Positions 1-64,000 of a DNA stretch of 64,000 bases are shown here, piece by piece. The stretch is taken from contig NZ_FOFM01000001.1 of NCBI RefSeq assembly GCF_900110875.1, positions 806,001 through 870,000 of the forward strand. The letters are read 5' to 3'. Source of the stretch: Pseudovibrio axinellae. Lineage in GTDB: Bacteria > Pseudomonadota > Alphaproteobacteria > Rhizobiales > Stappiaceae. A program made the translations under genes and the position numbers. Position 1 is the first letter of the stretch. The number at the start of each line of letters is the position of its first letter. The notes beneath the pieces are model-generated. The model worked only from the letters and a program-made list of their open reading frames with translations. It did not search any database and was not told the origin of the DNA.

Positions 1-481
1 TTCGCCCTGTCCACTGGACTAGCGCTGTTTTATGTTCGCTAGAGGCAGCCAGAGGCTTAATGCGAGTATACACACGCTCTTCCAATAGCCTCAGATCACA
101 AACTGGTGAGCAATCGATTACAAGAGCATCTACCCACAGCGCACTTTCCAACAACTATTGGTTTTCAGAAAACTATGTCAAATGCTTGTCGTAGGCTACC
201 GATAATCCAGCATGGTTATATTAAATTTTTGTAAGGCAAAAATAATTGCGCATTTACGCTGTGAAAAAAGCAAAACCACTGAAATTAGGCGAAAATCTCC
301 TAATTGAGCTCGGCTGCATCGACATTGCTGTATCTCCCACGGGTAAAATTGCGCAAACAAAACATACCCACAGAATTTATGCATGGAAAACAATAATAAT
401 TTTGCATGTTGTTTTGTTTTTGCCTCATTAATGAGTTATTAAAGATTTACTCAATTCGACAACAAGATGCTTGGAAACACC
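1..481. other. Left-edge stretch with no supported gene
   Basis: AT-rich sequence before the first convincing gene. Only two overlapping short open frames of about 60 codons occur, on opposite strands, with no ribosome binding site and no recognisable protein character. The last part probably holds the promoter of the downstream lipoprotein gene, but I cannot point to a clear -35/-10 pair. I see no tRNA-like or repeat structure. Confidence 0.5.
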
Positions 482-973
482 ATGAAGCGCTTGACTACAC
501 TTTTGCTTCTCAGCACCCCACTTATTGCCTGCCAAGCGTCGGTATCCGAAGATTTCGTTGATGCTATACCTGAAACTACTCAGGATGCATCACTTAGCAC
601 AGCAGCTATACCTGCCGCCCCTAGTGCTTTCTATACAGGAACCGCAGACTTGGGCGCCCTGACCTCTACAAACTGGATCGTCAGTGAAGGCAGTGGAAAC
701 AGCTCTGCGCCTTGTCATGTGAGGTTTAACAAGTCCTCTCCTGCGACTGAGGCCTCTGGAGCTGCCATAACAAGCAGCTTCCGGGCTGGGGAAGCTGCGA
801 CAAGCGGATGTGCGAATGAAGAGCTGAGCAGCGTCACGGCCTGGGCGGTGAATGGTGACACGATCGAGTTACGTGATGCGCAGGAAACCACAACGGCCTA
901 CCTGCTCATGGAGCGCCCTGACCTGTTGCTTGGCTACACCGCAAAAGGGTACGATCTGGTTGTCAGCCATTAA
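482..973 (+). CDS. Outer-membrane lipoprotein with Inh/AprI-like (protease inhibitor) domain
   Basis: The protein is about 163 aa. It begins with a lysine/arginine-containing n-region, a leucine-rich core and the lipobox LIAC, so it should be acylated on Cys17 and anchored in a membrane. After a Ser/Ala/Pro-rich linker, residues from about 60 onward resemble the small beta-barrel Inh domain of metalloprotease inhibitors such as AprI and of the Brucella lipoprotein Omp19: a TNW near the barrel start, two cysteines (PCHV and GCANEE) about 40 residues apart, and a SVTAWAVNGDTIELRD strand. The domain call is by pattern, so moderate. An in-frame ATG lies five codons upstream at 467; I chose 482 because GGAA precedes it at a sensible distance and the signal peptide then starts with MKR. 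No neighbour shares its strand and operon, so its target is unknown. Confidence 0.65.
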   Translation: MKRLTTLLLLSTPLIACQASVSEDFVDAIPETTQDASLSTAAIPAAPSAFYTGTADLGALTSTNWIVSEGSGNSSAPCHVRFNKSSPATEASGAAITSSFRAGEAATSGCANEELSSVTAWAVNGDTIELRDAQETTTAYLLMERPDLLLGYTAKGYDLVVSH

Positions 974-999
974 GAGGTATGTGGGCTTGTAGCGGTCGA

Positions 1000-1536
1000 T
1001 CAGGAATTGTTTGCAGGCGTGCGTGCGACAATATTCTTGCCCAGCTTTTCCAGCGCAGCCTTCAGGCGATCATCAGAAACATCAGCGACCTTCTGCTCAA
1101 TCCGGCGACTTTCAATCTCAGAGAGTTCTCGGAGTGGTTTTGGTGTGGTTTTCTTCGTCTTGAGGGCCGGACGTTGCACAACTTTGATGCGTCCCACAGC
1201 ATTCCAACCCAAAAAGGCGTTTATGCGGCTACGCAGCTGTGGCGCTTCGTGGGTGAAAAACAATGCGGTCGGACCATCAGAATGAACAAGAAGAGTGGCG
1301 GGCTCTGCAACTGGCTCGCCATCAGCGCTTTTGGTCCTTGGCCAGACAAGCCTACCAGGCTGAACCTTTCCGTGATACTGCTTCCCGACAAGTTCAGGCC
1401 ATGCAGCAAGGAGGTCGGCACTGGCAAAACCGCGTTTGCGCGCGACAGGGTGCATGGTCTTACCGATCAGCTCGTTTAGCTGACGGCTAGATCTATTAGG
1501 AACCCGATTTTGCGCAGTTGCTTTCATCGTCTTCAT
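1000..1536 (-). CDS. DUF721/DciA-like protein
   Basis: A protein of about 178 aa of the DUF721 family, which includes DciA, the replicative-helicase (DnaB) loader of bacteria lacking DnaC. The N-terminal part (about residues 15-110) has the family pattern LNELIGKTM, a WPELVG core and a conserved stretch on DNA-binding-like basic residues. The C-terminal third is charged and probably helical. It is divergent from mutY, with about 135 bp between the two starts; DUF721 beside mutY is a common alphaproteobacterial arrangement. The DsbA- and SMC-like genes that often follow DUF721 in Rhizobiales are not present here. The open frame can start at a GTG (1539), at ATG 1536, or at ATG 1527; I chose ATG 1536, but no start has a strong Shine-Dalgarno sequence. 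Confidence 0.7.
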   Translation of the reverse strand: MKTMKATAQNRVPNRSSRQLNELIGKTMHPVARKRGFASADLLAAWPELVGKQYHGKVQPGRLVWPRTKSADGEPVAEPATLLVHSDGPTALFFTHEAPQLRSRINAFLGWNAVGRIKVVQRPALKTKKTTPKPLRELSEIESRRIEQKVADVSDDRLKAALEKLGKNIVARTPANNS

Positions 1537-1673
1537 CACGCCATGAGATTAAGGCACATATATGACCATTGCTTTATATTGGTTTTAAAACAGTCCTGTT
1601 TTTCGCGGTACCATGAATTACCAAGGGAACCCCAATTATTTAGGGATCAAAACCAAGGTTAACCCACAAAACC

Positions 1674-2726
1674 ATGCAAGATAATCTAGTTCTTCTTTAC
1701 TGGTATGACAGAAATTCTCGTCAACTACCATGGCGCACACCACCAACTGATATACTTTCCGGTGCAAAACCAGACCCTTATCATGTCTGGCTCTCCGAAA
1801 TTATGCTGCAGCAGACTACTGTTGCAGCTGTAAAAAGTTACTTCGAGCTCTTCATAAGGACATGGCCAACACTTGCAGATATGGCTCATGCGGAGGAAGA
1901 GGACATCCTGAAAGCATGGGCGGGGCTCGGTTATTATTCCCGTGCAAGAAATCTCTATAAGTGTGCAAAACATGTCCAACTGCATCACAATGGACGTTTT
2001 CCGGAGGAAGAAGAGCGACTTTTAGCGCTGCCTGGCATCGGTCCCTACACAGCTGCAGCCATTACCAGCATTGCATTTGGCCGACATGCTGCGGTGGTTG
2101 ATGGCAATGTAGAACGCGTTCTTTCTCGCCGCCATGCCTTATTGACAGAACTTCCTGCCCTCAAAGCGGAGGTAAAGCCACTCATGGCGGAAGTCACACC
2201 GCATGATCGCCCAGGTGATTTTGCGCAGGCCATGATGGACCTTGGCGCAACGATCTGCACGCCGAAGTCGCCTGCTTGTGGCATCTGCCCGTGGATGGAC
2301 GTTTGCGAAGGGCGAAAGCAAGGCATTGCGGACACTCTTCCCCGCAAAGCGCCAAAGAAGGTAAAGCCGACGCGGCGCGGTATGGCGTATTTGCTTACAG
2401 ATGACAGCGGGCGCCTTCTTCTACGTAAACGGGAAGATAAAGGGCTACTTGCTGGAATGAGTGAGCCGATGACAACGCATTGGGCAGATGATGCTGCACT
2501 TGAAGACCTGTCGTCCGCTCCCCTGTCAGCCGACTGGGTGCGGACGACAAAGGATGTAAAGCACACCTTTACGCATTTCCATCTTGAAATGAGCGTCTGG
2601 AAAGCGCAGGCCCCTGCTCATTATGCAAAACCAACTGGGTATTGGTGGTCTGCCCCTGAGGAACTGGAAGGGGAAGCCTTGCCGACAGTCATGAAGAAAG
2701 CACTGAAGGCTGGTAATCTGATTTAA
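1674..2726 (+). CDS. mutY: A/G-specific adenine DNA glycosylase MutY
   Basis: Removes adenine mispaired with 8-oxoguanine or guanine in base-excision repair. The 350-aa length is normal. Visible signatures are the catalytic glutamate in LSEIMLQQT (E42), the helix-hairpin-helix LPGIGPYTA (about 119-127), the catalytic aspartate in VVDGNVERV (D143), and the [4Fe-4S] ligands C195-x6-C202-x2-C205-x5-C211. A C-terminal NUDIX-like 8-oxoG recognition domain occupies about residues 230-345. The gene is divergent from the DUF721 gene and ends just before a strong terminator. The start ATG lacks a clear Shine-Dalgarno sequence, but the N-terminus (YDRNSRQLPWR) matches the usual family start. Confidence 0.97.
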   Translation: MQDNLVLLYWYDRNSRQLPWRTPPTDILSGAKPDPYHVWLSEIMLQQTTVAAVKSYFELFIRTWPTLADMAHAEEEDILKAWAGLGYYSRARNLYKCAKHVQLHHNGRFPEEEERLLALPGIGPYTAAAITSIAFGRHAAVVDGNVERVLSRRHALLTELPALKAEVKPLMAEVTPHDRPGDFAQAMMDLGATICTPKSPACGICPWMDVCEGRKQGIADTLPRKAPKKVKPTRRGMAYLLTDDSGRLLLRKREDKGLLAGMSEPMTTHWADDAALEDLSSAPLSADWVRTTKDVKHTFTHFHLEMSVWKAQAPAHYAKPTGYWWSAPEELEGEALPTVMKKALKAGNLI

Positions 2727-2731
2727 ATGCA

Positions 2732-2765
2732 AAAAGCCGGGTTGGTGCCCGGCTTTTCTTTTTCT
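2732..2765 (+). terminator. Rho-independent terminator after mutY
   Basis: A perfect 10-bp stem (AAAAGCCGGG / CCCGGCTTTT, arms 2732-2741 and 2748-2757) with a 6-nt loop is followed by a T-rich run. The A-rich 5' flank makes it plausible in both directions, so it may also stop the convergent amn transcript. Confidence 0.9.
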
Positions 2766-2784
2766 TGCAAATGCTGATTGATGC

Positions 2785-4293
2785 TTATTGGAACGCTGTT
2801 TCCATAAAGCTACGGAGTTTTCTAGAATGGAGCCGTTCCAGAGGCATTTCCCTGAGGATCTCCATGGTCTTAACGCCGATTTCCAGATGCTGGTCGACCT
2901 GCTTGCGGTAAAAATCTGTCGCCATGCCCGGCAGTTTCAGCTCACCATGCAGCGGCTTATCGGAAACGCAAAGCAGCGTTCCGTAAGGCACGCGGAACCG
3001 GAAGCCATTGGCCGCAATGGTCGCAGATTCCATATCGAGTGCAATTGCACGCGATTGGGAGAAGCGCTGCACCGGTTCGCGGTGGTCTCGTAGCTCCCAG
3101 TTGCGGTTATCGATGGAGGCAACGGTTCCTGTGCGCATCACGCGCTTCAGATCATACCCGCTGTATCCTGTTGTCTGCTCAACTGCATTTTCCAATGCCA
3201 CCTGCACTTCTGCCAGAGGCGGAATCGGCACCCAGGTCGGCAAGTCGGCATCCAGCACCTTGTCTTCGCGCACATACCCGTGTGCTAAAACGTAATCACC
3301 CAGCTGCTGGCTGCTTCTTAGGCCTGCACAGTGACCTAGCATCAGCCATGCATGGGGACGCAGCACTGCGATATGGTCGGTGATTGTTTTAGCGTTGGAA
3401 GGCCCCACCCCGATGTTCACCATGGTAATGCCAGAGTTATCCTCCCGAAGCAGGTGGTAAGCTGGCATTTGTGGCAACCGTGGCGGCGCCACACCTTCGC
3501 TTGGCTCTTTGTCACCTGCGTAGGTAATTACGTTACCCGGCTCCACATAGGCGATATAACCGCTGTTCGGGTCGTTGATCAGCTCTTTGGCCATCTGCGC
3601 AAAGCCATCAATGTAGAACTGGTAGTTTGTAAAGAGCACGAAGTTCTGGAAATAACTTGGTGCAGTTGCAGTGTAGTGCTGCAAACGATGCAGGGAATAA
3701 TCGACGCGCGGAGCCGTAAATGGCGCTAGCGGTTCAAAGCCATCTTTTGCACGGTAAGTGCCATTGGAGATGGCATCATCCATCACAGCAAGGTCTGGCA
3801 CATCAAAGACATCACGAAGCGGGCGCTCTTCCTTGGACGGGATCGCTCCTTCAACGTGTGTGCCTTCATAAAAAGCAAAATGAAGCGGAATGGTCTGATC
3901 ACTCTCAGCAATCACCACTTCAAGGCCATGATTTTTAATGAGCAAATCGATCTGATGTTCCAGATATTGTTTAAACAGATCTGGGCGGGTGATCGTGGTT
4001 TTGTATTTGCCTGGTCTTGCCACAAAGCCATAGGACAGACGCGTATCAACACGGCTATGGCTGGAAACTTCAAACCGCAGTTCAGGGTAAAAAGCGCGAA
4101 CCCTATTTGCTGGCATTTTGCCTTGCGATGCAGCTTTGAAGCTTTCGCGCAAAAATTCAGTTGCCCGATCAAATAGGTAAATCAGATGTTCAACAGCCTG
4201 CGTTGCATCGGTAAATGAGCGTGGGGGAATTGCTTCAGGCGTACGGATGGAACGGCTTTCCATCACAACGTCGCTATCGGATATAGTCGACAC
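2785..4293 (-). CDS. amn: AMP nucleosidase
   Basis: Hydrolyses AMP to adenine and ribose 5-phosphate in purine salvage. The protein is about 502 aa and carries both parts of the family: an N-terminal Amn-specific domain (about 25-175) and a C-terminal nucleoside-phosphorylase-like catalytic domain. Recognisable blocks are GITMVNIGVGPSNAKT, LMLGHCAGLR and ALDMESATIAANGFRF, the last being the region that contacts ribose. The longest frame extends to an ATG at 4368. I place the start at the GTG (4293) because AGAGGAG lies about 10 nt upstream of it, inside the longer frame, and the resulting length fits the family. It converges on mutY and is divergent from the glycerophosphodiesterase gene. Confidence 0.93.
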   Translation of the reverse strand: MSTISDSDVVMESRSIRTPEAIPPRSFTDATQAVEHLIYLFDRATEFLRESFKAASQGKMPANRVRAFYPELRFEVSSHSRVDTRLSYGFVARPGKYKTTITRPDLFKQYLEHQIDLLIKNHGLEVVIAESDQTIPLHFAFYEGTHVEGAIPSKEERPLRDVFDVPDLAVMDDAISNGTYRAKDGFEPLAPFTAPRVDYSLHRLQHYTATAPSYFQNFVLFTNYQFYIDGFAQMAKELINDPNSGYIAYVEPGNVITYAGDKEPSEGVAPPRLPQMPAYHLLREDNSGITMVNIGVGPSNAKTITDHIAVLRPHAWLMLGHCAGLRSSQQLGDYVLAHGYVREDKVLDADLPTWVPIPPLAEVQVALENAVEQTTGYSGYDLKRVMRTGTVASIDNRNWELRDHREPVQRFSQSRAIALDMESATIAANGFRFRVPYGTLLCVSDKPLHGELKLPGMATDFYRKQVDQHLEIGVKTMEILREMPLERLHSRKLRSFMETAFQ

Positions 4294-4530
4294 GTTCGGT
4301 TTCTCCTCTTTCGTGTCACTATATATCTGAGGGATGTTTGCGACAGGGTCAAGACAATGGGCCGACAAATGTGATTTATTTTTTAGTAACTGAGTAAATC
4401 TTCACGATCTATGCAAATTAAGTTCTTCGTGGATACTCGATATTTTATACTACATATTTTCACTTATATGCTTCACAATGTTTCGTATAGACATGAAACG
4501 AAAGTAAAAGGTGATCGGGAGGGATCTTTT

Positions 4531-5751
4531 ATGCATTTTGTACGAAACCTTACTCTAGGCCTCATGGCAGGCGCCTGCATGACAGTTGGTGCACAAGCTG
4601 CCCAAGTGGGCCCTCGCCCTGCATTCCTCGTAGAGCAAATGCAGGATGGCCCACTTAAAGAAAAACTGCGCGCTTGCATCGGCAACCCTGCCGAAAGCTC
4701 CAGTTTCTCTATTGGGCACAGGGGTGCTCCTATGCAGTTCCCTGAGCACACCTTGCAGTCTTATCAGGCAGCCGCACTCATGGGTGCAGGTGTACAGGAA
4801 TGTGATGTCACTTTTACGAAGGACAAAGAACTCGTCTGTCGTCACTCACAAAATGACATGGCGACAACGACCAATATCCTGACATCGGATCTGGCTGACA
4901 CCTGCGTGAAACCTTTCACTCCTGCTGCCAATGGTGAAAAAGCCTCAGCAGAATGCAGAACCTCTGATATCACTCTTGCTGAGTTCGAAAGCCTGCATGG
5001 CAAGATGGATGCATCTGACCCGACAGCAACGACTGTTGAAGGTTTCCTGAAAGGTACACCTGACTGGCGCACAGACCTTTATGCAGGTGCTGGTGCTGGC
5101 GGTACTTTGATGACGCACGCGCAGTCCATTGAGCTCTTCAAAGCTCAGGGCGTTAAGTTTACCCCAGAACTGAAGCAGCCAAGCGTAGAGATGCCGTTTG
5201 ATGGCTTTACTCAGGAAGATTACGCTCAGAAGCTGATCAACGAATATAAGGCTGCGGGCGTTCCTGCATCTGACGTTTTTGCTCAGTCCTTCTCACTGGA
5301 TGATGTCCTTTACTGGATTAAGGCAGAACCTGAGTTTGGTAAGCAGGCTGTCTTTCTTGACGGACGTTACAATGACGAGAGCTTTGATGCTTCTAACCCG
5401 TCCACGTTCAAGCCTTCCATGGCTGAGCTGAAGGCAATGGGCGTGAACTACATTGCTCCTCCGCTTTGGGTGCTTGTCACTCTTGAAGACGGCAAGATCG
5501 TGCCATCTGCCTACGCGAAGGCAGCAAAAGCGGCTGATCTTAATATCATTACGTGGACGCTGGAACGTTCTGGCCTGCTCTCTCACAACAAGGGTGGCTG
5601 GTATTATAACAGCATCAGTGATGCAGTGACCAACGAAGGCACCGCGTTAGAGGTACTTGACGTTCTTGCACAGGATGTAAAAGTAACCGGCGTATTTTCT
5701 GACTGGCCAGCAACAGTCACCTTCTATGCCAATTGCATGGGATTGAAATAA
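4531..5751 (+). CDS. Periplasmic glycerophosphodiester phosphodiesterase
   Basis: Hydrolyses glycerophosphodiesters to glycerol 3-phosphate and an alcohol (GlpQ/UgpQ-type GDPD fold). From this start the protein is 406 aa. A signal peptide ends near AQAA/Q (residues 21-25), so it is exported. Catalytic residues are visible as H63-R64 ([13 protein letters not shown]), E72, E90 and D92 (QECDVTF) and H105 (CRHS). The family pattern HRG...PE.T...E.D...H is complete. The open frame extends to an ATG at 4411; I chose 4531 because GGGAGGG stands 7-12 nt before it and the signal peptide begins there. It is monocistronic and ends at a terminator. Confidence 0.9.
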
Positions 5752-5786
5752 ACCCTCTTCAGAGGCATCTCAATTTGAGTTCGAAG

Positions 5787-5816
5787 AAGCGCGCCCTATG
5801 AGGTGCGCTTTTTTTG
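5787..5816 (+). terminator. Terminator after the GDPD gene
   Basis: Arms 5787-5795 (AAGCGCGCC) and 5802-5810 (GGTGCGCTT) pair with one G-T wobble around a 6-nt loop and are followed by TTTTT. Confidence 0.85.
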
Positions 5817-7274
<1,458 letters not shown>

Positions 7275-7330
7275 CGTTTGAAACAGTTCGTGCGGCGACC
7301 TCGCCTCACGGTTTACAGGGTTTGTCCCTG

Positions 7331-7355
7331 CTTCTTATCCATATGACTTGGCCCC
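7331..7355 (+). repeat. Direct repeat, copy 1 (ccrM terminator leader)
   Basis: Twenty-five bases beginning CTTCTTATCCATATGAC recur at 8844-8868 with one substitution. The offset between copies is 1513 bp. Each copy lies about 120-150 bp before the start of one of the two paralogous genes described below. It is too long to be chance. Confidence 0.85.
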
Positions 7356-7384
7356 TATCGCGACGCGGTGGGGGCTTTTTTTAT
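7331..7384 (+). terminator. Terminator after ccrM, inside a duplicated segment
   Basis: The hairpin arms GCCCCTA (7351-7357) and TGGGGGC (about 7369-7375) are followed by seven T residues. The 20 bases before it, together with the 5' arm, recur almost exactly at 8844-8868, with a single A/T difference, in front of another terminator. The repeat marks the left edge of the proposed tandem duplication. Confidence 0.8.
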
Positions 7385-7471
7385 GGTTCGGTAAGGATGT
7401 TTTGCCGCTGTTTTCACGATTGGGCCTACCAAAAGTCTAGCGAGTATCTGGATAAATAAGAGGACCATCAG

Positions 7472-8341
7472 ATGCCAGTGGTACAGGACGATGCAACGCT
7501 ACAGTTGATTAGCGCAGACAACATCATGTTTGGGACCATCGACTTTGATAAGGATGACCCCGTTCTGAGCAATGACTATACTGTAAAGCAACTTCAAATG
7601 CCCAGTATGTACATGGGAAATGACGCCGATGTTGAAGCATCTCGATATCGACCATTTCATAGTAGTGGTTTCATGGTTGGACAGGCACAACAGCGGGTTT
7701 TCGGGATGTACAGTGAAGCGGTTTACATACAGAAAGCAACCTTGAAATCTACAGTAGTGGACAACTCCAGCGACAAATCAGCAAGCTTTATTTTGGGAAA
7801 AACTCCTAAGGAAGTACGAGACAAGCTCACATCTTTTAAAGCAGTCACAATCAAAATTTCTGACTTGATTGCGGCAAATGACGAATCTCAACCGGAAAAG
7901 AAAGCCAAGCATCCACTGAACCAGATTGTTTACGTCGAAGACGGCGCATTTGCAGGAACTTTTTGGATTACTCTGAAAGATAATAAGGGAAATTCGAAAT
8001 ATAATAATCTGCAAATCATGGACTGGGACATTACATCAACAAGTGACATACAAAAATTCCCCAATGAAAGAGAAAAAATACACTGGGGCCATACTTGTAT
8101 TGAACATAATAAGATCCGAGATTTTTATGCCGCTCTTCCTGACGTCGGATCAGACTCCTTTGACAACTTACTAAAACTTGGAAAATACCAGCAATTTCTG
8201 GTTTTGGTTTCTGGTAAGAACGACCTGAAAACCTGGGAAATTCTACCCAATGCAGAATGGCTCCCGCGATCTATGTATAATTTAAACGCAAAGGCTCAAC
8301 TTGATGCTGTGAAGTTGATGGCGTCTGGATTTGAGAGCTAG
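7472..8341 (+). CDS. Protein of an unrecognised family, paralogue 1
   Basis: A 289-aa protein that I cannot assign to any family. There is no signal peptide or membrane segment, so it is probably cytoplasmic. It is a diverged paralogue of the gene at 8995-9846. Both share, in order, an N-terminal LIS/LIQ..N.MFG block, QMPSMYMG (QMPSLYIG), SRYRPFHSSGF (LRYRPFHNSGF), FAGTFW (IAGTFW), EKIHWGH (GKIHWGH) and a C-terminal QLDAVK (QFDAIK). Between the blocks identity is low. AGAGGA precedes the ATG at good spacing. It directly follows the ccrM terminator and is followed by a 14-bp hairpin and the tyrS relic. The conserved histidine/aromatic blocks suggest a binding or catalytic site, but I infer no function. 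Confidence 0.85.
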   Translation: MPVVQDDATLQLISADNIMFGTIDFDKDDPVLSNDYTVKQLQMPSMYMGNDADVEASRYRPFHSSGFMVGQAQQRVFGMYSEAVYIQKATLKSTVVDNSSDKSASFILGKTPKEVRDKLTSFKAVTIKISDLIAANDESQPEKKAKHPLNQIVYVEDGAFAGTFWITLKDNKGNSKYNNLQIMDWDITSTSDIQKFPNEREKIHWGHTCIEHNKIRDFYAALPDVGSDSFDNLLKLGKYQQFLVLVSGKNDLKTWEILPNAEWLPRSMYNLNAKAQLDAVKLMASGFES

Positions 8342-8540
8342 GATACACTCCCAAAAAGATGCTGCCGACTTCCGAACTTAAACACTCGTAAAAACGATTA
8401 CATAGAGCATGTCACGCGAGTGAATATGAATGCAACATGTGTTAGCTGTTAGACTTCAACACATCGCGTTGACACTTACTTTTCTTAGTTCTCACATTTG
8501 CGGTTACGTCAATCGGTTGATGTCAGGATACTACAGATAA

Positions 8541-8572
8541 ACAAGCAGCCAGTGCACACACTGGCTGCTTGT
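8541..8572. terminator. Perfect 14-bp hairpin after paralogue 1
   Basis: Arms 8541-8554 (ACAAGCAGCCAGTG) and 8559-8572 (CACTGGCTGCTTGT) pair perfectly around a 4-nt CACA loop. There is no T run on either side, so it is not a classic intrinsic terminator. It lies between the end of paralogue 1 and the end of the tyrS relic, the place where an intergenic terminator would be expected. The preceding 200 bases (8342-8540) hold nothing I can identify. Confidence 0.5.
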
Positions 8573-8576
8573 AATC

Positions 8577-8846
8577 AGCATACATTAAACAAACTCCACC
8601 AGTACTATACGACATTTTCCGACTGCGCGTATTAGACGTTCGCCTGGCTCGAGGACGCCTTCAGATATTATGCGGTTTCTTCCAGAACGATGGATAAATT
8701 CAGGCTGACGCGTCCGCCTCGCGTTAGGCGGTAGGCTTCGCCGTCGCTGCTGGCAAAGCCGGTCTTTACCAGCAAGTTCAGCAGGCCGAGGCTGTGGACG
8801 AGAAGTGCTAGAGGAAACTCATGGCTGGCTGACTGAGATCCTCCTT
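8577..8846 (-). pseudogene. Decayed 3' fragment of tyrS (S4-domain end)
   Basis: Read on the minus strand, this stretch aligns over about 260 bp with the 3' end of intact tyrS (10389-10650), including the same final FV-stop. The readable remnant runs EDLSQP, then HEFPLALLVHSLGLLN, then GFASSDGEAYRL, SIVLEE, RIISEGVLEPGERL and LVEFV-stop, against the intact EDLSQP, HELPLTLLAKPLGLLE, GFAESNGEARRL, SIVLEE, RMISEGDLKPGERL and LVMFV-stop. Two single-base deletions, one after SQP and one after SIVLEE, break the frame. There is no start, catalytic domain or HIGH/KMSKS motif. It therefore cannot encode a synthetase and is a relic left by duplication. Nucleotide identity looks like roughly two thirds to three quarters by eye. 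Confidence 0.88.
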
Positions 8847-8868
8847 CTTATCCATATGACATGGCCCC
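8844..8868 (+). repeat. Direct repeat, copy 2
   Basis: The second copy of the 25-base element at 7331-7355, with one A/T difference. It abuts the broken end of the tyrS relic, so the boundary near 8841-8847 is the likely junction of the duplication. Confidence 0.85.
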
Positions 8869-8893
8869 TGCCTTTATAGGTAAGGGCTTTTTA
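8864..8893 (+). terminator. Diverged copy of the ccrM terminator
   Basis: A GCCC...GGGC hairpin with one internal mismatch is followed by TTTTTA. It is the counterpart of the terminator at 7351-7384, but here it follows the tyrS relic and has no plus-strand gene immediately before it to terminate. Confidence 0.65.
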
Positions 8894-8994
8894 TTGTTTG
8901 TTTACTCTGATCAAAAGGTGCGAGTTCTCCGCTTTCACTAAGTCTCTCCTCCACCGTCATTTTGGTGCGTTCAAAACAATTAAGAGAGATTTCA

Positions 8995-9846
8995 ATGTCC
9001 AGTGAGCAAACAAATTCCAGCCTGAAACTCATACAGCCGAAGAATGTTATGTTCGGCTCCTTAGGCCTTACAAAAAGCGATGATAAGGCAGATCTTAAAA
9101 ACATCAGCCCGACTACTCCGCAAATGCCTAGCCTGTATATCGGTGATAAATCGGCATCGCCAACACTGCGGTATCGCCCATTTCATAACAGCGGCTTTGT
9201 TGCCCTTACTAAAGAAGATCGGACCTACTTTATTTACTGCGAGAACCCTGATGTATCAAAACGCAAGATTGCAGAAGGTACATATAAAGACGATCAGAGT
9301 TTTGTAGACTATCTTGGGAACAGTGCGACAGAGATTACGCCAATCTTGAGAGACCTATCAACTCAATCCGTTACAAAGCAGCAGGTGTCTGGCTTTAATA
9401 ACGGGATCAACACCGACGCCTTCTCTGAACTGAAAGAAATTGTTCAGGTGGTCAGTGATGATATCGCGGGGACTTTCTGGGCACTCGTGGAAACAGATAG
9501 TGGCAAACTGTATTGCCCGATCCGCGTTGTCGATACCAAAACAAGCAATGTTCAGGACGACAAACTGCCTAAAGAAAGTGGTAAAATTCACTGGGGACAT
9601 TACCTTCTGCCCAGTGACTTTCTCGCCAACTACTATGAACGTAATACGGTCACGCTGGGATCTGAGCTCCTGCTCCATCTCTTTGGTCTTGGAAACTTCG
9701 CTCAAAACATGCCTGTCACATGTGACGGCCTGAGAGCAGAAGTAGTGCCCGGGAAGAAATTCCTTAGCCGCTCCAGTTGCAACAACGATATTGAAACTCA
9801 GTTTGACGCGATCAAGCAGGCGATCCTAGAGTTTGATATCGAGTAG
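8995..9846 (+). CDS. Protein of an unrecognised family, paralogue 2
   Basis: A protein of about 283 aa, the diverged sister of the gene at 7472-8341, sharing the blocks QMPSLYIG, LRYRPFHNSGF, IAGTFW, GKIHWGH and QFDAIK in the same order and spacing. No signal peptide, membrane helix or known domain is visible. I moved the start from an in-frame ATG at 8962 to 8995 because AAGAGAGA stands 7 nt before it, and the N-terminus (LKLIQPKNVMFG) then aligns with that of paralogue 1 without overhang. It is followed by a small hairpin and then the deaminase-like gene on the same strand. Both copies are intact and their motifs are conserved, which argues for selection rather than decay. The function is unknown. 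Confidence 0.85.
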   Translation: MSSEQTNSSLKLIQPKNVMFGSLGLTKSDDKADLKNISPTTPQMPSLYIGDKSASPTLRYRPFHNSGFVALTKEDRTYFIYCENPDVSKRKIAEGTYKDDQSFVDYLGNSATEITPILRDLSTQSVTKQQVSGFNNGINTDAFSELKEIVQVVSDDIAGTFWALVETDSGKLYCPIRVVDTKTSNVQDDKLPKESGKIHWGHYLLPSDFLANYYERNTVTLGSELLLHLFGLGNFAQNMPVTCDGLRAEVVPGKKFLSRSSCNNDIETQFDAIKQAILEFDIE

Positions 9847-9859
9847 AAATTGTGCACCG

Positions 9860-9890
9860 CCCTGCTAGGTTTTACTAGCAGGGTTTACTC
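9860..9890 (+). terminator. Hairpin after paralogue 2
   Basis: The perfect 9-bp stem CCCTGCTAG (9860-9868) / CTAGCAGGG (9875-9883) has a 6-nt loop and only three T residues after it, so it is a weak intrinsic terminator or an attenuator before the deaminase-like gene. Confidence 0.6.
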
Positions 9891-9939
9891 CTGCTATGTT
9901 CAATGAACCCAATATATTTGATGAGTAAGTTTTCGCAGT

Positions 9940-10347
9940 ATGACTATTGAGCAAACTCTATACGACGAAGCCAAGCGACTGGTTGAGCGTCGCTACCCCA
10001 CTGGGTGGGGTGGTGCAGCCTCTATCATGACTGAGAGTGGCAAAATCCTGACAAGCGTTGCACCAGATACTAAAAATGACGGGCTCTCTTTATGCATGGA
10101 AGTTGGTGCCATTTTAGAAGCACATAAGCTGGATGAGGTTGTAACTCATTCAACGTGCATCTGCCGCGAAGACGAGAAAAGCCCCTTCGTTATCCTTACA
10201 CCCTGCGGGATTTGTCAGGAGCGTCTGGTGCATTGGGGTGGGAATGTGCAGGCAGCTATATCCAACGTGGATAACACGCTGACCTTTAAAAGCCTGCGGG
10301 AATTGCAACCGTATCACTGGTCGATTGTGAATGGTGAGAGGTTATAG
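9940..10347 (+). CDS. Cytidine-deaminase-like protein (blasticidin-S deaminase type)
   Basis: A 135-aa single-domain protein. The zinc site of the cytidine deaminase family is visible as C-x-E in LCMEVGAI (near residue 52) and P-C-x-x-C in TPCGICQERL (near residues 88-91). This gives three cysteine ligands and the proton-shuttling glutamate. The usual CAE is CME here. The N-terminal YPTGWGGAASI takes the place of the normal nucleoside-binding segment, and the C-terminal SLRELQPYHW resembles blasticidin-S deaminase. The substrate cannot be told from the sequence: a free nucleoside, a modified nucleoside or an aminoacylnucleoside antibiotic are all possible. It lies between paralogue 2 and tyrS and has no counterpart in the first duplicated unit. 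Confidence 0.8.
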   Translation: MTIEQTLYDEAKRLVERRYPTGWGGAASIMTESGKILTSVAPDTKNDGLSLCMEVGAILEAHKLDEVVTHSTCICREDEKSPFVILTPCGICQERLVHWGGNVQAAISNVDNTLTFKSLRELQPYHWSIVNGERL

Positions 10348-10357
10348 TTTGTGAAGA

Positions 10358-10382
10358 GGTGACCAACTCCAAGCTGGCCACC
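10358..10382 (-). terminator. Hairpin at the tyrS 3' end
   Basis: On the minus strand GGTGGCCAGC and GTTGGTCACC pair over 10 bp with two G-U wobbles, directly after the tyrS stop. The U tract is weak. On the plus strand the same hairpin has two mismatches but is followed by TTTTT, so it may serve both convergent genes. Confidence 0.55.
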
Positions 10383-10392
10383 AATTTTTCAT

Positions 10393-11664
10393 TTAAACAA
10401 ACATCACCAGTGCCTTACGCCGTTTGCCGACTGCTAGTGTCAAGCGTTCACCCGGCTTAAGATCTCCTTCAGAAATCATGCGCGCTTCCTCAAGAACGAT
10501 GGATGAGTTCAGACGGACGCCGCCACCTCGAATGAGACGCCGGGCTTCTCCGTTGCTTTCTGCAAATCCGACTTGGACCAGCAGCTCTAAAAGGCCAAGT
10601 GGTTTGGCGAGCAGTGTTAGAGGAAGCTCGTGGGTGGGTTGGCTTAGGTCTTCCTGTCCGCCGAACAAGGCTTCTCCCTGCTGAAGAGCTGCTTCTGCTG
10701 CGGCCAGACCGTGCACTATACCGGTGACCTGGGTTGCCAGTATCTTCTTGGCTTCGTTCAGCTCTGGCCCCTTCAAGGATGCAAGGCGGTCAATTTCACC
10801 CAGTGGAAGTTCTGTAAACAGTTTCAAGAAACGCGGCACATCGGCATCGTCTGCATTGCGCCAGAACTGCCAGAAGCCGAAGCTGGACAGGCGGGATGGG
10901 TTGAGCCAAACCGCACCTTCTGCTGTTTTGCCCATTTTGCTGCCCGAAGCTGTTGTCAGCAGTGGTAGCGTAAAGCCAAACAGTTGATTGCCTGACCGTC
11001 GACCGAGATCTACGCCATTGACGATGTTGCCCCATTGGTCTGACCCACCGATTTGCAGCGTACAATCAACCCGCTTGTTAAGCTCCACAAAGTCAACTGC
11101 TTGCAGCATCATGTAGCAGAATTCCAGAACAGAGAGCGGCTGCTGCGCTTCAAGGCGAGAGCGGACGCTGTCGAAGGTCATCATGCGGTTGACGGTGAAG
11201 TGGGTGCCGAAGTCACGCAGGAACTCAAGGAAGCGGAATTCATCTAACCACTCAGCGTTGTTGATGATTTGGCCCTGCCCTTCTGAAAGGTCAAAGAGGC
11301 GCTCTACAGTGGCACGGATGCCAGCAAGATTGTGCTCTATCTGCGCGTCATCGAGAAGCGGACGGCTTTCGCTTCGAAAGCTTGGATCTCCAACACGGGT
11401 GGTCCCGCCACCAACCAACAGGATTGGTCTATGTCCGGTTTTTTGGAGCCAGCGCATCGCCATCAGCGGCAGGAGGTGACCAACATGCAGACTGTCGGCA
11501 GTTGCATCAAAACCAGCGTAAGCCGTGATTGGGCCAGCGGTAAGCTTGGCGTCCAGCGCCTCAAGATCCGTGCACTGATGCAGGAACCCGCGATCAATCA
11601 GCAGCTGGAGGGCTTCAGATTTAGGGCGAAAACTGCGAGTTGTGTCGATAGTTGCGAGGTTCAT
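10393..11664 (-). CDS. tyrS: Tyrosyl-tRNA synthetase
   Basis: Charges tRNA-Tyr with tyrosine. The 423-aa length is normal. The class I signatures are HVGH (residues 60-63, after TAYAGFDATADS) and a KMSKS-type KMGKT (near 245). The tyrosine-binding QIGGSDQWGN block is present. A C-terminal S4 RNA-binding domain (about 355-420) contains GFAESNGEARRLIRGGGV. It converges on the deaminase-like gene. Its 3' quarter exists a second time as the relic at 8577-8846; this copy is complete and is the functional one. Confidence 0.97.
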   Translation of the reverse strand: MNLATIDTTRSFRPKSEALQLLIDRGFLHQCTDLEALDAKLTAGPITAYAGFDATADSLHVGHLLPLMAMRWLQKTGHRPILLVGGGTTRVGDPSFRSESRPLLDDAQIEHNLAGIRATVERLFDLSEGQGQIINNAEWLDEFRFLEFLRDFGTHFTVNRMMTFDSVRSRLEAQQPLSVLEFCYMMLQAVDFVELNKRVDCTLQIGGSDQWGNIVNGVDLGRRSGNQLFGFTLPLLTTASGSKMGKTAEGAVWLNPSRLSSFGFWQFWRNADDADVPRFLKLFTELPLGEIDRLASLKGPELNEAKKILATQVTGIVHGLAAAEAALQQGEALFGGQEDLSQPTHELPLTLLAKPLGLLELLVQVGFAESNGEARRLIRGGGVRLNSSIVLEEARMISEGDLKPGERLTLAVGKRRKALVMFV

Positions 11665-11704
11665 TTATTCTCTCCTGGCGCCGCGCAGGAGAGCTAGAAA
11701 CACT

Positions 11705-11729
11705 AAAGCCGCCTGACGCGGCGGCTTTT
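11705..11729. terminator. Short GC-rich hairpin upstream of tyrS
   Basis: AAAGCCGCC (11705-11713) and GGCGGCTTT (11720-11728) form a perfect 9-bp stem. The T run is only four bases on the plus strand, with no obvious plus-strand gene before it. It may be a leader hairpin or a leftover terminator. Confidence 0.45.
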
Positions 11730-12131
11730 GGTTCTGATCTCAAAATTTACATGAGTTTATTGGAACGCGGCCGCCGATATGTCGATCGCATAATAATAAA
11801 CGCCAGAAATGATGGTCAGGTGCTTGCTCATGGCCGATTGTATGACCTGACTTGCGCATCTGTGTCAAGCGAGTTTTTGGAGGATTATGCTCTTTGAACG
11901 CCCCTAAGCCTCGGTAGGGAGCAGATTCAACCCTTAAAAACCAATAGGTTCCTCGCATATATTCTTCTTAGGATGAGATGCCTAAATTTTTGTTTTTATT
12001 GTAGCTTTGAGGGAGCCGCGATGAATCTTCGTTAGCAACCGCAACTTTATATTGGCAGTTATCGCAGATAGCTGTGAGCTGGCGGATACACTAGGCTCTG
12101 CACTTCAAAACGACTTTGGGGTGAGAGCGAT
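11730..12131. other. Intergenic stretch between tyrS and the glycan cluster
   Basis: About 400 bases without a supportable gene. Short frames exist on both strands, but none has family resemblance or a ribosome binding site. It should contain the tyrS promoter (minus strand) and the promoter of the first GT11 gene (plus strand). Confidence 0.5.
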
Positions 12132-13034
12132 ATGATCATTATCAACCTGAAAGGGCGGTTGGGGAATCAGCTTTTTCAGTGGGCTGCTGCCCGTTTTGTT
12201 GCTGAAAATCTACAAAGTGAGATTGTGGTTTGTTCAGGTGAAAGCAACCGAAAGGCAGGCATTACACCTTCCTTAATGGGTTTCAACCTGCCCACGCGCG
12301 TTGCTCAACCTAAGGACTTTCGAAAGGTCTTTTTTCCATTTCGTAAATTCTCAAAGCAATTGCAGCAGGTTATGCCGCATCTTCGCGCTTATGGCGGCAA
12401 ACAAATACAGAGCATTGAGGAATTGGAGAAGGCTCGTCAGAATGCAAAAGCGCCGCATCTTTTTCTCAATGGGTACTTTATGTCCTCCCATATTGCTGAG
12501 AGGGTGCGGGATAAGTTGCTCATAGATTTGACCATTCCAGAACTCTCTCAGGCACGTCAGCGCTTCCTTGGTGTGGTGGAAGCACCCAATTCTGTGGCTT
12601 TGCATATCCGGCGCGGTGATTTTCTGGAAAACTCTACCCGCGAGGCCTATGGGCTTTGCAGCATAGAGTATTATCTACGCGCACTGAGCTATCTGGAAGG
12701 TAAGCTGGGGCCTCTAAAACCAGTTGTATTTTCAGATGACATCGCCTGGTGCAAGGAAGCTCTTTCCCATGTTGAAAGGGTTACATTTTTCGATGTTCCT
12801 TCAGATGGGAAAGATGTTGAGGATTTGGTATTGATGTCCCGCTGTGCGCATCAAGTGATTGCGAACAGCACCTACAGCTGGTGGGCTGCCTACCTGAACA
12901 CATCTCCCAGCAAACTCGTCGTGGCGCCTTCTCCCTGGCACGCAAAGAATGATCATCGGAATACGCTCTTCTTGCCAAAGGGCTGGCACAAAATTCATAA
13001 ATACGCCGACCCCGTCTTGAGCTCAGCATCTTAA
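12132..13034 (+). CDS. GT11 glycosyltransferase (alpha-1,2-fucosyltransferase family), copy 1
   Basis: Predicted to transfer fucose from GDP-fucose in alpha-1,2 linkage to a galactose-containing glycan; the acceptor is unknown. The protein is 300 aa, normal for bacterial GT11. Signatures are the N-terminal GRLGNQLFQWAAAR, the GDP-binding HIRRGDF (near residue 159), GLCSIEYY, VVFSDD and the C-terminal NSTYSWWAAYLN. No signal peptide or membrane helix is present, as is usual for this cytoplasmic or peripheral enzyme. GGGGTGAGAG precedes the ATG. A second GT11 gene follows 0.9 kb away on the same strand, with a HAD gene on the opposite strand between them. Confidence 0.92.
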   Translation: MIIINLKGRLGNQLFQWAAARFVAENLQSEIVVCSGESNRKAGITPSLMGFNLPTRVAQPKDFRKVFFPFRKFSKQLQQVMPHLRAYGGKQIQSIEELEKARQNAKAPHLFLNGYFMSSHIAERVRDKLLIDLTIPELSQARQRFLGVVEAPNSVALHIRRGDFLENSTREAYGLCSIEYYLRALSYLEGKLGPLKPVVFSDDIAWCKEALSHVERVTFFDVPSDGKDVEDLVLMSRCAHQVIANSTYSWWAAYLNTSPSKLVVAPSPWHAKNDHRNTLFLPKGWHKIHKYADPVLSSAS

Positions 13035-13069
13035 ATGAACCGATTGGGCAACCCAGGTCAGACGCTAAC

Positions 13070-13753
13070 TTACTTGCTCAGATCTGCGAGAACTGAGGGC
13101 AACTGGGTCATACTCTCAAAGATAGCCAGAGGTTTTTGCTGTTGGAGACGCTGATGTAACCCCTGCCCTCCATGGGTTGCTCCCGTAAAGCCAAGCGCAT
13201 CCATGCCTGCTGCACGAGCTGCTTGCAAACCCAGATGACTGTCCTCAATCACAAGGCATTTTTGCGGGTCAACATTCATCTGCTCAGCAGCTTTTAAAAA
13301 GACATCTGGCGCTGGTTTGCCTTTTGCCACCGTTTCCGCTGAATAATACCTGTTCTCAAAGCGGTCGTGAAGATCGGTGAGTTTCAGTGTGTATTCCAGT
13401 CTTTCCATAGAGCTACCAGACGCTATGCACATACGCATTTCAGGAAACTTGGTATCCAATTCGTGTAGTGCATCATGGATGCCTGCTATCGGCTGCAGGT
13501 GCTGCTCGAAAGCTGCCTGTAATGCCTGCTCTTGATTTATCAGGGCATCATGGAAGCGAATGTCTTTACCAATTTCAGCTTTGATTTGCCCAAAAACCTC
13601 TTGGGATGAAACGCCGCAAAAGCGCGCAATCATTTGTTCGGTGGTTATCGGGTATCCGGCTTTTGTGAAGCCTTCTGCCTCAACCTGGCAGCCGATCCAT
13701 TCGCTATCGATCAGACAGCCGTCACAATCCCAAATAAGCAAGTCGTAGTTCAT
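13070..13753 (-). CDS. HAD-superfamily hydrolase (beta-phosphoglucomutase/YieH-like)
   Basis: A 227-aa haloacid-dehalogenase-type phosphatase or mutase. The nucleophile motif I is WDCDGCLIDSE (first Asp near residue 9), motif II is ASGSS, the motif III lysine is in KGKPAPDVF, and motif IV is VIEDSHLGLQAA. The cap between residues 18 and 85 is the helical type of the beta-phosphoglucomutase subfamily. The substrate is unknown, probably a small sugar phosphate. ATG 13753 is used instead of the GTG one codon upstream. It converges on the first GT11 gene. A role in nucleotide-sugar metabolism is suggested only by its position. Confidence 0.85.
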   Translation of the reverse strand: MNYDLLIWDCDGCLIDSEWIGCQVEAEGFTKAGYPITTEQMIARFCGVSSQEVFGQIKAEIGKDIRFHDALINQEQALQAAFEQHLQPIAGIHDALHELDTKFPEMRMCIASGSSMERLEYTLKLTDLHDRFENRYYSAETVAKGKPAPDVFLKAAEQMNVDPQKCLVIEDSHLGLQAARAAGMDALGFTGATHGGQGLHQRLQQQKPLAIFESMTQLPSVLADLSK

Positions 13754-13963
13754 CACAAATCCACTAGGTTATAGAGTCCGACTCTTATCAATCAGAATGG
13801 CGATTTAATGGATAATTGCGTTCAAAATGCAACTTAAACTCGTATTCATCGCGGCCTGTCGGCATTCACTCAGAGATTTACTCCCAAAAACCTAGTAGTG
13901 AGCCTTTGACAAAGCTCGGTTAGGTTGAGACACAACAAAGCTGGTTTGTGTTTTGGGGGACGT

Positions 13964-14893
13964 ATGTCAGTTGCTTCTCAAGTGCGAAAGTCTGGTGTTG
14001 TTCGTCGGCGAAAGCTCAAGCCTACATTAATTGTCCGTATTCGTGGGGGCATTGGCAATCAGCTTTTTCAATACGCGCTCGGACGTAAAATCACCCTTGA
14101 AACTGGGATGAAGCTCCGGTTTGACCGAAGTGAGTATGACAAATACTTCAATCGCTCCTACTGCCTCAACCTTTTGAAGACACAAGGTTTATCGGCGACT
14201 GAATCTGAAATACTATCAGTGCTCTGGCCTGCGCAATCCTTTGGGCAAACGGTACGGATATGCCGAAAGTTCTACCCGTTTTATCAACGCAGATACCGGC
14301 GGGAAGATGAGTTGTTGCAAAATAGGGAAGTCCCGGTGCTCAAGCAGAGCGCTTATCTTGATGGCTACTGGCAGAAATGGGAGATACCATTTTCGATCGA
14401 AGAGCTGCTGCGAAAAGAGATCGTCCTCAAGAAACCAATGGTTATGGATCGATTGAAGTTGTTGCAACGGATCAAGTCCGGCCCATCAGCTGCTCTTCAC
14501 GTGCGTTATGGCGATTATAGTCAGGCCCATAATCTCCAGAACTTTGGGTTGTGCTCTCCTGGTTATTACAAGGGGGCTATGGATTTCCTGTCCGAACGAA
14601 TCCCCGGACTGACCTTCTACGTCTTCTCAGACAGCCCTGAACGGGCGCGAGAGGTGATCCCCCAACAGGACAATGTTTATTTTGCAGATTCAATCCAAGA
14701 TGGAAACGACTTTGAAGATCTTATGGTGATGTCATCCTGCGACCACATTGTAACCGCCAACAGCACCTTTAGCTGGTGGGCAGCATTTTTGAATGAGAAT
14801 GAAGCAAAGCATGTGATCGCTCCGCTCAAGTGGTACAAAAACCCAAGGTTGGATGACAGTCTGATCGTCCCTTCCCATTGGCAGCGGCTTTAA
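13964..14893 (+). CDS. GT11 glycosyltransferase (alpha-1,2-fucosyltransferase family), copy 2
   Basis: The second fucosyltransferase-like protein, 309 aa from this start. It has RIRGGIGNQLFQYALGRK, a GDP-binding HVRYGDY, GLCSPGYY, VFSDSPE and NSTFSWWAAFLN, the full set of GT11 motifs. It differs clearly from the copy at 12132, so it likely uses another acceptor. GGGGGA lies just before the chosen ATG; an in-frame ATG at 13925 would add 13 residues without a better ribosome binding site. The basic N-terminal tail (VRRRKLKP) may bind membrane lipids. Together with the GT61 gene this makes a small glycan-modifying cluster. Confidence 0.92.
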   Translation: MSVASQVRKSGVVRRRKLKPTLIVRIRGGIGNQLFQYALGRKITLETGMKLRFDRSEYDKYFNRSYCLNLLKTQGLSATESEILSVLWPAQSFGQTVRICRKFYPFYQRRYRREDELLQNREVPVLKQSAYLDGYWQKWEIPFSIEELLRKEIVLKKPMVMDRLKLLQRIKSGPSAALHVRYGDYSQAHNLQNFGLCSPGYYKGAMDFLSERIPGLTFYVFSDSPERAREVIPQQDNVYFADSIQDGNDFEDLMVMSSCDHIVTANSTFSWWAAFLNENEAKHVIAPLKWYKNPRLDDSLIVPSHWQRL

Positions 14894-14963
14894 GACCAAT
14901 CGCGGTTGCACTTCGATGCCACAATTGGTTCGCGCACAACACGCCTGCGTCTTTTAAGGGTGC

Positions 14964-16163
14964 TTAAGCAAACTCTACTGCATCTACTTCATTCAAGATC
15001 TGCCCAATCGCATTTTGAGACAGAGAAAAATGCTGATGGGCTCTGCTCCTCTCCCCTATGACGGGGGCGTATTTCAGACCCCTGACATGCGCTAGCCATG
15101 CATAGGCACTTTGGATGTAGTCAGCTGGAAAAATCTCGATCAATTTGCTACCTGACTGGCAAAACAACACGTTTGTTAGCCCTGCACCATGGGTGCCGAC
15201 CGTCACTTTCGCATTATTGAACACGTCTACCTGCTCTTCATGGCTTAACTGGCCGGGTATGATCGTTTGGAAACCCCGTGCTTCTAGTTGTTCGATAAGC
15301 GATTTTTCATTCAAAATTCTGCGGGTTTTTGCATCCTTGCGCGCAACATAGAGCTTTGTAAGTGGCGTTTTCTGTGAGTTTATGCTGTAGGCAGCAAGAT
15401 AGTGGGAGGCAACCACAGAAGCTGCCTGTTCGCTGGCCGGGGCCCTGTGTTCGCAGTTTACTGAGGGGGTGCAATGGTACAAAACCTTGCAGTGAACTCG
15501 CTCGTTGGCTTTGCATTCTTCAATGGTGAGGCGGGGAAGCGTGCGGGCTAAATGGGCGTAAAACTCGCGTTGAAACTCTGGAAGTTTCTCGCGAACCAGA
15601 ACCTTTATAGGAAACGATCTTGGTTCCAGATGCTCTAACAAGAACAGCAATGGAAAGACAACATCGCATAAAAAGTGGTAATAATGGCGGTGACCTGCCG
15701 CCATCCCGAGCATATTGATTGCCGCTGTCTCGATGGTTCTGTCTTTGAGCTTTGCAAAGCGCATAGTGTTTGGCGCAGCTGCCTCTATTTGGCGATGCTG
15801 AGCCTTCAACACCGTTGCACCGGTGCTTCCTAAAACCAGCGTTTCAGCCAGTTTATACAATCGCAGCTTTGTGTGTCCTGCCTGGGTTATTGGCAAGGGG
15901 TAGCGACTTTGCTCCAACGCGCCATGCTCTTGGAAAAACGACCGCAACTCAATGGGTAGGTCACGGGCGCTTGTTTCGTGTGTCGTGAGCAGAAGCTTAT
16001 TAGGCGCGCGCTGCAAGTTAGCGTCATCTTGAAAATAGTTATAGCGATAACCAATGGAAGGGACGTTTCTGACAAGGCTTGATTGCATCGAAAACCGGAG
16101 CTGTCGGCCCGTTGGCAGCCAACTGCGCCACTTAGGAGCTTTGCGCATTTCCACCTCATCCAT
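14964..16163 (-). CDS. Glycosyltransferase family 61 (DUF563) protein
   Basis: A 399-aa protein with the GT61 catalytic domain in its C-terminal half. The visible hallmarks are KLYVARKDA, RRILNEKSLIEQLE, GVTLS-type FQTIIPGQLSHEEQVDVF, the VGTHGAGLTNVLFC block (near residue 325) and KLIEIFP. GT61 members transfer pentoses, GlcNAc or other sugars; bacterial substrates are poorly known. There is no signal peptide or transmembrane segment, so it should act in the cytoplasm or at the inner membrane. It is convergent with the second GT11 gene, 71 bp away, and begins just before the region upstream of the gcv operon terminator. A role in LPS or capsule is inferred from the neighbours. Confidence 0.85.
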   Translation of the reverse strand: MDEVEMRKAPKWRSWLPTGRQLRFSMQSSLVRNVPSIGYRYNYFQDDANLQRAPNKLLLTTHETSARDLPIELRSFFQEHGALEQSRYPLPITQAGHTKLRLYKLAETLVLGSTGATVLKAQHRQIEAAAPNTMRFAKLKDRTIETAAINMLGMAAGHRHYYHFLCDVVFPLLFLLEHLEPRSFPIKVLVREKLPEFQREFYAHLARTLPRLTIEECKANERVHCKVLYHCTPSVNCEHRAPASEQAASVVASHYLAAYSINSQKTPLTKLYVARKDAKTRRILNEKSLIEQLEARGFQTIIPGQLSHEEQVDVFNNAKVTVGTHGAGLTNVLFCQSGSKLIEIFPADYIQSAYAWLAHVRGLKYAPVIGERSRAHQHFSLSQNAIGQILNEVDAVEFA

Positions 16164-16284
16164 AGATCATTGTAAGGCAAGAAACGACCGTATACCTGCT
16201 CCAGCGTGACCAATATCCGCGCTTTATAACCCACGATTTTTCACAGGAGTAAAGCCAGTGACCTCCCTTGAGTTGTGTGGCCTA

Positions 16285-16326
16285 CAAAAAAGCCCAGCCT
16301 CTTTGAGAAGGAGGCTGGGCTTTCGT
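16285..16326 (-). terminator. Strong terminator of the gcv operon
   Basis: A perfect 12-bp stem (AAGCCCAGCCTC, 16290-16301; GAGGCTGGGCTT, 16311-16322) with a 9-nt loop. On the minus strand it is followed by TTTTTT, right after gcvPB. A T-rich flank on the plus side suggests it works in both directions. Confidence 0.9.
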
Positions 16327-16344
16327 TTTTTAAGTAGCGCTTCG

Positions 16345-17934
16345 TTAAGCGGTTTCAGGCTGCACTTTGGTTGGCTCTGGAGCCACCCACTTCAGGATTG
16401 GCTTGCGCGCTGCAGTGGTTTCATCCAGACGCCGACGCGGAGCAAGATAAGGAGCACCCTCGAAGCGGCCCGTGTCTCCAGCCTTTGCACTCATAACCAG
16501 ATCGCGCATGGTTGCAACGAACAGGTCGAGTGAAGCCCGGCTTTCGCTTTCGGTCGGCTCAATCAACATTGCACCGCTTACAACCAGTGGGAAGTACATG
16601 GTCATCGGGTGATAACCTTCGTCAATCATCGCTTTGGCGAAGTCCAGAGTGGAAACGCCAGTGTCATTGAGGAAGCTGTCATCAAACAGAACTTCATGCA
16701 TGCACGGCTTTTCGCCAAATGGCAGGGTCATCAGGTCTTGCAGGCCAACACGGATGTAGTTTGCATTCAGCACAGCGTCCTCTGATGCCTGTTTCAAGCC
16801 ATCAGAGCCATGAGACATCATGTAGGAGAGTGCACGCACATACATGCCCATCTGACCAAAGAAAGCAGTCATACGGCCAAAGGGCTGTTCATTGCCTTGC
16901 AATTGATCAGTGGTCTCGACAACCTCAAGTTCCTCGTTATTCTTACGAATGAACGGAAGTGGTGCGTAAGGTGCCAGACGATCAGACAGCACAACCGGGC
17001 CAGAACCTGGACCACCCCCGCCGTGCGGCGTGGAAAAGGTTTTGTGCAGGTTGATGTGCATAGCATCGATACCAAGGTCACCGGGCTTTGCCTTACCAAC
17101 AATCGCATTGAAGTTTGCGCCGTCGCAGTAGAAGTATCCGCCAGCTTCATGGATCGCATTTGCAATCTCAATTACTTCCGGCTCGAATAGACCACAGGTA
17201 TTTGGGTTGGTGAGCATCAAAGCTGCGACCTGCCCCGCATGGGCTTCGATCTTTTCGACGACCGCATCCACGCTTACCGTACCATCGTCACGCGCTGGAA
17301 TGGAAACAACCTTGTAACCAACCAAAGCAGCGGTTGCCGGATTGGTGCCGTGCGCACTTTCTGGAACCAGTACGATAGACCGTTCTTCACCCTTTGCAGC
17401 AATCGCATGTTTGATCGCCATCATGCCGCACTGCTCACCATGCGCGCCCGCTTTCGGACTCATCGCCACAGCGTTGGTTCCGGTGAGTTCCATCAACCAA
17501 TCAGCCAGTTCCGAAATCAGCTCAAAAGCCCCTGGAACAGTTGAAATTGGCTGTAATGGGTGAATATCTGCAAACCCCGGTAAACGTGCCATCTTTTCAT
17601 TGAGGCGCGGGTTATGCTTCATGGTGCAGGACCCAAGAGGATACAGGCCTGCGTCAATTGCATAGTTATTGCGAGACAAGCGCACGTAATGGCGCATCGT
17701 CTCTGGCTCTGAGAGCGCCGGCAGGTCGACAATTTCCTGGCGCATATGACTGCCTAAGCGAGGTGCAAAGTCTGCTGTCTCATCCAGATCCACACCACAA
17801 TTGTCCATGTGGCCGATCTCAAAGATAAGCGGCTCTTCCATGTCCAGTGCGCGGTTGCCTGTAAAGGTCTGATGTGATGCAGAGCGACCAGCTTCACCAG
17901 CACTTGTCGAACGCCCCTGATGGTTCATAGTCAT
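16345..17934 (-). CDS. gcvPB: Glycine dehydrogenase (decarboxylating) subunit 2, GcvPB
   Basis: The C-terminal half of the glycine cleavage P-protein, which decarboxylates glycine and passes the aminomethyl group to lipoyl-GcvH. The length is 529 aa. The pyridoxal-phosphate lysine lies in [16 protein letters not shown]. Upstream are [13 protein letters not shown] and [10 protein letters not shown], both typical of the PB subunit. Its ATG overlaps the gcvPA stop by 4 nt (ATGA), so translation is probably coupled and the two form an alpha2beta2-type enzyme. It is the last gene of the riboswitch-controlled operon gcvT-gcvH-gcvPA-gcvPB. Confidence 0.96.
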
Positions 17935-19280
17935 GCCAGCACCTCCTTCAGCGCGTCCACAAAGGCCGCACGATCTTCATCTGTGTTGACTTCGGTGTTT
18001 GCCACCACAATCAGGTTATTCAGCTCAGGATTGCCCTGTTCCAAGCGAGAGACCGGGACGCCACCAAGAACACCATTCACAGCGAGAGCTTCAATGACAT
18101 CATTGGCATCTGCTGGTACACGAATGGTGAATTCGTTGAAGAAAGCATCGTTGAGCACATCGACACCCTCAACTGCATTTAACGCATCAGCGAGCTTTAC
18201 CGCGTTCATGTGGTTGATACGGGCAAGTTTTGCCAAGCCAGAACCGCCAAGAAGCGTCATATGAATTGTGAACGCCAAACAGCACAGGCCGGAGTTGGTG
18301 CAGATGTTAGAGGTCGCCTTATCACGGCGAATATGCTGTTCACGCGTGGAAAGTGTGAGCACAAAACCGCGTCGGCCTTCTGCATCAACCGTTTCACCAC
18401 ACAGGCGCCCTGGCATGTTGCGGATGTATTTTTGGCGGGTTGCGAACAGACCGACGTATGGACCACCAAAAGTGAGTGGATTGCCGATGGACTGGCCTTC
18501 GCCAACCACGATGTCAGAACCCTGAGCACCCGGGCTTTCCAAAAGACCGAGGGAAACCACTTCGGTGAACACAGCAATAAGCAACGCTTTGTGGGCGTGT
18601 GCCTTTTCAGCAATCGGCTTTAAGTCAATCAACTGACCATAAAAGGAGGGAGACTGAACAACCACACAGGAGGTTTCGTCATCGATCTGCGCCAGAATAT
18701 CTTCTGTACCCATTGGGTCGGCTGGCAGAGAAACAACTGAGCCACCTGGAAGTTTGCGCGTAATGCCTTCAACCACTTCACGGTACTGCGGGTGTAGTCC
18801 ACCGGAGAGAATTGCCTTTTTCTTGCGGGTCACACGATGTGCCATCAAGACGGCTTCTGCGGTGCCAGTTGAGCCATCGTACATAGACGCATTTGCCACG
18901 TCCATTCCAGTCAGGTTTGCAACTTGTGTCTGGAACTCAAAGAGAGCCTGCAGCGTGCCCTGCGTAATCTCTGGCTGATACGGAGTATAGCTGGTCAGAA
19001 ACTCAGAGCGCTGGATCAGGTGATCGACGGTCGCAGGAATGTGGTGTTTGTACGCCCCGGCCCCGACAAAAAACGGGAGTGATCCGGCACTGACATTCTT
19101 GTTCGCTAATGCGCTGAGCTGACGCTCAACCTGCATCTCAGTCTTGCGTCGCGGCAAGGTTGTCAGTTCTTCAAGGCGAACGGCCTCTGGGATATCGGCA
19201 AAAAGCTCATCGATTGAGTCTGCACCGATACGCGTCAGCATGTCGGCGCGGTCGTTGTCTGAAAGCGGAAGGTACCGCAT
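17931..19280 (-). CDS. gcvPA: Glycine dehydrogenase (decarboxylating) subunit 1, GcvPA
   Basis: The N-terminal half of the P-protein, 449 aa. Recognisable blocks are [55 protein letters not shown] and NICTNSGLC, all characteristic of GcvPA. The PLP lysine is on the PB subunit, as expected for the split form. It overlaps gcvPB by 4 nt. About 180 bp separate it from gcvH upstream, with no obvious terminator, so it is most likely cotranscribed. Confidence 0.96.
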
Positions 19281-19459
19281 GTTCTCTCTCCATCAGATCG
19301 TCTGATGCACAATGCAGCAAAAGCGCTCTTTCCACTTTTGCTTGGTCCTGCCACGCACTCACCGGGTTGGAGGCACGCGGCAGAAGATGAAAAGCTGTTC
19401 GCCTAGTGCGTCTTTGATCCCATTAAGTTGAGTTCACTTGCCGGGAATACGCGTGAGGC

Positions 19460-19831
19460 TTAAAGCGTTTCTACGAAGGCTTTGTAGTCGGCTTCGCTCA
19501 TCAGTTCTTCAAGCTGGGTAGTATTTCCAAGCTTGATTTTAAAGAACCATGCAGCGCCTTCTGGCTCTTCATTTACTTTGGCTGGCTCATCAACGAGGAG
19601 TTCGTTGCCCTCGACAATTTCGCCGTCTACAGGTGCATATACTTCAGAGGCAGCCTTCACAGATTCCACAACTGCAACTTCATCATTTTGCGCAACGTTC
19701 TTGCCGCTTTCTGGCAGCTCGACATACACAACATCGCCCAACTGGCTTTGCGCAAAGTCGGTAATACCAACCGTTGCGACATCTCCCTCAACCAACAGCC
19801 ATTCGTGGTCTTTTGTGAAATATGTGCTCAT
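19460..19831 (-). CDS. gcvH: Glycine cleavage system H protein
   Basis: The lipoyl carrier that shuttles the aminomethyl group between the P and T proteins. From this start it is 123 aa, the normal length. The lipoylated lysine is in [14 protein letters not shown]. The N-terminal YFTKDHEWL and the [10 protein letters not shown] strand are conserved. The open frame extends far upstream (to 20128) across the gcvT end, but that extension is antisense-like and not GcvH; AGGGAAC before ATG 19831 marks the true start. It lies 70 bp downstream of gcvT. Confidence 0.96.
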
Positions 19832-19901
19832 TTTAGTGTTCCCTACACTGTCGTAATTCTGATGAACATTGACACGGGGCAGGCTTGGGCCTGCTCCGTT
19901 A

Positions 19902-21044
19902 TTATTTTGGTTTGCGGTAGTAACGCTGTGCCACAAATGGCATTGCAGAGACTTTGGCAGCAAGCGCACGACCACGCACCACGAGTTCCAATTCGGTCCC
20001 GATTTCTGCAAGGTTGGAGGGCACGTAACCCATCGCAATTGGGGCGCCCAGTGTCGGCGCGAAGCCACCTGATGTGACACGACCAATAACCTCTTGCGTC
20101 CCTGGAACGCGAATTTCTGCACCTTCACGTGCTGGAGCGCGACCTTCCAACTTCAAGCCGACACGAATGGTGTTGGTGCCTTCTGCCAGCTGTTTCAGCA
20201 CGCGTGCTCCTCCTGGAAAATCACCGGCTTCTTTGCGGCGTTTTTGCATACAGAAGGTGATATTGCCTTCCACAGGAGTGGTGTTTTCGTCTATATCGTG
20301 GCCATAAAGGCAAAGGCCAGCTTCAAGGCGAAGGCTATCGCGTGCGCCAAGACCAATTGCCTGCACGCGCTCATCGGCGAGCAGTGCTTTTGCAACAGCT
20401 TCAGCTGCACCTGCAGGGATGGAAATCTCGTAACCATCTTCACCGGTGTAGCCGGAGCGCGAGGCGATAACGGAAATGCCATCAAATTCCAGTGGACGCG
20501 CTTCCATGAAGCCCATCTGTGCGGCTTCTGGAGCATGAAGAGCCATGACTTCCGCAGCTTTTGGACCTTGCAGCGCAAGCAAAGCACGGTCTTCAACAAT
20601 CTCTAGCTTCACGTTGTCTGGAAGAGCGGCTGCTATGATTTTGTAATCGTTGTCTTTACAGGCAGCATTCACCACAAGCATGAGCCGGCCATCATCTTCT
20701 GCCGCCAAGGGACGAGAGACCATGAGGTCGTCAGTGATGTTTCCATAATCATTCAGCAGAACGGTGTAGCGTTGTTTGCCCGGCTTAAGCTCCTTCATAT
20801 TGGAAGGAACGAGCGCTTCAAGTGCTCTGGCTGTGGTTTCGTGATCTGGTCCCACAAGCCATGCCTGCCCCATATGAGAGACATCAAAAAGCCCTGCACT
20901 CTCGCGGGTGAAGAGATGTTCTTTTAAAACACCAAGCGGGTATTGCACTGGCATCTGGTAGCCAGCGAACGGCACCATCTTAGCGCCTAATTCGTTATGT
21001 AGATCGAAAAGTGGTGTTTGTAGCAGATCAGCAGCTTCAGCCAT
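19902..21044 (-). CDS. gcvT: Glycine cleavage system T protein (aminomethyltransferase)
   Basis: Transfers the methylene unit from aminomethyl-lipoyl-GcvH to tetrahydrofolate and releases ammonia. The length is 380 aa. Visible family blocks are [20 protein letters not shown] (folate-contact region), [17 protein letters not shown] and [19 protein letters not shown] lies 4 nt before the ATG. It is the first gene of the operon, about 65 nt after the end of the second glycine aptamer, so its expression should respond directly to glycine. Confidence 0.96.
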
Positions 21045-21107
21045 ACGGCCCTCTCAAGACAGTAGCGTACACATCATAAGCCGTTCCACAAATTGGAATG
21101 GCCGAGC

Positions 21108-21336
21108 ACGCCCCCTCTGTCTCGACAACCTGAGAGATTTCCCGCTCTGATCACCTTTGACCAGAACGATTACTCCTTCGGTGAGTGCCTTGACGCGCGA
21201 TCCAATTGGACTACGTGCGCCCGGCACTGCTTTCCAGAGTGTTGCTTACTGTGCGGTCCTTTTGCCTGAGAGTTTCCGGGGCGGTTGCTCCTTCGGCGAT
21301 AACCCAGCTGTATGAGTTATTCTCTCCCGCGCAGTT
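21108..21336 (-). promoter_or_regulatory. Tandem glycine riboswitch (two aptamers)
   Basis: On the minus strand two aptamers are recognisable. Aptamer I (about 21336-21248) has GCGGGAGAG, then GCCGAAGGAGCAA, then ACTCTCAGGCAAAAGGACCGC. Aptamer II (about 21241-21110) repeats the plan: CACTCTGGAAAG, CACCGAAGGAGTAA, ATCTCTCAGG and ACAGAGGGGG. The CCGAAGGAG and CTCTCAGG cores are hallmarks of glycine riboswitches. The P1 stem of aptamer I is visible (ACTGCGCGG against CCGCACAGT). A further hairpin with arms around GCCATTCCA/TGGAACGGC lies between aptamer II and gcvT and could be the expression platform. It lacks a U run, so control may be at translation. In this arrangement glycine normally switches the operon on. 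Confidence 0.93.
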
Positions 21337-21458
21337 TTACCACTCGCCAGCTCCTGAGGACCTGGCGAATGTCGTCCTCTCGATGACTGCAACATGTCAC
21401 CAAGAGCTGCTTGTGCGACATTGTGTCGCCAAACAGTGATGTCTTACTATCCTATTTT

Positions 21459-22046
21459 TTAGTTTTCGTCGAATCCAAAGACAACACTTTGGCCTCTTTC
21501 ACTCGGAAGGATAATGTTTTCTTCCACAAATGCCCAAGTAGCTGACGGGGATCCTGACCCCAAAGTTACAGGCACATTAAAGAGTTTGGAATAGATCGTT
21601 TTTTCTTCGCCGCCCACATCCTGTGTGACTGCTACTCGCAATGGTAAAAGGATTTCGCCACCCTTCCAAGCTGGGCCCGGAGTGATGTTGCCTGCGATAC
21701 CAAGCTTCATTGCAGAGTTTGTTCCAGAACGCCGACAGGTGCGCGCCCAGTCCTTAATGATTGCCTGGTAGCTTAGGTTCTCAGGTGTTTTTTCCTTACC
21801 GCGCGGGTACTTCGTCAGAATGGTTGTTCCGGAGAGTTCCTGCAAGGTCGGGCACACGGCGGGTGCCTGCAACACGGATAGGTCAAAGGTATTTTCAGCT
21901 ACAGGCGGTGTTGCTGATGACTTTTCCAATTCACCATCAGACGACATAAAGCTGCCGCAACCGGTCAAAGACACTCCAATTCCTGCCAGAAGAATTGCCT
22001 GTACTGTTTTCTTGAGCAGTGATTTTGCCACTAAATTGCCCACCAT
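21459..22046 (-). CDS. Predicted lipoprotein of unknown function
   Basis: A protein of about 195 aa with a signal sequence ending in the lipobox LTGC (KKTVQAILLAGIGVSLTGC), so it is acylated on that cysteine. The mature part contains a LQAPAVCPTL stretch, a RTCRRSGTN segment with a second cysteine, and C-terminal beta-like strands. I do not recognise a domain with confidence. The long frame reaches 22097, but starting at ATG 22046 gives a compact signal peptide and a GGGAT-like site upstream. It is divergent from ispH and lies upstream of the glycine riboswitch on the same strand; it is not functionally linked as far as I can see. Confidence 0.75.
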   Translation of the reverse strand: MVGNLVAKSLLKKTVQAILLAGIGVSLTGCGSFMSSDGELEKSSATPPVAENTFDLSVLQAPAVCPTLQELSGTTILTKYPRGKEKTPENLSYQAIIKDWARTCRRSGTNSAMKLGIAGNITPGPAWKGGEILLPLRVAVTQDVGGEEKTIYSKLFNVPVTLGSGSPSATWAFVEENIILPSERGQSVVFGFDEN

Positions 22047-22255
22047 ACGAATCCCAAATGTATCTGCAGTTTTTGTTTCTATATCAGCCACAAACACAAT
22101 TGGCGAGATACATCAGGTCTCTGAAAGGCCTTGTGAGAAATTAACAGCATTAAAATTGGAGAAAATCGAAGGTTCATACCCGAAAAAAACTCTTTTTCTT
22201 GACAGAGGCAGTCAACATCCTTCAATTGCTCAAAGTCAAAATTCAGGGATACATC

Positions 22256-23251
22256 ATGCAGGTTACGCCAACCCAGAAGGCACCGATCAAAATTCTTCTT
22301 TGCGCTCCACGCGGTTTTTGCGCCGGTGTTGATCGCGCAATCCAGATTGTTGACCTTGCTCTTGAGAAGTATGGCGCCCCTGTCTACGTGCGCCACGAGA
22401 TCGTGCACAACAAGTATGTCGTTGAATCCTTGCGGAATAAAGGTGCTGTTTTTGTAGAGGAACTGGATGAAATCCTCGTGGATGATCGTCCTGTTATTTT
22501 CTCTGCACATGGCGTGCCGAAGTCCGTGCCAGAGGCTGCCCGGCTACGCAATCTATTCTTTCTTGATGCGACCTGTCCCTTAGTTTCCAAGGTGCACAAA
22601 GAAGCTATCTTGCATAACAAACGTGACCGGGAAATTCTGCTCATCGGCCATAAAGGCCACCCGGAAGTGATCGGCACCATGGGACAATTGCCGCACGGAC
22701 GTGTGACTCTTATTGAGACCGCTGAGGATGCACGCCTGTTTATCCCCAAAACAGCCCGCCAATTGGCCTGGATATCGCAGACAACGCTGTCAGTTGATGA
22801 CACCAAAGAAATTGTCGATATTTTAGAGCAGCGCTTCCCAACCATTACGAAGCCTCATAAGGACGACATCTGTTACGCCACGACCAATCGCCAGCACGCA
22901 GTCAAACAGATTGCGCCTGAGTGTGATGCGATGATCGTTGTTGGTGCGCCAAACTCATCCAACTCCAAGCGGTTGCGTGAAGTTGGCGAAAGAGCAGGTT
23001 GCAAAAACGCATATCTTATCCAGCGTGCCTCGGAGATCTCTTGGGGAGACTTTGAGGGTGTAAAGACGATTGGCATCACTGCTGGTGCATCTGCACCAGA
23101 AATCCTCGTTGAAGAAATTGTTGAATCATTCCGCGAGCATTTTGACGTGAGGCTAGAAACCGTTACAACTGCTGAAGAAGACATTTCATTCAACCTACCG
23201 AAAGAGTTACGGGAAGATCCAGCACCTCGCGGAACAAACCCGTCTGAATAG
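22256..23251 (+). CDS. ispH: 4-hydroxy-3-methylbut-2-enyl diphosphate reductase IspH
   Basis: The last step of the MEP isoprenoid pathway, reducing HMBPP to IPP and DMAPP with an iron-sulfur cluster. It is 331 aa from this start. The three cluster cysteines are visible in [12 protein letters not shown] (C16), [11 protein letters not shown] and ICYATTNRQ. The catalytic glutamate lies in the E-V-IGT region ([10 protein letters not shown]). The long frame begins at 22199; ATG 22256 is preferred because GGGA precedes it and the N-terminus matches the family. It heads an operon with thrB, rnhA and a lipid-kinase gene, an order also known in other Rhizobiales. Confidence 0.96.
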
Positions 23252-23253
23252 TT

Positions 23254-24219
23254 ATGGCTGTATATACCGATGTTTCCGATGAAGAGCTGGGCGCCTTCAT
23301 CGACCGCTTCAACATTGGCAATCTGCTCTCTTACAAGGGCATTGCTGAAGGCGTTGAGAATTCCAACTATCTGGTTCATACGCAGACGGGTTATTATATC
23401 CTGACACTCTACGAAAAACGGGTAGATCCAGAAGATCTGCCGTTTTTCCTCGGGCTTATGCAACACCTTGCAGCCAAGGGTCTCAACTGCCCTACTCCGC
23501 TGATAAACCGCGATGGGAAAATGCTGGGTGAACTTGCAGGTCGCCCAGCTGCCATGGTGACGTTTCTGGATGGTATGTGGGTGCGTAAACCACAGCTTGT
23601 ACATTGTACTGAGCTTGGTAAGGGCATGGCACGTATGCATCTGGCTGGGGCTGACTTTGCAATCAAGCGGCCCAACTCCTTAAGCGTTGACGGGTGGGCA
23701 CCTTTGCTTGATGCAAGCCGTGAGCGCGCTCATGAAGTCAAAACCGGTCTTGCAGAGGAGCTGAGTGCAGAGCTTGAGGAGCTACAGGCTCTTTGGCCTA
23801 GGGACCTGCCAAGCGGCGTCATTCATGCGGACCTTTTTCCAGACAATGTGTTTTATCTGGGCAAAGACCTTTCTGGTCTGATCGACTTCTATTTCGCCTG
23901 TAATGATGCGCTTGCTTATGATGTAGCGATTTGCATCAATGCATGGTGTTTTGAACATGATGGCATGTTCAATGTGACCAAGGCACGTGCTTTGCTGGAA
24001 GGGTATCGCAGCGTACGCCCCTTCAGCGCTTTGGAGTTCGACAATTTGCCACTGCTGTGCCGCGGGGCCGCTCTGCGTTTTCTGCTGACCCGTCTTTATG
24101 ACTGGCTGTCTGTTCCTGAGGGTGCACTTGTTGTCCCTAAAAATCCACTTGAATACCTGCACAAACTCAGGTTCCATCGCGGCGTAGAAAACGCCAGCGC
24201 ATACGGGCTGGACAAATGA
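23254..24219 (+). CDS. thrB: Homoserine kinase (APH-fold ThrB)
   Basis: Phosphorylates homoserine to O-phosphohomoserine for threonine synthesis. At 321 aa it belongs to the aminoglycoside-phosphotransferase fold type of homoserine kinase, not the GHMP type. The catalytic loop [10 protein letters not shown] (near residue 192) and the metal-binding [10 protein letters not shown] are clear. The N-terminal [11 protein letters not shown] is the nucleotide-loop region typical of this ThrB form. It starts 2 nt after the ispH stop and its own stop overlaps the rnhA start by 4 nt. The next enzyme of the pathway, ThrC, is encoded about 8 kb away. Confidence 0.95.
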
Positions 24220-24668
24220 GCGATACAAAACGTGTTGAGATCTGGACAGATGGTGCGTGCTCCGGCAACCCCGGCCCCGGTGGATGGGGCGTTCTGTTGC
24301 GCTTTGGCGAACATGAAAAGGAGTTGTGTGGTGGGGAACCTGCTACCACAAATAACCGAATGGAATTGATGGCTGCTATTCAAGCGCTGGATTCATTAAA
24401 ACGCCCATGCTCTGTGGATCTTTACACCGATAGCTCTTACGTCAAAAACGGCATTACGCAGTGGATGCATAACTGGAAACGTAAGGGTTGGAGAACGGCC
24501 TCTAACTCTCCGGTCAAAAATGCTGACCTATGGCAACTTTTGGATGCCGCCGCGCAACGCCATGATGTTGCATGGCACTGGGTGAAAGGCCATGCAGGCC
24601 ATGAGGAAAACGAACAAGCTGATGAACTTGCGCGCAAGGGTATGAAACCCTTCCAACCCGGAAAGTAA
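24216..24668 (+). CDS. rnhA: Ribonuclease HI
   Basis: Degrades the RNA strand of RNA-DNA hybrids. The length is 150 aa. The catalytic carboxylates are visible: D12 in [17 protein letters not shown]50 in [10 protein letters not shown]72 in LYTDSSYV, and the C-terminal Asp in ENEQADELA. The basic-protrusion segment ([12 protein letters not shown]) is present, so it is the E. coli-like form. Its ATGA start overlaps the thrB stop, so translation is coupled. Confidence 0.96.
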
Positions 24669-24693
24669 GTTGCAAAGTCGAGGACAGGTTTTT

Positions 24694-25623
24694 ATGGAGA
24701 GCCAGCTTTCCGCCTCTGCTCAAGGTGAAGTGAGAAAGAACACGCGCAAAGCCAAGCGCGTGCTCATTCTTGCCAACCCGACTGCAACTTCTTTTCGGCT
24801 TAAAAAAATCACTCAAATTATAAAGTGCCTTGAAGAAGTTGGCATGAAGGTAGAGCTAAAGCTTACCGACCGCGCCAGTGAAATCTCAGAAACCTGCGTT
24901 GACCCAGATCTCAACACCGACATACTAGCGATCGCAGGTGGTGATGCTTCTGTCAGCGAGGCTGCTTCTGCCATGCTTGGCCGCGGAATGAAGCCACATC
25001 TGGCGATCATTCCCTTCGGCACCGCTAATGTACTGGCTCATGAACTCGGTGTACCCAGTACGCCAGAGGACATTGCGAAAACCATTATTGCTGGCAAGGT
25101 GCGCAAGCTTCACAATGGCTATGCCAATGGGCGTCCGTTCTTTCTCTCCACCTCAACGGGTTTTGATGCAGAGGTCGTCCATGTCGTTCCCTTGCGCTTG
25201 AAGCGAAAGTATGGACGATTTGCTTATCTCTTTATCGCCATGCAGCTGGCATTATCGCGTCGTAAAGGTAGCTTTAAAGTTCGCGCTGATGATGAGGAAC
25301 TACAATGTTCCATGGCACTGATCACCAATGGCCAATTCTATGCTGGCAAGCATCTGGTAGCACCTGATGCCTCCATCTTGGAGAGGCAGTTGCACCTGCT
25401 CACCTTCAAAGATGATAGTTTGTGGGCATTGATCAAGTATGGGTGCCGCCTGTTGACGGGCACAATTGCAAAGTCGCGCAGTGTTGAATGTCGGAAAATC
25501 AAATCAGCTCGCATCGATGCATATCGCGCAGCGGCAGTTCAGATTGATGGAGAACCGTTTGGCGGCACGCCGCTTGAGGTCTCTGTGGGCGACTGCGAGT
25601 TGACGGTCATTTCTGGCAAATAG
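24694..25623 (+). CDS. Diacylglycerol kinase-family lipid kinase with atypical GGD motif
   Basis: A 309-aa protein of the DAGK catalytic family (YegS/BmrU-like), which phosphorylates lipid alcohols. The N-terminal nucleotide-binding domain shows LILANPTA, the glycine motif AIAGGDASVSEAAS (near residue 100) and PFGTANVLAHELG. A beta-sandwich C-terminal domain includes STSTGFDAEVVH and IDGEPFGG. The usual GGDGT is GGDAS here, so nucleotide binding may be altered. Start: the frame opens with a TTG at 24670, but ATG 24694 has AGGACAGG upstream. It is the last gene of the ispH-thrB-rnhA operon. The lipid substrate is unknown. Confidence 0.85.
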   Translation: MESQLSASAQGEVRKNTRKAKRVLILANPTATSFRLKKITQIIKCLEEVGMKVELKLTDRASEISETCVDPDLNTDILAIAGGDASVSEAASAMLGRGMKPHLAIIPFGTANVLAHELGVPSTPEDIAKTIIAGKVRKLHNGYANGRPFFLSTSTGFDAEVVHVVPLRLKRKYGRFAYLFIAMQLALSRRKGSFKVRADDEELQCSMALITNGQFYAGKHLVAPDASILERQLHLLTFKDDSLWALIKYGCRLLTGTIAKSRSVECRKIKSARIDAYRAAAVQIDGEPFGGTPLEVSVGDCELTVISGK

Positions 25624-25686
25624 AATAATTCTTCCAGCAGGTTACAAAAAACACCTACCCGAACCGGCAGACTGTTTTACTTCGCG

Positions 25687-26745
25687 TTATTTCGGTTTGG
25701 GATTGGGTAGCGGGCCGCCAAAACCAACAGAGACCTTCCAAGTGTGGATGCTATGGCTTTTGTGCTTTGCTGCTGCTTTCAAGTAACTCTTGTTTCGCCC
25801 AATCCCCATTGGATAGCGTTTATTCTGCCGCACTTCGTAGGCGGCACTTTGGCTGCTACAAACCCGTTTACGCATGTCTTCAGGCTGTTGGTGCAGGTTG
25901 TTGGCAATTTGATCAAGCTGCCTGCCATCGGGGCTTAGTTCGCCATTTGTCGCTTCAGTTAAGAGCTTAGCTGCCCGTTCACTCCGCTCTCGGCCGGTCG
26001 TCGCGCCAAGAACAACAGTCAATAAACGCTGTCCGTTTTCATCTGTAAGCGCAACGATATTGCGGCCTGAGGAACAAACAAAGCCTGTTTTCATGCCAAC
26101 TGTCCCCGGGAGGCGTGTCAGCAACTCATTGTAAGATTTAATCTCTACGCCATCAATGAGCACTTTTGATGTGGCGAACACATCACGGTACTGCGGGAAA
26201 CCCAAATAGATTTCGCGCGCCAAAATGGCAAGATCACGTGCGGATATTTGCTGGGTGCGCTCGAACAAGCCATTGGCGTTGACAAAGTGGCTTGCAGTCA
26301 TGCCAAGGCGCTGCGCTGTGGCATTCATGCGCTCTGCGAATGCATCTTCGCTCCCTGCAACACTTTCAGCGAGCGCTACCGCAACATCATTGGCTGACCC
26401 AACGAGCACCGCATAAAGCGCGTCCTCGAGCGTCATAACACTTCCGATTTCCAGCCCAGACTTCAAAGAGTCCTGCCTCATCGCTCTGGAAGACATCACC
26501 ACTGATGTTTCAAGAAAGACCTCTTTGTTGGCAAGAGCTTCAAAAGTTACTAGGGCCGTCATCAACTTCGTTGTTGACGCCGGGTACCATGGATCGCCAG
26601 CATCTTCAGCATAAAGGACTTGTTGCGTATCCAGATTCAGCACCAGTGATGGTGTGGCGCTTGCTGGTATCAGGGCACCAGTTGAAATTAGGACGAAGCC
26701 CAAAGCAACGCGGAGTTTTTGACGCTCGTTACCAAAACAAAACAT
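25687..26745 (-). CDS. D-alanyl-D-alanine carboxypeptidase (peptidase S11)
   Basis: A penicillin-binding, serine-type carboxypeptidase that trims peptidoglycan pentapeptides in the periplasm. The protein is 352 aa. A signal peptide ends near SATP (about residue 30). The catalytic triad motifs are SxxK (S57-K60 in YPASTTKLMT), SxN (S117-A-N119 in GSANDVAVA) and KTG (K219-G221 in GMKTGFVCSSG). The C-terminal part (after about 270) is basic and lacks the usual PBP5 beta-domain, giving a DacF/Alr-like shape seen in alphaproteobacteria. It converges on the lipid-kinase gene. Confidence 0.92.
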   Translation of the reverse strand: MFCFGNERQKLRVALGFVLISTGALIPASATPSLVLNLDTQQVLYAEDAGDPWYPASTTKLMTALVTFEALANKEVFLETSVVMSSRAMRQDSLKSGLEIGSVMTLEDALYAVLVGSANDVAVALAESVAGSEDAFAERMNATAQRLGMTASHFVNANGLFERTQQISARDLAILAREIYLGFPQYRDVFATSKVLIDGVEIKSYNELLTRLPGTVGMKTGFVCSSGRNIVALTDENGQRLLTVVLGATTGRERSERAAKLLTEATNGELSPDGRQLDQIANNLHQQPEDMRKRVCSSQSAAYEVRQNKRYPMGIGRNKSYLKAAAKHKSHSIHTWKVSVGFGGPLPNPKPK

Positions 26746-26944
26746 GCAGTTATTAATCTCAGATAGGGAAAAGAGAGCCCGAACAGATGCCCTAGAAATC
26801 CGCCTCGAGTATGTCTGCGTCTAAGTTAACAGTGGAAATCGGCATCAAGTGATTAAAAAAGTTTCTTCGGCAAGCATGTGAAAGCTGCGTGCCTACAAAT
26901 TTTCTTTGAAACCACGCAAAACCTTTTTAAGTTCCCTGCTCGGT

Positions 26945-29875
26945 TTAGCTCTGACTGCTGCGGTCCTGCTGGGCGAATTGCTCTTTGAGCATACGGCCTG
27001 CTTCGGCAGCGCGCATTGGCTGGCCGAAATGGAAGCCCTGCACGTATTCGCAGCCAAGTTGGAAGAGCTCCAGCGCATCTGACTCTGTCTCTGCCCCTTC
27101 TGCTACCACCTCCATACCCAGATCATGACCCAGTGCCACGATGGTGCGCAGGATGACCGGACGAGCGCTCTGGCCGTTTGGCCGCACGAAGGACTGGTCG
27201 ATCTTGATAGTGTCGAACTGGAAACGCTGCAGATAGCTTAGGGATGAGTAACCCGTCCCGAAATCATCCAGCGACAAGCCAGCGCCAAGACCCTTGAGTC
27301 GTTCCAGCACCTGGACTGAGAACTCCGGATTTTGCATGACGAGAGATTCTGTCAGCTCAAGCTTCAACGAACCAGGGGTCAGAGCCGTGCGGGCAAGAAC
27401 GGCCTTCACGTCGTTGATCAAGTCTGGTTTGAGCAGCTGGCGAGATGAAATATTGACGGAAACAAACAGCGGCAGTGCGTGTTTAAACTCTCGCTGCCAC
27501 TGAGCCAGCTGCCTGGCGCCTTTTTCCATGACCCTCAAGCCAAGTTCATTGATCAGACCGCTTTGCTCAGCAATCGGGATGAACTCAGATGGCGGCACAA
27601 GACCCCTGGTTGGATGATCCCAACGGGCAAGCGCTTCAAAACCTGCTGTGGTTTTATCAGCAAGGCGCACGATTGGCTGGAAGTAGACTTTGATCTCGTC
27701 CTTCTCCAACGCGGCACGCAAATCATTATCAAGCGTCAATGTATTGCTTGCAACAGGCTTTAGAGTTGGACGGAAGATCTCGATGCGGTCTCCACCAAGG
27801 CGTTTGGCATGGTTGAGAGCAATTTCAGCATCACGCATGAGATCGGTCGCCTTTTCAGGACCACCGTCGAAAATCGAAGCGCCAATGGAGGCTGTTAGGA
27901 AGACTTCCTGATCTCCAAACGTGACTGGAGTACGCAGGGATTTACGCAGCTCATCTGCAAAGGAGGCGATGCGGGTTGCGTCTTGTTCCGAGATCATCAA
28001 AACAGCAAAGGTATCGGCTGAAATCCGCGACAGAGAATCTTGAGGTTTAATCAAACGAGACAGACGCCGTGCGGCCGTCAGCAACATGGAATCGCCAGCT
28101 GTTTGACCAATGCTGTCGTTCACCTGCTTAAAACGATCCAGATCGATCAAAATTACGGTCGGATTGCCGCGGCCCTCTGCTTTATATCGCGCTAATGCTG
28201 CTACGAAGCGGTCCATAAACAGTTCGCGGTTAGGCAAGCCTGTCAGGTTGTCGTGCACTGCATCGTGCATCAGCCGCTCTTCAGCTGTCTTTTGTGAAGT
28301 AATATCCAGAAGTGTGCCAACACAGCGGATCACTTCGCCATCAGAGCCGAGAACAGGGCGCGCGCGCATTTTGAACCAACGGTAATGACCATCTTCGCCG
28401 CGTAGACGAAACGACTGGTTCACACGGCCACGACGATGGTCAATTACAGCGTCAAGGGTCCCGCGAAAAAGGTCGCGATCTTGTGGGTGCAAAATTTCCA
28501 GCCAAAGCCGTGCAGGACCGTCCAGTAAGCCCGGTTTAATACCGAGCGCTTCTTCCAGACCGCCGCTAGTATGGATCTTATCGCGGTCCACATCCCAGTC
28601 CCAGATGATATCACCAGAGCCCGTAAGAGCCAGTGCGCGGCGCTCTACATCGCTGACAACACTATGCGATAGTCCCGATCCGGCGAATGCATGTTGCATG
28701 ACCGTGAAGCCTAAAAGCAGGACAAAAAGAACGAGGCCACCTGCCAGAGCTGGCTGGACCAGATCGCTTTGTAATATGCCCGTTGTCGCCATCCATGCAG
28801 CAAACAACCATGCCAGGAACAAGAACCAGGTGGGCAGCAGCATGATCGCGCGTTCAAAGCCACTTACGGTGAGCGTCAAGATCACACCAAAGCCCGCAAT
28901 TGCTACACCTCCCATCAAGATGCGAGAGATGCCAGCAGCAATGGTCGGGTCCCAAAGCGCTAAGCCAAACAAGCTCAAAACGGTAATGAACAAACCGATG
29001 GCCAAGTGTGTATAGTGGATATGCCAGCGATTGAGGCCAAGGTAGGCGTAAAGGAAGACGACAAGTGCAGCCGTCAAGCTAATTTCTGCAACCGCACGAT
29101 AAAGCTGATCATCTCCCAGCGTTCGCCCGAAAACGAGGTTCCAAAAGCCAAAATCGATACATAAGTAAACAAGAACAGTCCAGGCCAACGCCGCTGTCGC
29201 CGGAAACAGGATTGTTCCCTTCACCACGAACAAGATCGTAAGGAATAGCGCGAGCAGGCCCGCAATTCCAAGCACGATCCCGCGATACAAGGTATACGCG
29301 TTGATATTGTCTTTGTAGGCTTCAGGTTTCCAGAGCCGGATTTCCGGTAAGCTCGGAGTGTTCACTTCCGCGATAAAAGTTACGTTTGCACCAGGGTCCA
29401 ACGTGATCCTGTAGATGTCGGCTTCTGTGCTGCGCTCGCGAATTGGTGAAATGCCCTGACTTGGCGTTAGAGAAACGATACGCCGCTGACCAAGGTCCGG
29501 GACGAGAACACCGCCGCCAGTCATTTTGTAGTAGGGCGCAACCAGCAAACGGTCGATTTGCTCCTCTCCCGGATTAGAGAGCGCAAACACGGCCCATGAA
29601 CTGGCACTATCATCGACGGAGCGCACTTCGATACGGCGAACAATGCCATCTGAATCGGGCGCCGTCGAAACCTGAATGCTCTTGCTGGTATTTGGGTAGA
29701 TATCGACCGAGCTGGTCAGATCAAGAGCATCAACATCCTTTGGAACAACGATCGCCTCCAAAGCCATCGCTTGCGATGCAACGACAATGAGCAGGAGAAC
29801 GCTTAACAGAACGGCCTGAAAAATGTTCTGCACGCGCTGACAATAAGTCCCTGACACCGGCTTCTCCACGATCAT
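26945..29875 (-). CDS. Membrane PAS-GGDEF-EAL protein, probable c-di-GMP phosphodiesterase
   Basis: A 976-aa inner-membrane signalling protein. Order: a signal/anchor (about 20-40), a periplasmic domain (about 40-190), seven predicted membrane helices (about 195-405), a PAS domain (about 430-540), a GGDEF domain (about 545-705) and an EAL domain (about 725-970). The cyclase signature is degraded to SADTF (in RISADTFAV), so it should not make c-di-GMP. The EAL domain keeps [28 protein letters not shown] and VVAEGAE, all needed for hydrolysis. It therefore probably lowers c-di-GMP, with the GGDEF acting as a sensor or allosteric domain. It precedes the GNAT/M16/thrC group on the same strand, but about 40 bp separate it from the GNAT gene, whose ATG-side is independent. 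Confidence 0.92.
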
Positions 29876-29914
29876 ATCAAGTTAATTGAATTCCTAGAGA
29901 AGATCATTACATCG

Positions 29915-30583
29915 TCACGACGTCGGTTTCATGGTTGAAGCTTCTGTTACAAGCAATTTATCCCCATCTGCCTCTGATTGTGGCAGGACTTTGGCAAATA
30001 TTGGTTCTGAATCACGGATTTTCCCAAATAAAATATGGTCTTGCCACATTCCATTGATGAACAAATACGAGGGCGCATACCCCAGCTCAGAGAATCCAAC
30101 CTTCTTCAGGAGTGCTTTGGAGGGTTCATTTGTTGGCAGGCAGGCAGCTTCAAGTCGGTGCAGGTGCAAAGTTTCGAAACAAAACTCGCAAACCCGCGCA
30201 ACGGCTTCTTTCATAAAACCGTTTCCAGCAAACGAAGCCCCCATCCAGTACCCCATGGAGGTTGTTTGAGAAACACCGCGCCGAACGTTGGACAGGTTCA
30301 AACCACCAAGCAGTTCATCGTTCTCGTTGTTGAAGAGGAAAAATGGATATTGGCTACCTTCACGGATATTCCGGTTACTGCGCCTTATCCGCTTTCTAAA
30401 GGAGGCTTTTGTCAGATCATCCGAGGGCCATGTGGGTTCCCAGGGTTGCAGAAAGTCTCTGCTTTGAGAACGTAGCTCCGACCATTGCGCAAAGTCTGCC
30501 ATAATGGGCGTGCGCAAGTACAGGCGCTTAGTGGTTAGTGTTGAAAGGGATTGGGGAGATGTGCTTGTTTTAAAGAATGACAC
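29915..30583 (-). CDS. GNAT acetyltransferase, RimJ/RimL type
   Basis: A 222-aa N-acetyltransferase of the family that acetylates ribosomal protein N-termini or small amines. The fold markers are RLYLRTPIMADF at the start, the acetyl-CoA loop YWMGASFAGNGFMKEA (near residue 125), and the C-terminal RLEAACLPTNEPSKALLKKVGF. It starts at a GTG with GGGGAGA upstream. It lies downstream of the M16 protease gene on the same strand, a neighbourhood also seen in other Rhizobiales. The substrate is unknown. Confidence 0.9.
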   Translation of the reverse strand: MSFFKTSTSPQSLSTLTTKRLYLRTPIMADFAQWSELRSQSRDFLQPWEPTWPSDDLTKASFRKRIRRSNRNIREGSQYPFFLFNNENDELLGGLNLSNVRRGVSQTTSMGYWMGASFAGNGFMKEAVARVCEFCFETLHLHRLEAACLPTNEPSKALLKKVGFSELGYAPSYLFINGMWQDHILFGKIRDSEPIFAKVLPQSEADGDKLLVTEASTMKPTS

Positions 30584-30647
30584 GACTTATCTCCCCAATC
30601 CACTAAAGTTGTATTATGCAGAAAGGGTCACCAACTATGCAACAGCC

Positions 30648-31919
30648 TTATGCCGCTGTTCCTGACAAACGGGCTTTTAATTCAGTATAATCAAGCATCG
30701 GGGCTTTTGGGCCCACCTTCACAAATGTCGGGTTATCTGAGGTGAACAACGTTGCGGACAGTTTCTTTAGACGATCTGCTGAAACTGCATTCAAGCGGCG
30801 TTCCAACTCTTCCAAAGCCACAGGATGACCGTGAATCATCACCTGACGCGCAATTTGCCCTGCTCGGGCAGCCGGGCTTTCCAGCGCCATGAGCAGACCA
30901 GCACGTAACTGGGCTTTTGCGCGGGAAACTTCTTGTTCAGTGACGCCCTTTGCAATCTCTTTCAGCTGCTCAACCAACACGTCCGTGAGTTCTGCTGCAT
31001 CGTTTGGTCCGGTTGCAGCATGCACGCCGAAGAAACCGGTGTCAGCGAAGGCCCAGTGGAACGCGTAGACTGAATAACACAGGCCGCGTTTTTCGCGCAC
31101 TTCCTGAAACAAGCGGGAAGACATGCCCCCACCAAGAATCGAAGCCAGCACCTGAACTGCATAGTAGTCTTCGTGCTGATACGGCAGCCCTTCGAAGCCT
31201 AAAATGATCTGAAGCTCTTGCAGGTCGCGTTCTATCGAGCCTTCACCACCAACATAAGAGGCGGTGTTGTCTAAATCAGGTGCATCGGCGGAAAGCTTGG
31301 AGAAGCTGGAGTTTGCCAGTTCAACAAGGTGCTCATGGTCAACAGCTCCAGCAGCAGCCAACACCATATCAGAGGCGGTGTATTTGCGTGCTACATATTC
31401 ACGAATGGCGTCAGCAGAAAAGCTATTGACTGTTTCCGGTGTACCCAGAATCGGGCGACCCAGCGGCTGTTTCGGCCACGCGGTTTCCAGCAGAATATCG
31501 AAGATCTGATCGTCAGGCGTATCTTGCGCTGCGCCAATTTCTTGAAGGATCACATGTTTCTCACGTGCCAACTCATCGGCATCAATGATTGAATCCTGCA
31601 AGATATCGGAGAGAATATCCAAACCCAGCGGAACATCATCTGCCAGCGTGCGAACATAGTAATTTGTATGTTCTACACTTGTTGAGGCATTCATCTCACC
31701 GCCAACGGCTTCGATCTCTTCGGCGATCTCACGCGCATTGCGTTTGGTCGTCCCTTTGAACGCCATGTGCTCCAGCAGGTGGGTTATACCGTTCTCATGT
31801 TCACCTTCTGAGCGCGAACCTGCTTTGACCCAAACCCCAAGAGCTGTTGTCTTGAGGTATTCCATTTGATCAGTAACAACAGTCAGTCCGTTATCAAGTT
31901 TAGTTAGTTTGACCGCCAT
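30648..31919 (-). CDS. M16-family zinc peptidase (processing-peptidase-like)
   Basis: A 423-aa inverzincin-type metallopeptidase related to the mitochondrial processing peptidase beta subunit. The inverted zinc motif HxxEH is in THLLEHMAFKGT (near residue 45-50), and the distal glutamate is in EIEAVGGEMNAS about 75 residues later. The glycine-rich loop GGGMSSRLFQEVREKRGL marks the C-terminal half. There is no signal peptide. Its ATG overlaps the thrC stop by one base (TAATG), so the two are translationally coupled. The substrate in bacteria is unknown. Confidence 0.93.
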   Translation of the reverse strand: MAVKLTKLDNGLTVVTDQMEYLKTTALGVWVKAGSRSEGEHENGITHLLEHMAFKGTTKRNAREIAEEIEAVGGEMNASTSVEHTNYYVRTLADDVPLGLDILSDILQDSIIDADELAREKHVILQEIGAAQDTPDDQIFDILLETAWPKQPLGRPILGTPETVNSFSADAIREYVARKYTASDMVLAAAGAVDHEHLVELANSSFSKLSADAPDLDNTASYVGGEGSIERDLQELQIILGFEGLPYQHEDYYAVQVLASILGGGMSSRLFQEVREKRGLCYSVYAFHWAFADTGFFGVHAATGPNDAAELTDVLVEQLKEIAKGVTEQEVSRAKAQLRAGLLMALESPAARAGQIARQVMIHGHPVALEELERRLNAVSADRLKKLSATLFTSDNPTFVKVGPKAPMLDYTELKARLSGTAA

Positions 31920-33325
31920 TAAACGCCTGCTTTCACGGCACGTGCATTGCCTTCAACAAATTTTGCAACTTCCAGCGCATCTGCTGGAAGCACGTCGAAT
32001 TTTTCCGTCCTCGTCATGAGGTCGGATAAGTGTGCTGGTAGGTCTGGATTGACACCACACGCGTTTTCAACCGCAGCAGGGAACTTTGCCGGATGCGCTG
32101 TTGAAAGTACAATCATTGGGATTTCATCTATGCTGTGGCTTTTTGCGACATGGATTGCGACCGCTGTGTGCGGGTCAAGCAGGTAGCCACTTTCCTTCAG
32201 CGTTTCAGCGATGGTCTGCGCAGTTTCTTCTTCACTTGCGCGACCAGCTTCGAACTTCTGTTTGATGAAACCCAGAGCTTTTTCCGAAAGCGAGAAACCG
32301 CCGGACTGCTTAAGGCTATCCATCTGGCTTTTAACTGTCGCGCCGTCTTTGTCGTTTGCAGCAAACAACAGGCGCTCGAAGTTAGATGAGACCTGAATAT
32401 CCATAGATGGTGCAGTTGTTGCCACAACACCACGGGTTTCGTAACGGCCGGTTTCCAATGTCCGTGCGAGGATATCGTTGGTGTTGGTTGCGATCACCAG
32501 TTTTTCGATAGGCAGACCCATCTGAGCTGCCACATAGCCTGCAAAAACGTCGCCAAAGTTGCCAGTTGGCACGGTGAAAGAGACTTTGCGGTGCGGCGCA
32601 CCAAGAGATACCGCAGCAGTGAAGTAGTAGGTGACCTGCGCCACAATCCGTGCCCAGTTGATAGAGTTCACACCAGACAAACCAACGCGTTCACGGAACG
32701 GGAAGTTATTAAACAGGTCTTTCAGGATGCCCTGACAGTCGTCAAAGTTGCCATTGATAGCCAGTGCATGGATGTTTGCTTCCTTTGCAGTGGTCATCTG
32801 ACGCTGCTGCACGGAAGACACTCGCCCTTCTGGGAACAAGATGAACACGTCGGTGCGTTCGCGGCCACGGAATGCTTCAATTGCTGCACCGCCAGTGTCG
32901 CCAGACGTCGCGCCAATGATGGTTGCCCGTGCATCTTTTTTGGCAAGAACATAATCCATCAACCGCCCGAGCAGCTGCATTGCCACATCTTTAAACGCAA
33001 GTGTCGGGCCATGGAAGAGTTCCAGAACGTATGTGTTTGGAGCTGTCTGAACAAGCGGTGTAACAGCTTCATGCGAGAAGCTTGCATAGGCTTCTTCGAT
33101 CATTTCTTTCAGATCGTCGTAAGGGATGGAATCGCCAACAAAAGGCGCGATCACCTTGAGCGCAACTTCGCTATAAGGTTTCCCTGCAAACCCTGCAATT
33201 TCCTCAACAGATAATTGTGGGAACTCCTTGGGAATATATAAGCCGCCATCGCGTGCCAATCCCGTGAGCAGCACCTCAGAGAAATCGAGTTCCGGTGCTT
33301 CGCCGCGCGTACTTACATATCTCAA
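31919..33325 (-). CDS. thrC: Threonine synthase
   Basis: Converts O-phosphohomoserine to threonine with pyridoxal phosphate. The 468-aa length and N-terminus (YVSTRGEAPELDFSE) are typical of the E. coli/fungal type. The PLP lysine is in HGPTLAFKDVAMQ, followed by the ATSGDTGGAAIEAF phosphate-binding loop. The start is a TTG with GAAGGGA about 7 nt upstream; no better ATG exists in frame. It leads directly into the M16 peptidase gene. Together with thrB at 23254 the last two steps of threonine synthesis are present in the window. Confidence 0.95.
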   Translation of the reverse strand: MRYVSTRGEAPELDFSEVLLTGLARDGGLYIPKEFPQLSVEEIAGFAGKPYSEVALKVIAPFVGDSIPYDDLKEMIEEAYASFSHEAVTPLVQTAPNTYVLELFHGPTLAFKDVAMQLLGRLMDYVLAKKDARATIIGATSGDTGGAAIEAFRGRERTDVFILFPEGRVSSVQQRQMTTAKEANIHALAINGNFDDCQGILKDLFNNFPFRERVGLSGVNSINWARIVAQVTYYFTAAVSLGAPHRKVSFTVPTGNFGDVFAGYVAAQMGLPIEKLVIATNTNDILARTLETGRYETRGVVATTAPSMDIQVSSNFERLLFAANDKDGATVKSQMDSLKQSGGFSLSEKALGFIKQKFEAGRASEEETAQTIAETLKESGYLLDPHTAVAIHVAKSHSIDEIPMIVLSTAHPAKFPAAVENACGVNPDLPAHLSDLMTRTEKFDVLPADALEVAKFVEGNARAVKAGV

Positions 33326-33516
33326 GGTTACATCCCTTCTCGCATAACCTGAATTTTGGGGTAGTTTAGTGCCGTACCCTATTGGTATTTATCAGGTTTT
33401 TGCCGGAATCTGAACACAGATTCCCAAATCATCCGCCATTGTATTTTAAGTGCGAACAGGGAAATAGCAGAAATTTTAAGAAGTTGCACGGCAAAATCTT
33501 GTTTTGGCCCTTAAGA

Positions 33517-34110
33517 TCACGCGTGACCGATGTCGCTAGACAGCATTCCTGGGTCAATACCTAGGATTTCCAGCGCATTGTGCCACTTCTGATCCCCTTC
33601 TCCTTCAAAGATTAAAGAGGGGTCTGACTTACATGTCAGCCAGCCATTTGCTTGCAGCTCTACTTCCAACTGACCTGGAGCCCAACCTGCATAGCCAAGT
33701 GCCAGAAGCGACTTCTTAGGGCCATTGCCCGCAGCAATAGCGCGCAGCACTTCAAGTGTTGCTGTGAGTACGACACCGTCCTCAATTTTCAGGCTGGTTT
33801 CTTCAAGAAAATAATCTTCTGAATGAAGAACAAAGCCCCGGCCCGCGTCGACTGGCCCACCACGGTATACTTTGCGCTGCGCAACGCCCATGGCCAATGT
33901 GCCAGCATCATCCTCGTCAATAATATTCAATTGACCTAAAAGTTGTCCAAATGTGATGTTAGGGGCTGGCTGGTTGAGCACAATCCCCATCGCCCCCTCT
34001 TCTGAGTGAGCGCATACATAAACGACGGAATGGGCGAAGCGACCATCCTCCATTGTGGGCATGGCAATGAGATATTGTCCGTCAATGTAACCCGGTTTTT
34101 CACCAGACAT
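33517..34110 (-). CDS. YqgE/AlgH family protein (DUF179)
   Basis: A 197-aa protein of the YqgE/AlgH family; its biochemical role is not settled. Typical features are [14 protein letters not shown] at the start, the [11 protein letters not shown] block, [17 protein letters not shown], and [16 protein letters not shown]. The open frame continues to 34206; I start at ATG 34110 because GAGGAGA lies upstream and the N-terminus then matches the family. It is divergent from the DsbD-alpha-like gene at 34295. Confidence 0.88.
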
Positions 34111-34294
34111 GTTGGGGGTGCTCTCCTCATGCTTTAAATGGCTTACCTCTGATTGGAGTGTAGAGGCAATTGAGTTATAGGTACTCACGGATTTTCCAGT
34201 GATCAATGATCACGGCAAAAAACGTGAGATTGTTCACGGATCATTGATTGCTTAAGAGGCAATCTTAGTAGGAATTCGAAAAGGGACCGTTTAA

Positions 34295-35161
34295 ATGGAC
34301 TCTATGATTTCTAAATTCTTCAAATCGACCCTCATTGCTGCTGCGGTTCTATCTGCCTCTGTGACGAGTGCATTGTCTTCAAATGTGTCTGAGTGGGTTA
34401 TTGTTCAAGGCGGCGCTGTGCGCCTCGTTCGTGCAAGCGAACCCAACACCGATGGCCTTTATCGTGGCGGAATTGAATTTCGCCTTGAAAAAGGCTGGCA
34501 TACTTACTGGCGCTACCCAGGTGAAGCAGGCATTGCCACGGAAGCAAGCTTCGGTAATTCTGTCAATATCGCAAGCGCAGAGGTCATGTTCCCTGCGCCG
34601 CAGACATATTCTGACGGCTTTTCCACATCGCTGATTTATTCCGACAAAGTGGTGCTCCCATTCCTGATCAAGCGCCTGGATGACGGACGCCCTGCTATCT
34701 TAAATACCAATCTTACGTTTGGCATCTGTAAAGATATCTGTATTCCGGGCACAGCAGAAGTTTCGCTCGTCTTTCCTGCAAATACAATCCGCGATGATGT
34801 TGCAGACAAGCTGGTCGACAAGGCTTTTTCGCAAGTCCCCATCGCTCAGGGTGAGATGCCTAGCCTGTTTACAAAGCTGCAAGTGGTTGGCGAGGGTAAG
34901 GACCGCAATCTGAATATCAGTGCGAAGGTTCCAGCCAAAGAAACCTCACCGGAGCTGTTTGTTGAAGGGCCTGCCGGCTCGTATCATGGCGTGCCGGAAT
35001 TAAGCCTTGTAACAAAAGGTAAGGCCAGCTGGACATTGCCCTATATCGGTTTGCCTGAGGATGTGAGCGATATAGAATTACGCCTGACACTTGTCACAAA
35101 GGAAGGGGCATTTGAGGAAACGCAGAATCTGAGTGTTCCTCAGCTCAGCGCCTCAAAATAA
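34295..35161 (+). CDS. Periplasmic DsbD-alpha-like protein
   Basis: A 288-aa exported protein with the N-terminal (alpha) domain of the disulfide reductase DsbD and no transmembrane or thioredoxin parts. A signal peptide covers about residues 4-30 (STLIAAAVLSASVTSALSS). The redox cysteine pair is in FGICKDICIPG (near residue 143-149), matching the CxxxC-type DsbD-alpha motif. The preceding GWHTYWRYPGEAG is the family's aromatic cap. It may receive electrons for periplasmic protein repair or cytochrome maturation. It is divergent from yqgE and ends just before a terminator; the peroxiredoxin gene follows. Confidence 0.82.
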   Translation: MDSMISKFFKSTLIAAAVLSASVTSALSSNVSEWVIVQGGAVRLVRASEPNTDGLYRGGIEFRLEKGWHTYWRYPGEAGIATEASFGNSVNIASAEVMFPAPQTYSDGFSTSLIYSDKVVLPFLIKRLDDGRPAILNTNLTFGICKDICIPGTAEVSLVFPANTIRDDVADKLVDKAFSQVPIAQGEMPSLFTKLQVVGEGKDRNLNISAKVPAKETSPELFVEGPAGSYHGVPELSLVTKGKASWTLPYIGLPEDVSDIELRLTLVTKEGAFEETQNLSVPQLSASK

Positions 35162-35191
35162 GCTTGTTAACGAGCTTTAGTTGCATTTGCG

Positions 35192-35233
35192 AAACAATGA
35201 GCTCACAGCTACAACTGGAGCTCATTGTTTTTG
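35192..35233 (+). terminator. Terminator after the DsbD-alpha-like gene
   Basis: A perfect 13-bp stem (AAACAATGAGCTC, 35192-35204; GAGCTCATTGTTT, 35218-35230) with a 13-nt loop is followed by more T residues. Confidence 0.85.
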
Positions 35234-35300
35234 TATACAGACCTGAAACTGAAGGGTCTGATGTCTGGTCACTTTTGAAAGCGAATCTGGGGAACTTTCC

Positions 35301-35786
35301 ATGGTTATACAAGTAGGCGACAAACTGCCAAGCTCCACCTTTAAAGTCATCAGCGCAGACGGCCCTGTTGCCGTCACCGGTGAAGACGTATTTGCAGGTA
35401 AAACCGTCGTTTTGTTTGCAGTTCCAGGTGCTTTCACACCGACCTGTCACCTGAACCACCTGCCAGGTTTCATCGACAACGCTGAAGCCATCAAGGCAAA
35501 GGGTGTTGATACAATCGCAGTTGTTTCAGTGAACGATGCATTCGTTATGGGTGCTTGGGCACGCGAGACGCATGCAGACGACAAAATCCAATTCCTTGCA
35601 GATGGAAGCGCTGACTTTACGAAAGCAGTTGGTCTGGACCTTGATGCAAGCGCTTTTGGTATGGGCATCCGTTCGAAGCGCTACTCCATGATTGTTAAGG
35701 ATGGCGTCCTGACCTCCCTTAACATTGAAGAGGCACCGGGCGAGGCAACTATTTCATCCGCCGAGAACATTCTTTCCCAACTTTAA
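35301..35786 (+). CDS. Peroxiredoxin (Prx5 type)
   Basis: A 161-aa thiol peroxidase that reduces hydrogen peroxide and alkyl hydroperoxides. The peroxidatic cysteine is C49 in PGAFTPTCHLNHLPGF, the Prx5 signature. There is no second resolving cysteine in the usual place, so it probably depends on glutathione or glutaredoxin. GGGGAA precedes the ATG. It is monocistronic between two terminators and converges on SURF1. No signal peptide is present, so it is cytoplasmic. Confidence 0.94.
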   Translation: MVIQVGDKLPSSTFKVISADGPVAVTGEDVFAGKTVVLFAVPGAFTPTCHLNHLPGFIDNAEAIKAKGVDTIAVVSVNDAFVMGAWARETHADDKIQFLADGSADFTKAVGLDLDASAFGMGIRSKRYSMIVKDGVLTSLNIEEAPGEATISSAENILSQL

Positions 35787-35805
35787 GCCGGTTGGACAAA
35801 AATAC

Positions 35806-35834
35806 AAAAGGGGAGCTTAAGCTCCCCTTTTTTG
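35806..35834. terminator. Bidirectional terminator between peroxiredoxin and SURF1
   Basis: AAAAGGGGAGC (35806-35816), a 4-nt TTAA loop and GCTCCCCTTTT form an 11-bp stem with A and T tracts on both sides, which suits both convergent transcripts. Confidence 0.92.
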
Positions 35835-35856
35835 CGACAATTTTTAAACGTGTGTT

Positions 35857-36906
35857 TTATTTGCGCTCGCGTTTGGCGGCTTTTGAAAGCCTATCGTAAC
35901 GATCTTCTTCTGGCTCATCTTCATCATCAAAGTCATCTTCTGTATTGGAGGATGAACCCTTCTTTTGATCCAGCCATGCTTTAATCAGGAACGCAAGATA
36001 GACACCGATCAGCGTGAATGCCAGCCCTGCCCAAGTGAATGCATATTGCAAATGATTGTTGGAGAACGTCATGCGCGTTTCACCCGCTTGCGGAAGTTCT
36101 CCTGCAAGGTTTAAGGTCTCCTGCAAATCAATCGAATAAGGAGCGGTCTGATCAGGGAGCAGCCCCATTGATTCCGCCATCACCTTCGGCTCGCGTACAT
36201 ACCATTCGTCTTTATCTTGGTTGGGCGCTACAGAAAACGTACTAGGAATCTCAGCCCTTCGCGCAAGGCCTGTTATGGTCACGGTTCCGCGCGGCGGGGC
36301 TGAACCCAAGCGTGTACTAAATTCCTTGCGGTCGAGTGGCACGAAGCCAAGGTTAACCAGCACAGTCCAGCCTTCTTCGGTAATGAACGGCGAGTAGATG
36401 AAGTACCCCTGCCCGCCTAACTGCCCCTTTGGCTTGGTTAAGGTATCGAAGTAAAACAGCTCACCTAATATAAACTGACCTGAGACTTCTACGGGCATGT
36501 AGTCGATCTCATCGCTAGTCAGGTTTGCCCAGGTGTCCGGCCCCGGTGCAGCAACAGGTGGTTCCACGGCGCGAACTTCAGCGCGCTCGATTAGCGCAAG
36601 CTTTTGGTCGAGCCGCGTGAGTTGCCACAAACTCAGGTTGACCAAAATGGCCAGGCTAACGGCTACACACAAGTGCAAAATCCAATAGTGCCTGAGAAAC
36701 TCAACCACGCGAGGCTTTGCCGTTTCTACTTCAAGCTCGTCTTGTTCAAATTGATCCTCGGTCACAGCGATATCTTTTTTTTCTCTGGTGTCGTCATTAG
36801 TATCATGCTGAACTGGCTCGGTTTTTTCGTGCCAGTCAACATCGCCTTGCTGGGCAGGCATTGCCTCGGCCGATACATCGCCAACTTCCCTTTCAGCGAT
36901 CATCAT
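35857..36906 (-). CDS. SURF1 family cytochrome c oxidase assembly protein
   Basis: Helps insert heme a into subunit I of aa3-type oxidase. The protein is 349 aa, longer than the usual 230-260 aa because of a charged N-terminal tail of about 85 residues and an acidic, poly-Glu/Asp C-terminal tail. The two membrane helices flank the core (near residues 90-110 and 295-320). Conserved blocks include NLSLWQLTRLDQKLALI, GYFIYSPF and VLVNLGFVPLDR. GGAAGGGAAGC precedes ATG 36906. It follows the coxC gene on the same strand, but a terminator and 315 bp lie between. Confidence 0.9.
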   Translation of the reverse strand: MMIAEREVGDVSAEAMPAQQGDVDWHEKTEPVQHDTNDDTREKKDIAVTEDQFEQDELEVETAKPRVVEFLRHYWILHLCVAVSLAILVNLSLWQLTRLDQKLALIERAEVRAVEPPVAAPGPDTWANLTSDEIDYMPVEVSGQFILGELFYFDTLTKPKGQLGGQGYFIYSPFITEEGWTVLVNLGFVPLDRKEFSTRLGSAPPRGTVTITGLARRAEIPSTFSVAPNQDKDEWYVREPKVMAESMGLLPDQTAPYSIDLQETLNLAGELPQAGETRMTFSNNHLQYAFTWAGLAFTLIGVYLAFLIKAWLDQKKGSSSNTEDDFDDEDEPEEDRYDRLSKAAKRERK

Positions 36907-37220
36907 GCTTCCCTTCCGCTGTAACGCTCTTGTGCAACAGTGCAAACAACCGGCCCTGAAGGCACCATGGAGGCACCAGGCTGACTATTGTCAAATATAC
37001 ACATTCAGCAACAACGGTCACTCTAGGTAGAACGAACAAGCCCTAAACTATGAGGAAGATTACCCCTCACGATAGGAGTCGTAAAGACAAACAGGTGCCT
37101 GCCTAGCGCGTCTACGTAGTAAACCAAGTGTGCCTCCAATAAAAAAGGCGGCTTTCGCCGCCCATTTCTTTATCGCTTTGCCTGTAAAAACCAGACCTAC
37201 TCTTGTCTAAGAGGTTGACG
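36907..37220. other. Spacer between coxC and SURF1, no DUF983 gene
   Basis: This 314-base stretch contains the coxC terminator (37141-37162) and a plausible SURF1 promoter, including TTGACA on the minus strand about 75 bases before the SURF1 start. In many Rhizobiales a DUF983 gene sits here; I find no frame for one on either strand. Confidence 0.55.
37141..37162 (-). terminator. Terminator of the cox operon
   Basis: GGCGGC (37147-37152) and GCCGCC (37157-37162) pair around TTTC; on the minus strand the hairpin is followed by TTTTTT, about 60 bases after the coxC stop. Confidence 0.8.
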
Positions 37221-38102
37221 TTACGCGCCACCCCAGATGTAGACAGCCGCAAACAGGAAGAGCCAGACAACATCAACAAAGTGCCAGTACCAAGCAGCGG
37301 CTTCGAAGCCGAAGTGCTTTGTTGTGGTGAAATGACCAGCTAACGCACGGAACAAACACACAGCCAGGAAGATAGTACCCACGATTACGTGGAAGCCATG
37401 GAAACCAGTCGCCATGAAGAACGTTGAGCCATAGATGTTATCTGAGAACCCGAACGCTGCATGCGAGTATTCGTAGGCCTGACAGGCCGTAAAGATTACA
37501 CCAAGAACAACTGTTGCAATCAAACCCCATTTCAGACCTTCACGGTCGCCGTGAACCATCGCATGATGCGCCCAGGTTACAGTGGTGCCAGACAGCAGCA
37601 GGATCAAAGTATTCAACAGTGGAAGGTGCCAAGGATCAAATGTCTCGATACCCTGTGGAGGCCAAACACCACCGGTGTGTTCAACACGGCCAAACTGGGC
37701 TGCTTCGCCTGCGAACAAAGAGGCATCAAAGAAGGCCCAGAACCACGCCACGAAGAACATGACTTCGGACAGAATGAACAGCAGCATGCCATAACGCAGG
37801 TGCAAAGTAACAACGCGGGTATGATGGCCTTCGCGAGATTCTTTGACTGTGTCACGCCACCACATGAACATGGTGTAAAGGACAATGCCCAGTCCGATTG
37901 CAAACATGCCCCAACCGCTGAGATTGAACCCAACTGTTGTCATGCCATCTGCATCGCTCAGGAATGAGAAGCTTACGCCACCCTCACTCATGCGCATGAA
38001 TGCAATCGCGCCAATCGCCATCACCAGTGTACCCATGGAGCCAATAAATGGCCACGGGCTTGGATCGATAATATGATAATCGTGGTTCTTAGCACCAGCC
38101 AT
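37221..38102 (-). CDS. coxC: Cytochrome c oxidase subunit III
   Basis: An integral-membrane subunit of the aa3-type terminal oxidase, 293 aa from this start, with seven predicted helices. Typical blocks are [12 protein letters not shown] at the N-terminus, [16 protein letters not shown] with the conserved glutamate, [15 protein letters not shown], and [20 protein letters not shown] lies before ATG 38102; the frame otherwise runs seven codons further. It is the last gene of the operon coxB-coxA-ctaB-coxF-ctaG-coxC. Confidence 0.96.
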
Positions 38103-38159
38103 ATTTTTTGCTCCCCATTTCAAAAAGGTCGCCTCTGCAAAGCAGATCCGTCGCGCAAC

Positions 38160-38783
38160 CTAAAGCTTATCAGTGGTATCGTTGTTTGGAGAAACCACTG
38201 CAGCTGTTTCGTCTTCACCGTCTTTCGGCAATTCAAAGAATGTATAGGACAACGTGATTTCCTTGATTTTTTTCAAGTTCTCATCCTTGTCCATTTCCGG
38301 ATCGATAAAAAACACGACCGGCATATCGATTGACTCTCCCGCCTGAAGCGGTTGTTCCGTAAAACAGAAACAGTCAATTTTGTTGAAGTAACCCCCAACT
38401 TCGAATGGGGCTACGTTAAAAGTGGACGTCCCAGTTGAGCGCTGGTCGGCAGTGCTCGTCGCCTGGTACATGATCTCTGTCATCTGACCGAGCTTCACAC
38501 GAACTTTTCGTTGTTTGGGCTTGAAGTCCCAATCCAGTCCTGGAGCTACGTTGGCGTCAAAACTGACAATGATCTCGCGGTCCAATATAGTGCTTGATGC
38601 CTCATCTGCCCGCTGTGTCGTACCGCCGTATCCTGTCACCTGACAAAAGATCTGGTAGAGCGGCACCGCTGCAAATGAGAGACCAACCATTGCAAAGAAC
38701 ACAAAGCCACAAATCGCAGCAACTTTAACGTTGCTTTTGTTGGTTTTCTCTGCGGCTTCAGTTTCAAGTTTTCGATCAGTCAT
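38160..38783 (-). CDS. ctaG: Cytochrome c oxidase assembly protein CtaG (Cox11)
   Basis: Delivers copper to the CuB site of subunit I. It is 207 aa with one N-terminal membrane anchor (about residues 22-42) and a periplasmic beta domain. The copper-binding CFCF motif (in KIDCFCFTEQPL) and the upstream FCQVTGYGG are diagnostic. ATG 38783 is preferred over the ATG two codons upstream because AAGAG is then 6 nt away. It is tightly packed after the small coxF gene. Confidence 0.95.
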   Translation of the reverse strand: MTDRKLETEAAEKTNKSNVKVAAICGFVFFAMVGLSFAAVPLYQIFCQVTGYGGTTQRADEASSTILDREIIVSFDANVAPGLDWDFKPKQRKVRVKLGQMTEIMYQATSTADQRSTGTSTFNVAPFEVGGYFNKIDCFCFTEQPLQAGESIDMPVVFFIDPEMDKDENLKKIKEITLSYTFFELPKDGEDETAAVVSPNNDTTDKL

Positions 38784-38792
38784 TGGCATCTC

Positions 38793-38948
38793 TTACATTG
38801 GTCGGTCCATGATGCCCGGACCGAGCTTCACAATGGTGATCACGTAAAACATGGCGACCAGAACAGCGAGGGTGACAGCAAGAGCCACAGACCGTCCGCG
38901 GCGGGCTTTTACTTGTTCGTCAGAAAGAACTGCTTTTTGCTTGCTCAT
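38793..38948 (-). CDS. coxF: Small membrane protein CoxF
   Basis: A 51-codon gene that I found by translating the gap between ctaB and ctaG. It begins MSKQKAVLSDEQVKARRGRS, continues with one membrane helix (AVTLAVLVAMFYVITIV) and ends KLGPGIMDRPM. The basic N-terminus, single helix and ending match the small CoxF protein encoded at this position in other Rhizobiales cox operons. Its role is not known; association with oxidase assembly is inferred from the locus. It is 9 nt from ctaG and about 23 nt from ctaB. Confidence 0.88.
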   Translation of the reverse strand: MSKQKAVLSDEQVKARRGRSVALAVTLAVLVAMFYVITIVKLGPGIMDRPM

Positions 38949-38971
38949 TTTCTTATCTTTCCAGATACGCG

Positions 38972-39904
38972 TTAGACCAAACCCATCACGTTCTCGGCCA
39001 GCAACCCTGCAAAAATCAGCATCAGGTAAAAGAGCGAGAACTTGAAGAGGGACATTGCAGCTTTTTTAGCAGGTTCTCCTTCGCGAATTCTCCAGACACG
39101 CACAGCGTAGCCAAGGAAAATCAGGCCAAGGACTGCAGAGCCAACGCCAAAGACTTCAGTGGCAAAGCCAAGCAGGTACGGAGACATGCCAACCGGCAAA
39201 AGCAGCAGTGAATATAGAACAATTTGGTGACGAGTTGCAGTTTCGCCTGCAACAACAGGCAACATTGGCACGCCTGCGTCCTGGTAGTCGCCGTTTTTAA
39301 CAAGCGCCAATGCCCAGAAGTGTGGCGGTGTCCACGTGAACGTAATCATGAATAAAGCGATGCTGACGAGTGAAACGTCACCGGTTACGGCAGCCCAGCC
39401 AACCATCGGAGGGAGAGCACCAGCAGCACCGCCAATTACGATGTTCTGCGGTGTAGAACGCTTGAGCCACATCGTGTAGATGACAACGTAAAAGAAAATT
39501 GTGAATGCCAGCAGGGCAGCAGCGAACCAGTTTGCGACCAGACCAAGTGTCAGGACGGAACCGAATGAAAGCACCATGCCAAATGCAAATGCTTCCGCGC
39601 GCGTAATTTTACCGGCCGGAATTGGACGCTTCTTCGTGCGGGACATGACAGCATCGATGTCGGCATCCCACCACATGTTAAGAGCGCCAGATGCACCGCC
39701 ACCAATGGCGATGCAGAGGATAGAAATAAAACTAAGGAATGGATGCTGATTGCCCGGTGCCATGACCAGTCCAACAGCAGCTGTAAACACGACCAGAGAC
39801 ATCACACGCGGCTTCAGCAACGCGATGTAATCAGACACGCTTCCTCGACCACCTAGATCGACTGCGTCTTCATGAAGCCCTTGTGACTGTTCCACCATTG
39901 TCAT
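38972..39904 (-). CDS. ctaB: Protoheme IX farnesyltransferase (heme O synthase)
   Basis: Adds a farnesyl group to heme b to make heme o, the precursor of heme a for the oxidase. The protein is 310 aa with about nine membrane helices. The prenyl-diphosphate site is visible as [21 protein letters not shown] (first Asp-rich motif), with a second near the [10 protein letters not shown] loop. It lies between coxA and coxF on the same strand. Confidence 0.95.
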
Positions 39905-40005
39905 GCGTGTACCTCTGTCGCGAGTTAGAAACCTGTGCCGTGTTTGGCATTCTTGGCCTCTTTCCAGAACTTTGAAGCCTTTCTGGATCTTAGGCTTTGC
40001 TTAAA

Positions 40006-40029
40006 CCGGGGGCAGCGCACCGCCCCCGG
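40006..40029 (-). terminator. GC-rich hairpin between coxA and ctaB
   Basis: CCGGGGGC (40006-40013) and GCCCCCGG (40022-40029) form a perfect 8-bp stem after the coxA stop. The T run on the minus strand is only three bases, so it may attenuate or stabilise the upstream coxBA message rather than end transcription. Confidence 0.6.
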
Positions 40030-40061
40030 GAAATTCAAACCAACACGTTGATCTTCGCCAA

Positions 40062-41723
<1,662 letters not shown>

Positions 41724-41740
41724 TCAGTGGGTCCCGTCGT

Positions 41741-42664
41741 TTAACGGGACACGACCTTCACGTCGGTAGCTGCGGTGGCAGCAACCTTCTTCTGTGCAGC
41801 GATCAGCTTCGACAGAAGTGTGTTTGCTTCGTCCACGTCTGATCTGGCAGCGTCAGCCCATGCCTTGTACTGCTCCCTGGTCACGACCTGAACAGCAATT
41901 GGCATGAACGCATGGTCTTTGCCGCAAAGCTCTGAACACTGGCCGTAATACATGCCGGTGTTGTCTGCGCGGAACCAAGTTTCATTCAAACGGTATGGTA
42001 CAGCATCGATTTTGATACCAAATGCTGGAACAGCAAAAGAGTGAATCACATCTGCTGCCGTTACCTGAACACGAATGGTCGTATCAACGGGGACAACAAG
42101 ATTGTAATCCGCAGCAAGAAGACGCGGCACTTCTGCGCTCGTAAGGCCTTTTTCTGCCATGAGTTCAGCACGTTCGTCGTCCTGAAGCATCAAAGCGTCA
42201 AAAGAAACCTCCTCCATGCCGTCATCAGCGTACTCATAGCCCCAGTACCACTGGTAGCCCGTCGCCTTGATGGTCATTTCGTATTCAGGAATGTCGAGCT
42301 GTTTGAAGAGCAAACGGAAGGACGGAACCGAAATCATAACCAGAATGAGGATTGGAACAACGGTCCAAACAACTTCAATCATGGTGTTGTGAGAAGAGCG
42401 AGATGGCGTTGGGTTTGCCTTCTTGCGAAACTTAAACATTACGAGGAGCAGCATAACTGCTACAAACACCGTAATTGCTGAGATAATGATCAGCGTAAAA
42501 TCGTTAAACCAGCGAATATCTTCCATCACTGTCGTCGCGGCTGGCTGCATACCCATCTGCCACGGCGTTGGCTGTGCTGCATTAGCTGCACCCGCCATAA
42601 GACCCGTCAACCCGATTGCCACGATGATGGCAATGGTCGCCAGGTGATGCTTCAAGAGCTTCAT
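41741..42664 (-). CDS. coxB: Cytochrome c oxidase subunit II
   Basis: Carries the CuA centre that accepts electrons from cytochrome c. It is about 307 aa from this start. A signal peptide (ending near AANAA) is followed by two membrane helices and a periplasmic cupredoxin domain. The CuA ligands are in YGQCSELCGKDHAFMPI (C-x3-C plus His), with an earlier histidine near VIHSFAVPAFG. The frame reaches 42766, but ATG 42664 follows AGGGAGCG and gives a proper signal peptide. It is the first gene of the operon. Confidence 0.96.
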   Translation of the reverse strand: MKLLKHHLATIAIIVAIGLTGLMAGAANAAQPTPWQMGMQPAATTVMEDIRWFNDFTLIIISAITVFVAVMLLLVMFKFRKKANPTPSRSSHNTMIEVVWTVVPILILVMISVPSFRLLFKQLDIPEYEMTIKATGYQWYWGYEYADDGMEEVSFDALMLQDDERAELMAEKGLTSAEVPRLLAADYNLVVPVDTTIRVQVTAADVIHSFAVPAFGIKIDAVPYRLNETWFRADNTGMYYGQCSELCGKDHAFMPIAVQVVTREQYKAWADAARSDVDEANTLLSKLIAAQKKVAATAATDVKVVSR

Positions 42665-43206
42665 CACGTCTTGCGCTCCCTGTCCCTCATTTTGCCGCCG
42701 AAGCGGCAATCCTCTTCTTGTCACGTACGTGGAGTGCCCACTCTGGCCCGTCCGACCAGTCCTCACACCGCGTGAACGCCTGCGACATAATAACCCAATA
42801 AGAGTATCTACGCGATTCCCCTTAGGTTATAGCGACTATAAGTCGCAGTGCCATTTGACCTGGATCAATGAATGGACAGAAAACATAAGAAATCCGCGGA
42901 TGCAACGTGATTTTCGGCCCTACTAGCTGTTTTCACCTAGTTACTTTCCAAAATGACGAGAATATGTGCGCACTTTCCCTGCGTTAAAATCTCCTCAAAA
43001 AAAGTGGCTTAATTTGCGAAAGATAGCAGTAGTGCGTGTGTAAAACGCGACTCGGCACCCTCTTTTGCTGTCAGTTAAGTGGACAGCTTGCAATGCAGGT
43101 TTGCGCTTTGGCACTCGGAGCGGTATTCCAATATCCTAGTGAACAAGTCCTTGCCCCTTGGCAGGGGAAACAGCACAGCCATGTCGGTGAACTGGAGGAA
43201 GGTTTT
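42665..43206. other. Intergenic region between coxB and the IalB gene
   Basis: About 540 bases that should carry the divergent promoters of the cox operon (minus) and the IalB-family gene (plus). The open frames overlapping this region are extensions of those two genes without codon support. I see no RNA gene or repeat. Confidence 0.5.
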
Positions 43207-43734
43207 TTGAAGCAGTTTTTACGCACGCTGACTTTAACAGTTGCGATGACTATGGCGGGGACCGTCGGTTTTTCCGGTGCAGGCTATGCTCAACAGGCGC
43301 TCGGTGAGCTCGTCGGTGAATACGGCGACTGGCAGCAGCGTTGTGCACAAACTCCTGGATCAAACGTTGAGCAGTGCGCTCTTATCCAAAGCGTGACAGA
43401 TTCTGCGCGCGATACAGTTGGTTTGACGGCGATCATTTTGAAGACCGCTGACGAGCAAGCAATGGTTTTGCGTATTCTTGCACCACTTGGTGTTCTGCTG
43501 CCCATGCAGCTTGGGCTTAAAGTCGACGGCCAGGATGTTGGGCGCATGCCCTTCATTCGGTGCCTTCCAGCACCAAGCGGCTGTGTCTCTGAAGCGATGC
43601 TTGAGAGCGACCTGATCAATAAATTGACGACTGGTGGATCAGCAACCTTTATTATCTTTGAGACACCTGAAGAAGGGATCGGAATCCCTATCTCTCTTGA
43701 TGGCTTAAAAGAAGCAATGGCGGCTCTTCCATAA
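43207..43734 (+). CDS. Invasion-associated locus B (IalB) family protein
   Basis: A periplasmic protein of about 175 aa from the family named after Bartonella IalB, whose molecular role is unclear. A signal peptide (LTLTVAMTMAGTVGFSGAGYA/QQ) is followed by GEYGDWQQRCAQ, where the cysteine pairs are typical of the family, and a RCLPAPSGC block further on. I place the start at a TTG (43207) because GGAGGAAGG stands just before it and the signal peptide begins there. The open frame begins at 43036, but the extra 57 residues have no ribosome binding site or signal character. It is monocistronic with a terminator behind. Confidence 0.82.
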   Translation: MKQFLRTLTLTVAMTMAGTVGFSGAGYAQQALGELVGEYGDWQQRCAQTPGSNVEQCALIQSVTDSARDTVGLTAIILKTADEQAMVLRILAPLGVLLPMQLGLKVDGQDVGRMPFIRCLPAPSGCVSEAMLESDLINKLTTGGSATFIIFETPEEGIGIPISLDGLKEAMAALP

Positions 43735-43760
43735 CATTTGCTGCCAAAGACAAGTATTTG

Positions 43761-43796
43761 AAAGCCGAAGTGACGCGTGTCACCTCGGCTTTTTTA
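43761..43796 (+). terminator. Terminator after the IalB-family gene
   Basis: A 14-position stem with one internal mismatch (arms from AAAGCCGA and TCGGCTTT) and a 4-nt GCGT loop is followed by TTTTT. It also faces the convergent DinB-like gene. Confidence 0.85.
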
Positions 43797-43833
43797 TTGG
43801 ACGCCTGCCTTCACCTGAAAGCTGCGATTTTCC

Positions 43834-44412
43834 TCATTCCCGCGGTTCCTCTCGTCCGCCCCAGATACCTTCCTCTGAAAAGCCAAGCTCGGCAAAGTCT
43901 TCTCTTCTAGCATTTTGCTCCATCTCATTTCCAAGGAAGAACTCGTCCAACTGTGGTGGCTTGACTGAGGTTCCACTGAGCATTGCATGCAACTGTCCTC
44001 GGTGGTGGATCTGATGCTGAAAGAGATGCAGAAGAATTCTATCCACTTGCTCGCGCAGTGACTTATCCTCCCGAAGGGTCTGAGTACGCGATAGTTCTGC
44101 AGGTTTTAAAGCCTCGACAAATTCGACCAGTTTGCAGTCGCTTAATCGCTGAGCTTCAAAGAGAGGGGCAAATTCTGTGAAAGGGTACTCAGGCTCAAAC
44201 GCACGGATCCCAAGCGGTTTGCCTTCCAACGCGCTGATATAGAACCAGTCAACCGTTATTAGGTGGTTCAAAGTTAGTAAAATGGACGGGAAAAAGCCTG
44301 CTCGCTCAGCAACCAGCTCTTGTTGAGAGAGACCTTGGCAGCTGGAAAGAAGGCGGTAATTTGCCCAGGCATTGTTTTTTGCCTGCGACTGAAAGTAGTG
44401 AAGCACTGTCAT
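43834..44412 (-). CDS. DinB-family protein
   Basis: A 192-aa four-helix-bundle protein of the DinB superfamily, many members of which are metal-dependent thiol transferases. The three-histidine metal site is suggested by TLNHLITVDWF (near residue 48), and FQHQIHHRGQLHAML (near residue 134). The N-terminal NAWANYRLL is also typical. It is not part of an obvious operon. The substrate is unknown. Confidence 0.88.
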   Translation of the reverse strand: MTVLHYFQSQAKNNAWANYRLLSSCQGLSQQELVAERAGFFPSILLTLNHLITVDWFYISALEGKPLGIRAFEPEYPFTEFAPLFEAQRLSDCKLVEFVEALKPAELSRTQTLREDKSLREQVDRILLHLFQHQIHHRGQLHAMLSGTSVKPPQLDEFFLGNEMEQNARREDFAELGFSEEGIWGGREEPRE

Positions 44413-44654
44413 TTATTTAGCCAAACAAATTTAAGTAAATGCGATCAAGAGCATCAAACGTTATCCGTCGGTCTTCTGCAAGTTAATATTGTCTTTTTGA
44501 CGCGCCTCTTTATCTAAAAAAACAGAGCCCGCCTAAAACCCTCCGCGCAATTTTGAGGGTTCAAAGCATCCCGTGTATTTTATGAGAAACTCTGATGCTG
44601 GTTCGTTGCCCGAAGTCTTAGGAAAGACCAATATTTCGCGAGTAGCAACTCTAG

Positions 44655-45197
44655 GTGATCAATATCAGCCTCTACCTTGGATTTATTGGAACAACCTTCA
44701 ACCTGCTCGCCATTCCTTGCTCAAACATCAAGATGATGTTGGCAAAGTCCACCCGCGAAGGTACCGCAAAAGGGCTTTCCTGGGTCGAACACACCTACCC
44801 CGATGAATTTGAGATTATTCAGTACGGTGGCCCTACCTATCTGATCTATCTGGGCGCCATGCGTTGGGTTCGCGCCGGAAAACATGACGCGGTGGAAAAA
44901 AGAGGTCGCGATTACCTGAAGATCGGGTTTTTCGTGGGAATTTCTAACCCCAAGTCCCTACTGTTTATGGCGGCTTTTTTCCCGCAGTTTATTGATAAGG
45001 CCTACCCACCGGACCCGCAGCCGATCCTGATGGGCATCACATATATCATTACGGCAATACTGACAGACGGAACCGTTGCCTTTTTTGGTGGGTATTCACG
45101 CAACTTGCTCTCAGCACCAAAAGCCAAACTCCACCTCGACAGGGTTTCTGGTGTGGCGCTGGTTTGCGCCGGAGTTGTGCTTGCGTTTGTGCACTAA
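44655..45197 (+). pseudogene. LysE/RhtB-family exporter with an internal deletion
   Basis: A 180-aa frame with LysE-family ends but a shortened middle. The first helix and loop (LYLGFIGTTFNLLAIPCSNIKMM) align with the family's TPGPN region, although PGPN is lost. The second helix, about 35-40 residues, is missing: the sequence passes through a short EHTYPDEFEI stretch straight to QYGGPTYLIYLG. The rest, including FFVGISNPKSLLFMAAFFPQFI, is normal. It has no convincing start; the frame opens at a GTG without a ribosome binding site. I think it is a decayed or non-functional transporter, though the frame after the gap is unbroken. tldD follows 116 bp later. Confidence 0.6.
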
Positions 45198-45313
45198 CGT
45201 TCAAATCCTTGGGAGCGTTGTCCTTCCCTGCGTCTTTATTGAATGGTAAGCCTTGAAAGTACTCGGATTGTTCGCCACAACAGAATAAATCCATTTATCT
45301 CGGAGTTTTACCC

Positions 45314-46738
45314 ATGAGCGATAAACCGATTGACCTTCTCCAGACCTCAGGACTGGACGAGGAAACAGCGCGCCAGATTACTGCGGCAGCGCTGAAAGGC
45401 GCCGATGATGGGGAACTTTATCTGGAATATAGCCAGAACGAAGGGCTCGTATTCGATAATGGGCGTCTGAAGTCATCCAGCTTCAGCACAGATCAAGGTT
45501 TTGGACTGCGTGCGGTTGTTGGAGAGTCATCTGGCTACGCTCATTCCGATGATATCTCCGAGGCTTCACTGAAGCGCGCAGCAGAAGCCGTAGCCTCTGT
45601 CCAAAATGGACATTCTGGCACCTACGCTTCGCCACCGGCTCGCACAAACCAGAAACTTTACACCGACGAGAATCCGATCGGCAGCCCGACCTTTGCTGAG
45701 AAGGTAAAGCTGCTACAGGAAATCGATGCTTACGCCCGCGCAAAAGACCCGCGTGTTCAGCAAGTGACAATTTCTTTGGCAGGCAGCTGGAAGACTGTTG
45801 ATATTTTGCGAGCAGATGGACACCGCATTCGCGACGTACGCCCGCTTGTGCGCCTCAACGTTTCCATTGTCGCAAACGATGGTGGCAAGCAGGAAAGTGG
45901 TTCGTTCGGTTCCGGTGGCCGAGAAGGGTTTGGTGAGTTTGTTGCAGAAACCAGCTGGCAGCATGCCGTTGACGAAGCACTGCGTCAGGCGCTTGTAAAT
46001 CTGGATGCTATTCCGGCCCCAGCTGGAACGTTTGATGTGGTGCTTGGCAATGGCTGGCCGGGTATCTTATTGCATGAAGCGGTCGGCCATGGGCTTGAAG
46101 GTGATTTCAACCGGAAGAAAACCTCTGCGTTCGCGGGACTGATGGGCCAACAGGTTGCAGCAAAAGGCGTGACCATTGTAGATGATGGCACGATCTCCAA
46201 GCGCCGCGGTTCTCTCTCTATTGATGATGAAGGCACACCTACTGGACGTACGACATTGATCGAAGACGGCATTCTGGTTGGTTATATGCAGGATCGCCAA
46301 AATGCGCGCCTCATGGGTGTTGAGCCAACTGGCAATGGTCGTCGTGAGTCCTACTCTCACCAACCACTTCCACGCATGACCAACACCATCATGGAGAATG
46401 GCGATACAGATCCAGGTGAGATCATTGAGGGCCTTAAGGATGGCATCTATGCCGTCTCCTTCGGTGGTGGCCAGGTTGATATCACGTCGGGCAAGTTTGT
46501 GTTCTCCTGCACTGAAGCATACCGGGTGCAGAACGGTAAAATCGACGCTCCTGTCAAAGGCGCTATGCTGATTGGTAACGGTCCAGATGCACTTACGCGT
46601 GTAAGCATGATCGGTAACGATATGAAGCTGGATCCAGGCATTGGAACATGCGGTAAGGCTGGCCAAGGAGTACCCGTTGGTGTGGGGCAACCAACCATGC
46701 GCATCAACGAGATGACAATTGGTGGCACTGCAACCTGA
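45314..46738 (+). CDS. tldD: Metalloprotease TldD
   Basis: One half of the TldD/TldE heterodimer, which degrades peptides and matures some ribosomal peptides. The length is 474 aa. The zinc site HEAVGH (254-259, in LLHEAVGHGLEGD) is intact, and the conserved cysteine lies in GKFVFSCTEAYRV. Its partner, pmbA/tldE, is encoded at 58060-59403. The ATG follows a GGAG-type site (CGGAGTTTTACCC). There is no operon partner here. Confidence 0.95.
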   Translation: MSDKPIDLLQTSGLDEETARQITAAALKGADDGELYLEYSQNEGLVFDNGRLKSSSFSTDQGFGLRAVVGESSGYAHSDDISEASLKRAAEAVASVQNGHSGTYASPPARTNQKLYTDENPIGSPTFAEKVKLLQEIDAYARAKDPRVQQVTISLAGSWKTVDILRADGHRIRDVRPLVRLNVSIVANDGGKQESGSFGSGGREGFGEFVAETSWQHAVDEALRQALVNLDAIPAPAGTFDVVLGNGWPGILLHEAVGHGLEGDFNRKKTSAFAGLMGQQVAAKGVTIVDDGTISKRRGSLSIDDEGTPTGRTTLIEDGILVGYMQDRQNARLMGVEPTGNGRRESYSHQPLPRMTNTIMENGDTDPGEIIEGLKDGIYAVSFGGGQVDITSGKFVFSCTEAYRVQNGKIDAPVKGAMLIGNGPDALTRVSMIGNDMKLDPGIGTCGKAGQGVPVGVGQPTMRINEMTIGGTAT

Positions 46739-46805
46739 TTGATTCAGACAGGTGCTATGAATTTGAAAGGGGCAGAGATGCCCCTTTTCCTTTGTGGTGA
46801 TGCTT

Positions 46806-47555
46806 CTAATCCCGCAGAGGGATTACAGGCACTTTCCCCGCACGGATGCGGTTGGTTCTCCAGTTCATCACGTGACGAATACCATTCTCATAAAGCACCT
46901 TCATCACTGGCGAAAACGCCTGCATGTGCTCGGCGTAGAAGTCGTCGGGGCTCGTATATGTACCGAAGTCATTGTTGATGCCTGTTTTCTGGATGTAGGT
47001 GTCCTGCCCTAGCCAGTTGACTTGTGGCGCGCTGAGGCAGTTGGTGCCAACGCCATAGCCACAGAGAGATTCTCTGCTTGGCACAAACTTCTGCTGCAAG
47101 GCAGAGAGAAAAACATCATCCAGAATGAAGCCTTCCAGATTGATCCAGCGGTCTTCCAGATAGATCTCAACCCACGAGTGGAGAATGTTATCCGGGGCGA
47201 TCTTATAGACCAACTCCGGCACCACACCGCGCTGCAATTCTTTATTAATGGTGAAGCCGTGCAGACGGCAGGGAACTCCAACGGCTCGCATCAGTGCCAT
47301 GAGGAGAGTGCCTTTCGTGTTGCACTGTCCGATTCCATCAGCCAGCACCTGACTTGCTTGAATATTGTCTGCTTTGTTGTAGCCAAACAGGATTTCATTG
47401 CGGACAAAGTCGTAGATTGCTCCAGCACGATCAAAGAGAGGTAGGTCCTTCCATTTGCGCTGATCAACAAGCTGCCGGATTGTTGGCGCTCTAAAGTTGA
47501 GTAGTTGGGTTTCCTTGAGCGGGTTTTCTAATTGCGTGTTGGGTTTGTCTAGCAT
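46806..47555 (-). CDS. Transglutaminase-like domain protein
   Basis: A 249-aa protein with a transglutaminase/papain-like core. The catalytic cysteine is in GIGQCNTKGTLL and the histidine in ILHSWVEIYLEDRW; the third position, usually Asp, appears as E in INLEGF. GGAGGCG precedes the ATG. There is no signal peptide or membrane helix, so it is probably cytoplasmic. Substrate and reaction are unknown. It is convergent with tldD. Confidence 0.85.
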   Translation of the reverse strand: MLDKPNTQLENPLKETQLLNFRAPTIRQLVDQRKWKDLPLFDRAGAIYDFVRNEILFGYNKADNIQASQVLADGIGQCNTKGTLLMALMRAVGVPCRLHGFTINKELQRGVVPELVYKIAPDNILHSWVEIYLEDRWINLEGFILDDVFLSALQQKFVPSRESLCGYGVGTNCLSAPQVNWLGQDTYIQKTGINNDFGTYTSPDDFYAEHMQAFSPVMKVLYENGIRHVMNWRTNRIRAGKVPVIPLRD

Positions 47556-47771
47556 TTCACGCCTCCAATCGAGAATGAGTCGACTGTAAAGGCTCTAGTC
47601 ACTGTAGGTTCAAGTGTTAAATTGCATCTTGCTTCGCTACAACCTGAGAGCTTCAATGGGCACTTTGTTAAGGGTCCTGAAGATTTACCTCAGCTTGTCT
47701 GCAATCCGTTCAAACCGAATTTACGCTGGGCCTGTAGCTTCTTCCAAAACAATTATGAGCTGCTGCCTTCT

Positions 47772-49676
47772 ATGAACAGCCTCCACCAACTGGATTTTGT
47801 CACAGATACCATGCTGTTTTTGAGTATGGCTATTCTTGTGGTGCCGCTTGCCAAGCTGATCCGGGTCGGAACGATTGTTGGCTACCTCATTGCAGGTGTG
47901 GTCTTAGGGCCTTGGGGAATCGGTCAATATCTTGGCAGCCCTTTCAGCACGCCTGACCAATTGCGCCCTGTCGGAGAGTTGGGTGTGATCATGCTGCTCT
48001 TTTTGATCGGGCTTGAGCTCAACCCCAGCAGGCTATGGGCATTACGCAAAGAGATTTTTGGGTCCGGTTCAGCTCAGGTTGCTATGTCAGCCCTGCTGAT
48101 AGGCGCTGTTCTCTACTTTGCTGGCCTAAGCTGGCAAACGACCGTCATCATCGCTCTATCACTAGCGCTCTCGTCTACAGCCTTGTCCATGCGCATCTTG
48201 CAAGGTCGCGGCGAGCAAACGACCCCGATGGGGCAGACATCCGTTGCAATTCTCTTGTTTCAAGACATGATGATTGTTCCCATCCTTGCACTTATGGCAA
48301 TTGTTGCCCCTGTTGCGTTTGAAACGGGTCAACGCGCAGGTTGGGAAACTGCGCTCATTATGGCCTCAACAGTATTGTTGCTGGTCGCCATAGGCCGTTA
48401 TCTGCTAACGCCAATGTTTCAATTATTTGCCCGCATCGGTGCAAGAGAAATGATGACGGCATCTGCGCTGCTTACTGTTTTGGGTGCAGCTGCGTTGATG
48501 AAGGCTGTGGGGCTATCCAGTGCGCTTGGGGCATTTATTGCTGGTGTGATGCTCGCAGAGAGCTCCTTCCGTCATGAGCTGGAAGCGAACGTTGAGCCAT
48601 TTCGCGGGCTGTTACTTGGATTTTTCTTCATAACAGTTGGCATGTCGATTGACCTCAATTTCGTCTACCAAAACTGGGTTATGGTGCTGGCATGTAGTTT
48701 CGGTTTGATGCTTTTCAAATGTCTAAGTGTTTTCGCCGTTACGCGCGTTTCAGGGCATACTGCGCAAAACAGCTTGGAAATTGGCGGACTACTTGCGCAA
48801 GCTGGAGAGTTCGGGTTTGTTATTTTCTCCGCTTCCGTCGCTGTGGGCCTTCTCAACCCGCATCAAAACAGTCTCTTGTCGGCTATTATCTCATTTACCA
48901 TGGCCTTCACCTTGCTCAGTGTGTACATCACGCAGCGTCTTGGTCCCCTGCTCCGGCCTGAGCCTGTGAAACCAGATATTCCCAACACCGATGGGGATCG
49001 CACCAATGTATTGGTCGTCGGTTTTGGGCGCTTTGGGCAGTTGGCCTGCCAAATGCTAATTGCGCAAGGTTCTACGGTCACCGTTTTGGACGTCGATGCC
49101 CAGCATATTCGTGAAGCCTCCCGGTTCGGCTACCGTATTTTCTACGGCGATGGCAAACGACTAAATGTTTTACGCGCAGCTGGTGCCGAAAACGCAAGTA
49201 TCATCGCCATCTGCACTGAACGGGCTGAAACCACCAGTCAGATTGTAAGGATCGCGAAATCCCAGTTTCCCCTTGCGAAGATTTTTGCCCGGGCACGTGA
49301 CCGGAGGCATGCCATCCAGCTGCTAACGCTTGGCACAGATTACCAGCTGAGGGAGACCCTAGAGTCTGCGCTGGAGTTTGGCCGGGAAATACTCGAAGCG
49401 CTTGGAGAAGATGAAGAACATACCTATGAGATCCTTGCTGAGTTGCGCCGCCGGGATGCAGAACTATTGGCCCTACAACAAGTTGGAGGGCTCTATGCCG
49501 GATACAAGCAATTCAAAATGCCCAATGTTCCTGTAAAACCGTTGACCAGACCGAAATCTGAGTCCAGAGCACTCAACGAGCCTGCCCGGCGATTGGCAGA
49601 AGCTGAAAAGCAGTCTATGAAAGAGCACGCAGAAAGGCCGGAGGAATCACCTTCCCCTAAGCCACCCTCGGACTAG
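47772..49676 (+). CDS. CPA2 cation/proton antiporter (KefB-like), copy 1
   Basis: A 634-aa inner-membrane transporter. Residues 1-400 form about 12 helices with GYLIAGVVLGPWGIG, FLIGLELNPSRLW, LALSSTALSMRIL and GAFIAGVMLAESSFRHELE, typical of the CPA2 Kef family. A cytoplasmic RCK N domain follows, with the Rossmann motif VLVVGFGRFGQLACQML (near 420), and a Pro/Lys/Glu-rich tail. ATG 47772 is chosen over the long frame from 47622, which opens at a TTG. No KefF/KefG-like regulator is encoded here, so glutathione gating is not certain. A paralogue follows at once. Confidence 0.92.
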   Translation: MNSLHQLDFVTDTMLFLSMAILVVPLAKLIRVGTIVGYLIAGVVLGPWGIGQYLGSPFSTPDQLRPVGELGVIMLLFLIGLELNPSRLWALRKEIFGSGSAQVAMSALLIGAVLYFAGLSWQTTVIIALSLALSSTALSMRILQGRGEQTTPMGQTSVAILLFQDMMIVPILALMAIVAPVAFETGQRAGWETALIMASTVLLLVAIGRYLLTPMFQLFARIGAREMMTASALLTVLGAAALMKAVGLSSALGAFIAGVMLAESSFRHELEANVEPFRGLLLGFFFITVGMSIDLNFVYQNWVMVLACSFGLMLFKCLSVFAVTRVSGHTAQNSLEIGGLLAQAGEFGFVIFSASVAVGLLNPHQNSLLSAIISFTMAFTLLSVYITQRLGPLLRPEPVKPDIPNTDGDRTNVLVVGFGRFGQLACQMLIAQGSTVTVLDVDAQHIREASRFGYRIFYGDGKRLNVLRAAGAENASIIAICTERAETTSQIVRIAKSQFPLAKIFARARDRRHAIQLLTLGTDYQLRETLESALEFGREILEALGEDEEHTYEILAELRRRDAELLALQQVGGLYAGYKQFKMPNVPVKPLTRPKSESRALNEPARRLAEAEKQSMKEHAERPEESPSPKPPSD

Positions 49677-49763
49677 CGTTTTACGGAAAGCTGCAGTTCT
49701 CCTCACAAGTCGGCCGAATTCTGTTCGCTCACTCCAGTTTTAGATTTGTTTTTTAAGGTGCCA

Positions 49764-51545
49764 ATGGCAGAAGCTCACGTCCCTCCATTCTTTATTGAAA
49801 CGATTGTCGTTCTATCGGCAGCTGTTATCGCAGTCCCCATCACCAAACGCTTAGGCCTTGGCGCTGTCGTCGGATTTCTTGCTGCCGGTATGGCTATTGG
49901 CCCTTATGGGATTAGTTTTTTCGACGAACCGGAACGTATCTTGGGCTTTGCTGAGCTTGGTGTCGTTTTACTTTTATTTGTGATTGGCCTGGAACTGGAG
50001 CCAGCTCGTTTATGGACAATGCGACGTGATATCTTTGGGCTGGGAACGGCCCAAGTTCTTCTTTCAGGACTTGTCTTAACGCTCGGCGCGATGTTGTTTG
50101 GCTTCTCTTGGGAAATCGCGTTGATTGCAGGACTTGGGCTGGCACTGTCCTCCACTGCCTTTGCATTGCAAATGCTGCAAGAACGTGGGCATCTAAGCAC
50201 GAAATATGGCCAGCGGGCTTTTGGGATTTTGCTCCTGCAGGACATGGCAATTGTGCCCTTGCTCGCACTGGTGAGTATTCTGGCACCAGCCAAAGCCGAC
50301 ATTGGTGAAGCCTCCATCGTGATACAAGTGATTACGGTCGTGGGTGCTGTGGGCTTCGTAATCTTTGCAGGTCGATATCTACTCTCACCATTTTTCCAGT
50401 TTCTTACAGCATCAGGTGGCCGAGAGCTGATGATTGCGGCGGCTTTGCTCATTGCATTGGGAAGTGCTGGGCTAATGAGCCTCGTTGGTCTTTCAATGGC
50501 ACTTGGCGCTTTCTTGTCTGGTGTAATGCTTGCTGAATCCAGCTACCGGCATACCTTAGAAGCAGATATTGAGCCATTCCGCTCTCTCCTCATGGGACTC
50601 TTCTTTATCACAGTTGGGATGGCGCTTGAGCTGGATCTGATTGTTGCGAACTGGGAGCTTATCGTTGCTGCTGTCATCTTGTTGATGCTCTCCAAAGGCT
50701 TTCTCCTTTGGGGACTTTCGCGGTTGTTTGGCTCTTCCAACTCAGACGCACTGCGCGTTGCAGTAACACTTCCTCAAGGCGGAGAGTTTGCTTTCGTGCT
50801 GTTCTCAACAGCAACTGCGGCAGCAATCCTACCCGAAGAAACCGCTAATATTCTCAGTGCCGTTGTGATCTTGACCATGCTGCTAACACCGCTTGGAACT
50901 GTCGGCCTGGACTTAGTCGCTGAGCGCATGAAAAAGCGCGGGAACACCACCAATCGCATTGAGACCTTTGAGGACGCCTGCCCAAGTGTTCTCATTGTTG
51001 GCTTTGGTCGTTTTGGGATGATGGTTGCGCAAATGCTGACTTCCGAGGGGATTTCGGTAACGGCTTTAGACAACAAATCAGAGCGCATCAACTATGCGCG
51101 CCAATATGGCTACAAAGTGTATTACGGTGATGCAACGCGGCCTGATGTGCTTAAAGCTGCGGGTGGTGAGAACGCGACATTGATTGCGCTGTGCATAGAA
51201 GACGACCGTATAATGAAGCAGGCCATCTTGCAGATCAGGTCAGCTTTCCCCAATGCCGCTTTGTATTGCCGAGCGACCGACCGCGCGCACGCTCTGGACC
51301 TGACACGGCTTGGTGTTGATTATCAAATTCGCGAAACATTTGAATCCAGCCTGACATTTGGCAGAAAGGCCTTGGAGTATTTGGGCTTACCCGCGGACCG
51401 GATCGATGAAGTGGAAGAAGATGTGCGCAAGCGCGATAAGGAACGCTTGAAGCTACAACTTGACGGTGGCGAGATGGCAGGGTCTGACAAATTGCATCAA
51501 CGAACACCAAGGGAAGGTCCAAACTCTGATAAGCCAGAGGAGTGA
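49764..51545 (+). CDS. CPA2 cation/proton antiporter (KefB-like), copy 2
   Basis: The second antiporter, about 593 aa, with the same layout as the one upstream: GFLAAGMAIGPYGIS, FVIGLELEPARLW, LALSSTAFALQML, LGAFLSGVMLAESSYRHTLE, then the RCK domain with VLIVGFGRFGMMVAQML. The last 60 residues of the two copies are also alike (TFGRKALEYLG / EFGREILEALG). AAGGTG precedes ATG 49764. The gap between the two genes is 87 bp. Copies this similar may be tandem duplicates with different ions or triggers. Confidence 0.92.
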   Translation: MAEAHVPPFFIETIVVLSAAVIAVPITKRLGLGAVVGFLAAGMAIGPYGISFFDEPERILGFAELGVVLLLFVIGLELEPARLWTMRRDIFGLGTAQVLLSGLVLTLGAMLFGFSWEIALIAGLGLALSSTAFALQMLQERGHLSTKYGQRAFGILLLQDMAIVPLLALVSILAPAKADIGEASIVIQVITVVGAVGFVIFAGRYLLSPFFQFLTASGGRELMIAAALLIALGSAGLMSLVGLSMALGAFLSGVMLAESSYRHTLEADIEPFRSLLMGLFFITVGMALELDLIVANWELIVAAVILLMLSKGFLLWGLSRLFGSSNSDALRVAVTLPQGGEFAFVLFSTATAAAILPEETANILSAVVILTMLLTPLGTVGLDLVAERMKKRGNTTNRIETFEDACPSVLIVGFGRFGMMVAQMLTSEGISVTALDNKSERINYARQYGYKVYYGDATRPDVLKAAGGENATLIALCIEDDRIMKQAILQIRSAFPNAALYCRATDRAHALDLTRLGVDYQIRETFESSLTFGRKALEYLGLPADRIDEVEEDVRKRDKERLKLQLDGGEMAGSDKLHQRTPREGPNSDKPEE

Positions 51546-51602
51546 GGGACCTTAGAAACAACAGTACTCCCTCTTGACCCACATTCATTTGAAGCACATT
51601 TA

Positions 51603-51633
51603 GAACGAGGGTGGACAACACCCTCGTTTTTTC
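51603..51633 (+). terminator. Terminator after the antiporter pair
   Basis: AACGAGGGTG and CACCCTCGTT form a perfect 10-bp stem around GACAA and are followed by TTTTT. Confidence 0.88.
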
Positions 51634-51693
51634 ACATGGCGTGATCTGTGGCACTGCATTTCCACGAGTTCGCATTAATCTGAATGGTTCAAC

Positions 51694-52116
51694 ATGGCTG
51701 GCGAATATTCAATTGGAGACCTTGCAAGGAAAGCTGGCGTAAAAGTTCAGACTATCCGGTTTTACGAGCAGAAAAAATTAATCCCAGAACCTCCTCGCAC
51801 CGAAGGCGGGCAACGCCGCTACAGCGAAGAGCACCTGAACCGACTGTCCTTTATACGACATGGCAGGGATTTGGGTTTCTCGCTCGAAATGATTGAGAGC
51901 CTTATGTTGCTCAAAGAACACCCTGAGGATGATTGCCAGGGTGCGGATCAAATTGCACGCTCTCACCTTGCTGAGGTGGAAGATAAGATTATTCGCCTGC
52001 AAAGCCTACAAGCTGAACTTAAAAAAATGTTGGAACACTGCTCCAGCGGAAAAATACACGACTGCAGGGTCATTGAGGCCCTCTCCTGCGATTGCTTCCA
52101 GCATCGCGAAAAGTGA
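51694..52116 (+). CDS. MerR-family metal-sensing regulator
   Basis: A 140-aa transcription factor. The DNA-binding domain is EYSIGDLARKAGVKVQTIRFYEQ (residues about 4-26), followed by a long dimerisation helix. A cysteine in DDCQGADQIARSHL lies at the start of that helix, and a C-x7-C loop HCSSGKIHDC is near the end, followed by SCDC. A cysteine at the helix start is typical of sensors of divalent soft metals (ZntR, CadR, PbrR), whereas Cu(I) sensors have serine; the C-x7-C spacing is as in CueR. I infer a metal sensor but cannot name the metal. A MATE exporter gene starts 7 nt downstream. Confidence 0.85.
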   Translation: MAGEYSIGDLARKAGVKVQTIRFYEQKKLIPEPPRTEGGQRRYSEEHLNRLSFIRHGRDLGFSLEMIESLMLLKEHPEDDCQGADQIARSHLAEVEDKIIRLQSLQAELKKMLEHCSSGKIHDCRVIEALSCDCFQHREK

Positions 52117-52122
52117 GTTTTT

Positions 52123-53487
52123 ATGTCCAAACCAATGACTTCCGGCTCTCGGGATGCAAAGTTCACCTATGGCTCGACCATGCGCCATGTTCTGGTGATG
52201 ACATCGACCGGATCTGTCGGATTAATTGCTATCTTCCTCGTTGACTTTGCAAACCTATTTTACATTGCGCAATTAGGTATTGAAGAACTTGCGGCTGCTA
52301 TTGGGTATGCCGGTACCATCATGTTCTTCAACTCAGCTATCGGTATTGGACTTTCCATTGCTGCCAGCGCTTCTGTTTCGCGCCGTATTGGGCAGGGTGA
52401 CGTGCGAAGTGCTCATCGCCTTGTAACGATGTCCCTCATCATATCTACGATTATCTCGCTGCTGGTTGTCGCCGGAAGCATGCCATTTCTGGACGATCTG
52501 GCGATGTTGCTCGGAGCAACCGGACAGACACTCGATTACACGATCCACTTTCTTTACATTGTCGTCCCGTCAATGCCCTTCCTCGTGGGCGCCATGGTGC
52601 TCTCTGCCCTGCTTCGTTCTGTTGGCGATGCCCGCGGAGCGATGTTTGTCACGCTCTCCAGTGGGCTTGTAGCTGCCATTCTTGACCCCATCCTCATCTT
52701 CGTGTTTGACCTTGGACTCACAGGAGCTGCTATCGCGTCCGTTATCTCGCGCGTTTTTATGGTTGGCGTTGGGTTTTACATTTTGATCCTCAAGCACAAC
52801 ATGATCGGGAAGCCTGAATTACCCAAGATTGCCAGCGATACGATCGACTTGTTCAAAGTCGCGACCCCCGCAATGCTAACCAACATTGCAACACCTGCGG
52901 GGAACGCTTGGATCATTTCTGAAATGGCGCAATTCGGGGATGGTGCAGTTGCAGGGTTTGCAATCGTTGGGCGTATCATCCCAGTTGCTTTTGGCGCTCT
53001 ATTTGCGCTTTCAGGAGCCGTCGGGCCAATTATCGGGCAAAACTTTGGTGCACTGGAGTTTGATCGTCTGAGTAAGGTGGTGAAGGATGCGCTTCTGCTG
53101 ATCGTCATTTACACCCTTTCAGCTTGGGGCTTGCTGTTTATTCTGCAAGGACCGTTGGTCCAGTTCTTCAATGCAGAAGGTGACAGCGCATCACTGGTCT
53201 TCTTTTTCTGTACATTCGCAGCTGCTGGTTTTCTGTTCAACGCCGCTCTGTTCGTCACCAACGCTGTCTTTAACAACCTAGGTTTCCCGTTTTACTCCAT
53301 GTTGTTCAACTGGGGCAGAGCAACATTGGGGACAATTCCCTTCACAATCGTTGGTGCTTATTTCTACCAGGCAAATGGTGTTCTAGCGGGTCAAGCCATT
53401 GGCGGTGTGGTCTTCGCTTTTACGGCTCAATATGTTTGTTGGCGAATGATTGCCAGAATGCGCAGGGACAAGCTTGAGGCAGCTTAG
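52123..53487 (+). CDS. MATE family efflux transporter
   Basis: A 454-aa twelve-helix exporter of the MATE family, which expels drugs or metabolites against Na+ or H+. Typical blocks are FYIAQLGIEELAAAIGY, SALLRSVGDARGAMF in helix 4-5, and PIIGQNFGALEFDRL in the second half. It starts 6 bases after the MerR gene stop, so the two form an operon. MATE substrates are usually cationic drugs, so control by a metal-type MerR protein is unusual. Confidence 0.92.
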   Translation: MSKPMTSGSRDAKFTYGSTMRHVLVMTSTGSVGLIAIFLVDFANLFYIAQLGIEELAAAIGYAGTIMFFNSAIGIGLSIAASASVSRRIGQGDVRSAHRLVTMSLIISTIISLLVVAGSMPFLDDLAMLLGATGQTLDYTIHFLYIVVPSMPFLVGAMVLSALLRSVGDARGAMFVTLSSGLVAAILDPILIFVFDLGLTGAAIASVISRVFMVGVGFYILILKHNMIGKPELPKIASDTIDLFKVATPAMLTNIATPAGNAWIISEMAQFGDGAVAGFAIVGRIIPVAFGALFALSGAVGPIIGQNFGALEFDRLSKVVKDALLLIVIYTLSAWGLLFILQGPLVQFFNAEGDSASLVFFFCTFAAAGFLFNAALFVTNAVFNNLGFPFYSMLFNWGRATLGTIPFTIVGAYFYQANGVLAGQAIGGVVFAFTAQYVCWRMIARMRRDKLEAA

Positions 53488-53689
53488 CTCCACCCATTAT
53501 TCAAAGCAGCCTAAGGCTTATGTGAGTTTTTAAACTGCTTTGAATTTGCCATGGATATAGCGCCTGATCGGGCAACGGGATTTACGCGTTTTAGGATGCG
53601 TTTTTGAGCAAGGATACAAAGCCTTGCGGCTAGCATTTTTAAAGATTGAGCGTTATGTAGAGAGGAACCGAACAAATCTGGACTCCGAA

Positions 53690-53914
53690 ATGATGAACCG
53701 TTTTGAACAACCGAGCATTCCAACACAAGCACGCATCCGCTACATGGATGGTGATTATCAGGTGAAAGCGCCAGGTAACTTTGTTAAGTGTGCGATTACC
53801 GGCAAAACGATCATGCTTGAAGAACTCAAGTACTGGAGCGTATCGCGCCAAGAGGCTTATATCGACGCAGACGCAGCGCTAAAAGCCTACGAAGACAACG
53901 GACTGAAGGCTTAG
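53690..53914 (+). CDS. DUF2093 protein
   Basis: A small 74-aa protein of the DUF2093 family found in alphaproteobacteria. Its features are IRYMDGDYQVKAPGNFVKCAITGKTI and LEELKYWSVSRQEAY. The function is unknown. Two ATGs (53690 and 53693) are possible; AGGAA and CGAAA lie upstream. The longer frame from 53624 lacks a site. Its stop TAG overlaps the stop TAA of the convergent lpxK by 2-3 bases. Confidence 0.85.
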   Translation: MMNRFEQPSIPTQARIRYMDGDYQVKAPGNFVKCAITGKTIMLEELKYWSVSRQEAYIDADAALKAYEDNGLKA

Positions 53915-54924
53915 GCCTTCCCGTTCTCCAGCAGAGGCTTGAGGTAGTTCATTAGAGCTTCTGGATCAGAGATTTTCATCTCGACTTCTAAAACGCTGAC
54001 AACGTTTGCGAGCCTTTCAATTGCTGGCTCTTCGCGTCCATCCAGGCGGACATAATCCTTGGTTGTCGTGATTGGAAGTAAATCCTGAGCTTCTGCAATT
54101 TTCAGAATTTTGCGCGCATCGTCTTTTTTAAAGTAATGATGGTCTGGGAAAGACATTGCTTCGACCACATCTGCCCCCACTTCTCTCAAGCTTGCAAACA
54201 GTTTCTCAGGCCGCCCGATACCAGCGAACGCCAAAACCCGCTCGCCCTCCAACGCATCAGCAGAGATAGGGCGAATTGCTGCAGACATCATGTCGATTCC
54301 AGTGCATTCAGCTGCGTTTTTCGGCTGGATGCCACACTCCCCCTCCCCAATTACCATGAGCAGGCTTACGCTTGGCAGCTGCTTTTCAAATGGCATTCTT
54401 AAGGGGCCAGCAGGAATGCACTTGGCATTTCCAATACCGGTTTTCGCGTCAAGCAACACGATTGAGAAGTCTTTGTGAAGAGACGGATTTTGGAAGCCAT
54501 CATCCATGATGATGACGGAGATATCTTGCTGTTCCAGCAGTTTTGCGCCGGCAACACGATCTGCAGAAATAACTGTCGGGCCACGCCGTGCGAGCAAAAG
54601 TGCTTCATCACCGACCTCTTCTGCAGCAAAACTGCATTGGTCGACGACCAGCGGGCCTTTATTGGTTCCGCCATAGCCGCGTAAAAGAAAGCCTGGTTTA
54701 TGACCTGCCTCGAGCAACAAGGCATTTAGTGCCAGCGCGAACGGCGTCTTGCCTGTCCCACCTGCGGTAAAGTTCCCGATGCAAATAACTGGCTTGTCCG
54801 CTTTGTACCTTGGCTTATTGCCAAAGCGCTTTGCAGAGAAGTACCCATACAGCGCACTCAGCGGGCTTAAGAGCCTAGATTGCCATGTGCTGTTTGATGT
54901 CCACCAGAACTCTGGAGCGTTCAT
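53911..54924 (-). CDS. lpxK: Tetraacyldisaccharide 4'-kinase LpxK
   Basis: Phosphorylates the lipid A precursor at the 4' position. The length is 337 aa. The P-loop is ICIGNFTAGGTGKTPFA (near residue 50) and the DDGFQN motif (IIMDDGFQNPSLHKD) is diagnostic of LpxK. An N-terminal membrane-binding helix is present (WQSRLLSPLSALYGYFS). It is in the same strand as waaA, which ends 3 bases before it; AAGGGG precedes the ATG. Confidence 0.96.
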   Translation of the reverse strand: MNAPEFWWTSNSTWQSRLLSPLSALYGYFSAKRFGNKPRYKADKPVICIGNFTAGGTGKTPFALALNALLLEAGHKPGFLLRGYGGTNKGPLVVDQCSFAAEEVGDEALLLARRGPTVISADRVAGAKLLEQQDISVIIMDDGFQNPSLHKDFSIVLLDAKTGIGNAKCIPAGPLRMPFEKQLPSVSLLMVIGEGECGIQPKNAAECTGIDMMSAAIRPISADALEGERVLAFAGIGRPEKLFASLREVGADVVEAMSFPDHHYFKKDDARKILKIAEAQDLLPITTTKDYVRLDGREEPAIERLANVVSVLEVEMKISDPEALMNYLKPLLENGKA

Positions 54925-54927
54925 CCC

Positions 54928-56217
54928 TTACCCCTTCTGTGCAGAGGCACGTTGGACTGGCAGGTATTGCTGTAGCTCACGCTGTGTTGCCGCAAGCGCT
55001 CCGCGACCAGATTCCACCAGCACTTTTGCCTTTTCAGACCGGATTTGCACGTCTTCAGGATTAAAGATCAGGTGCTCGACTTGCCTGGCCAGATCAACTG
55101 AATCTTGTACAAGAAGAACGCCTCCTTCCTTTGAGAAGTGGCGATAGATCCATGAAAAATTCTGCGTATGTGTCCCTGAGAGGATTGCACAGCCAACCTG
55201 CGCTGGCTCTAGAAGGTTATGCCCGCCAATTGGCGTGAGTGAGCCTCCCATGAAAACAATAGGGACTGCGCGGTAAAACAACCCAAGCTCACCTAATGTG
55301 TCTGCGATGTATATGTCTGTTGCACTGGTGAGGTCTTCATTTTGGGAACGTAACGCGCACACAAGCCCCATCTGCTCCAACTGCGCCCGAATTTCCTGAG
55401 CCCGGATAGGATGACGGGGAACAATGATCGTCAGCAAGTTATCGAATTTTTGCTTTAGCGCTTTGTGTGCCTTTGCAATCTCGACTTCTTCAAAGGGGTG
55501 TGTACTTGCAGCCAACCACCTAGGGCGCCCCTTTATCTGACCCTCAAAGCCATCAAGCACTGCTGGGTCACACTCGGGTATCTGGCCATCAAACTTGATA
55601 TTACCTGTGGCCTTTACGCGGATTGCGCCTAACTGTTTAAACCTCGCCCCGTCCTGTGCAGACTGCGCAAGAACGCAATCCACCGTTCCAAAGACTGAGC
55701 GTGCAAATGAAGGCACTTTATTCCACTTGGTAAAGGAGCCTTCTGACATGCGGCCATTGACGATAATGAGTGGGATCTGACGCTTTTCCAGCTCATGAAA
55801 TGTCGCGGGCCAGATCTCGGATTCTACGGTAATCGCTAAACATGGTGACCAGTGATTTAGGAAACGCTTGATGTTACCGCGTGTATCATAAGGGACAAAC
55901 TGATGAATGACCCCTTCAGGCGCGGAGGCTTCGACGACTTGTGCTGATGTCAACGTAGCCGTTGTCAGCAGGACTTTGGAGCCATTTTGAACCACTTGTC
56001 TGGCGAGGGGGAGAACAGCATTTGCCTCTCCCACACTTGCTGCCTGAATCCAGATAAGCTCTCCAGCAGGGCGGGGTTTTGAAGCAATTCCAAACCGTTC
56101 GCCTTTACGGCTCTGATCTTCCTTGCCCTGACGTGCACGAAACTTATACAGGCCCACCAGAAAGGGCGCGGCCAATCGACCGAGACCTTGATAGACTCTG
56201 AAGATCACTGAACTCAT
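54928..56217 (-). CDS. waaA: 3-deoxy-D-manno-octulosonic acid (Kdo) transferase
   Basis: Adds Kdo residues to lipid IVA in LPS core synthesis. It is a 429-aa GT30-type enzyme with an N-terminal membrane anchor. The acceptor-side block IWIQAASVGEANAVLPL, VESEIWP and the C-terminal GGSLTPIGGHNLLEPAQ are diagnostic. It lies between the DUF374 acyltransferase gene and lpxK, forming an outer-membrane lipid A/core operon. Confidence 0.95.
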   Translation of the reverse strand: MSSVIFRVYQGLGRLAAPFLVGLYKFRARQGKEDQSRKGERFGIASKPRPAGELIWIQAASVGEANAVLPLARQVVQNGSKVLLTTATLTSAQVVEASAPEGVIHQFVPYDTRGNIKRFLNHWSPCLAITVESEIWPATFHELEKRQIPLIIVNGRMSEGSFTKWNKVPSFARSVFGTVDCVLAQSAQDGARFKQLGAIRVKATGNIKFDGQIPECDPAVLDGFEGQIKGRPRWLAASTHPFEEVEIAKAHKALKQKFDNLLTIIVPRHPIRAQEIRAQLEQMGLVCALRSQNEDLTSATDIYIADTLGELGLFYRAVPIVFMGGSLTPIGGHNLLEPAQVGCAILSGTHTQNFSWIYRHFSKEGGVLLVQDSVDLARQVEHLIFNPEDVQIRSEKAKVLVESGRGALAATQRELQQYLPVQRASAQKG

Positions 56218-56238
56218 GGGACCCAGTTCTGCCAGTGT

Positions 56239-56937
56239 TTATTTTTTGCCTGATTTGGCGATTGCGTAAGCTTTATCGGTAGTCTCATTCATTCTGGTTT
56301 CCAGAAGCTGACGAATTTCTTCAAGCTGCTCATCGCTCGCATCAGCTGGAACCGGAATAGGTTCACCAAAGCATAGCGCAATATGGCTGAACGGCAAATT
56401 GATGGATGCTTTGTCCCAAGTATCCAGGTCACGATGGCGACTAGTTGCGATCGCAACAGGCAACAGTGGACGACCAGAATGTTTGGCCAGCTGAATGATA
56501 CCTTTTCCTGCCTTTCGAGCAGGGCCTTTGGGCACGTCCGCCGTCATGGCAACGTTGCCGCCGTCTTTCAGACCACGCAAAGCTTCGATAAAGCCGCGCA
56601 TGCCGCCACGTTTTTTGATTTGTTTAGCGTTTTGCGCACCAGCGGCCCGGATCAGTCCGAGCCCCAATTTTGATGCGCAAATCGCCTGCATTTCACCATC
56701 AGTACTGCGGGAGATCATGACCCGCACATCCCAGCCTTTTGGGCGGGCAAATGGCATCATGAAGTGCTGGCCATGCCACATGGACACGACGTATGGCGTA
56801 CCTTCCTTGTGATCCTCATAAAAGTTAGGAGGATCAAGTGTGAACTTACTACTCTTACGTACAAAGAGCAGATAATACGCCATGGCATTGCCCACAAGCT
56901 TGATCACAAGCGGGTGTTTGCCCAGTTTTTTCAACAT
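56239..56937 (-). CDS. Lysophospholipid acyltransferase family protein (DUF374)
   Basis: About 232 aa from this start. DUF374 proteins are related to acyltransferases that acylate lipid A or phospholipids. The catalytic H-x-x-x-D-like motif region is SMWHGQHFMMPFARP, followed by SRSTDGEMQA, GAQNAKQIKKRGGM and TADVPKGPARKAG. There is no signal peptide; one N-terminal helix may tether it. ATG 56937 is preferred over a TTG nine codons upstream, without a strong site for either. Its place next to waaA and lpxK suggests a lipid A-related role. Confidence 0.88.
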   Translation of the reverse strand: MLKKLGKHPLVIKLVGNAMAYYLLFVRKSSKFTLDPPNFYEDHKEGTPYVVSMWHGQHFMMPFARPKGWDVRVMISRSTDGEMQAICASKLGLGLIRAAGAQNAKQIKKRGGMRGFIEALRGLKDGGNVAMTADVPKGPARKAGKGIIQLAKHSGRPLLPVAIATSRHRDLDTWDKASINLPFSHIALCFGEPIPVPADASDEQLEEIRQLLETRMNETTDKAYAIAKSGKK

Positions 56938-56985
56938 GTCAAAGGCCCATATGGTTGCGGGCAAAGTTCCCGGGAGGCGCAGTAC

Positions 56986-57228
56986 TTACTTGGTTTCTGT
57001 GCCTGGATCAAGCAAACGGTGCATGTGCACAATAAAGTAACGCATCATCGCGTTATCAACCGTGCTTTGCGCTTTTGCTTTCCAAGCTGCATGCGCTTCA
57101 GCGTAGTTTGGGTAGATCCCTACAACGTCCAGATCCTTCAGATCTTTAAAGCGAACATTGCTGATATCTTCTAATTCGCCACCAAACACAAGGTGAAGTA
57201 GCTGTTGGTTTTCTTCTTGAGCACTCAT
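56986..57228 (-). CDS. DUF4170 protein
   Basis: A small 80-aa protein of the DUF4170 family of Rhizobiales. Features are LLHLVFGGEL, DLDVVGIYPNYAEAHAAWKAKAQ, and DNAMMRYFIVHMHRLLDP. No domain with known function is visible. It sits between the CysQ-like gene and the DUF374 gene on the same strand, a conserved neighbourhood. Confidence 0.88.
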   Translation of the reverse strand: MSAQEENQQLLHLVFGGELEDISNVRFKDLKDLDVVGIYPNYAEAHAAWKAKAQSTVDNAMMRYFIVHMHRLLDPGTETK

Positions 57229-57278
57229 GGTGTTCGCTCACCTTCTTCACAAACAGTCCGACCGGATACCGACAAGGA

Positions 57279-58073
57279 CTAATCCTCTACGGATATTCCC
57301 TGAAGCCTTTTAAACAGTTTGGCAGAAGATGCCACTAGTCCGGGGTGATTTGTTTTAGTTTTATTGTAGCATAGGGTCGATCCAGACAAGTCTACCAACT
57401 GGCCTCCGGCCTCACTGATAATTAAATCCGCTGCGGCAAGGTCCCAGTCCCGGGCTCTTGCGCGTGCTAGACCCGCGTCCAATTTCCCACAGGCTACAAG
57501 TGCAAAGCGATAGGCCAAAGACCCAAGATAGGGGCTAAAACGAATCTGTTCGCGCTTTACACCTTCCTTTTCAAGGAAGCTAACCGGGCCAGCGATATAG
57601 GATCCCGGCACAGACTGCTTATCTGAAACGGAGATTTTTTGCCGGTTGAGATGACTTCCTGCTCCGCAGACGGCTGTGTAAAGCTCTTCGCGTATTGGAC
57701 AGTAGATCACGCCAACTGTCGGACGCCCGTTCGTGACCACGGCCAGAGAGAGGCACCATTCATCGCGACCATTTAAGAAGGCTCTGGTGCCATCAATTGG
57801 ATCAACAATGAAGACGGTCTCGTATTCTTTGCGCACCAAATCATCCGTGGTCTCTTCTGAAAGCCAACCGTATTGAGGGCGTGCTTCCCGCAAGGTAGAT
57901 GACAAGAACAAATCAACTTCAATGTCTGCGACAGACACTGGTGAATCGCCTTCTTTGGTCCAGTTTTTCGGGGAGTTTCCGAAATAAGAAAGAGCGATTT
58001 CGCCGCCCTTCAGAGCTGCTGAGACCAGCAGCTCCAGATCGTCCTGAAGAGTGTGTGTGTCAGCTTCCGGCAA
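57279..58073 (-). CDS. Inositol monophosphatase/CysQ-type 3'(2'),5'-bisphosphate nucleotidase
   Basis: A 264-aa Mg2+-dependent phosphatase. The signatures are WLSEETTDD, VDPIDGTRAFLNGRDEW (metal-binding) and RDWDLAAADLIISEAGG. It could hydrolyse pAp or an inositol phosphate; both belong to the family, so the gene name cysQ is only probable. The start is a TTG inside the end of pmbA, with AAGGA upstream, giving a 14-base overlap and translational coupling. Confidence 0.85.
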   Translation of the reverse strand: MPEADTHTLQDDLELLVSAALKGGEIALSYFGNSPKNWTKEGDSPVSVADIEVDLFLSSTLREARPQYGWLSEETTDDLVRKEYETVFIVDPIDGTRAFLNGRDEWCLSLAVVTNGRPTVGVIYCPIREELYTAVCGAGSHLNRQKISVSDKQSVPGSYIAGPVSFLEKEGVKREQIRFSPYLGSLAYRFALVACGKLDAGLARARARDWDLAAADLIISEAGGQLVDLSGSTLCYNKTKTNHPGLVASSAKLFKRLQGISVED

Positions 58074-59403
58074 TCGTCATTCCTTCGATAACCACTGTTG
58101 GCGTTGCAACTGCATATCGATCATCCAGATCGGAAGCCGGTGTCAGATTAAGGAACATGTCTTTGAGGTTCCCTGCAATGGTGACTTCGCTCACTGGATA
58201 GGCGATCTCGCCATTTTCAACCCAGTAGCCAGAGGCTCCGCGTGAGTAATCACCCGTTACGCCGTTTGCACCATGACCGATCAAGTCCGTCACCAAGAGA
58301 CCTTCGCCGATTTCTCTTAAGATTTCTTCTGGTTTTTTTTCACCGGCATGGAGTGTCAGGTTCGTTGCACCTGGGGAGGTGCTCGATCCAGCACGGCGTG
58401 CACGACCGTTTGAAAGCAAACCAAGTTCGCGTGCGCTGTAACCATCCAGGAACCAGTGCGCCAACATGCCATCCTCGACCATATCAAGATACTGCGCACC
58501 AGTACCTTCGGCGTCAAACGGAGCAGTTCCGCCTCCGCGCGCCTTAAATGGGTCATCCGAAATGGTGATGCCTTTTGCAAACACCTGCTGCCCCATTTGC
58601 TCTTTGAGGAAGCTGGTGCCCCGGGCGATCGATGCACCGTTAATTGCGCCTGCAAAATGTCCCAGCAAGGAACGCGCAGCACGAGGCTCATAAACGACAG
58701 GTGCTTTACAGGTTTTAATCTGACGGGGATTAAGGCGGCGAACAGTTCTTTCACCAGCGATACGGCCCACGTCCTCAGGCTGCATCAGGTCTTCCCAGTA
58801 GGTGCGGGAGTCAAATTCGTAATCGCGCTCCATGCCGGTGCCCTCACCTGCAATCGCAGTCATTGAGAATCCTGAGCGGGAGCGTTGATAGGCACCAACA
58901 AAGCCGTCACTGGTTGCCAACACGATCCCGGAGAGCCCCCAACTTGCACCAGCCCCGCCGGATTTGGAGACGCCCTGAACGCCAAGGGCTGCTGCTTCAG
59001 CATCCAATGCCGCTTTTGTCAGTTCTTCGGCATTTACGTGGCGCGGATCCATAAGATCCAAGGAAGGGATTTTCTTCAGGAGACGCTCTGGTTCAGCTAG
59101 GCCTGCAAACGGATCTTCAGGCGTAACTTTTGCCATCTCAACGGCGCGTGCAGCAAGTTGTGCGGGATCATCGCTGGCGTTGGAGGAAATACTAGCGACT
59201 TGTTTGCCGACAAAAACCCGCAGGGTTACGTCATTGCCTTCGGCGCGGTCGGTGCTTTCAACCGCTCCTTCGCGCACGGAGACAGACAGTGACATTCCCG
59301 TTACTGCGAGTGCGTCTGCTGCATCAGCGCCCGCTGCTTTTGCAGCTTTGACCAAGCTTAATGCTTGTTCTTCAAGCTTTGAATCGGCAATTGCGTCAGT
59401 CAT
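58060..59403 (-). CDS. pmbA: Metalloprotease TldE/PmbA
   Basis: The second half of the TldD/E protease, about 447 aa. It lacks the zinc HEAVGH of TldD, as expected for TldE. Conserved blocks are SRSGFSMTAIAGEG, RLNPRQIKTCKAPVVYEPRAA and GATNLTLHAGEKKPEEI. GGAGG lies 9 nt before ATG 59403. The gene overlaps the CysQ-like gene at its 3' end. The partner tldD lies at 45314-46738, about 12 kb away on the other strand. Confidence 0.94.
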   Translation of the reverse strand: MTDAIADSKLEEQALSLVKAAKAAGADAADALAVTGMSLSVSVREGAVESTDRAEGNDVTLRVFVGKQVASISSNASDDPAQLAARAVEMAKVTPEDPFAGLAEPERLLKKIPSLDLMDPRHVNAEELTKAALDAEAAALGVQGVSKSGGAGASWGLSGIVLATSDGFVGAYQRSRSGFSMTAIAGEGTGMERDYEFDSRTYWEDLMQPEDVGRIAGERTVRRLNPRQIKTCKAPVVYEPRAARSLLGHFAGAINGASIARGTSFLKEQMGQQVFAKGITISDDPFKARGGGTAPFDAEGTGAQYLDMVEDGMLAHWFLDGYSARELGLLSNGRARRAGSSTSPGATNLTLHAGEKKPEEILREIGEGLLVTDLIGHGANGVTGDYSRGASGYWVENGEIAYPVSEVTIAGNLKDMFLNLTPASDLDDRYAVATPTVVIEGMTIAGS

Positions 59404-59719
59404 TCGCATGGACCTCCAGTTGTCTTATTCTTCGTGTTTAGGACGAGCCTGTCTGAAGAGCAAGCACACCCACCACGATTAGCGCAGCTTTACGCAAGAA
59501 TTCAGCTGGACTTTTGATATTGGAGGCTGTGAACGTCAACTCACGTAAGTATGCTTACAATTTTATCATATTCGGAAAACCTTCACTAAGCCTCTTTGCA
59601 GTCAGTTGTTTTTAACTATGCAAGTTAAGGAGTTAGGCAGGTTCTATCCTGTAATTTTTCGCTAGTTTGATAAGAGATTGAATTGAAACCTCTGCATATG
59701 TAGAGGGAGGGGCAGTTCC
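59404..59719. other. Divergent promoter region between pmbA and the DUF6101 gene
   Basis: About 316 bases, AT-rich, with no credible gene. It must carry promoters for pmbA (minus) and the DUF6101 gene (plus). A short inverted repeat GTAAG-TATG-CTTAC lies near 59546-59559; its role is unknown. Confidence 0.5.
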
Positions 59720-60328
59720 GTGATCGACGATAATTCGCAGTTTTCAAGCCATGCAAGCAACGACAACCATGTTAATCGCGTTAACGTGTCTTTGCCGTAC
59801 CGCCTGCAAGCGGAACTCCCTGACGATCTCCTTGATACCCCAGGCATTAACATTTCTGATATTCGTATAGATCCGGACAAGGTCCTTATACGACGCGAAA
59901 TGTGTGGCCTTCCGCTCACGCTTACTGTCCCCCTTGGCTCCTATTCAGGAATTGGTGCGAAGGCAACGGTGAACGACAGGAGTGGAGATATTAAGTACGA
60001 AGTCTTTTTACTGCACCGCGATCACGCACTAAGCATTCCCATTTATGCCAGTAGCAGCATCGAACAAGCTGCAGACCATTGGGAAGCATGGTCTGGTGCT
60101 TTGGTGCTGCCGCTTCTGACGATTGACAGCGATGGGACATCGAAGTTGGCACGACTTGGGCTCAACACCTGCTCTCAAGGCGAACCATTGCCACGCAGAA
60201 AACTGCGAGCACTCACTGGGCGCCGACCACATTCTCACGCTGGACGTGACCCTGGCAGACCAACGCGCTTGCAAAAAGTAATTGCAAGCTCGCGTCGATT
60301 TACGCGGCTTCGCCGCCGTGAGTTTTAA
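59720..60328 (+). CDS. DUF6101 family protein
   Basis: A 202-aa protein of unknown function that I match to DUF6101 by its place between pmbA and ubiA and by features such as RVNVSLPYRLQAELP and IYASSSIEQAADHWEAW. The last 50 residues are rich in Arg and Pro, probably disordered or nucleic-acid binding. It starts at a GTG with GGAGGGGC upstream. Its TAA stop overlaps the stop of the convergent ubiA by 2-3 bases. Confidence 0.8.
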   Translation: MIDDNSQFSSHASNDNHVNRVNVSLPYRLQAELPDDLLDTPGINISDIRIDPDKVLIRREMCGLPLTLTVPLGSYSGIGAKATVNDRSGDIKYEVFLLHRDHALSIPIYASSSIEQAADHWEAWSGALVLPLLTIDSDGTSKLARLGLNTCSQGEPLPRRKLRALTGRRPHSHAGRDPGRPTRLQKVIASSRRFTRLRRREF

Positions 60329-61269
60329 AGGTAATAGGTAACCAGACCGTCGGACACCAAACCAACGAACAGGATCAGTCCAAAGGTTGAGTTTGACTTG
60401 AACAACTCAAGGCATTGATCACCATTATCAATATCCAAAACCCGGATCTGATTGAGGAGGTGAAGCGCTCCCACAACAAGGCCGACGAACGCTAGTGGGC
60501 CGCTTCCAGCTACAAAAAAGGCACCAGCAAACAGTAATGCGGTTGCCCCATAAAGAATGACCAGGGCCTGCCGGGTCTTTTCGCCAAACAAACGCGCCGT
60601 TGAGCGAACACCGACCAAGGCATCATCCTCTTTGTCCTGATGAGCATAGATTGTATCGTAGCCGATGGTCCAAACGATCCCGCCACAATAAAGCAATAGG
60701 GGAGCAAGTGACAGACTGCCGAATACAGCTGCCCACCCCATTAAAGCGCCCCATGAGAATGCAAGACCCAGAACAAATTGAGGCCAGTCAGTAACGCGTT
60801 TCATGAAGGGGTAAGCTGCAACAATTGCGAGGGATGAAATCCCAAGTATCACTGTAAATGAATTGAATTGCAGAAGCACAACCAGTCCAACAAGCGCTTG
60901 CAGCAGCATGAAGATTTTAGCTTGCCTGCTTGAGACCTGTCCAGATGGAATGGGTCGGGAACGGGTTCGTTCAACCTTGCCATCGATGTCTTTGTCAACG
61001 ATATCGTTATAGGTGCAACCAGCACCACGCATCGCGACAGCACCAATAAAGAGCAGAAAGGCGTACCAGATGTTCGGTAGCGCTGCTCCTGTCACATTGG
61101 AAGCAAGAGAGAGAGACCAGAGGCACGGCCACATAAGCAGCCACCAGCCGATTGGCCGCTCCCAGCGTGCAAGGCGGGCAAAGGGGCGCAAAACAGGCGG
61201 CAAAGTTGTATCAACCCAATGACGCTTTACTGCATCTGCAACTGGTCCAGTGTCTTTGGTCTTGAACAT
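60325..61269 (-). CDS. ubiA: 4-hydroxybenzoate polyprenyltransferase
   Basis: Attaches the polyprenyl chain to 4-hydroxybenzoate in ubiquinone synthesis. It is 314 aa with about eight membrane helices. The prenyl-binding motif is YNDIVDKDIDGKVERTRSRP (N-D-x2-D-x3-D), and a second Asp-rich motif is TIYAHQDKEDD. It is on the minus strand, convergent with DUF6101. The GNAT gene lies upstream on the same strand. Confidence 0.95.
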   Translation of the reverse strand: MFKTKDTGPVADAVKRHWVDTTLPPVLRPFARLARWERPIGWWLLMWPCLWSLSLASNVTGAALPNIWYAFLLFIGAVAMRGAGCTYNDIVDKDIDGKVERTRSRPIPSGQVSSRQAKIFMLLQALVGLVVLLQFNSFTVILGISSLAIVAAYPFMKRVTDWPQFVLGLAFSWGALMGWAAVFGSLSLAPLLLYCGGIVWTIGYDTIYAHQDKEDDALVGVRSTARLFGEKTRQALVILYGATALLFAGAFFVAGSGPLAFVGLVVGALHLLNQIRVLDIDNGDQCLELFKSNSTFGLILFVGLVSDGLVTYYL

Positions 61270-61288
61270 TCACGCCCCACCGTATCGG

Positions 61289-61777
61289 CTAAAAATTGAG
61301 AGGAAACTCCTCATTATATGGAATGACCTTTTCCAACAGATCAACACTTTGCGTCAAGAAGCCAAACTCTTCAAAGAACCGTTTTCTGCGCTTCCTTCCC
61401 GGCCTTTTCAATGAAACTTCCATCTTTACGACCGATTTTTGTGCCAGATCGTCCTCAAGTTCCTGCAATATGGCTGGCAAAAATTGTTCCACGCCATCGA
61501 TGGGAGCAAGCGCAACTTGTTCGATAAAACCGACCTTTCCACCAGACCTAACACTAAAGCGATAGCTCACAAGTGCAAACCCGAGACTCTTACCACCGCT
61601 TCGAATCAGCCATGCCTGACCGGCACTTGGGTCCACAAGGAGCCTGCGAGCGGTTTCTTCCAGCGACAAAACGGGTTCAGAGAGAGTGTCTTGCTCTCCC
61701 CACTTTGCGAGCAATTCAAAGAACTCTCTCATAAACAGTGGCGTAACCAGCAACAGTTCGACTGATAGACGAGGCAT
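61289..61777 (-). CDS. GNAT-like acetyltransferase
   Basis: A 162-aa protein with a GNAT-type fold. Visible parts are FGFALVSYRFSVRSGGKVGFIEQVALAP (central strands) and the C-terminal RRKRFFEEFGFL. The acetyl-CoA loop is not strong, so the assignment is moderate. It lies 20 bp upstream of ubiA on the same strand and divergent from purD. The substrate is unknown. Confidence 0.75.
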   Translation of the reverse strand: MPRLSVELLLVTPLFMREFFELLAKWGEQDTLSEPVLSLEETARRLLVDPSAGQAWLIRSGGKSLGFALVSYRFSVRSGGKVGFIEQVALAPIDGVEQFLPAILQELEDDLAQKSVVKMEVSLKRPGRKRRKRFFEEFGFLTQSVDLLEKVIPYNEEFPLNF

Positions 61778-61896
61778 TTGGCGTTCTCCAGAGCTGTTGT
61801 TCGTTTACTGTCAGCGATACACATGCTACAGGCAGCATCACAATCTAGACGCACAACTGGGGAACCTGTTCCCTTCTAAATTCAGGGTTTAACTCT

Positions 61897-63177
61897 ATGA
61901 ATATTCTGCTGATCGGTTCTGGCGGGCGTGAACATGCGCTGGCATGGTCTTTGGCAAAGTCTCCTGTGCTTAACGAGCTGTATGTTGCTCCCGGGAATGC
62001 TGGTATCGAGCAATTTGCTAAATGCATCGAACTTGACTTGACCGATCACCGCAGTGTTATCGAGTTCTGTCGGCTACACGACATCAATTTTGTCGTGATT
62101 GGTCCCGAAGGTCCTTTGGTTGATGGCCTGTCGGATAGCCTCACACACGCTGAACTTTGCGTGTTTGGCCCCTCTTCTGCTGCAGCACGTTTGGAAGGCT
62201 CAAAAGGCTTTACAAAGGATATGTGCGCAAGAGCCAACATTCCAACCGCAGCCTATGGTCGCTTTGATAATGCGGAAGCGGCGAAAGCCTATACGCGTAA
62301 GCAAGATATGCCGATTGTTGTAAAAGCCGACGGACTTGCTGCGGGTAAAGGCGTCATTATTGCAATGACCATGCAAGAGGCGCTTGATGCGATCGACAGC
62401 TGTTTTGATGGAGCCTTTGGTGATGCCGGTGCTGAAGTTGTTGTTGAAGAGTTTCTTGAAGGTGAAGAAGCCAGCTTCTTTGTTCTTTCTGACGGAGTAA
62501 ATGCTCTGCCTTTGGCAACTGCGCAGGACCATAAGCGGGCCTTTGATGGCGATGAAGGGCCTAACACAGGCGGCATGGGCGCTTACTCCCCTGCACCTGT
62601 CATGACCGATGACATGACAGAGCGGGTAATGGAAGAAATCATTCGCCCCACCATTACAGATATGAAAGCTCAAGGCTGCCCGTTCAAAGGCGTGCTTTAT
62701 GCTGGCCTGATGATCACCAAGGACGGCCCAAAGCTGATTGAGTATAATGTGCGTTTTGGGGACCCTGAATGTCAGGTTCTGATGATGCGCCTAAAAACAG
62801 ACCTGCTGCCAATTCTTCTTGGCTGTGCGGAGGGTACGCTGGATCTGGTTGACGCTGAATGGCACAATGACCCTGCAATCACTGTTGTTATGGCGACCAA
62901 CGGCTATCCTGGTTCCTATGACAAGCACAGCGAGATTAAAGGTGTAAATGAGGCTGCTCACGACCCAGATGTTGAAATTTTCCATGCAGGCACTGTGTCA
63001 AATGATGGAAAGTTGCTGGCGAATGGTGGTCGTGTGTTGAACATTACTGCACGCGCTGCAACCGTTTCACAAGCACGCGAAAAAGCATATGCCGCAGTTG
63101 AGAAAATTGACTGGCCACAAGGTTTTTATCGCAAAGACATCGGCTGGCGGGCAGTAGAGCGCGAGCAACAGAACTAA
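61897..63177 (+). CDS. purD: Phosphoribosylamine-glycine ligase
   Basis: Second step of de novo purine synthesis, joining glycine to phosphoribosylamine. The length is 426 aa. The N-terminal [15 protein letters not shown] is diagnostic; the ATP-grasp domain contains [15 protein letters not shown] and the C-terminal [17 protein letters not shown]. It is monocistronic with its own terminator. It links to glycine metabolism, which is also represented here by the gcv operon. Confidence 0.97.
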
Positions 63178-63210
63178 CCTGCCATTTTCAGGCACCAAGA
63201 ACAGGTATTG

Positions 63211-63237
63211 GAGCGGCTCATTCAGCCGCTCTTTTTT
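63211..63237 (+). terminator. Terminator after purD
   Basis: GAGCGGCT and AGCCGCTC form an 8-bp stem around CATTC, followed by TTTTTT. Confidence 0.92.
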
Positions 63238-63253
63238 ATGCAGAATGGCGGAT

Positions 63254-63285
63254 AAAAAAAGTCCTCCGAAGCAAGCTTCGGAGGA
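63254..63285 (-). terminator. Terminator for the LuxR-type gene
   Basis: TCCTCCGAAG (63262-63271) and CTTCGGAGGA (63276-63285) pair perfectly around CAAG. On the minus strand the stem is followed by a run of T residues (63261 downward), suiting a transcript that comes from the LuxR-type gene on the right. The rest of the 63178-63593 gap contains no gene. Confidence 0.8.
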
Positions 63286-63593
63286 GTTGTAATTTGCTAC
63301 ACTATTCGTTCGGGCAACGACAGCCTGTGCCCCAACCATCAGATCAAATTAATAAACTACAACAAGCACCTACATGAAGCGCAAAATGTGTCACGCAGGG
63401 GCCAAAGTGTAACCTCCAGCAAGCGTAAGTATGCATAAATGCAAGGCTCACAACAATGGGGGATTTTCCCTGAGTGGCAAATGCTGAAGAGTTCAAAAGC
63501 GCTGTTTTCTGTGTTTTCTCCGTCGGGCACACTTTAGGTACGGTATACTGCGTACTTCGAAAAGCGTACTAAACCTGCTTTGGGCAATTTATT

Positions 63594-64000
63594 TCACGGT
63601 GAAAGCAACTGGAAGGTCATTGCACGTGCAACAGCATGTGTACGATTGGTCACATGCAGCTTCTTGCAGGCTCGTTTAATGTGATGCTCTACAGTTTTTT
63701 CAGAGAGAGAGAGAATATGTGCAATCTCTTTATTTGTTCTTCCCGCCGTCAACCAAAGAAGACACTCATGCTCGCGCGGCGAAAAACCAAAAAAATCACT
63801 GAGCGTGTCGGGTTCCTGCACATAAGAATGAAAAATCTCCAATGCACCTTTTAAGATTGGGTACTTGGCAACCATCTGGCTCTCAAACCCCAATTGCGTG
63901 CTTTCACAGGACGCAAAACTTGCCCCACCGATCAAGTGGTTGTTCGTACATTCAAGCGGAATAGTCACGCCGTACTTTAACCCGGCAGAATTGAGGTCGC
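63594..64000 (-). CDS. LuxR-family regulator, 5' end outside the window
   Basis: The C-terminal part of a LuxR-type transcription factor. The helix-turn-helix is complete: SPREHECLLWLTAGRTNKEIA, SLSEKTVEHHIKRACKKL and THAVARA. Before it, the segment leading to the window edge reads DLNSAGLKYGVTIPL, which is typical of the end of an autoinducer-binding domain (YGV..PL). The frame is open to the last base, so the gene starts beyond 64000. The GTG at 63968 is therefore probably not the true start. It may be a quorum-sensing or solo LuxR regulator; no luxI is visible in the window. Confidence 0.88.
   Translation of the reverse strand, partial: DLNSAGLKYGVTIPLECTNNHLIGGASFASCESTQLGFESQMVAKYPILKGALEIFHSYVQEPDTLSDFFGFSPREHECLLWLTAGRTNKEIAHILSLSEKTVEHHIKRACKKLHVTNRTHAVARAMTFQLLSP

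Follow-up and report, generated by a model that had tools for sequence, protein, structure and literature searches.

A decayed tyrS 3' end between two related genes points to a probable fragment insertion between ccrM and tyrS in Pseudovibrio axinellae

Between the DNA methyltransferase gene ccrM and the tyrosyl-tRNA synthetase gene tyrS of Pseudovibrio axinellae lie two related genes, the first of them followed by what resembles a second, broken tyrS 3' end. We asked how a piece of a housekeeping gene came to stand between two members of one family. All positions refer to the window, the 64,000-nucleotide stretch of DNA that was analysed. An earlier sequence-only reading had given the order as ccrM, its terminator, a first paralogue (P1), a tyrS relic, a copy of the terminator, a second paralogue (P2), a deaminase gene and intact tyrS, and our analysis confirms this order.

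The adenine DNA methyltransferase gene ccrM (6180–7274, + strand) matches the Pfam families N6_N4_Mtase (4.6e-64) and RAMA (1.2e-17; query region 6117–7274) and was found in 16 of 16 genomes of the genus. P1 (7472–8341, +) and P2 (8995–9846, +) encode proteins of 289 and 283 aa that belong to one uncharacterised family. The gene behind P2 (9940–10347, +) encodes a cytidine deaminase of the PRK08298 type, with an NF006155 match (5.6e-57, 191.5 bits versus a cutoff of 129) and a Pfam match under its own cutoff. Intact tyrS (tyrS-1; 10393–11664, − strand; TIGR00234, 5e-110) shares 49% identity with a second tyrS located elsewhere in the genome (G000:C76). Besides P1, P2 and the deaminase, the only ORFs of at least 60 aa in the interval overlap one of these genes or the P2 leader.

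The proposed tyrS relic behind the first paralogue is borne out by alignment. From the tyrS stop codon onward, 8585–8845 matches the intact tail (10393–10655) at 189 of 264 columns in an alignment with 4 gap columns. Its score is 216, while none of 100 single-base shuffles exceeds 40, and a genome-wide search with tyrS recovers the same stretch. The relic has the orientation of intact tyrS (both complement) and covers about the last 87 codons in a broken frame: two pieces match tyrS at the protein level, each in a different frame, no single frame is open throughout, and the matching frame shifts near the relic's 3' end. A TAA within the tyrS-search match (8848–8850) lies just beyond the relic, in the second terminator copy. 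On its 3' side the relic is flanked by a hairpin terminator with a 14-pair stem (8572–8541, −), which belongs to the displaced tyrS 3' end; in relatives, an alignment judged by eye places a hairpin-like sequence at the equivalent position.

The ccrM terminator is likewise present twice. Copy 1 (7331–7376, +) consists of a 25-base element, a 12-pair hairpin (7350–7376) and a T run; copy 2 (8844–8887, +) has a weaker, 7-pair hairpin. As previously noted, the 25-base element stands before each paralogue, recurring at 8844–8868 with one difference at an offset of 1513 bp. Compared copy against copy, the terminator stretch scores 59 versus at most 32 in 200 shuffles. The junction, placed by the sequence-only reading near 8841–8847, falls at 8840–8847 in alignments judged by eye: tyrS sequence passes directly into the ccrM terminator, and about six bases (GATCCT or part of it) suit both sides, again by eye and with no statistic attached.

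These features were first read as an old tandem duplication of a single unit in place. Such an event would have doubled the unit by unequal or illegitimate exchange within the lineage, with the tyrS 3' end and the ccrM terminator as partners. Afterwards one of the two genes would have changed very rapidly, or a foreign allele would have replaced it, and unit 1 would have shed its deaminase. The geometry, the product and the junction are exactly what this exchange would give, and these parts of the reading stand. The relationship between the two genes fits it poorly. Strongly diverged yet both intact, as had been remarked, P1 and P2 share 29% protein identity and a single similar DNA stretch of 29 bases (79%), and judging from their sequences they are relatives and not recent copies. 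P2 has an 80% identical orthologue in Pseudovibrio sp. Ad37 (G021; dN 0.13, dS 1.29), with which it groups in the family tree with 100/100 support, leaving P1 outside. Tree distances are about 3.06 changes per site for P1–P2 and 0.21 for P2 and its orthologue, in a tree whose program flags unusual composition for all three sequences, which could lengthen their branches. Because of this grouping, the P1–P2 split predates the separation of this strain (G000) from Ad37.

The relic tells of a shorter history. Its branch lengths at codon positions 1, 2 and 3 are 0.158, 0.167 and 0.434, compared with position-2 branches of 0.008–0.068 among ten functional tyrS tails, and the third-position branch is longer than the second-position one in all 60 bootstraps. 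Since change concentrates in third positions, the relic would have diverged mostly while still coding; this pattern fits divergence that arose largely elsewhere, followed by decay of about 0.15 per site. The second-position branch stays at about 0.14–0.17 over both topologies considered. The P1–P2 split is much older than this decay, and the two units thus do not resemble sibling copies. Nor do they match in content, as 8342–8584 in unit 1 holds no trace of a deaminase (a score of 19 was equalled or beaten in 96 of 100 shuffles). The loops of the two terminators also differ, that of copy 1 being common to G024 and that of copy 2 being of the type found in G021, G013 and G023. On the side of duplication, the AU test does not reject a sister relationship between the relic and the tyrS of this strain (p 0.47), and under that topology the third-position signal is weaker, holding in 188 of 200 bootstraps. 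With that caveat, the age mismatch leads us to reject in-place duplication as the sole origin of the locus, and we regard duplication within the lineage as unlikely.

Comparison across the genus shows what else this interval can contain. Over 16 genomes it holds one or more P-family genes, a DUF4261 gene, PhoX or nothing, or else tyrS is broken. The check proposed earlier was to look for other cargo or single copies in relatives: cargo varies, and Ad37 carries the P2 unit alone, in the order ccrM, terminator, P2, deaminase, tyrS. Both known P2 units, those of this strain and Ad37, include the deaminase. Copy 2 together with the P2 leader (8888–8994, +), which resembles the ccrM–P2 spacer of Ad37, matches that spacer at 109 of 145 aligned bases (8844–8994; score 62.5) and scores 28.5 against terminator copy 1; by this measure the two are a spacer of the Ad37 type. 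A single-copy P1 unit was found in no genome, with P1 sought in 61 relatives and the family profile in 87, and any donor is therefore hypothetical. The tyrS closest to the relic, that of G014, is only 75.5% identical and no clear donor.

Taken with these comparisons, the locus is probably the product of a fragment, P1 and a partial tyrS, that came from another Pseudovibrio lineage and integrated through homologous sequence at ccrM and, at its far end, through a join over short homology. Support comes from the variable interval, the Ad37-type spacer, the missing deaminase in unit 1, the background-level divergence of P2, deaminase and tyrS from Ad37, a similar scar in another species and the precedent of Vibrio cholerae arrays (PMC5361080), the last three described below. 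The age of the P1 split relative to the lineage and the codon pattern of the relic speak for a foreign origin of the inserted piece; the lack of a donor in the searches and the sister placement allowed by the AU test weigh on the other side. The ancestor of this strain would have had the Ad37-like order and acquired from the other lineage a fragment comprising the ccrM side, a terminator, P1 and a tyrS 3' end. Ordinary homologous recombination would have joined the ccrM-side end, while the other end, within the donor's tyrS, would have been linked to the ccrM terminator of the recipient where a handful of bases matched, as in homology-facilitated illegitimate recombination. P1 and a headless tyrS tail would thereby have come to lie ahead of the old terminator and P2, after which the useless tail decayed and P1 and P2 both remained open. 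The join at the tyrS-side end is indeed non-homologous with few matching bases, as in a scar of this kind. What the data show are the parts, how they are related, the variability of the interval within the genus and the mismatch in age; donor, direction and joining mechanism are what we infer. At the proposed anchor, 4-fold divergence of ccrM is lower than that of tyrS in 45 of 45 pairs, three genes upstream of ccrM show equally low values, and no crossover point is visible at ccrM. Constraint could also explain the low divergence, and we do not take ccrM as a proven recombination island.

Transfer in the opposite direction gives an identical product. P1 and the old tyrS would then be native, a terminator–P2–deaminase–tyrS segment from an Ad37-like strain would have entered through tyrS homology, and the relic would be the native tyrS end. 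We consider this unlikely, since 4-fold divergence from Ad37 is 0.53 for P2, 0.50 for the deaminase and 0.52 for tyrS, equal to the genome background, and the three thus behave as native genes. A sliding comparison judged by eye also revealed no mosaic break in tyrS, so tyrS gives no polarity of transfer. What speaks for this direction comes from another scar, at the second tyrS locus (tyrS-2) of G026.

There, a copy of the tyrS-2 tail (296 columns, 283 identical) is separated from intact tyrS-2 by about 2.8 kb that include an MCP gene, and the G019 locus lacks this copy. At the 13 differing sites the copy agrees with G019 at 9, with the intact tail at 3 and with neither at 1, which hints at such a polarity in that genome. 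This scar is younger than the one between ccrM and tyrS, of like shape, and in another species. Displaced tails of about 260–300 bases at two different tyrS genes could also reflect a small mobile element that targets and restores the tyrS 3' end, leaving the displaced end behind. This possibility, also raised by the sequence-only reading, comes near in outcome. It is nevertheless very improbable, as the inserted piece contains no integrase gene, neither interval has an integrase-sized ORF besides the named genes (at least 60 aa here, at least 90 aa in G026), and the junction coincides with the ccrM terminator instead of a clean attachment repeat. P1 relatives were likewise found neither in plasmid and phage collections nor in viral contigs; the latter were scanned with a single protein, which detects only close relatives.

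Fragment integration as favoured here has parallels in known systems. In rhs C-terminal displacement, new 3' modules reportedly push out old ones, which persist as orphans; displaced remnants are the likeness, and the difference is that here whole genes are exchanged, with no shared 5' core fused. Another parallel is the model for type VI secretion effector–immunity arrays of V. cholerae (Kirchberger et al., 2017, PMC5361080). In it, a new module is added next to a conserved region and shifts the older gene onward, and one step leaves the 3' end of the displaced effector; the proposal there was that one end joins by homology and the other illegitimately. That proposed mode of joining and a retained 3' end are common to those arrays and our reading of this locus; unlike in the arrays, the broken gene here is the end of housekeeping tyrS and the proposed anchor is ccrM, and the P family is likened to them by arrangement alone. 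Homology-facilitated illegitimate recombination (PMC3240628) combines one homologous end with one end formed by illegitimate recombination, whereas here the process is read from an old scar whose homologous end is unmapped.

What the P family does may bear on why both genes were kept. Neither protein has a match in Pfam, NCBIfam or PADLOC; for P1 this holds up to E 1, and its single PHROG match is at E 0.27. The predicted structure of P2 (pLDDT 90.3) has no fold match in PDB or BFVD at E ≤ 0.001. The family occupies two sites, the ccrM–tyrS gap and a position near groEL. A move of P1 and P2 from the groEL site was considered and rejected, the adjacency to the groEL-site clade being due to midpoint rooting only; in the unrooted tree they form a third deep lineage. 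We offer as a speculation, and a doubtful one, that the family is an unrecognised, fast-evolving and family-restricted group with its own fold that acts in rivalry or recognition between strains, and that the ccrM–tyrS gap is an exchange site stacking new alleles ahead of old, as in immunity arrays. If true, such a role would explain why P1 and P2 were both retained while the tyrS scrap decays.

With the tail of a tRNA synthetase as its clock, the relic would allow exchange of genes between lineages at one fixed place to be dated, and the tyrS-2 scar suggests that such gene gain recurs in Pseudovibrio. The P family occupies two sites, its structure is predicted with confidence and the searches made turned up no known relatives; its role is directly testable. 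The case of this marine Pseudovibrio would show how fast-evolving, uncharacterised genes can be swapped and accumulated in the small space that separates two housekeeping genes.

The interval between ccrM and tyrS in P. axinellae is a real, well-preserved recombination scar, ordinary in kind and unusually readable. It runs from ccrM through the ccrM terminator (7331-7376), the gene P1 (7472-8341), the decayed 3' end of a tyrS gene accompanied by a hairpin terminator (the relic, 8585-8845), the ccrM terminator a second time (8844-8887), the P1-related gene P2 (8995-9846) and a cytidine deaminase gene to the intact tyrS (10393-11664), which bears out the order given by the sequence-only reading. 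The relic is identical to the intact tyrS tail at 189 of 264 columns and scores 216, where 100 shuffles reached no more than 40; the terminator copy scores 59, where 200 shuffles reached no more than 32. Both matches are beyond chance. The reading frame of the relic is broken, and a TAA that a genome-wide tyrS search placed near it sits just outside the relic, inside the terminator copy.

Comparison of the interval across all 16 genus genomes examined, a check proposed with the sequence-only reading, revealed different cargo in relatives. Pseudovibrio sp. Ad37, the only source of a P2 relative found in a contig search, carries P2 and the deaminase where P. axinellae carries P1, relic, P2 and deaminase. 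Three genomes (G013, G014 and G016) contain a minus-strand gene (in G013, the one searched with Pfam, DUF4261) and the deaminase, and G024 contains a P-family gene, a DUF418 gene and the deaminase. A single P-family gene is found in G020, G022, G023 and G025, two in G017 and G027, a PhoX gene in G026 (by Pfam) and G019 (by ORF likeness), and 78 bases and nothing else in G018. In G015, ccrM is flanked only by a diverged tyrS 3' fragment (L062:3951-4349; 49% identical over 300-422), and the sole full-length tyrS is of a second type. The deaminase is present in 7 of the 16 genomes, in G015 at a different location. Loss of the ccrM-linked tyrS may be tolerated because all 16 genomes encode another full-length tyrS, which shares 49-54% identity with the ccrM-linked gene of P. 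axinellae.

The sequence-only reading took tandem duplication as the simplest account of the interval. Its two strongly diverged genes stand, but a single unit of shared age is not well supported. P2 lies at a tree distance of 0.21 from its Ad37 orthologue (grouping support 100/100) and about 3.06 from P1; the P1/P2 split therefore predates the split of the two genomes, provided that P2 was inherited vertically in both. The relic branch measures 0.167 at codon position 2, where functional tails range from 0.008 to 0.068, and 0.434 at position 3, exceeding position 2 in 60/60 bootstraps. With the relic placed beside the genome's own tyrS, these branches become 0.139 and 0.333, and position 3 exceeds position 2 in 188/200 bootstraps and position 1 in 186/200. 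This is good evidence, against simple duplication, that the relic does not predate the split of the two genomes as the gene pair does, and it falls short of final because a sister placement to the genome's own tyrS is not rejected (AU p 0.47).

Three observations suggest that the older layout was probably of the Ad37 type, with P1 and the relic added later. Fourfold-site divergence from Ad37 (P2 0.53, deaminase 0.50, tyrS 0.52) resembles that of most surrounding genes. Among nine genomes compared, the second terminator copy with the P2 leader best matches the Ad37 spacer (score 62.5; runner-up G013 41.0, first terminator copy 28.5). Finally, the loop type of the first terminator copy is also found in G024. 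In the opposite direction, P1 and the relic would be native and the P2 side incoming, which is possible; a second scar, in G026, hints at this direction for its own locus.

That scar has the same architecture at a different gene and is more recent. The tail of the second tyrS occurs twice (L128:2960-3255 and 6090-6385), the displaced copy about 2.8 kb beyond the intact gene, with 283 of 296 columns identical and one stop; one methyl-accepting chemotaxis gene lies in between. The tail copy is absent from the G019 locus. Among the 16 genus genomes, only G026 itself matches the cargo over its full length; the other listed matches span only positions 295-624 of 2835 bases, in the signalling domain. 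At 13 sites the displaced tail agrees with G019 at 9, the intact tail at 3 and neither at 1, hinting at the opposite direction there. At ccrM-tyrS, the Ad37-type layout remains the probable older state.

Recombination that joins a homologous end to an illegitimate one has been described (PMC3240628), and PMC5361080 proposes the same joining for Vibrio immunity arrays, where one step leaves an effector 3' end. The main text of a genus survey (PMC5959193) mentions neither ccrM nor tyrosyl. In the open-licence literature we found no paper on Pseudovibrio and ccrM or on ccrM and tyrS in alphaproteobacteria, and a wider search on tyrS pseudogenes gave one paper, apparently unrelated.

ccrM (6180-7274) diverges at fourfold sites by 0.16, 0.23 and 0.35 from Ad37, G014 and G024, where most neighbours diverge by about 0.5-0.6; three genes that lie before the start of the window (-7057 to -4839) are as low as ccrM. 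The synonymous divergence of ccrM is below that of tyrS in 45/45 genome pairs. Either recombination or constraint may account for the low ccrM values. The gene at 46806-47555 (fourfold divergence 0.13 from Ad37 versus 0.55 from G014) suggests recent exchange with an Ad37-like strain. Just past tyrS, the gene at 12132-13034 may be strain-specific, with best matches 29-31% identical in the compared stretches of Ad37, G014 and G024; by eye it looks similar to the gene at 13925-14893.

P1 lacks a close relative, and P2 differs from its Ad37 orthologue by dN 0.13 and dS 1.29. Selection on P1 is likely, because simulated substitution (indels not counted) seldom leaves it stop-free: in 1.0% of 2000 trials at 0.15 per site, 4.5% at 0.10 and 18% at 0.05. 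Neither protein matches a Pfam, NCBIfam or PADLOC family up to E 1, and the single PHROG match is to P1 (E 0.27). The predicted P2 structure (mean pLDDT 90.3) has no match at E <= 0.001 in the PDB or among viral structures.

An alignment of 32 members, drawn from 35 family ORFs after leaving out two near copies (L013, L018) and one ORF with an unclear start (L029), contains 13 invariant columns. Within the taxonomic family, the profile detected P-family genes in 25 of 87 genomes and in 3 of 7 genera; among 397 genomes from the order, with at most 6 candidates scored per genome, it found 7, all within the same taxonomic family. Members occupy two locations, the ccrM-tyrS gap or the vicinity of groEL, the latter confirmed in the flank for 12 of 13 tree rows so labelled (no groEL was seen in the G007 flank). 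The tree splits the two sites and places P1, P2 and the Ad37 copy, all of unusual composition by the tree program's own test, in a third deep lineage confined to ccrM-tyrS; being unrooted, it says nothing on which site this lineage is nearer. The ccrM-tyrS interval is a site of gene exchange and home to this uncharacterised family of proteins.
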